Source of the DNA: an uncultured cyanobacterium
GTDB taxonomy: Bacteria > Cyanobacteriota > Cyanobacteriia > CACIAM-69d
NCBI GenBank assembly: GCA_937883785.1
Contig: CALGDE010000062.1
Span: forward strand, 1 to 35,356
Direction: 5' to 3'
Length of the DNA: 35,356 nt
The position numbers were made by a program, and so were the translations under genes. Position 1 is the first letter of the stretch; each line of letters begins with the position of its first letter. The notes beneath the pieces were generated by a model. It did not search any database. It was not told where the DNA came from and was given only the letters and a program-made list of their open reading frames with translations. Positions 1-35,356 of this stretch are shown piece by piece.

Positions 1-330
1 AAACGCCTCACGGGTATACACCTCCAGTGCCCGTTGGTTCGCCGCGATCGCAATTTCTAAATTCAGCGATCGCACCCCCAGGGGAAACTGCCAAATGAAA
101 ACACCAAAGTCGTTGAATATGGACGCGCTAAATTCCGGTGAATACTTTTCCCTTAAGCGCTGAAACGCCCCCGGCAACTGCGCCAGAACCCCCTCATCAA
201 ACCCCGCCAAATTCCCCCGCCAAAATTCGTGGACTTGCACCTGGTCAAACTCCACCTCCACCATCTGCGCCAAAACCCCATCCACAAACCGCCCCGCCGG
301 CGACAGTCCATCTCCCGATTGCTTAACCAT
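1..330 (-). CDS. N-terminal part of a TPR-type (probably TPR/CHAT) protein, cut by the window edge
   Basis: An open minus-strand frame starts with ATG at 330 and runs without a stop to base 1, giving 110 residues. The first part is not recognised. It holds a segment with Gln, Phe and Trp residues (VHEFWRGNL, FGVFIWQFP). The visible end reads LNLEIAIAANQRALEVYTREAF, which resembles the start of the TPR array in large cyanobacterial TPR/CHAT proteins, where ALEVYTREAFP opens a tetratricopeptide helix pair. The start was chosen because it is the first ATG in this frame with a GGAG-type stretch upstream, although that stretch is somewhat distant. The gene is divergent from mntA at 448. The C-terminal effector or CHAT part, if present, lies outside the window, so the function is open. 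Confidence 0.6.
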   Translation of the reverse strand, partial: MVKQSGDGLSPAGRFVDGVLAQMVEVEFDQVQVHEFWRGNLAGFDEGVLAQLPGAFQRLREKYSPEFSASIFNDFGVFIWQFPLGVRSLNLEIAIAANQRALEVYTREAF

Positions 331-447
331 CACCACGCTCCCACCGCATCTCCTCCAGGATAATCTCCCCATCCCACCGCGCCCATCCCCTAAGCTGGAA
401 CAGTAAATCCAACCCTAAAAACAGTCTGGATTCTCACCCCACCAGCC

Positions 448-795
448 ATGGCTGAAGCCAAATATCCCCAAACGGCAATTCCATTGCCCACAGACGCCAT
501 CAAACACTTTTGCCAAAAGTGGCATATCACCGAATTCGCCCTATTCGGCTCCATCCTGCGCGACGATTTCCACGATAAAAGCGACATCGATATCCTGGTG
601 GACTTCTCCCCAACGGCAAAACGCGGACTTAGCGAAACCCTACAAATGCGCGACGAACTGCAAACCCTCTTCGACCGCAAAATCGACCTAATCGTTAAAC
701 CCGCCCTTCAACGCAGCGACAACTGGCTCCGCCGCCAAAACATCCTGGAAACCGCCCAAACCATCTATGTCGCGCAACCAAGAATCCCTTATTGA
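448..795 (+). CDS. mntA: MntA-type minimal nucleotidyltransferase (antitoxin)
   Basis: This 115-residue protein has the polymerase-beta-like nucleotidyltransferase signature: Gly34-Ser35, ten residues, then Asp46-x-Asp48 (FGSIL...SDIDILVDF). A third acidic position is Asp80 in KIDLIV. The set is the complete GSX10DXD plus Asp catalytic triad, so it should be active. In the MntA/HepT family this enzyme transfers AMP from ATP onto a tyrosine of the partner RNase toxin HepT and silences it. The hepT reading frame begins 29 bases before this gene ends, so the two are likely cotranscribed and translationally coupled. Start ATG at 448 lies close to the family's usual N-terminus. The pair sits beside a truncated TPR-type gene, a common setting for cyanobacterial toxin/antitoxin modules. 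Confidence 0.88.
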   Translation: MAEAKYPQTAIPLPTDAIKHFCQKWHITEFALFGSILRDDFHDKSDIDILVDFSPTAKRGLSETLQMRDELQTLFDRKIDLIVKPALQRSDNWLRRQNILETAQTIYVAQPRIPY

Positions 796-1096
796 CATCA
801 CCAACGCCGCCAACCGTGCCCTCCGCTACGCCAACGGCATCAGCAAAGCCGCCCTGGAAGCCAACGAAGAAAAGCTCTCCGCCATCCTCTATCAAATCAC
901 CATCATCGGCGAAGCTACCAAGCGCCTCTCTCCAGAGTTTCGACAGCAGCACCCAAACCTCCCCTGGCGAGAGATGGCAGGAATGCGCGACATTATCGTC
1001 CATGAATACGACCAACTCGACTTTGAGGTGATTTGGGACGTAATCAACAACAAGCTCCCAGACCTCCTAAGCCAAATTACGCCGCTAATTCAATGA
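767..1096 (+). CDS. hepT: HepT-type HEPN ribonuclease toxin (DUF86)
   Basis: This 109-residue, all-helical HEPN protein carries the motif Arg74-x4-His79-x-Tyr81 (RDIIVHEY). In this family Arg and His form the RNase active site, and the Tyr is the residue modified by AMP from MntA. The preceding ITIIGEATKRLSPEFR and WREMAGMRD segments are typical of the DUF86 family. The ATG at 767 lies inside the end of mntA (29-base overlap, different frame), and the two genes form one unit. All key residues are present, so an active, antitoxin-controlled RNase is expected. No independent promoter is evident. Family assignment is firm; the RNA target is unknown. Confidence 0.9.
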   Translation: MSRNQESLIDITNAANRALRYANGISKAALEANEEKLSAILYQITIIGEATKRLSPEFRQQHPNLPWREMAGMRDIIVHEYDQLDFEVIWDVINNKLPDLLSQITPLIQ

Positions 1097-1221
1097 CCTG
1101 TCCCAAGCTTCTGAACTAAAGGTAGCCACCCAGCCTGGAGCTGGCTGGCGATAGATTTCCTCCATGTCAGCCCCGAGGAGTAGCTCATTGCCGAAGAAAT
1201 CAACAAAATTGGGAGCGCATC

Positions 1222-2823
1222 TTACTGAGGTGCTGGTGGTTGGTGGGCATCTTTTAGTCCTTGCTTCAATCGGTCTAACTCCAGCTTTTGACTTTGAATT
1301 AGCTGCGCCATTCCCCGAATCGTGCGGGCCAGCGCCCCAATCTCATCCCCCCGTTCCATCACCTCATCCAACCCCAACTGCTTAGCATCAAAGGTTTCAT
1401 GCTCGATCGCCGCTGAAATCGCCGCCGTAACGTAATAAATCTCCGCCAAATCCTCCACGCTTTTATGGTGTCGCGCTTCAAAGGCATCCATCACCTGGTT
1501 GTAGCGAGTGGCGATATGTCCAATTTCCGTAAAGGGCTCCACCGGCACCCGCAAGCTCAGGTCGTGGGTTTCCGCCTGGCGATCCATCACCTGGAACAAA
1601 TTGTACGCATCGGTTTTCGCATTATGCTCCGACAAATTTAAGCCCAGCGCCTCATCTTCCGGAGAAATACGAAGGGGGAAGTAACGGTTCAGCACCCACA
1701 GCAACACCCAACTCACTCCAAAGCCCCACACCAAAGCCACCCCAACCCCCAAAGCCTGCACCAACACCTGGGCAAGCCGACCTAACCCCGTATCCAGCAC
1801 CGTTAAATTGCCCATTAGTCCCACACACAAGGTGCCCCACAGCCCGGCACCACCGTGAACCGCGATCGCATCCACCGCATCGTCCACCTCAAGCCGCACC
1901 AAAATCCGTATAGTCAGCACCGTTGCCGCCGCCCCCGTCGCGCCGATGATGATTGCGATCGCCGGAGACACCGCATGGGCACCGGCCGTAATGGCCACCA
2001 GCCCCGCCAAGGCACTATTCATCAACGGCTCAGCCTCCACCCGGCGATCGCTAACCCAACTTAAAGCGCCACCCCCCAGTAATCCCGCCACCCCCGCCAG
2101 CATCGTATTGACGATAATCCCCGGCACCGTATCGTCCAAAGCGAACGTGCTTCCGCCATTGAACCCAATCCACCCGAACCACAACACTAGGGTGCCTAGG
2201 ACAGAAAACGGCATATTAGAACCCTGGATTTTGACTGCACTTCCTTTTTTCAAAAACCGTCCCTGGCGCGGTCCAATAATGACGGCCGCCGCTAAACCCA
2301 CCCAAGCCCCCACACTATGGACCACCGTGGATCCCGCAAAATCCACAAAGCCCACATTATGGAGCCATCCCCCAATTTTCGCCGCATCTCCCAAAAATTC
2401 TGGCGCAATGCCATTCCACGCCCAATGTCCAAAGATGGGATAAATTGCCCCCGACACCAGGGAGGCGATCGCCAAATACCCTCCAAACTTCAGCCGCTCT
2501 GCCACCACCCCAGACACGATGGTCGTTGAGGTGCCGCAAAACATCGCTTGGAATAGGAAAAACACCGCGATCTTTGAAGATTCCAATCCCGGAAATAAAT
2601 CACCTCGCCCCCACCAGCCCACCACCGACAGGCCAAACATCAACGTAAATCCAAACGCCCAAAACAACCCCACAGATAATCCAAAATCCGCCAAGTTTTT
2701 GATGGCAACGTTGATGCTATTTTTCGACCGGGTCATCCCCGATTCCAAACACATAAACCCCGCTTGCATCAGAAACACCAAGCCTGAGCAAATCAGAATC
2801 CAAAGCAAATTAACGAGGGTCAT
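1222..2823 (-). CDS. amt: Amt ammonium transporter with C-terminal HAMP-like extension
   Basis: A 533-residue member of the Amt/Mep/Rh family. Residues 1-385 hold about eleven membrane helices. The two pore histidines are His169 (STVVHSVGA) and His323 (AVHGGAGLWG). A phenylalanine-rich vestibule segment (FFLFQAMFCG, about 88-97) precedes SGVVAERLKFG. The core ends with DEALGLNLSEH (390-400), the family's conserved cytosolic tail motif. About 133 further residues follow, beyond the usual 400-450. This tail contains two segments that look like HAMP or coiled-coil repeats (about 405-450 and 488-525), ending in a charged helix. That suggests a signalling or partner-binding tail, but there is no kinase or cyclase domain. 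Start ATG at 2823. A 15-bp tandem repeat lies upstream. No NtcA-type GTA-N8-TAC site was seen just upstream. Confidence 0.93.
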   Translation of the reverse strand: MTLVNLLWILICSGLVFLMQAGFMCLESGMTRSKNSINVAIKNLADFGLSVGLFWAFGFTLMFGLSVVGWWGRGDLFPGLESSKIAVFFLFQAMFCGTSTTIVSGVVAERLKFGGYLAIASLVSGAIYPIFGHWAWNGIAPEFLGDAAKIGGWLHNVGFVDFAGSTVVHSVGAWVGLAAAVIIGPRQGRFLKKGSAVKIQGSNMPFSVLGTLVLWFGWIGFNGGSTFALDDTVPGIIVNTMLAGVAGLLGGGALSWVSDRRVEAEPLMNSALAGLVAITAGAHAVSPAIAIIIGATGAAATVLTIRILVRLEVDDAVDAIAVHGGAGLWGTLCVGLMGNLTVLDTGLGRLAQVLVQALGVGVALVWGFGVSWVLLWVLNRYFPLRISPEDEALGLNLSEHNAKTDAYNLFQVMDRQAETHDLSLRVPVEPFTEIGHIATRYNQVMDAFEARHHKSVEDLAEIYYVTAAISAAIEHETFDAKQLGLDEVMERGDEIGALARTIRGMAQLIQSQKLELDRLKQGLKDAHQPPAPQ

Positions 2824-2885
2824 GGGGTTCGATCGGCTATTTTAAGCAAGTATTTTGGAACGGTTTTGACGGTGATAAACGCGGC

Positions 2886-2973
2886 AGTAATCAATGCAGC
2901 GATAGTAAATGCGAGTAATCCATGCGTCAGTAATCCATGCGTCAGTAATCCATGCGTCAGTAATCCATGCGGC
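2886..2973. repeat. 15-bp short tandem repeat upstream of amt
   Basis: Four copies in a row of the 15-bp unit AGTAATCCATGCGTC occupy 2914-2973; only the last one differs, ending in GGC. A degenerate copy at 2886-2900 (12 of 15 bases) and a fragment near 2904 precede them. The array lies between the end of the K+ channel gene and the start of amt, so it sits in the amt leader. It resembles the short tandemly repeated sequences common between cyanobacterial genes. Copy number may vary between strains. Confidence 0.9.
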
Positions 2974-3006
2974 GGAAATACGCTGGATTCTCGCAATTAC
3001 AGTGAT

Positions 3007-4071
3007 TTAACTCGGTAGGGAGCTGCGCCGAACTTTGAGTTGTTTTCTCCGAAAGTCGTACCGTTCAGCAAACTGAGGAATTTCATTCCGGTGCCCAATC
3101 ACGATCAGCGAGTCGCCAAGGTGCAAAATTTGCGAAGGATGGGGGCGAAAAATCGTACTGCCATCGGCTCGGCGAATGGCGATCGCAATAAACGCCCCCT
3201 TCGCCCGCACCTCCATTTCCATCACCGTACGTCCCAATGCCAATGAGCCTCGCCGCACCGTGAGCTCATCCATTTGCACTTCGATATTGGCCAACAAATC
3301 GTTTAGAAAACTACGCTCCTCAGGCTGATTTAAAAAATCCCGGCGATCGCCCTCAGCCATTAGACTTGCCATTTGCACCCCCCCAACGGTGATGGGCAAA
3401 ATCACCCGATCCGCCCCCGCCAGCCGCAGTTTTCGCTCCGTTTCTGGCACCTCCCCCCGCGCCAAAATCGTCAAATCATTATTCAACTCCCGCGCCGTCA
3501 GGGTAATAAACACATTCGTCGCATCGTCTGGCAGAGCCGTTGCCAACGTTCTCGCGCTTAAAATGCTGACGGCGTGGAGGCTATCTTCGTGGGTAGCATT
3601 GCCGTTGTGAATCAGATAGCCGCACTTCTCCGCCAGGGCAATGCGCTCCGGGTCGTTATCGATAATTGCAAAGGGATACTTCGCCGCATCGAGCTGCTGG
3701 GCAATCACCTGCCCCATGCGCCCAAAGCCACAAATAATCGCATGATCTTGAAGGTTCGCCATAGCCCGTTGCCGCTGCTGAAGATTTAACGCTCGGTGAA
3801 TTTCGCCTTCGGTCACCATTTGCAAAAATCCCCCAACGATATAAACCGCGGAGGTGGTTCCGGCAATAATCACCAGCATTGTAAAAACTTTCTGGGCAGC
3901 CCCCTCCAGGGGTTTCACTTCCCCATAGCCCACGCCAAAAATGGTGATAACGACCATATAGGCGGCTTCTAAAGGCGTCCAGCCAAAGCCGATATAGCCC
4001 AAGATGGCGATCGCAATGGTGCCCATAAAAAAGGCAAAACCGGTCAAAATGCGATGCTGAGAATCTTGCAT
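3007..4071 (-). CDS. Two-helix K+ channel with cytosolic RCK (TrkA-N/TrkA-C) module
   Basis: The protein has 354 residues if it starts at the ATG at 4071. A TTG at 4134 would add 21 residues, but these do not look like part of the family. Two membrane helices (about 10-30 and 60-85) flank a pore loop with the filter Gly46-Val-Gly-Tyr-Gly50 followed by Glu51. A RCK/TrkA-N Rossmann domain follows with GFGRMG (115-120), an acidic strand end (IIDND) and GNATHED. It runs to about 240. A TrkA-C domain (about 265-345) is recognisable by the segment ending GDSLIVIGH. The architecture is that of MthK-like ligand-gated channels for K+ flux across the plasma or thylakoid membrane. The ABC importer genes lie upstream and amt downstream on the same strand. 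The filter has Gly where canonical filters have Thr. Confidence 0.88.
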   Translation of the reverse strand: MQDSQHRILTGFAFFMGTIAIAILGYIGFGWTPLEAAYMVVITIFGVGYGEVKPLEGAAQKVFTMLVIIAGTTSAVYIVGGFLQMVTEGEIHRALNLQQRQRAMANLQDHAIICGFGRMGQVIAQQLDAAKYPFAIIDNDPERIALAEKCGYLIHNGNATHEDSLHAVSILSARTLATALPDDATNVFITLTARELNNDLTILARGEVPETERKLRLAGADRVILPITVGGVQMASLMAEGDRRDFLNQPEERSFLNDLLANIEVQMDELTVRRGSLALGRTVMEMEVRAKGAFIAIAIRRADGSTIFRPHPSQILHLGDSLIVIGHRNEIPQFAERYDFRRKQLKVRRSSLPS

Positions 4072-4208
4072 AAAAAAGCCGTCATTAGCGACCCAGTACT
4101 GCCAATGCAGTATCTTAACCGCCGCAATTCCCAAACGACGGTCGCTTAATCTACAATTCCCAACGCTCAGCCCAGATTTCTACTCAATCCCCTTCGCTGA
4201 CTCTAGCC

Positions 4209-5018
4209 CTACTGGTTAGGATTCACGGCGCTTTCGTGCCAGTCTTTTAACAGCGCATCAGAAATCAGAGATAGCACCGCAAAAATCACAATGCCCAAGC
4301 CCGTCACTAACAGCAATGCCGCAAACATACGAGGGATTTGCAAGTTATAGCTGGCAATCAAAATTTGATAGGCAATTCCAGATTTAGAACCGCCCGTTCC
4401 TGCCACAAACTCCGCCACAACGGCACCAATTAATGACAGCCCACCGCTGATTCTTAATCCCCCCAGAAAATAGGGCAAGGCGCTGGGTAGACGTAGATAA
4501 ATCAACCGTTGCCAAGGCGATGCGTTGTATAGGGTAAACAAGTTATTTAAGTTGCGATCTACGCTATTTAGTCCCAAGGTGGTATTGGATAGGATGGGAA
4601 AGAATGCTGCAATCCAAGCGCACAACACCAGAGCACCGAAGGTATTTTCCTTGAGCCAAATAATAATCAACGGAGCGATCGCCACCAGGGGCGTGGTTTG
4701 TAGCACCACCGCATAGGGAAATAGGCTGCGTTCAATCCACTTATTAATGGTGAAAAGAATGGCGATCGCCAGCCCCGAGCCAGCCGCCGTCAAAAACGCC
4801 ACAATCGTAATTTGAAACGTAACCGTCAGGGATGAAAATAGATCTCCCCAATTTTCAATTAACGTTTGAATAACTAATAGCGGCCCCGGCAAAAGATAGG
4901 GAGGCAATCCGGCGATGCGAACCAATAAATCCCACCCCAATATAAAGACAATTCCCACGGCGAAGGGGGCGAGCACATCGGGGGATAATAATTTTTCCGT
5001 CAGGGATTTATCGCGCAT
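4209..5018 (-). CDS. ABC importer permease, NitT/TauT (SsuC/TauC-like) family
   Basis: This 269-residue inner-membrane protein has about six helices. It carries the BPD-type permease signature: the EAA-like loop reads ASPWQRLIYLRLPSALPYFLGGLRIS (about 165-190), with the invariant Gly of the family's LP-x8-G pattern. The conserved SGGLSLIGAVVAEFVAG segment is typical of nitrate/sulfonate/taurine/pyrimidine importers. It is the third gene of a minus-strand operon, 59 bases after the ATPase gene, whose upstream partner is the binding protein. It would form the channel for a small anionic or nitrogen- or sulfur-containing solute. The substrate cannot be read from this sequence. ATG start at 5018. 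Confidence 0.88.
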   Translation of the reverse strand: MRDKSLTEKLLSPDVLAPFAVGIVFILGWDLLVRIAGLPPYLLPGPLLVIQTLIENWGDLFSSLTVTFQITIVAFLTAAGSGLAIAILFTINKWIERSLFPYAVVLQTTPLVAIAPLIIIWLKENTFGALVLCAWIAAFFPILSNTTLGLNSVDRNLNNLFTLYNASPWQRLIYLRLPSALPYFLGGLRISGGLSLIGAVVAEFVAGTGGSKSGIAYQILIASYNLQIPRMFAALLLVTGLGIVIFAVLSLISDALLKDWHESAVNPNQ

Positions 5019-5077
5019 GGGTGGAATTTTAAACGGTATTTGTGATGGGATTTTTAAGGGCGAAGGGTTAGGACGAA

Positions 5078-5932
5078 CTATTCCATTCCTTCCGCTAGGG
5101 CTTTGGCCAGTTGACGGCGATATTGACCGAATTCTGGGGACTGGCGGAAAGCTTCGGTGCGGGGATACGGCGCATCGATCACCAGGTCATCCACAATGCG
5201 CCCCGGATTCACCCCCATCACCGCCACCCGGGTGGACAAATACACCGCCTCGTAAATATTGTGGGTCACAAAAACCACGGTCCAGCGCTTTTGCCGCCAC
5301 AGGTTCATCAGGTCTTCGTTGAGGCGGTTGCGGGTGATTTCGTCGAGGGCACCAAAGGGCTCGTCCATCAGCAATACCTTCGGCTGGGTGACGATCGCCC
5401 GAGCAATGGACACCCGCATTTTCATCCCCCCCGATAGCTGCCGGGGAAACGCCTTTTCAGAGCCCTTCAACCCTACGAGGGCGATCGCCTCGGTCACCGC
5501 CTGCTGGGTTTGCTTTTTCGACTGCCCCGCCAATTTCAGCGGCAGCCGCACATTTTCCTCCACATTGGACCAGGGCAGCAACGACGCGTCCTGAAACACA
5601 AACGCCAAATCCTTGCGAAACTCCGGCATGGCCCACTGCAAATCCCCTTGGGTGGGCTTGCTCAGTCCGGCGATTAACCCTAGCACCGTGCTTTTGCCGC
5701 AGCCGGATGGTCCCACCAGGCTCAGAAACTCCCCCTGTTTTACCGATAAATCTACATCTTGCAGGGCGATCGTCCCCGAGGGATACACTTTGCTCACCCG
5801 ATCCAAAATCACGGTGGGGGCAACATCTTTGTAGGACGTGGATGAAGAATAAGCAGACGAGGAGGTCACGCGGGAATCACCAAAAACGGAGGATAAATGG
5901 GGCGGATCAATCAGGCGCTGCGCCGTTAGCAT
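5078..5932 (-). CDS. ABC importer ATPase, NitT/TauT (SsuB/TauB-like) family
   Basis: A 284-residue ATP-binding cassette. In numbering from the ATG at 5932 the motifs are Walker A GPSGCGKST (74-82), Q-loop Gln114 (FQDASLLPW), signature LSGGM (166-170), Walker B VLLMDE (186-191) and the switch His224 (THNIYEAV). All catalytic residues are present. The first about 38 residues, rich in Ser and Thr, precede the cassette and are not conserved in the family. An in-frame TTG at 5947 is a less likely start. The gene begins 45 bases after the binding-protein gene and is followed by the permease, so the three form one importer operon that powers uptake from the periplasm. Confidence 0.92.
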   Translation of the reverse strand: MLTAQRLIDPPHLSSVFGDSRVTSSSAYSSSTSYKDVAPTVILDRVSKVYPSGTIALQDVDLSVKQGEFLSLVGPSGCGKSTVLGLIAGLSKPTQGDLQWAMPEFRKDLAFVFQDASLLPWSNVEENVRLPLKLAGQSKKQTQQAVTEAIALVGLKGSEKAFPRQLSGGMKMRVSIARAIVTQPKVLLMDEPFGALDEITRNRLNEDLMNLWRQKRWTVVFVTHNIYEAVYLSTRVAVMGVNPGRIVDDLVIDAPYPRTEAFRQSPEFGQYRRQLAKALAEGME

Positions 5933-5977
5933 ATTTGAGCTTAACAAAATATTTCTAAGCCCACAGCGCCAAGCTGC

Positions 5978-7015
5978 CTAGCCCGCCGTCGGCAAATCCT
6001 GCACAAAGTCCAGCACAAACGCTGACTCGTAGGGCACGTTGGTGTCGTACACGCCCCATTCCACCATGCTTTCGAAAAATCCTTGCCAGCGATCGCCCGT
6101 CATATAGCCAATGCCCTGGGTTTCCGCATCCCCTGAGCGCACAATGCCGTACTCCCTCAAGGTGTCCACGCCGTAATCCAACAAATCCCCCGGCATTTCC
6201 GGGTGATCCTTGCGAATTAGCTGATTGGCCGGCGTCGGATCTTTGAGATAACTTTGCCACCCTTCAGAGCTAGCCTGCACAAAACGCTGCACCACCTCCG
6301 GCTTCTTCTCGATAATGGCGCGGGTGGTGTCGATGGTGGTGGCGTAGGGAGTATAGCCATAGTCCGCCAGCAAAAATACCACCGGCTTTTCCCCCAGCTC
6401 CTGGGCTAAGGTAAACGGCTCCGAGGTGATGTAGCCTTGCTGGGAGGACATGGGATCGGCAAGGAACGGCGCTGGGCTGAAGTTGTACACCCGTCGCTGG
6501 GCGTCCGTAAAGCCGTAGCGGTTCGACAACAGTCCCCAAAAATCGTTCACGGACGCTTGGGTCACAAAAATGGGGCGATCCTTTAAGTCTCCCAAATCCT
6601 CCACGTTCGTATTGGGATGGGCGATGATGCACCGGGGATCCTTTTGGAACATCGCCGCCACGGTCACGATGGGAGCCTGTTGAGCCACGGCGTTAATGGC
6701 TTGGGTGCTGTTGCTCATGGCAAAGTCGGCGACGCCCCCCAACAGGAGCTGTGATCCCGACACCTGGGGACCACCCATGCGCAAGGTCACCGCCAATCCG
6801 TATTTTTCGTAAACCCCTGTGGCTAGCGCCTGGTAAAAACCGCCGTGTTCTGCCTGGGCTAGCCAGTCCGTCACCATGGTCACCTTGTCGAGCCCGTCGG
6901 GGGTCTTTTCCGCCTGGGGATCGGCGGGGTTGCCACCACAGGCGGTGATAATGCTGGATCCAACGGCGAAGGTGCCATATTGCAAAAGTTGCCGACGGCT
7001 AAGGCGAGGAAGCAT
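5978..7015 (-). CDS. Periplasmic substrate-binding protein, SsuA/THI5-like (NMT1 superfamily), Tat-lipoprotein
   Basis: A 345-residue solute-binding protein. The N-terminus has a twin-arginine motif (LSRRQLLQ, Arg7-Arg8), a hydrophobic stretch and a lipobox ITAC with Cys26. It is therefore probably exported folded by Tat and then lipid-anchored. The mature part starts with the family hallmark TDWLAQAEHGGFYQALATGVYEK, then GPQVSGSQLLLGGVADF, matching the NMT1/THI5-SsuA fold. First gene of the importer operon. A TTG two codons upstream (7021) is possible, but the ATG at 7015 fits the signal better. Ligand candidates from family knowledge are sulfonates, nitrate or nitrite, and thiamine-precursor pyrimidines. 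None can be chosen on sequence alone. Confidence 0.87.
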   Translation of the reverse strand: MLPRLSRRQLLQYGTFAVGSSIITACGGNPADPQAEKTPDGLDKVTMVTDWLAQAEHGGFYQALATGVYEKYGLAVTLRMGGPQVSGSQLLLGGVADFAMSNSTQAINAVAQQAPIVTVAAMFQKDPRCIIAHPNTNVEDLGDLKDRPIFVTQASVNDFWGLLSNRYGFTDAQRRVYNFSPAPFLADPMSSQQGYITSEPFTLAQELGEKPVVFLLADYGYTPYATTIDTTRAIIEKKPEVVQRFVQASSEGWQSYLKDPTPANQLIRKDHPEMPGDLLDYGVDTLREYGIVRSGDAETQGIGYMTGDRWQGFFESMVEWGVYDTNVPYESAFVLDFVQDLPTAG

Positions 7016-7086
7016 GGGCAAAAATGGCTAAAAGTTAGTGAACAGTGGTCATATATCTGTTGCGATTTTAGTTGAATTTCCCGGCT

Positions 7087-8064
7087 TTAATTCGCTGAAG
7101 CGTCCTCGGGGATCATCTGTAAAAAGCTTTTGACCCAGCCCCAAACGGTGTCCCACTGGTGAGGATCATCACTATCAACCCACTTGATGGAAGAATCACC
7201 GCGAAACCAGGTGCGTTGCCGTTTAGCAAACTGGCGAGTGTGACGAACGATTTGCGCCTCCGCTTGCTCTAGGGTTAGGTGCCCGTCTAAATATTTACCG
7301 GTTTCGTCGTAGCCGAGGGTTTTTAGCAGGGGCAGGTTTGCGCCGTAGCGATCGCGCAGTCCCTGAACCTCCTCCGCTAGCCCCTGGTTGATCATGGCTG
7401 CCGTGCGCTTTTTGATGCGACCAGTGAGGCGATCGCCTGGATGATCCGCCCCTTTTTTACCCACGGGATCATTTAAGCAATCTACCCCAATGGTAAGAAT
7501 CGGATAATTGGGAGGCTCTTCCCCTTGTAAGGACGACAGGGGAAAACCAGTGGCGTAAAACACCTCGAGGGCACGGAGAGTTCTGGTGGAATCATTGGGG
7601 TGAATTTTTTCGCTGGCGGGAGCATCCACCTGACGCAGCCATTGATAACGCTCGTGCTGGTCAATACTTTTAAGCTGCGATCGCAATTCACCCTGGGGGG
7701 GCACCTGGGGAATTTTCATGCCCCGCACAATGGACTTAATGTATAAACCAGTACCGCCCACCACTAAGGGCACGGCAATATCCGTATCGGGCTGACGGTG
7801 AATTTTTTTAATTAGCGCCTGGGCTTGGGATTGATACACCGCCAAGGTTAAATTTTCGCGGGGATCCCAACAGTCCACCAAATGGTGCGGCACCTGGGCA
7901 CGCTCCTCCAACGTTGGCTTGGCGGTGCCGATATCTAACTCCCGATAAATTTGCCGAGAATCTGCGCCGAGGATCGGAGACCCTAGCTTTTTGCCCAGGG
8001 CGATCGCCAGCGCCGTTTTACCCGCCGCCGTGGGACCACCAATAACAATTAGCCCTCGCTTCAA
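7087..8064 (-). CDS. miaA: tRNA dimethylallyltransferase
   Basis: This 325-residue enzyme transfers a dimethylallyl group to N6 of A37 in tRNAs that read UNN codons. The family signatures are complete: P-loop GPTAAGKT (10-17), DSRQIYRELDIGTAKP, the tRNA-contact segment VVGGTGLYIKS, KTLGYDE, and the C-terminal TRQFAKRQRTWFR. The frame has no ATG or GTG between the preceding in-frame stop (8101-8103) and the P-loop. The TTG at 8064 is therefore the natural start, and it gives an N-terminus of family length. An upstream small exported protein ends 36 bases earlier in the same frame, so the two are likely cotranscribed. The ABC importer operon follows after about 70 bases. Confidence 0.96.
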   Translation of the reverse strand: MKRGLIVIGGPTAAGKTALAIALGKKLGSPILGADSRQIYRELDIGTAKPTLEERAQVPHHLVDCWDPRENLTLAVYQSQAQALIKKIHRQPDTDIAVPLVVGGTGLYIKSIVRGMKIPQVPPQGELRSQLKSIDQHERYQWLRQVDAPASEKIHPNDSTRTLRALEVFYATGFPLSSLQGEEPPNYPILTIGVDCLNDPVGKKGADHPGDRLTGRIKKRTAAMINQGLAEEVQGLRDRYGANLPLLKTLGYDETGKYLDGHLTLEQAEAQIVRHTRQFAKRQRTWFRGDSSIKWVDSDDPHQWDTVWGWVKSFLQMIPEDASAN

Positions 8065-8100
8065 GAGTTTTTGCTGGGTAAACTTTCGCCCGGTAAATCG

Positions 8101-8613
8101 TTAACGCTGACCTTGCACTTGGGGCTGGTCAAACAAAATACTGACATCCCTTGATGCCTTTACTTCTCCACCCTCAAAATAAATTACCTCCGCTGTGCCG
8201 TAGGTGCCCAGGTCCGTAACCTGGCGGTCGCGCCTCACCCGATACCAAAACGTTGATCTTTTGCGATCGTCATTTTCATCCCCCACCGAGCCAAAAACGG
8301 CATACTCCATATCCATCAGCCCGCCGTAATCCACGTTGGACACCCCCAACATAAACGGCTCCGTTTCAAGCTGCTCCCACTGTTTCCACGGGCCCCACTG
8401 TTCCGGGTTTTCTCCCGCTGGCGGCCAAAGGGGAACAGGCGCAGCACCCTCTGGGTTAGTCAAGTCAGGCAAAGAAAGTCGGCAGGCATGGGCCAGCGAT
8501 GGGGACAAGGCGATCATCGCGGCCACTCCCACGCCAACCATCAATACTGACCCTGCGAGTCTGATTTTGAAGGGCGATCGCGCGTCAGAGAAACCAGCCT
8601 TGAAAGTAGCCAT
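8101..8613 (-). CDS. Small exported protein of unknown function
   Basis: The ATG at 8613 gives 170 residues. An N-terminal basic region, a hydrophobic helix (about 20-38) and an AHA cleavage site near residue 43 make a signal peptide, with Cys44 the first residue after cleavage. It is not a standard lipobox. The mature part is Pro- and Trp-rich at first (PLWPPAGENPEQWGPWKQW), then has a compact beta-like C-terminal half with conserved-looking YGGLMDMEYAVFG and WYRVRRDRQVTDLGTYG. I do not recognise the family. The frame is open upstream to 8748, but that extension reads as cysteine-rich non-coding translation. The gene lies between a PHP phosphoesterase and miaA on the same strand. Confidence 0.6.
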   Translation of the reverse strand: MATFKAGFSDARSPFKIRLAGSVLMVGVGVAAMIALSPSLAHACRLSLPDLTNPEGAAPVPLWPPAGENPEQWGPWKQWEQLETEPFMLGVSNVDYGGLMDMEYAVFGSVGDENDDRKRSTFWYRVRRDRQVTDLGTYGTAEVIYFEGGEVKASRDVSILFDQPQVQGQR

Positions 8614-8766
8614 AGGTAAGGAAAAAAAACTTAGCCCAATCTTAGGGGGCATCGTTTCCAAGTTCCTGAGCCGTGGTCCACTTTGCAGATTAGCCCCACA
8701 GCAAAACACACAACAAAAACGCTGTAAAAATCGCCCGATAAAAATCACCCGATAAAAATCAGCGTC

Positions 8767-9498
8767 CTAACATCCGGTGCGGCGCAAAATGCTGAGCCCA
8801 TGGGTATCCGTACCGCAAGTGTGCAGCAGGTCCCGCCCTTCGCACAGGGTTAAAACTCGCTCCAACTGATCAGGACTCGGTCGCCACACGTCCGGACGAT
8901 CATAGGCGTAATACACTTCAATGCCATCAAAGCCCAGCATTTCAGCGGCGGGGATCAACAACTCCGGTGGCTGACGATAGCGTACCGGGTGAGCCAACAC
9001 CGCTAATCCCCCTGCCGCCTGAATCGATGCCACCACCTGACTAGCAAGAAAATCGTCACCGGTCGCCTTTTTCCCCTTAATGTAAGGCGCCATAGCAGCA
9101 GAATCCGGGTCGAAGGCGTAGCCCAAAATATGCACCTCGCCTTCAAGAAGGTGAGCATTAATTTCGATGCCCGTCCATAGCTTTAGGCGATCGCCTTCGG
9201 GACGATAAAACTCCCCTGAATGGCGAGCCAACCATTCTGCGGCGGCAAAGTAACCACCAACGGCATTGTGGTCAGTAATGGCTAATCCTTTAAGCCCAAT
9301 TTCTAACGCTTGCTGAACCACATCTTCGGGCGTCAATTTCCCGTCAGAGTAAATAGTGTGAAGGTGAAAATTGTAGCGAGTAGGACAAGTTTTAATGTCA
9401 ACGGTGCGGAAAACGTCTCGCAAAGTCTCACAACCAAAGGAGTTTGGGCTGTAACTTGGACTGGCAGATTCTACGACCTGAGTAACGCGAGCTATCAT
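8767..9498 (-). CDS. PHP-domain metal-dependent phosphoesterase
   Basis: A 243-residue protein with the four metal-binding PHP motifs in order: HLHTIYSDG, ITDHNAVGG, a central GEVHILGY with downstream LAHPVRY, and the C-terminal CGTDTHG. These His and Asp residues bind a di- or trinuclear metal centre. In this stand-alone PHP clade members hydrolyse phosphate esters or 3'-5' nucleotides such as 3'-phosphoadenosine 5'-phosphate or short oligonucleotides (RNase AM/YciV-like). The substrate here is inferred only. The about 30 residues before YNFHLHT are non-conserved. ATG start at 9498. A candidate promoter lies just upstream. The next gene on the strand is the small exported protein. Confidence 0.88.
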   Translation of the reverse strand: MIARVTQVVESASPSYSPNSFGCETLRDVFRTVDIKTCPTRYNFHLHTIYSDGKLTPEDVVQQALEIGLKGLAITDHNAVGGYFAAAEWLARHSGEFYRPEGDRLKLWTGIEINAHLLEGEVHILGYAFDPDSAAMAPYIKGKKATGDDFLASQVVASIQAAGGLAVLAHPVRYRQPPELLIPAAEMLGFDGIEVYYAYDRPDVWRPSPDQLERVLTLCEGRDLLHTCGTDTHGLSILRRTGC

Positions 9499-9530
9499 AG
9501 CGGCACTCCAATGTTGGCGTGTGTGTTCTT

Positions 9531-9561
9531 AATATAAACAATTTGTTAAGTTTTGTGCCAA
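9531..9561 (-). promoter_or_regulatory. Candidate sigma70-type promoter for the PHP gene
   Basis: On the minus strand a TTGGCA-like -35 (9556-9561) and TATATT-like -10 (9531-9536) are separated by 19 bases, in an AT-rich stretch some 30 bases above the ATG. The spacing is longer than ideal, so this is only a suggestion. Confidence 0.28.
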
Positions 9562-10381
9562 GAGAATAATGGCTGCTAATTCTTGATGAGTGTCGTGGCG
9601 TTTACTTCTAACTCTTTTTCACAGTTAACTCTCGGTACATTGTCAGAGTCTGGAATACGTTTTTACGGTTAGTTACTAACAGCTTTTTGAGGTAATTTTT
9701 TGAATCAAGAATCGCCTTAGATAGGTGAAAGACTCGAGGGTGACTAACAAATACCTTGGGTTCTTCAATGAAGTGTTTTTTGGAGCTTGGAGCAAGCTAT
9801 TTCCGCTAAACGTAAGCATTCAGAACAAATCCTTGAGACGTATTCAAGCGGATGCAGTTAATTCAAAAAGTTAATTCAGAAACTGAAGTTCTGCGCATGT
9901 ATCTGCGCATTTAGTGGACACATATGGGGCTTGGTGAAGTTCGTAAACAAAAGCGGGCAGGGTCGCTGAAATTGGGAAACTTGGGGCGATCGCCAGAAAA
10001 CTTACTTATGAAAAATGCTGCGGGGCGCCATCGCGATACAGGTGACGCAACTTGATCGGCTCAGTGGGGGACCTCAAAATGGGTCAAGGGGCCATTGGGG
10101 CCGCAGCAGGTAACGCTTCCCTAGCTTAAAATAGGCGAACCCGGTTACGCCAAATGACGTTACATGACTTTGAGGTTGGGTTTTCTGTGGCTGTCCATGG
10201 ATGAACTCTTGCGATTTTGGAAAGCCTAATCGCAACGCTTATTTGGCACAGGTGCAAGCCCCTTGGAACAAGCTGCCAAAGCAAGTTTTCTTGAAGCCTG
10301 CCCTTGCTTCACGCCTTAAGCCATAATAGGCATGGTTTAAATTGGCGAATTTACCTGTTCACTGACCCCACGAGGCAGGCT
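9562..10381. other. Long stretch without a recognisable gene
   Basis: No frame over about 40 codons with coding character was found on either strand. The left half is AT-rich. The right half (about 10020-10180) is GC-rich and contains local inverted repeats, for example GGCGAACC pairing with GGTTACGCC with one bulge near 10133-10150. I compared it by eye with hallmarks of RNase P RNA, tmRNA and SRP RNA and saw none. It may carry promoters, an unknown small RNA or gene debris. Confidence 0.5.
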
Positions 10382-10696
10382 ATGCTCCACCGCAAAATCT
10401 ATCAACTTTGCTGCGATGGTCATGAAGTATGTATTTTTTTGCGGGACCAACAGCGCTGGATTGAACGCGCTCGGGTCCTCAATATTGAAGGGGATCTGGT
10501 GACCCTGCGTTACGAAACTGACGAGGAGGATGAGACCTGTTCTTGGGAGGAAATGGTTCGTCTGGAAAGTATTGGCTCGGTTACACGAAAGCTGGCGTCG
10601 GTGCCAAGGCGTTCTGTGGACTTGCTGGTGTCTGATGACTGTCCAGAGACGGAACAGATTCATAACCGCTCTGATAACGATGGCGACAAGGGATGA
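10382..10696 (+). CDS. Small conserved cyanobacterial protein (DUF6679-like)
   Basis: A 104-residue protein starting MLHRKIYQLCCDG at the ATG at 10382. GAGG stands about eight bases upstream as a ribosome-binding site. The frame is open further upstream, but the extra residues do not look coding. The protein is highly polar with a two-strand core (VCIFLRDQQRWIERARVL, EGDLVTLRYETDEEDE) and then CSWEEMVRLESIGSVTRKLASVP. I recall this pattern from a short protein widespread in cyanobacteria and provisionally call it DUF6679-like. The C-terminal tail is acidic and variable. It stands alone, with a long non-coding region before it and convergent exbD after it. Function unknown. Confidence 0.72.
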   Translation: MLHRKIYQLCCDGHEVCIFLRDQQRWIERARVLNIEGDLVTLRYETDEEDETCSWEEMVRLESIGSVTRKLASVPRRSVDLLVSDDCPETEQIHNRSDNDGDKG

Positions 10697-10700
10697 TGGC

Positions 10701-10732
10701 TTTGTTTTGAAAGGGCTTTGCTTTGAAAGGGC
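10701..10732. repeat. Two tandem copies of a 16-bp unit
   Basis: TTTGTTTTGAAAGGGC at 10701-10716 is followed directly by TTTGCTTTGAAAGGGC at 10717-10732, differing at one base. The repeat starts just after the stop codon of the small conserved protein. It is probably a small slippage duplication. Confidence 0.85.
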
Positions 10733-10889
10733 ATTACTCCCCGCTGCGTAAAGCTTCTGGCGCTCAATTGATGACACAATTGATGCTATGCCTTATGACG
10801 CGCCCTAGCTATCTAGGCTTTCACCTCTAAATTTTTCAGCAAAATAACTTTGCCTGGGCACAAGAGTCTGGACAAAGTTTTTTTGCTTT

Positions 10890-11498
10890 CTATGGAATTG
10901 CGGGGCTGCGGGGAGCAGGAGAGGTGGGCGATCGCCGATTTCGTCCAAAGGGAGAGACGGGGTTCTCATCGGGCAATCCTGGCAAAGTACCGTCAGGCTG
11001 CCCTGGAAAAGGCGTATCTAGGGAGGGGGGAACATCTGAATCTTCAGAATCTTCGAAACCAGGCGTATCAAAATCGGAGCCGGGAATATCTAGCTGGGGG
11101 CGCTGGGTAGCGAGAGCAACACGGTTACCGCCCACAGACCGCAACAAATCCAGCGTAGTAATGACGTCGCTATAGAACGCCGATCGCGAGGCGTAAAAAA
11201 TAATCTTGCCGGTGGGGTTGGATTGCAAAAAGAGAGGAAGGTCTCGCACCAGTTGCTCAACGGCGATCACCTCCCCATCCCAATAAAGCTGCCCCGACGG
11301 ACTCAGGGCAATCACCACATTGCTTTTCGTTTGCGGCGCACTGGTGGACGCTTCTGGCAAGTCCACTTCAATTGCTTGCTGTCGCGTTAGGGTCACCGCC
11401 GCCAAAATAAAGAACGTCAAAATGCAAAAGATAACGTCGATTAGCGGCAGGATTTCGATGCGCACATCCTCGCCGGGGGTGTCCAAATTAATTTTCAT
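10890..11498 (-). CDS. exbD: ExbD/TolR-family biopolymer transport protein with Pro/Asp-rich tail
   Basis: A 202-residue protein with a short cytosolic N-terminus, one membrane helix (about 17-37) containing the essential Asp21 (ILPLIDVIFCILTFFIL), and a periplasmic alpha/beta domain to about residue 135. With ExbB it forms the proton-driven motor that energises TonB-dependent outer-membrane uptake, or a TolQR-like complex. The last about 65 residues are low-complexity, rich in Pro, Asp, Ser and Arg (PFPGQPDGTLPGLPDENP), and are longer than in most ExbD proteins. They may cross the periplasm or bind peptidoglycan. The ATG at 11498 lies 15 bases after the exbB stop, so the two are coupled. No TonB or receptor gene is in the window. 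Confidence 0.9.
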   Translation of the reverse strand: MKINLDTPGEDVRIEILPLIDVIFCILTFFILAAVTLTRQQAIEVDLPEASTSAPQTKSNVVIALSPSGQLYWDGEVIAVEQLVRDLPLFLQSNPTGKIIFYASRSAFYSDVITTLDLLRSVGGNRVALATQRPQLDIPGSDFDTPGFEDSEDSDVPPSLDTPFPGQPDGTLPGLPDENPVSPFGRNRRSPTSPAPRSPAIP

Positions 11499-11513
11499 CG
11501 CTGATTTCCCCCC

Positions 11514-12194
11514 TTATTCATCATCCTCATCCTCGTCACCGTCGTCAGCCGTGGATAAACCGGTCGGCTCTTGCCCCGCCCATTTTTGACGGTAAAGCAG
11601 CTCCAGCTCGTTCCCCACCCGACGAAATAGTTTGACCTGCTGCAATAAAACCCCTTGAAACAGTCGATAAAACGCCAGATTGATAATGGCGATAATCAAC
11701 CCCGTCGCGGTGCTAATCAAAGCGTTGCCGATACCGCCGGTCACCCCAGCCCCCGCATCGGTGCCGATATCCCCCAGTTGTAGCGAGCCCAGAGAGTCGA
11801 TTAGTCCCAGAACCGTTCCCAGTAGACCCAGCAAAGGCGCAAGGGCGATCGTCGCTTCCAGGATTTTCTCTCCTTTGCGCATTGCCGTTAGTTCTTCGTC
11901 GGCGGCGGTTTCCAGCGCTAGCTTGAACACTTCCGGATCCGGCTCTTTCAACTTGAAAGGCGCAGACAGAAAACGACCGATGGGCTGCTTTTTCGATTTT
12001 TTAGCGATCGCCGCGCCCGCCTCCCAATCCCGTTTCACCGCATCCAGAACACGATCTACAATAGCTCGCTCATTTAGCCAAATTTTGATCCAAAAAACGC
12101 AGCGTTCAACCACGGTGCCCAAGGACAGGACCGACAGGAACAGCAACGGCCCCATCGCCACGCCACCCTTATCGAACAATTCACCAAAATTCAC
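11514..12194 (-). CDS. exbB: ExbB/TolQ/MotA-family proton-channel protein
   Basis: A 226-residue protein with three membrane helices. The first is at about 12-32 (GPLLFLSVLSLGTVVERCVFW). The second and third flank the conserved block LEATIALAPLLGLLGTVLGLIDSLG (about 110-134) and GGIGNALISTATGLIIAIINLAFY (about 150-173), which line the ExbB proton path. A cytosolic helical region lies between helix 1 and helix 2. The C-terminus is acidic (DDGDEDEDDE). It precedes exbD by 15 bases on the same strand and is divergent from cobN. That arrangement suggests a link between TonB-dependent uptake and corrinoid or metal metabolism, but the link is inferred from position only. Confidence 0.92.
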   Translation of the reverse strand: MNFGELFDKGGVAMGPLLFLSVLSLGTVVERCVFWIKIWLNERAIVDRVLDAVKRDWEAGAAIAKKSKKQPIGRFLSAPFKLKEPDPEVFKLALETAADEELTAMRKGEKILEATIALAPLLGLLGTVLGLIDSLGSLQLGDIGTDAGAGVTGGIGNALISTATGLIIAIINLAFYRLFQGVLLQQVKLFRRVGNELELLYRQKWAGQEPTGLSTADDGDEDEDDE

Positions 12195-12243
12195 AGCACC
12201 TCCCCCAATAACGCCAATCCAACAAGCCCACTAAGCGAACGAA

Positions 12244-12339
12244 CTACTTATCGCGGACTTTCGACAGGGCTCCATTAAACATAATGCTGAACGCAGCGAC
12301 ACCTAGGGTGACGGCTAGTCCAACAAAAATGCCGTCCAT
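12244..12339 (-). CDS. Possible 31-residue single-helix membrane peptide
   Basis: A short frame starts at the ATG at 12339 and ends at TAG 12244-12246. The product is 31 residues: an acidic start (MDG), about 20 hydrophobic residues, and a basic polar tail (LSKVRDK). This is the layout of the small one-helix subunits of cyanobacterial photosynthetic or NDH complexes, though I could not match it to a named one. An in-frame TTG at 12384 would give 46 residues. It lies 49 bases upstream of exbB on the same strand, so it may be the first gene of that operon. No strong ribosome-binding site is visible, which keeps the call tentative. Confidence 0.4.
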   Translation of the reverse strand: MDGIFVGLAVTLGVAAFSIMFNGALSKVRDK

Positions 12340-12518
12340 TAAGGCTTGCTGAGTAACGGCGAGGGGCGAAAGAAGATGAGTCAAGGAAAGGGGCATTGGC
12401 TGTTCTGGATGTGCCTAAGGAATTTTTACCAGGATAACGGCGAAGTGGACGGGCGATCGCCAACGTTGCTGTCACCGACTGGCAAAATTATGGTGATGTT
12501 GGTTGTGGGTGTTTGCCT

Positions 12519-15500
12519 GTGCATCGTCTTGCTGCTGCGCCAGGGGGCTGGGATCCCAGCGTTGAAGGGGTTGTTTTTATTGAACAAACTCCAGCGCCGA
12601 TTGTGATAATTACGCCGAAAGATACAGAAATTCAAACGCTGGCTGGGGCGATCGCCCACCTCCCGAAAAATTTCCCAAAAATCCGAGCCTGCAACCAGTT
12701 AAACCTGCAACAGCAGCTCACCATCGATACCTATGCTGACGATGTTTTAAGCCACGCAGAGATTATTGTGGTGCGACTTTTGGGGGGAAAAGGCTACTGG
12801 AGCTATGGATTAGAAGTCCTCGAAGTTTTGGTGGAAGAACGGGCCAAGGATTCGCCGCTCCACCTAATCGTAATTCCCGGTGATGACCAGCCGGACCCAG
12901 GATTAATGGGGACATCAACGGTGCCATTGACGGTAGCAAATCAAGTGTGGCGCTATTTTTCTGAAGGGGGCATTGATAATTTTTCTAGTTGTTTATTATT
13001 TTTGAGCGATCGCTGTTTAGGCACCCAATTTAACCCGTCAGCACCAGCACCCATCCCTCGCATTGATACCTACAAATCGCTCATAACTGTTGACCTCAGA
13101 AAAAATTATCCAAAAGTGGGAATTGGTTTTTATCGCTCCCACTTCCAGTCAGGAAATACCCAGGCTATCGATGCTCTAATTCAGTCGCTATCGGGTCGAA
13201 ATATAAAGACAGTTCCCGTATTCTTATCGTCTTTAAAAGATGTGGAAGTTCAGGAGAAAGCGTTAGAAATTTGGTCGGATATTGACTGCTTACTAATGAC
13301 CACGGGGTTTGCCATTGGTCGCCCTGGCGAGGATATTACCAGTCATGAAAAACAAGCTGCGAAAACGTTTTGGGAGCAGTTAGGTGTGCCAGTTATCCAA
13401 ACAATTTTAAGCAGTGGCGCTGTGGAGCAATGGCGTGATGGAAGTTTTGGGTTAGCGCCTCGGGATATGGCGATGCACGTGGCGTTACCGGAGGTGGATG
13501 GGCGGATTATCGGACGGGCGATCGCCTTTAAAACGGTGCAACAGCAGGATCCAGATTTGGAAACCATGGTGGTAACCGATGAGCCGCTGATGGAACGGGT
13601 GGAGTGGGTTTCGGCGCTGGCGGAAAGTTGGGTTAACCTGCGGCGATCGCCTGCGACCACCAAAAAAGTGGCTTTGATTTTGGCGAACTACCCCAATCGC
13701 GATGGGCGTTTAGCCAATGGTGTGGGGTTGGATACGCCCCAAAGTTGCGTGGATATTTTGTGGGCGTTGAGTCGTAGTGGCTATAACGTAGGCGATATGG
13801 AAAAGCTCCCGAAAACTGGAGATGAGTTGATTCAGAAACTAACCGCTGGAACCACAAATGATCCGGCGAGCTGGCAGTTTAAACAGGTGCGACAAACGCT
13901 GAATTGGCAGCAGTATAAACGTTGGTTTAAAGAATTACCGCTAGCGGTTCAGAAGGGTGTTGAAAGTCGATGGGGGAATTTTTCTGCGGAGAAGGAGGTG
14001 GCAATCGCGGGTATTGAATTCGGTAATATCTTCGTGGGAATTCAACCGGCGCGAGGCTACGATGCTGACCCTACTTTGAATTATCATGCGCCCGACTTAG
14101 AGCCAACTCACGAGTATTTAGGATTTTACCTTTGGCTGCGAATCCAATTCCAAGCTCAGGCAATTGTGCACGTGGGAAAGCATGGAAATTTGGAATGGTT
14201 GCCAGGTAAAAGTATTGCGTTGTCGGAAAATTGTTATTCCGAAGTAGCCCTAGGACCGATGCCTCATTTCTATCCGTTTATTGTTAACGATCCGGGGGAA
14301 GGGTCCCAGGCAAAACGGCGATCGCAAGCAGTCATTATTGACCACTTAACGCCGCCATTAACTCGCGCAGAATTGTACGGAAATTTGTCATCTTTGGAAG
14401 GTTTAGTGGACGAATATTATGAGGCGCAAAGTTTAGATCCGAAGCGCACTGGGGCGATCGCTTCTCAAATTGAAACCCTGGTTAAGTCGGAAAAGCTGGA
14501 TCAGGATTTAGCACAACAGCCTGGTGCGCCGGAAACATTGGATGTGGCGGCTTTAGACGGTTATCTTTGCGAGTTGAAAGAGGCGCAAATCCGTGATGGG
14601 CTGCATATTTTTGGGTCCTGTCCCAGTGGTGAGCAGCTTCGCGATTTAATGGTGGCGATCGCCCGCAGTCCGGGGCAAAATCGGCTGGGAATTACTCGAG
14701 CGATCGCGGCAGACTGGGGGTGGGATCTTGATCCGTTGACGGTGGATCCGGCGGTGCCGTTGAAGGTGCCGTTGGTGGGGCCCGATGGTCGTAGGTTTTT
14801 GTCGGCTCGGGAGGCGATCGCGGCTTTGGAAAGTGCTGCGAATATTGAGGTTGAGGCGCTAATTGTTGATGCGAGGGCTCTGCCCCCGCGCCCCCGCCAA
14901 AGGGACAGTGCCCCTTTGGAATCCCGTTTGCAGGGGGAGTTAAGTTGGATTTGCGGGTGGTTGTGGCGATCGCTCCAGGACACGTCTAATGAAATGTCGG
15001 CGCTTCTCTCGGGTTTAGCTGGTCGTCCGATCCCTGCGGGTCCCGCTGGTGCCCCCACCCGCGGTCGCCCCGAAGTTCTCCCCACCGGGCGCAATTTTTA
15101 CTCGGTGGATATCCGCGCCCTCCCCACCGAGTCCGCATGGGACGTGGGACGCCGCGCCGCCGAGCTGGTTATTGAGCGCTACACCCAAGAACACGGCGAT
15201 TATCCGAAAACCCTGGGGCTGTCGGTATGGGGCACGTCTACGATGCGCACCGGCGGTGACGATATTGCTGAAGCCTTGGCGCTGATTGGCGTCCAGCCAA
15301 TTTGGGATGGCAGCGCTCGCCGGGTGGTGGATTTTCAGGTGTTGGCGATCGCCACCCTCGGTCGCCCCCGCGTGGATGTGACCCTGCGCATTTCCGGCTT
15401 TTTCCGCGACGCTTTTCCTAACTTGCTTGATCTATTTGATCGCGCCGTCCAAGCGGTGGCCGCCCTCGATGAATCCCCTGCCGATAACCCCATCGCCTAT

Positions 15501-16367
15501 CGAATCAAAAGCGAAACCCAGCGTTGGATCGATGCAGGTCTATCGGGCGATCGCGCTGCCCTTCGCGCCAGCTACCGCGTCTTTGGCTCCAAGCCAGGAG
15601 CCTACGGAGCCGGGCTACAGGGGCTAATCGAGTCGAAAGAATGGCACACCGATGAAGATCTCGCCCGCGCCTATGTGAACTGGAGTTCCTACGCTTACAC
15701 TTGCCGTAGCTCGCCGCCCCAAAATCAAACCCAATCCCAAGGGGACGCCCCCAGCAATGTGACCTATTCCCCCAGTGGGCGGTCCGCGCCGGAGGCGTTT
15801 GCTAGCCGTTTGGAAACCATGGAAATCGTGCTCCACAATCAGGATAATCGCGAGCACGATTTGTTGGATTCCGATGATTATTACCAGTTTCAGGGGGGCT
15901 TAACGGCGGCGGTCAGGGCGGCGCGGGGGGTTCAGCCGGTGACCTATTTTGGCGATCGCTCCCGACCAGAAAATCCGAAATTGCGCCGCCTAAGCGAAGA
16001 AATTGCCCGAGTTTATCGATCACGAGTGGTGAACCCAAAATGGATTGCTGGCGTGATGCGCCACGGTTACAAGGGCGCGTTTGAAATGGCGGCGACGGTG
16101 GACTATTTGTTCGCCTATGACGCCGCTGCCCACTGCGCCGAGGATTTTATGTACGAGGGTATCGCCAACGCCTATTTGCTAGACCCGAAAGTGCAGGAGT
16201 TTGTGCGGCAGAAAAATCCGTGGGCGCTGCGGGATATGGCGGAGCGGTTGTTGGAAGCAAATCAGCGGGGGCTTTGGGGGGACGCTAGCTCGGACTTGCT
16301 GGACCAACTGCAAAACCTGATGCTCGATACCGAGGCAAAGTTAGAAGGAGTTGGCGACGTGCCCTAA
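12519..16367 (+). CDS. cobN: CobN-type cobaltochelatase large subunit
   Basis: The 1282-residue protein belongs to the CobN/ChlH family of tetrapyrrole metal chelatases. The family core reads AIVHVGKHGNLEWLPGKSIALS, then GPMPHFYPFIVNDPGEGSQAKRR and LTPPLTRAELYGNLSSLEGLVDEYY. The C-terminal half contains LGLSVWGTSTMRTGGDDIAEAL and MRHGYKGAFEMAATVDYLFAYDA, all typical of CobN. Length fits CobN (about 1280). Start: the GTG at 12519 gives the family's usual beginning (HRLAAAPGGWDP); a TTG two codons earlier is possible. CobN needs CobS/CobT-like or ChlI/ChlD ATPase partners, which are not in the window. ChlH (Mg chelatase) is the main alternative and seems less likely. No cobalamin riboswitch was seen upstream. 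Confidence 0.93.
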   Translation: MHRLAAAPGGWDPSVEGVVFIEQTPAPIVIITPKDTEIQTLAGAIAHLPKNFPKIRACNQLNLQQQLTIDTYADDVLSHAEIIVVRLLGGKGYWSYGLEVLEVLVEERAKDSPLHLIVIPGDDQPDPGLMGTSTVPLTVANQVWRYFSEGGIDNFSSCLLFLSDRCLGTQFNPSAPAPIPRIDTYKSLITVDLRKNYPKVGIGFYRSHFQSGNTQAIDALIQSLSGRNIKTVPVFLSSLKDVEVQEKALEIWSDIDCLLMTTGFAIGRPGEDITSHEKQAAKTFWEQLGVPVIQTILSSGAVEQWRDGSFGLAPRDMAMHVALPEVDGRIIGRAIAFKTVQQQDPDLETMVVTDEPLMERVEWVSALAESWVNLRRSPATTKKVALILANYPNRDGRLANGVGLDTPQSCVDILWALSRSGYNVGDMEKLPKTGDELIQKLTAGTTNDPASWQFKQVRQTLNWQQYKRWFKELPLAVQKGVESRWGNFSAEKEVAIAGIEFGNIFVGIQPARGYDADPTLNYHAPDLEPTHEYLGFYLWLRIQFQAQAIVHVGKHGNLEWLPGKSIALSENCYSEVALGPMPHFYPFIVNDPGEGSQAKRRSQAVIIDHLTPPLTRAELYGNLSSLEGLVDEYYEAQSLDPKRTGAIASQIETLVKSEKLDQDLAQQPGAPETLDVAALDGYLCELKEAQIRDGLHIFGSCPSGEQLRDLMVAIARSPGQNRLGITRAIAADWGWDLDPLTVDPAVPLKVPLVGPDGRRFLSAREAIAALESAANIEVEALIVDARALPPRPRQRDSAPLESRLQGELSWICGWLWRSLQDTSNEMSALLSGLAGRPIPAGPAGAPTRGRPEVLPTGRNFYSVDIRALPTESAWDVGRRAAELVIERYTQEHGDYPKTLGLSVWGTSTMRTGGDDIAEALALIGVQPIWDGSARRVVDFQVLAIATLGRPRVDVTLRISGFFRDAFPNLLDLFDRAVQAVAALDESPADNPIAYRIKSETQRWIDAGLSGDRAALRASYRVFGSKPGAYGAGLQGLIESKEWHTDEDLARAYVNWSSYAYTCRSSPPQNQTQSQGDAPSNVTYSPSGRSAPEAFASRLETMEIVLHNQDNREHDLLDSDDYYQFQGGLTAAVRAARGVQPVTYFGDRSRPENPKLRRLSEEIARVYRSRVVNPKWIAGVMRHGYKGAFEMAATVDYLFAYDAAAHCAEDFMYEGIANAYLLDPKVQEFVRQKNPWALRDMAERLLEANQRGLWGDASSDLLDQLQNLMLDTEAKLEGVGDVP

Positions 16368-16418
16368 AGTCCGGCAAAACTTTTATATTGTCTTTAGATA
16401 TTGTTATCCGCTGAATCC

Positions 16419-17174
16419 ATGCTCAAAACCTTGTACCGTCGCCTAACTCAGCGAATTGACGCCCATCGTTGGTTCTCTCTGACGCTGCTTGTGGCGACCC
16501 TAACCGCCGGTGTGCTGCTGCCGTCCTACCAACCAGCGATCGCCGATACCATCGAAGAAACCGCCCCTGCTTTCGAGCTACTGCCCCTACCCTACGCCTA
16601 CGAAAGCCTTGCGCCCTATATCGACGAGCGCACTATGGTGATCCACCACGATCGCCATCATGCGGGCTATGTGAAAAAGCTAAATAAGGCGATCGCCAAG
16701 CACCCTGAGCTAGCGGATAAATCTGTTGAGGAGCTAATCAGCGACCTGGATGCCATTCCTGAAGATATTCGCACTGCCGTTCGCAACAATGGCGGCGGCC
16801 ATGCCAACCACACCCTTTTCTGGGAAGTGATGAGTCCCGATGGTGGTGGTAAGCCTAAGGGGGCGATCGCCAAAGCAATCAAAAAGGAATTTGGCAGCTT
16901 CGATAAGTTTCAGGACACCTTTGCCACCGCTGCAAAAAGTCAGTTTGGTAGCGGCTGGGCATGGCTAGTGGTTAACGAAGATGGCGGCTTGGAAGTATTG
17001 GATACTGCAAACCAAGACAGCCCGATTTCTTTGGGCAAAACGCCGGTTCTAGGCTTGGATGTTTGGGAGCATGCCTATTACTTGAACTACCAAAACGCCC
17101 GTGGTGATTATGTGGGCAACTGGTGGAATGTAGTGAACTGGGATGCGGTTAATGCTCGCCTTGCTGAAGCGTAA
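16419..17174 (+). CDS. sodA: Membrane-anchored Mn-type superoxide dismutase
   Basis: A 251-residue Fe/Mn superoxide dismutase. The four metal ligands are present: His76 (MVIHHDRHH), His131 (NHTLFWEV), Asp214 and His218 ([11 protein letters not shown]). The [11 protein letters not shown] and DGGGKPKG segments favour manganese over iron. A basic, hydrophobic N-terminus (helix about 19-36, then AIADTIEE) precedes the catalytic domain, which starts near residue 54. The enzyme is therefore likely held on the thylakoid or plasma membrane facing the lumen or periplasm, or is exported; cyanobacterial SodA proteins of this kind are known. ATG at 16419; a TTG at 16401 is less likely. It lies 51 bases after cobN and ends at a good terminator. 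Confidence 0.93.
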
Positions 17175-17199
17175 TTCCTATCAAATTTAAATGGATTTT

Positions 17200-17235
17200 A
17201 GGGCGTACCGATTTGCCGGTGCGTCCTATTTTTTA
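17200..17235 (+). terminator. Rho-independent terminator of sodA
   Basis: An 11-base stem AGGGCGTACCG (17200-17210) pairs with CGGTGCGTCCT (17217-17227) using two G-U pairs, with a 6-base loop, followed by ATTTTTTAT. It overlaps the last codons of the convergent nuclease-like gene, whose stop is at 17226-17228. Confidence 0.75.
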
Positions 17236-17915
17236 TCCTGGGTTTCTGTGTGGTTTTCGTGGAAATCTTTTCGGATGGCGATCGCTACTTTCAACATTTC
17301 CTCAGCCTCTTTGGGACGCATCAGATTCAATAGCGGAAATTCACGATATAGCCCTGGCTGCACTAGAACGAACTGATAGATGCTGCCGTTGGTAACCAAG
17401 CCCCACACTGACTTCTGACTGTTTAAAAACGAAGCGACATAAGTCAAAAGCTGAGGCATGCCTACTGAAACATCTACCGTGCTGTTTTTGCTTTCAATCA
17501 CCAAGATGCACAGAGAGGAGCGACCCTCGTCCCATTCTTGGGCAATCATCACGTCCATGCGCCCACGAATCACCGTGTCACCATCATCAACGGTGATTTC
17601 CTCAATTCTCTTTTCGATATTGACGGTCAGGTTAGGATCGATAGTGTAGCCACTAGCCCACAAAATCGGCGCAATTGCCAGAAAACCCACTTGTCCCTCT
17701 GACACTTTCCCTGCAACAACATTGCCCCAGCCTTGGCGCACTTCTTCCAGGCGATCGCGCTGTGCTTGAGTCAGTGATGACAGTGTTAGGAAATTGCTGA
17801 AGTCATCTTCGATTTGCTGGTTGAGTTTCAGTTGCTCACGAGCCGTTTTCAGTGTGAGAGAGCTGGCGTCAAAAGTTGGACCATCGTTGTTACTGGGGGC
17901 CGTGGTTCTTTCCAT
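17226..17915 (-). CDS. Stand-alone PD-(D/E)XK nuclease-like protein (type I restriction HsdR N-terminal-like)
   Basis: A 229-residue soluble protein. The central segment has the layout of the PD-(D/E)XK nuclease core: RGRMDVMIAQEW (catalytic Asp), then a hydrophobic strand with ESK (LCILVIESKNSTVDVSVGMPQLLTYV), and a following helix. Small proteins of this kind are common in cyanobacteria, usually annotated as restriction-endonuclease subunit R or HsdR-N-like proteins, and mostly lack helicase or specificity partners. The N-terminal about 60 residues look helical. The gene is divergent from the ATPase-TPR pair, with starts 68 bases apart, so a shared control region is likely. Whether it cuts DNA is not known. 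ATG at 17915. Confidence 0.75.
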   Translation of the reverse strand: MERTTAPSNNDGPTFDASSLTLKTAREQLKLNQQIEDDFSNFLTLSSLTQAQRDRLEEVRQGWGNVVAGKVSEGQVGFLAIAPILWASGYTIDPNLTVNIEKRIEEITVDDGDTVIRGRMDVMIAQEWDEGRSSLCILVIESKNSTVDVSVGMPQLLTYVASFLNSQKSVWGLVTNGSIYQFVLVQPGLYREFPLLNLMRPKEAEEMLKVAIAIRKDFHENHTETQDKK

Positions 17916-17983
17916 TTTAGATGCCGCAAGTTTGGGTGTTGTAAATTGGGGGCAGGTTTTATGTGGTGGTGTGACAGCAACTG

Positions 17984-19375
17984 ATGGCTAATAGTCCCTT
18001 TCCTGCCAATTTCGACCCGAGCGGTGGCATTACGGGTATCTACAATGCGTTTGAACCGTCGGAAACGGCGCGGGATGAGGTTTATGTGGATTTGGAGGAT
18101 GTGCGCGGGGGCTGGAATATCGTTCGGGAAGTTGGGCGGCGGATTGAGCGATCGCAGGGCCCCACCCATCAGCTCTACAGCGGGCATCGGGGGGTGGGGA
18201 AGTCCACGGAGCTGTTGCGATTGAAGGCGCATTTGGAAGAGCAAGGCTTTCTTGTGGTGTATTTTGCGGCGGACCAAGCTGATTTGGAGCCGGAAGATGT
18301 GAGCTATGCCGATGTGTTGTTGGCTTGTACGCGGAACTTGGTGAAGACGGTGAGGTTGGAGAAGGATAGCCGAAACCCAATTTTGGAATGGTTGTCCAAT
18401 CGCTGGGGAGATTTTAAGAATTTAGCGACGGATTTAGTAGACACGAAGGTGAAATTTGATTCGTTGTCGGTGGAGCAGCAAATTTTGCAGTTTACGAAGC
18501 TGACGGCAAATTTAAGAGCAGTGCCGTCGATTCGGCAAAAAGTGCGACAAGCGGTAGATGAGAACACGGTGTCGTTGGTGGAGGCAGTTAATGAATTTAT
18601 CGAAAAGGCTGCTGAACAAATTGCTGCTCAAGGCAAACGCGGCATTGTGGTGATGGCGGATAATTTGGATCGGATTACGTTGATTCAGCGGGAAGGGAGA
18701 CGCAGCAATCATGAGGAAATTTATTTAGACCGCTGCGAGCAGATGAAGGGGTTGGCGTGTCACATGATCTACACGGTGCCCATGTCGTTGGTGTGTGGGC
18801 GAGGGATGGAGGTGGAAAGTCGCTATGGCGATCGTGACATCCTACCGATGGTGGTGATGCAAAATCGCGATGGGTCGCCGAATCTGGATGGGGTGGCGGC
18901 GTTTCGGAAGGTGCTCCGGCGGCGGGTGGCGGCGGTAAATGAGGAGTTCGCGGATAATCTGGGGTCGCGGGTATTTGAGAGCGAGGAGTTGGTGGACCGG
19001 CTGTGTATTATGAGCGGCGGTCACATGAGAATTTTGATGCAGATGGTGCAGAAGGCGGTGGATTGGACGGACGCGTTGCCCATTCGCAAGCGGGCGGTGG
19101 GGCGGGCGGTTAGCTCCATCCGCGAAACCTATGTGGATGCGATTAATGGGGAAGATTGGGAGTTGCTGGCGCGGGTGCATCTGGCGAAGACCTTTGTGAA
19201 TGATGCTCGCCATGACCGGTTAGTGGGAGACCGCTGTATTTTGCAGTATTGCGAGGAGGTGGAAGATGAGGACGGAGAGGTGACAGTGGAGAAGTGGGCG
19301 GATGTGCATCCGACGATTTTGAAGATTGATGGGTTTCAGCGGGCATTGGAGCACGTCAAAGGAGAGGGGGCATGA
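17984..19375 (+). CDS. P-loop (AAA/STAND-like) ATPase, first gene of an ATPase-TPR pair
   Basis: A 463-residue protein with Walker A GHRGVGKST (67-75) and a Walker B-like strand GIVVMADNLDR (220-230, Asp226). A following strand MIYTVPMSL (261-269) and SGGHMRIL (344-351) look like sensor elements. Residues 15-60 form a conserved-looking prefix (GIYNAFEPSETARDEVYVDLEDVRGGW). The C-terminal about 70 residues look like a winged-helix region, including DRCILQYCEEVEDEDGEV. It resembles ATPases that occur next to TPR genes in cyanobacteria. The stop overlaps the start of the TPR gene by four bases (ATGA), so translation is coupled and the two probably act together. The sense strand is strongly G-rich. 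Function unknown; a sensing or defence switch is inferred. Confidence 0.78.
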   Translation: MANSPFPANFDPSGGITGIYNAFEPSETARDEVYVDLEDVRGGWNIVREVGRRIERSQGPTHQLYSGHRGVGKSTELLRLKAHLEEQGFLVVYFAADQADLEPEDVSYADVLLACTRNLVKTVRLEKDSRNPILEWLSNRWGDFKNLATDLVDTKVKFDSLSVEQQILQFTKLTANLRAVPSIRQKVRQAVDENTVSLVEAVNEFIEKAAEQIAAQGKRGIVVMADNLDRITLIQREGRRSNHEEIYLDRCEQMKGLACHMIYTVPMSLVCGRGMEVESRYGDRDILPMVVMQNRDGSPNLDGVAAFRKVLRRRVAAVNEEFADNLGSRVFESEELVDRLCIMSGGHMRILMQMVQKAVDWTDALPIRKRAVGRAVSSIRETYVDAINGEDWELLARVHLAKTFVNDARHDRLVGDRCILQYCEEVEDEDGEVTVEKWADVHPTILKIDGFQRALEHVKGEGA

Positions 19376-21111
19376 TGCCGAATTCTCAGGATTTAAGTTG
19401 GTTAGTGGATGAGGATTGGGATGATGCTGACGGCCCATCAGCAGAGGAAACTTATCAGGCATTGCGGCGATCAGTGGAGCGGACGACGGGGTTTGGGCTG
19501 AAGTTTGTGCAGTGTACTCCGGCAGCGGGGGCGAAATTGCGGGAGAGGTTGCGGCAGGATTTTGCGGGCAAGAGGGTGGTGCAGACCCTGGATTTGGTCC
19601 AGCCGGAACACAAGCTGTTCGATTTGATTGAGTCGCAGATTAAGGCAGGGGGGCAGCCCGATGTGTTGTGTGTGGTGGGGTTGGAATATTCATTGGTGGA
19701 CGATATTGAGCCGGGGGATGGGGGCGGTCAGGGGGATTATTACAACCCCGGCACCACCCCGCGAATTTTGGCTCACCTAAACCAAAATCGAGAAAAATTC
19801 CGCGATTCGTTTCCATTCGTCACCATCTTTTTTCTGCCTAAATTTGCCCAAAAATATTTCACTCGCCGCGCCTCCGATTTTGTGGATTGGGGGTCTGGCA
19901 TTTTTGAACTCAGGACAGAGATCAAAACAGTACTTGGACAGAATATGCGAATTCTGAATGGAATGACTGATCCTGATCGATATTCAGCGCTAACTTCAGA
20001 TGAGCGGCGTGAAAGGCGCATCAACTTACAGACTTGGATTGAAGAAACCAAAGAGTACGACAATCAGCTTCTGGTAGGACTGTTGATGGACCTGGGATCC
20101 TTATTTCTTGCTGATGAAAATTGTGAGGATGCGCTGCGCAGCCTCCAGAAAGCTTTAGACATTACACCTGACGATTACATAATACGATTCGCAGTAAGTG
20201 CACTTTTACATGAGCTGGGTGAATACAAAGGAGCGGTTGATGGTTACGATAAAGTTCTAAAGATCGACCCTAATCAATACGATGCATGGAGGCTTAGTGG
20301 TCTTGCGCTGGAAGAATTGGGGAAAGCGGAAAAAGCGCTTGATCGCTACGATCAAGCGCTAAAGGTAAACCCTGATTGGCATGAGATCCTAGGGTTATGC
20401 GGCATGGCTCTATGCAAGCTAGGTCGATATGAGGAAGCAATTTCTAAGTTCGCTCTATTTGTGGAAGCCGAGCCCAATAGTTATAGATTTTTAGGGGTGT
20501 ACGGTAGCGCTTTGTTTGAACTCGGACGTTACGAGGAAGCGATCAGCATTTACGACAAATTCATAAAGCTCAGCCCTGATACTTATGAACAGCTGGGGGT
20601 ATGGTGCCGAGCCGCTTCTTTGATGAATATAGGGCGGTATAAAGAAGCGATCATTGACTATGATCGGCTTCTAAAAACTCCACATAATGATCCAGAATTT
20701 AGACTCCCTACTGAGAGAGCATGGAAACAGCGTGGAATTGCTTTAGAGAACTTAGGGCTTAGTGAGGACGCGATCGCCAGCTATGAAAGAGCTATAGAAA
20801 TCAAACTCGATGACCATGAAGCTTGGACCAACCGGGGGATGGCTTTGGTTGACTTGGATCGGTTCGAGGATGCGATCGCCAGCTATGACAAAGCTCTAGA
20901 AATCAAACCCGATTACCATGACGCCTGGTACGACAAAGCCTGTTGTTATGGCTTACAGGGCAAAGCAGACTTAGCCATCGAAAACCTCGCCCGCGCCATT
21001 GATCTAAGCCCCAACGAATATCGCAAACTGGCAAAAACCGACACCGACTTCGACCCCATCCGCAGCGACCCACGCTTCCAAGCCCTCCTCAATCCCGATA
21101 TTTCGGAATAA
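19372..21111 (+). CDS. TPR protein with N-terminal alpha/beta domain, partner of the ATPase
   Basis: The 579-residue protein has an N-terminal alpha/beta domain (about 1-195) with no P-loop. It includes VQTLDLVQPEHKLFDLIESQI, DVLCVVGLEYSLVD and FPFVTIFFLPKFAQKYFTRRASDFVDWGSGIFEL, a pattern I recall from cyanobacterial TPR proteins paired with ATPases. About nine TPR units follow (about 235-555). The last ones are near copies: the DNA around 20768-20803 and 20873-20908 is nearly identical, a sign of recent repeat duplication. The C-terminus ends with the common TDFDPIRSDPRFQALL cap. Start ATG at 19372 overlaps the ATPase stop. The protein likely serves as scaffold or sensor for the ATPase. The repeat part is more AT-rich than the 5' third. 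Confidence 0.8.
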   Translation: MMPNSQDLSWLVDEDWDDADGPSAEETYQALRRSVERTTGFGLKFVQCTPAAGAKLRERLRQDFAGKRVVQTLDLVQPEHKLFDLIESQIKAGGQPDVLCVVGLEYSLVDDIEPGDGGGQGDYYNPGTTPRILAHLNQNREKFRDSFPFVTIFFLPKFAQKYFTRRASDFVDWGSGIFELRTEIKTVLGQNMRILNGMTDPDRYSALTSDERRERRINLQTWIEETKEYDNQLLVGLLMDLGSLFLADENCEDALRSLQKALDITPDDYIIRFAVSALLHELGEYKGAVDGYDKVLKIDPNQYDAWRLSGLALEELGKAEKALDRYDQALKVNPDWHEILGLCGMALCKLGRYEEAISKFALFVEAEPNSYRFLGVYGSALFELGRYEEAISIYDKFIKLSPDTYEQLGVWCRAASLMNIGRYKEAIIDYDRLLKTPHNDPEFRLPTERAWKQRGIALENLGLSEDAIASYERAIEIKLDDHEAWTNRGMALVDLDRFEDAIASYDKALEIKPDYHDAWYDKACCYGLQGKADLAIENLARAIDLSPNEYRKLAKTDTDFDPIRSDPRFQALLNPDISE

Positions 21112-21127
21112 AGATAGGCGAGTTGTG

Positions 21128-21193
21128 ATGGTTGCCGTCAGAAACCACCTCAAAATGTCGCCAGAAGAATTCCTAACAGGAGAGAACACCTAA
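21128..21193 (+). pseudogene. Remnant of an Uma2-family (DUF820) nuclease gene
   Basis: Sixteen bases after the TPR gene an ATG opens a 21-codon frame reading MVAVRNHLKMSPEEFLTGEN and then stops. This matches the conserved beginning of Uma2-family PD-(D/E)XK proteins of cyanobacteria (MVAV...LTPEEYL...). Nothing of the catalytic part follows, so it is read as a truncated leftover. A chance match cannot be excluded because only about 20 residues can be compared. Confidence 0.45.
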
Positions 21194-21223
21194 ACCTACG
21201 CTACAGAAAGGACCTTTATCTCC

Positions 21224-22183
21224 CTAAGCTTCTCCCCGTTTAACTTGGCGCAGGGTGGATAGATATTCCTGCAAAAAGGGCAATCCCCCGATCGCCGGCA
21301 TTAAATATCGCGACGTACACAACAGCCCCAGCGCAGCACCGGTTGCGGCGGGGAAATACGGGGCATAAAACGCAATTAGAGCAGCATCACGGGTGCCCAC
21401 TCCGGCGAAGGTTAGGGGCAATAACCCAGCGAGGATAGCAAGGGGGGACAGGGCGAGGTTAGCGAGGAATGGGGTCCAGGCTTTTAGGGCAAGGATAAAG
21501 AACCAGATTTGCAGCAAATGTAAAAACCAAATGCCAATAGACGTAAGGGTGATTTTCGCGAGCTGTTGGCGATCGCTCCAGAAATAAGTGTGCATGGCTT
21601 GCCAACTGGTGTCCATTCGCTGCAACTTTTGCTTCATTTTCCCCGGCGCAATTTTCCGCAGCATTCGGAAGAAAAATCGAGCAAAGGTGGACCATCCCAA
21701 CAATAAACTACCAATAATTAATCCTGCGGCGATCGCCACCGTCATCACCCAAAATAACCAGTTCTTTTCAGGAAATAGCAACAACCCAAACACACACCAA
21801 AGCAATAGCGATAACAAGTCGCAAGCTTTTTCAAAAACCACTAAAGACACCGCCAAGCTGCCGTCTAAATGACCGCGATCGCGCATAAAATACGCCTTAG
21901 CAATATCGCCCATCTTCGACGGCAACACCATATTTAAAACGCTTGCTGCCAGGATTAATTTATTGGCTTCTCCAAAACTCAATGAATCAGCATATTCACG
22001 GGGCATTAACTGTTGCAAACGCCAGGAAGTGGACAGGGTTAGCGGCACCACCATTCCTAGGCTAATTGCCATCCAAACCGGGTCGCAGTTTTTAAACACT
22101 TCAATCAATCCCACAAAATCAATGCGAGTGTAAATCACCACCAAAATAATGGCGCTAACAATAATCGAAATAATGCGCTTCAT
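21224..22183 (-). CDS. Flippase-like membrane protein (LPG-synthase transmembrane / UPF0104 family)
   Basis: A 319-residue membrane protein with about eight hydrophobic helices. It carries the family motifs NMVLPSKMGDIAKAYFMRDR (about 95-115) and LTFAGVGTRDAALIAFY (about 262-278), typical of the lysylphosphatidylglycerol-synthase transmembrane (UPF0104) family. No catalytic aminoacyl-transfer domain is present. Such stand-alone proteins are thought to move lipids or lipid-linked sugars across the membrane. It follows the toroid-like gene by 35 bases on the same strand and is probably cotranscribed, which points to a shared role in polysaccharide or envelope lipid synthesis. A 14-bp tandem duplication lies in the short spacer. 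ATG at 22183. Confidence 0.82.
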   Translation of the reverse strand: MKRIISIIVSAIILVVIYTRIDFVGLIEVFKNCDPVWMAISLGMVVPLTLSTSWRLQQLMPREYADSLSFGEANKLILAASVLNMVLPSKMGDIAKAYFMRDRGHLDGSLAVSLVVFEKACDLLSLLLWCVFGLLLFPEKNWLFWVMTVAIAAGLIIGSLLLGWSTFARFFFRMLRKIAPGKMKQKLQRMDTSWQAMHTYFWSDRQQLAKITLTSIGIWFLHLLQIWFFILALKAWTPFLANLALSPLAILAGLLPLTFAGVGTRDAALIAFYAPYFPAATGAALGLLCTSRYLMPAIGGLPFLQEYLSTLRQVKRGEA

Positions 22184-22185
22184 CG

Positions 22186-22213
22186 GTGGTTACTAAAGAG
22201 TGGTTACTAAAGA
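22186..22213. repeat. 14-bp tandem duplication between two cotranscribed genes
   Basis: GTGGTTACTAAAGA occurs twice head to tail (22186-22199 and 22200-22213) in the 35-base spacer between the flippase-like gene and the toroid-like gene. It nearly fills the spacer and so sets the distance between the two. Confidence 0.85.
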
Positions 22214-22218
22214 TTTGA

Positions 22219-23898
22219 CTAGAAATATCGTTCAACGTGCAACGGTTCGCTGGGGGATAGGCTACTGAGGCGATCACTCAAGTCTAGAGCTTTCTGAAGC
22301 TGCCCCCGCTGAAACGTACGACTCATCACCACATAAATCGACGTGCCATCAATACCCAGCTCAATCGCCTTCACGGATCGCCAATCGCCCCCTTGTAAGT
22401 CATCACTAATGCACCACTGCTCCCCTTCCCATTTGAGCTGGCGGGCGAATCTATAGGGCGTTTCCTGTTTACCCACAATTAGAATCTTTTGAAGCAAACT
22501 ACGAATTAAATTTGGAAAAAATCGCCCAAAAATATTCATCACAACCCGTAAGATAATCGATTTAGCGGTTGTCATTTGGGTCTGTTTTGCCCACCCTAAT
22601 TTCCCCTGAATTCCAATATGGTTGTCATCCACCGTAATGTCATAGTCATCCACCAAGTGCCCCACCGCATTCTTAGTCTTACCTGACTTTTTATCGTTCA
22701 CCAATAAAGAAAACTGAGTGTCTGAAGCAACCAGGAAATTATCGCGAAAAATCTTATAAACGCCCCCTTTATTTAGCGCCAGAATTAACGTAACCAGCTC
22801 CGGTTTATCATTAAGTTCTGACCAGCGTTTATCAATTAGAATCCGCGCATTGGGCAACCACGTTCGCCTCGGTTGCGGTTGGGGTACCGGGGGGCGATCG
22901 CCAGCAAAATCCTGCCAAGTCAGCAAATAATTCCACACATGATGACCCACAATATGGTCGTCGGCATAGCAAGCGCCCTGCCCCGCCAACAGTCCCGCCG
23001 CCACCTGATCGTTAATCGCCAGCGCCGCCGGATACCACCGCCCCACCAGCTCAAAGCCATGGGGAAAGAAATTGTACGTATTTCGGCTGGTGTACTCGCC
23101 GCCAAAGGAGCCATCAGGATGCACAAACAGCGCCGCCAAATCCACCGCTTTCACCAGCGCCTCCTTTAGTCGTGGGTCCGCCGCCTCCCGCTCCAGCCCC
23201 ATGGCGTAAATCCGAGCCAAACAGGACACCGTCAGCGTGTGATAGCCAGGGTCACAGCCCTCATACTCCTGGAACCAACCCTCTGAGTCCTGCCAGGACA
23301 GCACCGTTTCCAGCCGCTCAGCCTTTGCGCCATCCCAACGGCGACTCCCCGTCAACTGTCCCAGCCGCTCCAGCGCCAGCACAATCAACGCCTGGTGGTT
23401 AGTGAGCCGCCCGCTCTCCTGATGATGCGCCAACCAATCCGCCCGTCGCCCCATAAACTCCAGCAAATCCGACTCATTTAGCCCCAGCAGCTCGTAAGTT
23501 TCAATAAACGCCAGCAGGGAAAACGCCGCCGCGCCGCCCGCCCGCTCAAAGGGAAAATAATCGTCGCAGGAGCCGTCAGGATGGGAACTTTCCATGGCAT
23601 ATCGAATGCCTGCCGCGCCCCAAAGTTTGAGTTTTGGCTCCTGAAAATACGGATTTTCGGGACAGTCCAACGAATACGTCAGCGCCAGGGGCCACACAAA
23701 CTCCTGGCTCATGCCGCTGGGGAAATCAATAATTTTGTACTGCCAATAGTTGCGGTCAAAGCAGCCGTAGGTGGGACTGTGAGGATTGCGATCGCCCAGG
23801 GTCAGAATCTTTGGAATCTCTGCCAACGCCTTTTGGGCAAACACATTTCGCAGGGACTCTCGCCGGGAAGTATCAGTATTTGCGATCGCCGTGCCCAT
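22219..23898 (-). CDS. Conserved protein with an alpha/alpha-toroid-like N-terminal half, function unknown
   Basis: The ATG at 23898 gives 559 residues and follows a good GGAG site seven bases upstream; an in-frame TTG at 23931 is weaker. The first about 340 residues are helical with repeated aromatic/Gly/Asp motifs: TYGCFDRNYWQYK, SHPDGSCDDYFPFERAGGAAAF, SEGWFQEYEGCDPGYHTLT, HPDGSFGGEYTSRNTYNFFPHGF. This pattern suggests an alpha/alpha toroid, as in polysaccharide lyases, heparinase-type or terpenoid-cyclase-type proteins. The C-terminal about 200 residues look beta-rich with an amphipathic basic stretch (FGRFFPNLIRSLLQKIL), similar in layout to heparinase II/III-like proteins. No signal peptide is visible. 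Cotranscribed with the flippase-like gene. I do not recognise a specific activity. Confidence 0.65.
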   Translation of the reverse strand: MGTAIANTDTSRRESLRNVFAQKALAEIPKILTLGDRNPHSPTYGCFDRNYWQYKIIDFPSGMSQEFVWPLALTYSLDCPENPYFQEPKLKLWGAAGIRYAMESSHPDGSCDDYFPFERAGGAAAFSLLAFIETYELLGLNESDLLEFMGRRADWLAHHQESGRLTNHQALIVLALERLGQLTGSRRWDGAKAERLETVLSWQDSEGWFQEYEGCDPGYHTLTVSCLARIYAMGLEREAADPRLKEALVKAVDLAALFVHPDGSFGGEYTSRNTYNFFPHGFELVGRWYPAALAINDQVAAGLLAGQGACYADDHIVGHHVWNYLLTWQDFAGDRPPVPQPQPRRTWLPNARILIDKRWSELNDKPELVTLILALNKGGVYKIFRDNFLVASDTQFSLLVNDKKSGKTKNAVGHLVDDYDITVDDNHIGIQGKLGWAKQTQMTTAKSIILRVVMNIFGRFFPNLIRSLLQKILIVGKQETPYRFARQLKWEGEQWCISDDLQGGDWRSVKAIELGIDGTSIYVVMSRTFQRGQLQKALDLSDRLSSLSPSEPLHVERYF

Positions 23899-24222
23899 TT
23901 CATCTCCGGTGGTGTCTTCCCAACGTTTCAAGGCTCGATTTTACCAGGGGCCGGCGATCGCACCTTTAAGCTCACCGTTTGGTTAAGTCGCTGACATTGC
24001 GCTGATATTGCTGTGGAGAGGAAAAAGCGTCAAGAAAGTACGCAAAGAAGCACTAAATGACAGATACCCATAACACCCTAGTGACACCGTCAAAATTTTG
24101 TTAACTTAGGACCATCTTGCCTAGTGCCAGAGCAAGTTTGAGCGTATTCCAAGCCGTTTTCATAAACACCTTAGACAGCGCCAAACACTAGGAGTGAACG
24201 AAGACCAAAGAAAGAGACACTT
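23899..24222. other. Divergent intergenic region
   Basis: The starts of the toroid-like gene (minus) and the secreted-protein gene (plus) lie at its two ends, so it should hold promoters for both. The right half is AT-rich. No clear -10/-35 pair, operator palindrome or small gene could be assigned. Confidence 0.5.
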
Positions 24223-24876
24223 ATGAAAACTAAAATTGCCCTAGGCATCGCATCTGTTGCCGTTGCCGGTCTACAGCTACCTGCCTTCGCTGACGGTCAC
24301 CATCCTCACATCGAGGTGGACTACCATGAGCAAACCCTTGCCCAGGAAGTTATTTACGGCACCGTTTACGACGGCGAGAAGCTACGGGTTGTAACCGATC
24401 CCAAAGGTGCTGCCCTACGTCGTAGCTTCGAGTTCCCCATCGAGCTATCTGTTGTACAAAACAGCAGCATCAGCACCAGCACCCCCATCACCGATCGCTA
24501 TCAGATGGGCACCTTCGGTGACTGCAACGGCGACAACCGCATTGACCTATCTGACTCCGATGACTTCCACCGCAACTGCACCGCTAAGGTTACCGCGTGG
24601 TCTGAAGAAGTTCGTGAGTGCATGGCTTCAGGTCCTGCGATGATTCGCGACCTAACGGGCAACGAAGTCAACATTTACAACAGCGACGGTGAGCTACTAA
24701 ACGGCGAAATCGTTTATAACGCATCCGGCAAGGCTGTTTGCTCCCAGTTCGTTGGTCGGGCTGTTCCCGTCTCCGCCCTACGCTGTGGTCAGGTAACCGT
24801 TCAGCAACGCAACTTCTCCGCGCCTCAGCGCACCTTCTCCGCACCGGCTCCCGCGCCGATTCGTGGTCTGTACTAA
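24223..24876 (+). CDS. Secreted protein with one EF-hand/dockerin-type calcium loop
   Basis: A 217-residue protein starting with a clean signal peptide (MKTKIALGIASVAVAGLQ, AFA cleavage near residue 23). The mature N-terminus is His-rich (DGHHPH). Residues 100-111 read DCNGDNRIDLSD, a 12-residue calcium-binding loop with Asp, Asn, Asp, Asp and Asp at positions 1, 3, 5, 9 and 12. No second loop is apparent. Five cysteines in the mature part could form disulfides. The C-terminus is low-complexity (FSAPQRTFSAPAPAPIRGLY). I know no named family. It is monocistronic, with a GAGA-type leader upstream and a strong terminator downstream, and codon use is even and biased, which suggests good expression. 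Confidence 0.72.
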   Translation: MKTKIALGIASVAVAGLQLPAFADGHHPHIEVDYHEQTLAQEVIYGTVYDGEKLRVVTDPKGAALRRSFEFPIELSVVQNSSISTSTPITDRYQMGTFGDCNGDNRIDLSDSDDFHRNCTAKVTAWSEEVRECMASGPAMIRDLTGNEVNIYNSDGELLNGEIVYNASGKAVCSQFVGRAVPVSALRCGQVTVQQRNFSAPQRTFSAPAPAPIRGLY

Positions 24877-24923
24877 GCGATTCTTATCTCTAGTCAATTT
24901 TGGCGGAGATAACAAGTGAGGGC

Positions 24924-24969
24924 AACACAAGCTGCCGACTTCTACTGTGGGGTCGGCAGCTTGTGTTTT
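24924..24969 (+). terminator. Strong rho-independent terminator
   Basis: A perfect 16-base stem (24924-24939 with 24952-24967, AACACAAGCTGCCGAC and its complement) with a 12-base loop, followed by TTA after a TTTT run that overlaps the stem's end. It lies 48 bases after the secreted protein's stop codon. Confidence 0.88.
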
Positions 24970-25077
24970 AGCCTGCAAGATTTTGATCTCGTCCTTTCGG
25001 TTATCGACTTTGAGATTTAATCACAACAATCCCAATCAAGTTTCATAGTCATTGCTGGAGTGCTCAGCAAACCGAAT

Positions 25078-26988
25078 TTAGCTGACTTCGCCGGAGGCAC
25101 AGAAGCGGTTGCGTCCTTGGGATTTGGCGTTGTAAAGAGCCTGATCCGCCGCATCAAGCAAAGTTTGAGGCTCGTTGTCTTCTCCCGGCACCATGCAAGC
25201 AATGCCAATGCTCAAAGTGAGAAAGCTGCCAAGCTTAGAGTAGTCGTGGGGAATTTGTTCCTCAGCCAGCAATTCTAAAATTCGGTGCGCAACGGCGATC
25301 GCCCCTTCCCGATCCGTTCCTGGCAGCACCACGACAAATTCTTCGCCACCGTACCGCGCCACAAAATCATTCCCCCGCAGCAGCGATCGCTGAAGCACTC
25401 CTGCCACCCGTCGCAAACAAGCATCCCCCGCCGGGTGACCGTAATTATCGTTGTACTTTTTGAAATAATCCACATCGCACATCAGCAACCCAATTTGGGG
25501 ATCAGGGGTTTGGGACATGCCCCACAACTTGGCCAGCTCATCATCAAAGGCTCGACGGTTAGACAGCAGGGTCAAAGAATCCCGCGTTGCCCACTGCTTC
25601 AGCTGAGCATTAAGCGATCGCAACTTTGCCTCCTTCTGAGACAAATCCACATTGCGCTGCTTCAGCTGTTCACTATTGTGGCGCTCCTGCTTCAGCAAAT
25701 ACGCTTGATTTAGCGCCACCCCCAAATGGGCCGCCACATTCCCCAACAGCTCCTGATCATCCTTATTCCATACCCGTGGCGTTCGATAATGACCGGCCAA
25801 GACTAAACCGTTAGGGCGATCGCGATAGGATGCCCGACAAGCCAGTAGCGCCTTCAACGGCAGCGGAATCGGCACAGTATCTCGACCATCAACACTTGAT
25901 CCCTCCAGTAGCGGACGATTCGTAATCGCCAAAACCGAATCTTGATTTAAGCGATCCTGCATCCATAAAGTGTTGCAGGGAAGCTGATTCCCAATCCCCA
26001 GCGCCAAAGACATTTCCGCCGTTTCACCCACGTCCCGAGTATCAGGCTCTTGGGCGGCGAGTTGGATACCCGTCTCTGAAGCATCCTCAAAATCACTAGG
26101 CGATCGCGCCGCCTCTTCACCGTTATCACCGCCGTCATCATCACCTACGTCGCCTTCTGAAGCAGCCGCTCGATCCTTATCACCATCGCCACTGTCAATA
26201 ACACCATCGCCGCCGCCGCCCAGGAAGTCTCCGTCCCCAATTTGTTCCCCCAGCAAAGACGCCTCCAGATACTCCGCCTCCAGCTCTAAACCATCACCGT
26301 CCTCCTGCAGCGTATAAATGCAGCAATAGTCCGCCTCCAGCGCCTGACCAATTTTCGTCGCCGCCACCGCCAAAATTTCCTTTGGATCCAGCGTTGATCG
26401 AATATCATCCACAATGTCGTTCAGCAGCACCAAACGGCGATTACGGCGTTGGAGTTGGGTCTCCGCCAGCTCCCGTTCCTTAATTTCCTGCTGTAGTTGC
26501 TGATTACGCACCTGTAGCTGGCGCGTCAAACTCAAAAGGCGCAAATGTAAATAAATTCGCGCCAAAAATTCATCTGCATCAAAGGGCTTGACCAAATAGT
26601 CCATAGCCACTGCCAGCCCCTGCACCTTCGACGATGTATCATCCAGCGCCGTCATAAAAATGATCGGAATATGTTCGTAAGCCTCAAGCTTGCGAATCTC
26701 CTTGCAGGTTTCTACCCCATCCATTCCAGGCATCATCATATCCATCAAAATCAAATCGATGGACTGTTTCTGCACCTCTTCTAAAGCCGCATTGCCACTG
26801 TTCGCCGTAACCAACGATAGGCGAGACTGGCGACGCAAGATTCGCTTAATTAGATGCAAATTAGAGGGCGTATCATCCACAGCAAGAACTGTGTAAGTCT
26901 CCTCCTCGCCCTTTGGTGGTGGCGTTGAGGAAGGGGTAGCCCTACTACTGGATTTGACTGAAAATGTGTCCAGATTAAACAATTCCAT
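25078..26988 (-). CDS. Response regulator - GAF - diguanylate cyclase (GGDEF)
   Basis: The 636-residue protein makes cyclic di-GMP. The receiver domain is at about 31-150, with acidic pair Asp38-Asp39, phosphoacceptor Asp83 (LILMDMMMPGMDG), Thr113 and Lys134. A coiled coil spans about 150-185. A GAF-like domain (about 186-430) is split by an acidic, Gly-rich insert (about 251-325), very rich in Asp, Glu and Gly. A second coiled coil (about 434-466) leads into a GGDEF domain (468-630) with active-site GGEEF (547-551) and the RxxD inhibitory site Arg538-Asp541, five residues upstream, so product feedback is likely. Phosphorylation of Asp83 by an unknown histidine kinase would control it. Monocistronic, ATG at 26988. 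Confidence 0.93.
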   Translation of the reverse strand: MELFNLDTFSVKSSSRATPSSTPPPKGEEETYTVLAVDDTPSNLHLIKRILRRQSRLSLVTANSGNAALEEVQKQSIDLILMDMMMPGMDGVETCKEIRKLEAYEHIPIIFMTALDDTSSKVQGLAVAMDYLVKPFDADEFLARIYLHLRLLSLTRQLQVRNQQLQQEIKERELAETQLQRRNRRLVLLNDIVDDIRSTLDPKEILAVAATKIGQALEADYCCIYTLQEDGDGLELEAEYLEASLLGEQIGDGDFLGGGGDGVIDSGDGDKDRAAASEGDVGDDDGGDNGEEAARSPSDFEDASETGIQLAAQEPDTRDVGETAEMSLALGIGNQLPCNTLWMQDRLNQDSVLAITNRPLLEGSSVDGRDTVPIPLPLKALLACRASYRDRPNGLVLAGHYRTPRVWNKDDQELLGNVAAHLGVALNQAYLLKQERHNSEQLKQRNVDLSQKEAKLRSLNAQLKQWATRDSLTLLSNRRAFDDELAKLWGMSQTPDPQIGLLMCDVDYFKKYNDNYGHPAGDACLRRVAGVLQRSLLRGNDFVARYGGEEFVVVLPGTDREGAIAVAHRILELLAEEQIPHDYSKLGSFLTLSIGIACMVPGEDNEPQTLLDAADQALYNAKSQGRNRFCASGEVS

Positions 26989-27680
26989 AACCCTGGAAAG
27001 TGCGGGGAGTGGCAGCGAACTGAGGCTGGAGCGATGCTAATAAACCGGTGCGAAGAAGCCAATGGTCACTGGGCAAGCAATAGAAGCGTTAGGCACCAAT
27101 TAAGGCAGAAATACTTTTCTAAGTCTGTTTGTCTTTAGTTAAAGTTTTACAAGCTTGCCGCAAACTTCTAACAGACTGACTTTACTAAACGCTACTAGAG
27201 TTGAGTCAAGGGTAGAAGGCTTTGAGAGGAAGTTGAAACAAAAATGGGGTTAGGGTAGTGAGGGAGTAGTAAAAGGATTTTTATGGGATGGACGTGGCTT
27301 TTAAACGGGGTTTAAACAGGAAATTTTACCCAAATAGTCTTGATTAGTCCCCAAGGCAATTTCTGGAGCAAACGAAGCTGGATTTTGCCGTAAGTAGACC
27401 TGTGCACACCACTGCTCGGTTACTCGTATTTTCTCAAGTCCGGGGGGGTAACGGCAAATCTTAAGGGACCACAGCGAAAATGGGTACCCTTCATATTCCT
27501 ACACTCTTGATTCAAAAGAAACATGCAAAAGCAGGGATGGAGTGTAAAGACACAAGAAATGAAAACGAGAAACTCGGGAGAGGCAGTCGCAACCCTTGTA
27601 CACACAGTTGTTCCAACGCAGCACGGCGGGAAGCGCAGACCCTATGAAAACATTGGGAGGATCTGCGCCTCAAGATTCAC
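26989..27680. other. Gap without a supported gene
   Basis: The two small frames here (27420-27605 minus and 27523-27756 plus) overlap each other. The second runs into the oxidoreductase gene and shows no coding character. The left part is AT-rich. No terminator, tRNA or repeat could be assigned with confidence. Confidence 0.5.
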
Positions 27681-28838
27681 TCAAGATTTATTAAATCCTG
27701 GAATTAGGTTGCCTAGACCGGCAGAGATGCGGCGAATAGCCCGCTGGGCTACGTAGCTGTAGCTCATGTCACCGCACATCATCTTGCCAATGTAAGTTTT
27801 GACTGAGGGTCGCCGGGTTCCAATTTTATAGGCGAGTTTTGGAAAACGGTGGAACAGGCTGGTTAGGCGCTGGGCCCAGGCCAGGTCGCTGCCCAGTTCT
27901 TTGGCCACAATTTCGCTGTAGCTAGCGATCGCCCCCACATTTCCACCGAGCGCAGCATCAACAGCTTTAGCGCCTTCGGTCCCCGTGTAAATCGCCTGAC
28001 GCACCCCCTCGCCGCTAAAGGGATCAGATACGCCAGCTGCGTCGCCCACAAGCAGACCATGGTTGCCGTGGAGGGGGCGATCGCCATCCCATAGGCGCAG
28101 GGGAATGGTTTGACACTGGGCAGTGGGCGTGACCTTTAGATATTTAGCGAAGTCTTTAAGAATCTGCTGTAGCTTCGCTTCTTTAACGTCTTTCCCTCGC
28201 ACCGTTGCGGCACACAGCCAGGTTTGGTCGCCTTTGGGCAGGGACCACACAAAACCGTTTTTCAAGGCGCCAAATTCAAAGTAGGCGCGATCGCCCACGG
28301 CACCGTCGGTCACAAGCACTGCCCCCAAATGGGTGGCGGGAGGATCTAGGTTAAGCCAGCTGGGGCTGGGGCCGCTGGGACCATCGGCTCCAATCAAGTA
28401 GCGGGCGGAGAAGGTGCCGTTAGGGGTGGTGATGGTCCAGCGATCTCCGCTATATTGGGCGCTGCTTGCTGGGCAGTTAGGAGTAAACGTGACGCCCTGG
28501 GTCACCGCCTGCTGCACAAGAAAATCATCAAAAATTTCCCGATTAACGGACCACAGGGGCTGAGCCGTTTGCACATCCACATCCACCAGATCGCTAAATT
28601 TCCAACTTAGGCGCAACTGGGTTAAGGTGCTTTGGACTGCGGGAGATAGATCGAAGTCAAAATATTGCCCCGCCGCTGGTGCAACGCCGCCGCCACAGGG
28701 ACGGCTGCGCGGCCAGGGCGCCTTTTCTAGCAGCAGTACGGATCGTTTCTTCTGAGCCAGGGCGATCGCGGCGGTGGCACCGCCAGGACCGGCACCAATT
28801 ACAACACAGTCAAAAATGCGGTTTGAATCGTCGCCCAT
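27681..28838 (-). CDS. Geranylgeranyl-reductase-family FAD-dependent oxidoreductase
   Basis: A 385-residue flavoprotein. The N-terminal Rossmann motif GAGPGGATAAIALAQ (about 16-30) is followed by the acidic residue of the FAD-ribose site (LLLEKAPWPRSRPCGGG). The second FAD motif is LLVGDAAGVSDPFSGEGVRQAI (about 285-306), the hallmark of this family. ChlP reduces the geranylgeranyl chain of chlorophyll, and relatives reduce isoprenoid lipids. This copy is shorter than and different from typical cyanobacterial ChlP, so the acceptor is not clear. There is no neighbour in the pigment pathway. ATG at 28838. Confidence 0.85.
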   Translation of the reverse strand: MGDDSNRIFDCVVIGAGPGGATAAIALAQKKRSVLLLEKAPWPRSRPCGGGVAPAAGQYFDFDLSPAVQSTLTQLRLSWKFSDLVDVDVQTAQPLWSVNREIFDDFLVQQAVTQGVTFTPNCPASSAQYSGDRWTITTPNGTFSARYLIGADGPSGPSPSWLNLDPPATHLGAVLVTDGAVGDRAYFEFGALKNGFVWSLPKGDQTWLCAATVRGKDVKEAKLQQILKDFAKYLKVTPTAQCQTIPLRLWDGDRPLHGNHGLLVGDAAGVSDPFSGEGVRQAIYTGTEGAKAVDAALGGNVGAIASYSEIVAKELGSDLAWAQRLTSLFHRFPKLAYKIGTRRPSVKTYIGKMMCGDMSYSYVAQRAIRRISAGLGNLIPGFNKS

Positions 28839-28965
28839 GGGTATAGAAGGTAAAAGAAAAGATTTAAACAGGTGCTAAGAGGAATCCCCCAGAAGCTTTA
28901 TGGCGGATTTGAACGGTGGCGGCTCTCTCCTCCCAAAGCGCTTGGCTTTTGGGTAGAGTCAGGGG

Positions 28966-29754
28966 CTAAAATTCCCGCCGCGCAAAAATAAACGTTGTTA
29001 AGCAAAGGACAATGACAATGTAGCCCACGCCGTACAGGGCATTAAACGCCAAGGTGCCGCCGTCGGGGAGGATGCCGTAAACGGCCAAGTTTTTCAGGTT
29101 AAGACGCTCCAAATCAGGAAGGACAATGTACAGAATCTCTGTCAAGCGACGCACCCAGGGGGTATCCAGCTGAACGCCGATGGTCAGCAAGTCCTGGCTC
29201 AGATGCCCCATAAAGTACACCGCCAGCGTTAAGCCAGACGCCAAAATACCGTTGGTAATGGCGCTAAATAACAGGGCGATCGCCGCTAATAACACCAACT
29301 CCACCAGAGCAAACACCGTGGTCATCCCAATGGCGCCCCAATCCGCTATCACCTGTCCCGTGGGCAACAGCGCCAATAGTCCTATGGCTGTTGCAGCCAA
29401 GGCAATGACAATCAACACCACCGACAGGCCCAGGTGCTTCCCCAGAATAAACTCGGTGCGGCTGACGGGCTTGGCAATGGAGAGCAAAATAGTGCGTCGC
29501 TCAATCTCCCGATCTAAGAGTCGAGTGCCCGTAAACACCGCCACCGCAAGCCCCATTAAGCTGGCTCCAGCGAGGACGATATCTAGTAAAATTTTGCCGG
29601 TGGTATTTCCGGCGGCGATTTCCGGCAGCAGGGCAAGGGCCAGCACCAGAACCAGTGCGTAGGCTGCAAGAAAGTAGGATACTTTAGCCCGCCACTGTTC
29701 ACGAATCACGTTGGCGGCGATCGCCCCAATTCGCCCGACGCTAACCCGATTCAC
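28966..29754 (-). CDS. ABC-2-type transporter permease
   Basis: The GTG at 29754 gives a 262-residue protein. It is chosen over the GTG at 29760 because the AAGGAGG ribosome-binding site would overlap the latter but stands at normal distance from 29754. The cytosolic start (VIREQWRAKVSYF) is followed by about six membrane helices, with the intracellular GTRLLDREIERRTILLSIAKPVSRTEFILGKHLG segment typical of NosY/ABC-2 permeases. No ATPase gene is adjacent, so a partner must be encoded elsewhere. It may export lipid, polysaccharide or drug-like molecules. It lies upstream of the oxidoreductase gene on the same strand, with 127 bases between them. Confidence 0.82.
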   Translation of the reverse strand: MNRVSVGRIGAIAANVIREQWRAKVSYFLAAYALVLVLALALLPEIAAGNTTGKILLDIVLAGASLMGLAVAVFTGTRLLDREIERRTILLSIAKPVSRTEFILGKHLGLSVVLIVIALAATAIGLLALLPTGQVIADWGAIGMTTVFALVELVLLAAIALLFSAITNGILASGLTLAVYFMGHLSQDLLTIGVQLDTPWVRRLTEILYIVLPDLERLNLKNLAVYGILPDGGTLAFNALYGVGYIVIVLCLTTFIFARREF

Positions 29755-29885
29755 TGACACCTCCTTGTACCTTTTAGTACCTTAAATACAGGGCGCTATG
29801 CCGTTAATTTTCCCCGCAGGTACTGCCAAATTTCTAAAAAGCACATTAGCATCAAGGCACCGAACGTAAAAATAATCCTTAAGAT

Positions 29886-29987
29886 ATGTCCCTACTGTCT
29901 CTGGGCTTACTCCTGGGGCTTATTTTTCAAGAGCTCTACGTTGCCACATTGCGTTTATCTACCGTTCCCACAGCCCTAGGACAATGA
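29886..29987 (+). CDS. Possible 33-residue leader peptide overlapping the GAF protein start
   Basis: The ATG at 29886 opens a 33-codon frame with a very hydrophobic N-terminus (MSLLSLGLLLGLIFQELY). It ends at TGA 29985-29987, which overlaps the ATG of the GAF gene (ATGA). Stop/start overlap is typical of translational coupling, but the ribosome-binding site for this small frame is poor, so it may be chance. Confidence 0.27.
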   Translation: MSLLSLGLLLGLIFQELYVATLRLSTVPTALGQ

Positions 29988-32293
29988 ACAGCTCGACTTC
30001 ACCAGCTCTTCCTCCCATTGTGGCCAGTGGTTCAGAGCCCACCCCTTCAACGCCTCAGGATCAGTCCATTGCTGCCGCTAATTTCGCCGGTTTGACTCGC
30101 TACAGCCACAGTTTAATGGCGGCGATCGCCCCGGAAAGCCTCACCATACTGGCGGCTAATGCTATTTGCTGTGAGGCGTTGGAAATTCAGCCCCCCGACA
30201 ATGACAATGTTGATGTCCAAAATGCTAGTGACTCGGAAAGTAGCCACACTGGCTTAATTGCTTTAGGACAGGTGGCACTACCGGAAGTTCTGGGCATGAC
30301 CCACGGCTTTTCCTTTGAGCGCTGGTATCGTCGTCAGGTATTTTGCCGGGTGTGGGCGTCTTACCATCCTGAGGATCCGCGAATTGTGCGATGGCTAGAT
30401 GAGCCCCAGCGGGTGGTGCTCCACGGGGATCGCCCTCACAAGCATCGACGGTATTTTCACGGATGGCTCCAGCCGGGACCGCTACAGGTGCGCTGTCGGG
30501 AAGGCATTACAGACCCGGTGGCGAGCTGGGCGTGCGATCACGAAACGGCGTCTTTAGACGATTTGGAGCAGCAGTTTGACCTGGGCAACTACGAAGTTAG
30601 CGGCTGGCTATTTTTGGAGGCGGTGGAGGTCACCATTGGCGAGCGCATCTATGATCTGACCAAGTGTTTGCTGAATGGTGAGTCGATTTTGCACCTGGAA
30701 AAATTCCAGCAGGTGGGGCAAATTCTGCGCCATATTTTCCGCGCTGATCAGGGGTTTGTGCTGCGCACTGATGGGGATCAGGTACAAATCTCCCGAACGG
30801 CCGAAGATTGTCCGCGGGAGGTGTCTAACCTACTGGTTCCCAGCGGTGTTGAGTCAGGATTTTTACAGGCGATCGCCGCCTGCAATCCGGTGATTATTGC
30901 CGATATTTCCCACAGCAGTCCCAGCGCCCTGGAGCAGTACTTTCTAGACTTGGGGATACGCTCTGTTCTGCTGATTCCTTTGCGTCTTAATCGAGAAAAC
31001 AGCAATAATCAGTGCTCCCTTGAACAACTGTCCGGGGGCGTTGTGGGGCTCGCCAGTCGTTTTCCTAATCACTTTGATCGCCTAGACAAAGATCGGGCCT
31101 ATCGCCTTTCTCCGGCACTAACCGCTGCCCTGCGGGAGTCGGCCCAGTCTCGCTTTAGCCATATTCACCCGGCGGTGACCTGGCGCTTTGCCCAGGAAGC
31201 GGAGCGGCGCAGTTGGGGACTTAAACCACAGCCATTGGTGTTTGAGAACGTATACCCCCTTTACGGAATTTCTGATTTGCGGGGCTCATCCCTGGGGCGG
31301 GATTTAGCCATTCAAACTGATTTGCTCTCCCAGTTTCGACTGGCGATCGCCACCTTAGACGCCGCCTGCAAAGTACAAGATTGGCCACTGCTGCACCAGC
31401 TTCGCCAGGATACGGCGGAGTATTTACACGAAATTGAAATGGGGGTCACCGTCGAGGCAGAGGTGAAGGGCGTCCAGTTTCTCCAGCGTAATTTTGAGGT
31501 GCATTTGGACTATCTATCGCACCTGGACAACGCCGTTAACCAGGCGGTCACAGCATACCGGGAGGCGTGGGATGAGGAGCGCCAAAGCGTTTATCGGGCC
31601 CAGGCAAAGTACGACGCCACCATCGGCAGCATTAACCGGGCGTTGCGCAAAACTTGGGACCGGTGGCAAGTGCGCATGCAGGGGATTGCCGCCCACTATT
31701 GCGACGTGGATGCCACTGACGGACTGGACCACATGATTTATGCTGGGGCGTCCATTGCCCCGGGCATTACGCCTTTTCACCTGCAAAACCTACGCTACGA
31801 GCAGCTTCGGGCGATGTGTGCCTGCGCCCGCACCGGTTTCCGTATTGAGCAGCACTATGACAACAAGTGGCAGTTGACCCATTTGGTGCTGACCCAGGGT
31901 ACGCCGGTGGATATTGTGCACGACGAAACCACTGAAAAGCTGTTTAATGTGCGCGGCACCCGCGATACTCGCTACGAGATTGTAAAGAAGCGCATTGATA
32001 AGGCGCGGGATGCGGAAACGGGCGATCGCATTACCCAGCCCGGACAGCTCACCATTGTTTTTGCCACCGACGACGAAATGGCGGAATACAAGGAATATCT
32101 ACGGTATTTAACTCGGGAAAAGCTGGTGGCGCCGGAGCGCGAGTATGGGGAAATTGAATCCCTGCAAGGGGCAAATGGGTTGCGCTATATCCGGGTGCGA
32201 GTGCTGCCCGATACGCCAGACGGACAACGGGACGAAGACGATTTGGCAGTGATCGAAGAGGCAACCCTAGAACATCTGATTCGCATGGATTAA
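29984..32293 (+). CDS. Large GAF-domain protein of unknown function
   Basis: A 769-residue soluble protein starting at an ATG with AGGA upstream. Residues about 1-235 include an uncharacterised domain rich in Trp and Tyr (FSFERWYRRQVFCRVWASYHP). A GAF domain lies at about 245-360 (LRHIFRADQGFVLRTD...SVLLIPLRL). The segment FENVYPLYGISDLRGSSLGRDLAIQTDLLSQFRLA (about 415-450) is a landmark of this long family, which I recall from both cyanobacteria and Bacteroidetes. Helical and C-terminal beta-rich regions follow. The conserved Cys-His-rich parts (IAAHYCDVDATDG, MCACARTGF) could bind a ligand or metal. No kinase, cyclase or DNA-binding domain is seen. The stop codon TAA uses bases of the MITE-like element that follows. 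Confidence 0.8.
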   Translation: MNSSTSPALPPIVASGSEPTPSTPQDQSIAAANFAGLTRYSHSLMAAIAPESLTILAANAICCEALEIQPPDNDNVDVQNASDSESSHTGLIALGQVALPEVLGMTHGFSFERWYRRQVFCRVWASYHPEDPRIVRWLDEPQRVVLHGDRPHKHRRYFHGWLQPGPLQVRCREGITDPVASWACDHETASLDDLEQQFDLGNYEVSGWLFLEAVEVTIGERIYDLTKCLLNGESILHLEKFQQVGQILRHIFRADQGFVLRTDGDQVQISRTAEDCPREVSNLLVPSGVESGFLQAIAACNPVIIADISHSSPSALEQYFLDLGIRSVLLIPLRLNRENSNNQCSLEQLSGGVVGLASRFPNHFDRLDKDRAYRLSPALTAALRESAQSRFSHIHPAVTWRFAQEAERRSWGLKPQPLVFENVYPLYGISDLRGSSLGRDLAIQTDLLSQFRLAIATLDAACKVQDWPLLHQLRQDTAEYLHEIEMGVTVEAEVKGVQFLQRNFEVHLDYLSHLDNAVNQAVTAYREAWDEERQSVYRAQAKYDATIGSINRALRKTWDRWQVRMQGIAAHYCDVDATDGLDHMIYAGASIAPGITPFHLQNLRYEQLRAMCACARTGFRIEQHYDNKWQLTHLVLTQGTPVDIVHDETTEKLFNVRGTRDTRYEIVKKRIDKARDAETGDRITQPGQLTIVFATDDEMAEYKEYLRYLTREKLVAPEREYGEIESLQGANGLRYIRVRVLPDTPDGQRDEDDLAVIEEATLEHLIRMD

Positions 32294-32653
32294 GGGCTGC
32301 CATCAATTAAATGTTAGAGCTTCTAAATGTCAGAGCTTCTAGCTAGGGCATGTCATCAATTAAACGCCAGAAGCTTTATGCAGTGGGGAGTCCACGCCCT
32401 TTCAAAATAAAAAACGCTAGACGTCAGTTCGACGAAAAGCCCTCCTTGCCAAGGGGGGTTGGGGGGATCCTCTGATGCTTAAGCCGGTAGCGAGAAATCT
32501 TGGTAACGGGGCGTAAGGTAAGGGAATCCCCCCTCAGTCCTCCCCTTTATCAGGGAGAAGCAAATTTGAACTAATTTTGTGCCCTCGAGCTGACGTGCTA
32601 GGGGCTGAAATTCTTACAGCCACTGGATTTGGGATTTAAGTGATGACAGCCCT
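32293..32653. mobile_element. MITE-like element with 20-bp terminal inverted repeats and TA target duplication
   Basis: The 361-bp segment begins AGGGCTGCCATCAATTAAAT (32293-32312). Its end (32634-32653) is the reverse complement with two mismatches. It is flanked directly by TA on both sides (32291-32292 and 32654-32655), as expected for elements mobilised by IS630/Tc1-mariner-type transposases. It carries no coding frame. Inside are a second copy of the end (near 32345), and a pair of 17-bp arms (32416-32432 and 32585-32601) enclosing G-rich and C-rich blocks that can fold back. It lies exactly between two converging genes, and each stop codon is completed by the element end. Confidence 0.72.
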
Positions 32654-33195
32654 TAGCCTAAATCCAACAGTCCCGGCGGTGGGGTGATTTCAACGCGCCC
32701 CTGCTCCAGGTCCACAATAGGCACGATCGCATCCACAAAAGGAATCAACACCGTGCGACTCCCGCTCGCCAGTTTAATTTCCAATAAATCCTGGGCTTGA
32801 GTTTTTAAATCCACCACGGTGCCCACCGTTTCTTGGGTGCTCTGATCCACAACGGTCAACCCTAGCAAGTCCAAGTAGTGAAACTCGCCATCTTCCAAGG
32901 GGGGGCGATCGCCAACGGGCACGTATAAAGTGGCCCCCTGCAATCCTTCAGCGGCGGTGCGTGTTTGGGTGCCCGCCAGCTTGAGAATATACACCGTACC
33001 CTTACCGTTAGCCCGCCCCGCCAACAACTCCACCGGCTGGGGTTCCGCCTGGGACACCTTTGCGCCCACCGGCAAAATCCAGCGCGTACCCGGCTCCAAA
33101 AATCGTTCGGGAAACTCTGACTCGGGCTTGACCCGCACTTCTCCCTTGAGCCCCTGGGCTCCCACCACTGTGCCAATACTCAGCCACTCTTCCAT
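32653..33195 (-). CDS. rimM: Ribosome maturation factor RimM
   Basis: A 180-residue protein that helps mature the 3' domain of 16S rRNA and binds ribosomal protein S19. The N-terminal RimM barrel begins with IGTVVGAQGLKGEVRVKPESEFPERF. A linker leads to the PRC-type barrel DGEFHYLDLLGLTVVDQSTQETVGTVVDLKTQAQDLLEI, and the C-terminus has VLIPFVDAIVPIVDLEQGRVEITPPPGLLDL, all diagnostic. Normal length. ATG at 33195. The metF-like gene ends 19 bases upstream, so the two are cotranscribed. The stop TAA (32653-32655) includes one base of the MITE-like element. Confidence 0.97.
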   Translation of the reverse strand: MEEWLSIGTVVGAQGLKGEVRVKPESEFPERFLEPGTRWILPVGAKVSQAEPQPVELLAGRANGKGTVYILKLAGTQTRTAAEGLQGATLYVPVGDRPPLEDGEFHYLDLLGLTVVDQSTQETVGTVVDLKTQAQDLLEIKLASGSRTVLIPFVDAIVPIVDLEQGRVEITPPPGLLDLG

Positions 33196-33214
33196 GGTTT
33201 TATATTGCCCTCCG

Positions 33215-34198
33215 CTAAACCACGGACATGGTGGACGACAGGGGCTGGGTGGATTTTGCCCGAGAGATAGGCGGCAAGGTTACCATCGGCTGAATGCCCG
33301 CCATGGCTAAAATTTCCGGAATCAAATCTTCCCGCTTCACCGCCATCATATGGACGCCCTGGCACATTTCCCGCGCTAGCTGCACTTGCTCTGCGGCGAT
33401 CGCCATCCCTTCTCGCAACGGATCCTTTGCCTGAGCCAACCGCTCAATGGTGGCATCGGGAATGGTGACTCCGGGCACACAGCGGTTTAAAAACAGCGCA
33501 TTTTTCGCCGACTTCAACAAAAATATCCCCGCCAACACTGGCTTACCGCTGGGGATGGCGATTTTATCCATAAATGCCGCCAGTCGATCAAAGTCTGAAA
33601 TTAGCTGGCTTTGGAAAAACTCTGCCCCCGCTGCCACTTTCTTTTCAAATCGCCGTTGCAACGCCGACCAGCTTTTAATCTGCGGATCCACCGCCGCCCC
33701 GGGAAATAAATCCGTTGCCCCATCGGGAAGCGATCGCCCCTGCCAATCTTCGCCGCCATTGAGCTTACTAATTGCCGTCAACAGCCGCACCGCCTCCAAA
33801 TCGTAAACTGCTTTCGCATCGGGTTGGTCCCCCGCCTTTACCGGATCTCCCGTTAATGCCAGCACATTGCGAATCCCCAAGGCATGGGCTCCCATTAGGT
33901 CACCTTGCAGGGCAATGCGATTGCGATCGCGACAGGTGAGCTGATAAATGGGCTCAATGCCTCGCTGAAGCAGTAACACTGCCGATGCCAGCGACGACAT
34001 TCGCAATACGGCTCGACTGCCATCGGTAATATTCACCCCATGGGTCCACGGCTTTAGCAACTCCGCCATCGCCACCATATGGCTGGGGTCGCTACCCTTG
34101 GGCGGCATCACCTCTGCCGTCACCAAAAAATCCCCCGCCAACGCCGCATCGCGTAATCCCGCTAGGGTTGGTGTTAATTGTGGCGTCCCTTGTTGCAT
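33215..34198 (-). CDS. metF: Methylenetetrahydrofolate reductase (MetF family)
   Basis: A 327-residue TIM-barrel flavoenzyme that reduces 5,10-methylene-THF to 5-methyl-THF for methionine synthesis. Family marks are VTAEVMPPKGSD near the N-terminus, HGVNITDGSRAVLRMSSLASAVLL, PIYQLTCRDRNRIALQGDLMGAHALGIRNVLALTGDPVK (the FAD/folate-binding core, about 84-122), AGAEFFQSQLISDFDRL and KPVLAGIFLL. It is slightly longer than the 290-300 residue E. coli enzyme because of N- and C-terminal extensions. ATG at 34198; no strong ribosome-binding site. First gene of a two-gene unit with rimM. Confidence 0.93.
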   Translation of the reverse strand: MQQGTPQLTPTLAGLRDAALAGDFLVTAEVMPPKGSDPSHMVAMAELLKPWTHGVNITDGSRAVLRMSSLASAVLLLQRGIEPIYQLTCRDRNRIALQGDLMGAHALGIRNVLALTGDPVKAGDQPDAKAVYDLEAVRLLTAISKLNGGEDWQGRSLPDGATDLFPGAAVDPQIKSWSALQRRFEKKVAAGAEFFQSQLISDFDRLAAFMDKIAIPSGKPVLAGIFLLKSAKNALFLNRCVPGVTIPDATIERLAQAKDPLREGMAIAAEQVQLAREMCQGVHMMAVKREDLIPEILAMAGIQPMVTLPPISRAKSTQPLSSTMSVV

Positions 34199-34564
34199 TG
34201 CTAAAGAAAGTTCAAAAAGTGCTTATAAATTGCCAATAGGGGGCGCTAGACCTTGGAATGTAAATAAAGTGTGAGCAGTTACTTGTACAAATACTGTAAA
34301 ACCGTAGCCGCTATCAGCCGTCGTCCAACTAAAGCCCAGTTGTGGCGCCCTTATGAAGTGTAGCTTGTGACTGATTCTCGGGCATCGTAATTTTTAGACC
34401 GCTCGAACAATCCCCTATGGAACAAAAACTATCGAGTAGATTTCCGATACAGTTTGAGATTTCCATGGGAGCAGGATACCTCTAAGATGCGAAGCAAGAT
34501 TGTTGCCGGGTAACGATTAAAAGAGGGCTGACAAAAACGGTAAGAAATTGAAAAAGCCAATATC
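34199..34564. other. Intergenic region upstream of metF and tRNA-Phe
   Basis: No coding frame of useful length and no repeat could be supported. It should hold the metF promoter, facing left. The part nearest the tRNA carries a candidate promoter described separately. Confidence 0.45.
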
Positions 34565-34593
34565 TTGTCAAAGGTTATTAAGTCTGTTAACTT
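34565..34593 (+). promoter_or_regulatory. Candidate promoter of tRNA-Phe
   Basis: TTGTCA (34565-34570) and TAACTT (34588-34593) with a 17-base spacer lie 49 bases above the tRNA. The -35 is good, the -10 only moderate. Confidence 0.35.
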
Positions 34594-34641
34594 AAGTGGG
34601 CGCTGATGGAGAGCGGGTTTGAGCCCCATTCCAAAAGCCAT

Positions 34642-34714
34642 GCCGGGATAGCTCAGCTGGTAGAGCAGAGGACTGAAAATCCTCGTGTCGGCGGTTCAAG
34701 TCCGCCTCCTGGCA
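34642..34714 (+). tRNA. trnF: tRNA-Phe (anticodon GAA)
   Basis: The 73-base sequence folds as a cloverleaf: a 7-pair acceptor stem (GCCGGGA with TCCTGGC, one G-U), D-arm AGCTCAGCTGGTAGAGC, anticodon loop ACTGAAAAT with anticodon GAA and a purine-rich 3' side, and T-arm GGCGGTTCAAGTCCGCC. The discriminator is A and the CCA end is not encoded. It is the only tRNA in the window. An LRR gene starts 135 bases downstream. Confidence 0.97.
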
Positions 34715-34849
34715 TTCAAGAAAAGCGTCACCTGAACAAGGTGAACGAAGTCAAGGCTGACTACTAAATCGCGTGATCGCACAGGGCATTTTCCGCTGAA
34801 TAGAATGGAGCGGTGGTTTTGTCTTGGCTGATGGTGAGGTGGGGCGATC

Positions 34850-35356
34850 GTGAATGAGGATAAAGCGCTAGAAAAAATCGCCCAGGCAAAAGCCGAGGGT
34901 TGGAAGAAGCTCGATCTGTCAGGGATGGATCTTGAGGAGCTTCCTGCGGCGATCGGTGAGCTGACCTCCCTGACTAACCTTTTCCTCCACGGCAATCAGT
35001 TGAGTGAGTTGCCAGCAGAGGTTGGCTGGCTAACGGACTTAACCGATCTTTACCTCGGCTATAACCAGCTGAAGACGCTGCCAACGGAGATCGGGCACTT
35101 GACCTCCTTTACCAGCCTTGACCTCGGCTGTAACCAGCTGAAGGCGCTGCCAGCGGAGATCGGGCAGCTGACTTCTCTTACCAGCCTTGACCTCCGCAAT
35201 AGCCAGCTGAGTGAGGGTGAGTTTCCGGCGGAGATTATGCAGCTGACCTCCCTTACCAGCCTTGCTCTTGCCTTTAACCAGCTGAGTAAGTTACCGGCAG
35301 AAATTGGGCAGCTGACCTCTCTTACCAGTCTTAACCTCAGCGCTAACCAGCTGAGT
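34850..35356 (+). CDS. N-terminal part of a leucine-rich-repeat protein, cut by the window edge
   Basis: The frame opens with GTG at 34850 (GAGGTGGGG upstream as ribosome-binding site) and runs without a stop to the end, 169 codons. After a short helical start (NEDKALEKIAQAKAEGWKKLDLSG) come six or more 23-residue leucine-rich repeats of the form LPAEIGQLTSLTSLDLxxNQL. The repeats are 69 bp long at DNA level and very similar to each other, as in cyanobacterial Roco (Roc-COR GTPase) or other LRR proteins. One repeat carries a two-residue insertion (SEGEFPAEIM). The downstream effector part is not visible. It sits just after tRNA-Phe. Confidence 0.88.
   Translation, partial: MNEDKALEKIAQAKAEGWKKLDLSGMDLEELPAAIGELTSLTNLFLHGNQLSELPAEVGWLTDLTDLYLGYNQLKTLPTEIGHLTSFTSLDLGCNQLKALPAEIGQLTSLTSLDLRNSQLSEGEFPAEIMQLTSLTSLALAFNQLSKLPAEIGQLTSLTSLNLSANQLS

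Follow-up and report, generated by a model that had tools for sequence, protein, structure and literature searches.

Among the described prokaryotic systems, the nSTAND2 gene pair appears conceptually closest to the pair of genes reported here, and by analogy the two may follow the same logic. In nSTAND2, adjacent genes encode an active and an eroded AAA+/STAND NTPase, the eroded one being fused to a variable module that is mostly GT4 or HEPN; a hetero-oligomer with an arginine finger and a counter-invader role are both predicted (Kaur et al. 2021, PMC8195603). The iSTAND and iSTAND2 systems, which are enriched in multicellular bacteria including cyanobacteria, are ternary, with a MoxR AAA+ protein and a vWA protein as their defining parts (Kaur et al. 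2020, PMC7159879; Kaur et al. 2021, PMC8195603). The 2021 paper also names an Npun2340/2341 family of STAND NTPases, which originates from Leipe et al. 2004. A literature search for the present pair by its architecture returned general conflict-system papers only.

The window, i.e., the whole stretch of 35,356 nucleotides from an uncultured cyanobacterium that was analyzed, contains the pair on the forward strand. The first gene (positions 17984-19375) encodes a 463-residue AAA+ ATPase resembling the AAA_16/ORC-STAND type, and the second (19372-21111) encodes a 579-residue partner protein; the stop codon of the former and the start codon of the latter overlap by four nucleotides (ATGA, 19372-19375). 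A 229-residue HsdR_N/PD-(D/E)XK-like protein is encoded on the reverse strand (17226-17915), and a spacer of 68 bases (17916-17983) separates it from the ATPase gene. The original prediction had described this anatomy, namely the three open reading frames with their coordinates, the divergent layout, the spacer, the Walker A motif of the ATPase and the stop/start overlap, and every part of it was verified. Its description of the second product as a TPR protein was correct for the array of about 8-9 repeats (20089-21051, approximate limits), while residues 1-230 are not TPR; residues 13-232 (19408-20067) form a separate N-domain with a degenerate, AAA+-like alpha/beta fold according to the structural model. 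The other neighbors of the pair in the window are genes for CobN, a superoxide dismutase and a flippase-like protein.

Compared by description (no nSTAND2 match was found in the sequence libraries searched), the pair resembles nSTAND2 in that the genes are adjacent and one product lacks both Walker motifs, and differs from it in its modules, which are TPR arrays, nSTAND1-WD40 or NACHT-HEAT regions, together with a TIR domain on a second ATPase. Neither GT4 nor HEPN was seen in the partners examined by Pfam (window and distant-group partners), by a TPR-coverage scan (all partners) or by eye (L057), a survey that covered the partners apart from several long C-termini. The likeness to iSTAND and iSTAND2 lies in a core domain of apparent STAND type that is catalytically dead and carries variable fused modules, but neither a MoxR AAA+ gene nor a vWA gene adjoins the pair in the window. 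The N-domain model also matches ORC- and RFC-type folds; in contrast to ORC and the clamp loaders, however, the pair has no DNA replication context, and its repeat array is located on the dead subunit. Compared by name alone, Npun2340/2341 looks like two adjacent genes of Nostoc punctiforme and might be the family of the pair or a neighbor of it, which suggests that the pair may already be named.

The coupling of the ATPase to the TPR protein, which had been proposed from the window alone, proved to be general. Of the 77 loci whose ATPase gene is intact, at least 72 have the partner directly after it, as 70 single pairs and two double loci, and an ATGA-type overlap of four nucleotides occurs in 21 of the 70 single pairs. 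In one further locus (L059) the partner lies upstream of the ATPase, and in three (L111, L113 and L121) an intact ATPase has no partner detectable by the profiles used. The sequences of the two proteins also co-diverge. The distance matrices of the ATPases and the N-domains were correlated with a Mantel r of 0.90 for all pairs, 0.85 for the close group and 0.89 for the distant group, values to which species relatedness adds, and none of 2000 permutations reached the r of 0.90 for all pairs or that of 0.85 for the close group. Where one genome contains paralogous pairs, each ATPase retains its own partner type. The ATPase and its partner are thus a true unit and a near-obligate pair. As a separate observation, an N-domain protein lies upstream of the ATPase in L059, L060, L064, L067, L069, L070 and L074; in five of these (L064, L067, L069, L070 and L074) the partner encoded downstream is a short protein (177-212 residues) made up of the N-domain only, an arrangement that suggests duplication or tandem pairs.

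The nucleotide motifs of the ATPase are intact. Its Walker A motif, GHRGVGKST (residues 67-75; 18182-18208), has G67, G70, G72, K73, S74 and T75 invariant in 35 of 35 sequences, and the Walker B core, MADNLDR (residues 224-230; 18653-18673), is equally invariant at D226-N227-L228-D229. A sensor-1 region (YTVP) and a sensor-2-like GGHxR motif are likewise intact. As regards membership of the STAND class, both Walker motifs are present, and the GGHxR motif, to judge from the sequences, resembles ORC more than it does the GxP motif of STAND proteins. The window ATPase falls just below the Pfam cutoff for AAA_16, which 33 of the 35 close relatives match at E ≤ 1e-3. A PDB sequence search yielded a weak P-loop match only, and a structure prediction built on two sequences reached a pLDDT of 36.7. 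The source genome has five full-length copies of the ATPase gene and one fragment. Comparison with the defense systems of PADLOC (2023 PADLOC-DB), as the original prediction had proposed, produced no system protein that matched over most of its length; scanning the pair gave only weak partial matches of ATPase, TIR or TPR type (PDC-S20, E 7.7e-5). In another locus, an ATPase has an N-terminal extension of about 240 residues (L113 7585-9609); its first Pfam match lies no earlier than residue 281, and the search for an N-domain partner there was negative.

The N-domain (residues 1-230 of the partner) matched no Pfam or NCBIfam family, and a PDB sequence search gave no significant match. The N-domains of the close and distant groups are homologous (hhalign 99%), the homology in the distant group lying in the first 200 residues of proteins of 930-1844 residues that are encoded downstream of distant ATPase paralogues. 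An AlphaFold model, built from four sequences only, had a pLDDT of 64.8 with a core of 70-90 and showed a five-stranded alpha/beta domain in the order b1-a1-b2-a2-b3-a3-b4-a4-b5. The first rows of a Foldseek search with this model were mainly AAA+ proteins, the best E being 3.6e-3 and none below 1e-3. In a second structural comparison, all 50 listed rows were AAA+ proteins (TnsC, ORC, NSF, RFC and VCP) with a best Z of 8.3, where Z of 7-8 is common and families absent from the listed matches were not counted as excluded. With respect to the STAND fold of nSTAND2, the evidence consists of AAA_16 matches for the ATPase and, for the N-domain, of AAA+ folds with a Z no higher than 8.3. The nucleotide motifs are missing from the N-domain alignments: the P-loop position reads CTPAAGAK (C-x-P-x-x-G/A in the family) with no GxxxxGKS/T, and the Walker B position reads VVGLE (h-h-G-L-E in the family) with no DD or DE. 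These data are suggestive of an AAA+ fold that is catalytically dead. Homology of the N-domain to the ATPase itself was also considered and was not supported, as a comparison of the two profiles detected no similarity.

The N-domain has an invariant motif, R-A-x-D-F-x-D-W, which reads R166-A-S-D-F-V-D-W173 in the window (19867-19890). R166, D169, F170, D172 and W173, together with N137, are identical in 38 of 38 members of the close group that are paired with an ATPase. R166 is placed by the model at the end of the helix preceding the last strand of the domain, in a region (residues 166-176) where pLDDT is below 50. AAA+ proteins carry their arginine finger at this very place, the end of the helix before the last strand (box VII). 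Of 16 members of the distant group, 14 have the arginine one column earlier, and the exact geometry of the finger may differ there. We also found orphan N-domain-TPR proteins in three genomes, all of another family, with no ATPase gene nearby (L142 5603-7168, L143 4464-5993 and L144 4615-6189). In these three orphans, R166 is replaced by D, S and S, W173 by D, D and F, and N137 by S, I and S, and the residues of the fold are kept. The erosion of the motif where the ATPase has been lost points to the motif as a contact with the ATPase, and R166 would most likely supply an arginine finger to the ATPase in trans, as far as the model can tell.

The N-domain might instead serve chiefly as a nucleic-acid receptor within the same switch, with no part as finger donor. 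Retained nucleic-acid binding has been proposed for inactive STAND domains (PMC8195603), and several of the best fold matches of the N-domain are DNA-bound AAA+ proteins (TnsC and ORC), but the invariant residues gather ahead of the last strand and have disappeared from proteins that lack an ATPase, as would be expected of an ATPase interface; we regard this explanation as rather improbable. The orphan N-domain proteins are encoded beside a hybrid histidine kinase of Cache-PAS type, which was scanned in two of the three loci. In L142, a weak PADLOC match to a Shedu-like (DUF4263) effector (E 9.6e-7, residues 996-1058) was rejected because the matched stretch is the receiver domain of the hybrid histidine kinase according to Pfam.

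Our preferred explanation, in which R166 acts as a donated finger, divides a single nucleotide-driven switch between the ATPase and its partner. The product of the first gene would be the sole subunit able to bind and hydrolyze ATP, and the dead AAA+-type domain of the partner would dock on it, most likely giving R166 in trans. In ORC and the clamp loaders, active AAA+ subunits receive an arginine finger from inactive ones. The C-terminal repeats of the partner (TPR in the window, nSTAND1-WD40 or NACHT-HEAT in relatives) would act as sensor or scaffold, so that a ligand on the repeats would alter the hetero-oligomer as well as its ATP state, triggering an output. We consider such a split ATP-dependent switch, consisting of an active ATPase, a dead subunit that controls it or completes its active site, and a sensing or scaffolding repeat array, to be probable. 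If this is true, NLR-like switching can be divided over two proteins, one that burns ATP and one that senses and exerts control through a dead ATPase domain. It would also provide a function-bearing reading for a domain that neither Pfam nor NCBIfam contains and that was found in 62 of 373 sampled cyanobacterial genomes, or about one in six.

Two double loci bear on the stoichiometry of the proposed switch. In L107 and on a Calothrix plasmid (L122), two ATPase genes share an operon with a single partner whose N-domain is present twice in tandem, which fits one ATPase per N-domain; these loci and R166 offer direct, testable predictions. The second ATPase in each carries a C-terminal TIR domain (L107 4735-6825, Pfam E 1.2e-31; L122 9342-11435, E 1.5e-33). 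The TIR-fused form is rare, being present in one of 373 genomes and on one plasmid, and the fusion links the family with an established immune effector. More tentatively, at somewhat under an even chance, the pairs may constitute an unnamed family of split AAA+/STAND receptors, that is, an NLR-like two-protein sensor with a dead finger donor, fast-changing repeats, a stoichiometry visible in the genome and, in some members, a TIR effector. The TIR-fused ATPase of L107 has an extra C-terminal region that resembles an effector-associated domain by eye.

The C-terminal modules of the partners are variable. TPR-type partners contain from about 3 to 24 repeats. Three genomes of one genus share a syntenic hflX-grx-gshB locus at which ATPase identity is 97-98% while the partners have 24, 15 and 6 TPRs. 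The array of L081 consists of 24 copies of a 102-bp unit with 86% match; Tandem Repeats Finder (TRF) detected no recent repeat duplication in the window array. The distant-group partners, where scanned, have nSTAND1 and mostly WD40 domains. One 1637-residue partner of the close group (L057 1669-6582) has TPRs followed, by eye, by a NACHT-like NTPase and HEAT-like repeats. No effector domain is encoded in the TPR-only form.

The original prediction had joined the divergent PD-(D/E)XK-like gene to the pair as a possible three-part sensing or defense module; in the corresponding rival explanation, the nuclease would act as the effector of one defense system. The identity of the gene was borne out by a PADLOC PD_DExK match (E 2.3e-6) and by the intact D (RMD), E-S-K and Q motifs in an alignment with the six paralogues from the source genome; a Pfam HSDR_N match was weak and below the cutoff (E 0.052). 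The position of the gene 68 bases from the ATPase and its intact catalytic motifs are compatible with an effector role, and the TPR-only form, having no effector of its own, could use a local effector in the source genome alone. However, about 60 ATPase loci were sampled together with flanks of up to about 9 kb either way, and among them the ATPase-partner loci of other genomes showed no nuclease relative, either with tblastn (E ≤ 1e-3) or with a profile built from all seven copies of the nuclease, for which the best unrelated match had an E of 0.31. The neighborhoods fetched for the other full-length ATPase copies of the source genome were likewise negative in both searches, the exceptions in the whole search being the window itself and the regions fetched for their nuclease paralogues. 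In this co-occurrence check, set beforehand as the one that could refute the module, the ATPase and its partner were kept together elsewhere and the nuclease was absent nearby. By sequence, the gene groups with the solitary HsdR_N-type nucleases that are widespread among cyanobacteria, a family not linked to the ATPase pair; it has six further matches elsewhere in the source genome, and its plasmid members carry the annotation of a solitary protein resembling the R subunit of type I restriction enzymes. A sister species of the same genus (flippase protein 95% identical) gave neither a close ATPase nor a nuclease-family match at the thresholds used, in a genome 93% complete and in 730 contigs; its DNA similarity to the window extends no further than the border of the flippase gene (window 21245), and different genes lie on the TPR side beyond it. 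Because no relatives were found at the other ATPase loci sampled, the nuclease was rejected as the effector and is taken as a bystander, a chance neighbor of the ATPase on the sequence comparisons made, and a defense system comprising all three proteins is very improbable.

The claim of a conflict or sensing role lost its nuclease link and gained indirect support from the TIR-fused paralogues, the nSTAND1 and NACHT fusions and a conjugative plasmid of Acaryochloris (L119), on which an ATPase-WD40 pair lies behind CHAT, NB-ARC and TIR genes. By association, an immune or self/non-self role seems likely, with a chance of about one half. The other explanation is that the pair serves large-genome cyanobacteria as a resident ATPase for regulation or assembly, chaperone-like or as a signaling scaffold, and plays no part in conflict. 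Consistent with this, the pair stably adjoins hflX-grx-gshB in a large number of genomes belonging to one family (f7), unlike a mobile defense gene, all ATPase-positive genomes are of 3.8 Mb or more, and the orphan partner adjoins a hybrid histidine kinase in one lineage. On the other hand, the spread is patchy, with 84 of 386 cyanobacterial genomes positive for the ATPase query (E ≤ 1e-10) and often several copies in each; copies occur on plasmids, and decayed ATPases lie beside partners in L145, L146, L148, L154 and L155, some at contig ends, where a few may be assembly cuts. The domain fusions, the plasmid neighborhood in L119 and the rapid change in TPR number also argue against this explanation, which we hold to be unlikely, though less so than a nucleic-acid receptor. 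If the split switch is correct, the pair would be a candidate resident immune locus with quickly changing repeat arrays.

A phage origin was considered and rejected, as neither the ATPase nor the N-domain had a match in 50,697 phage records. Viral contigs gave two N-domain matches only, one without an ATPase and one a fragment at a contig edge near a terminase-like gene. The latter is a cut-off N-domain gene on an IMG/VR contig (L118 1-375) that also carries the terminase-like gene, and possibly reflects a prophage inserted in or beside a partner gene.

Beyond the pair, the "Uma2 fragment" of the original prediction exists as a 21-residue open reading frame (21128-21193) that resembles the start of an Uma2-type protein; it has no Pfam match and is too short for Uma2 to be confirmed. 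In the sister species, the corresponding side of the flippase gene has a 104-residue frame that is Uma2-like by eye (L134 945-1259). The window also encodes a 570-residue protein (22219-23931) that has no NCBIfam match and adjoins the flippase-like gene in L134, L136, L137, L140 and L141.
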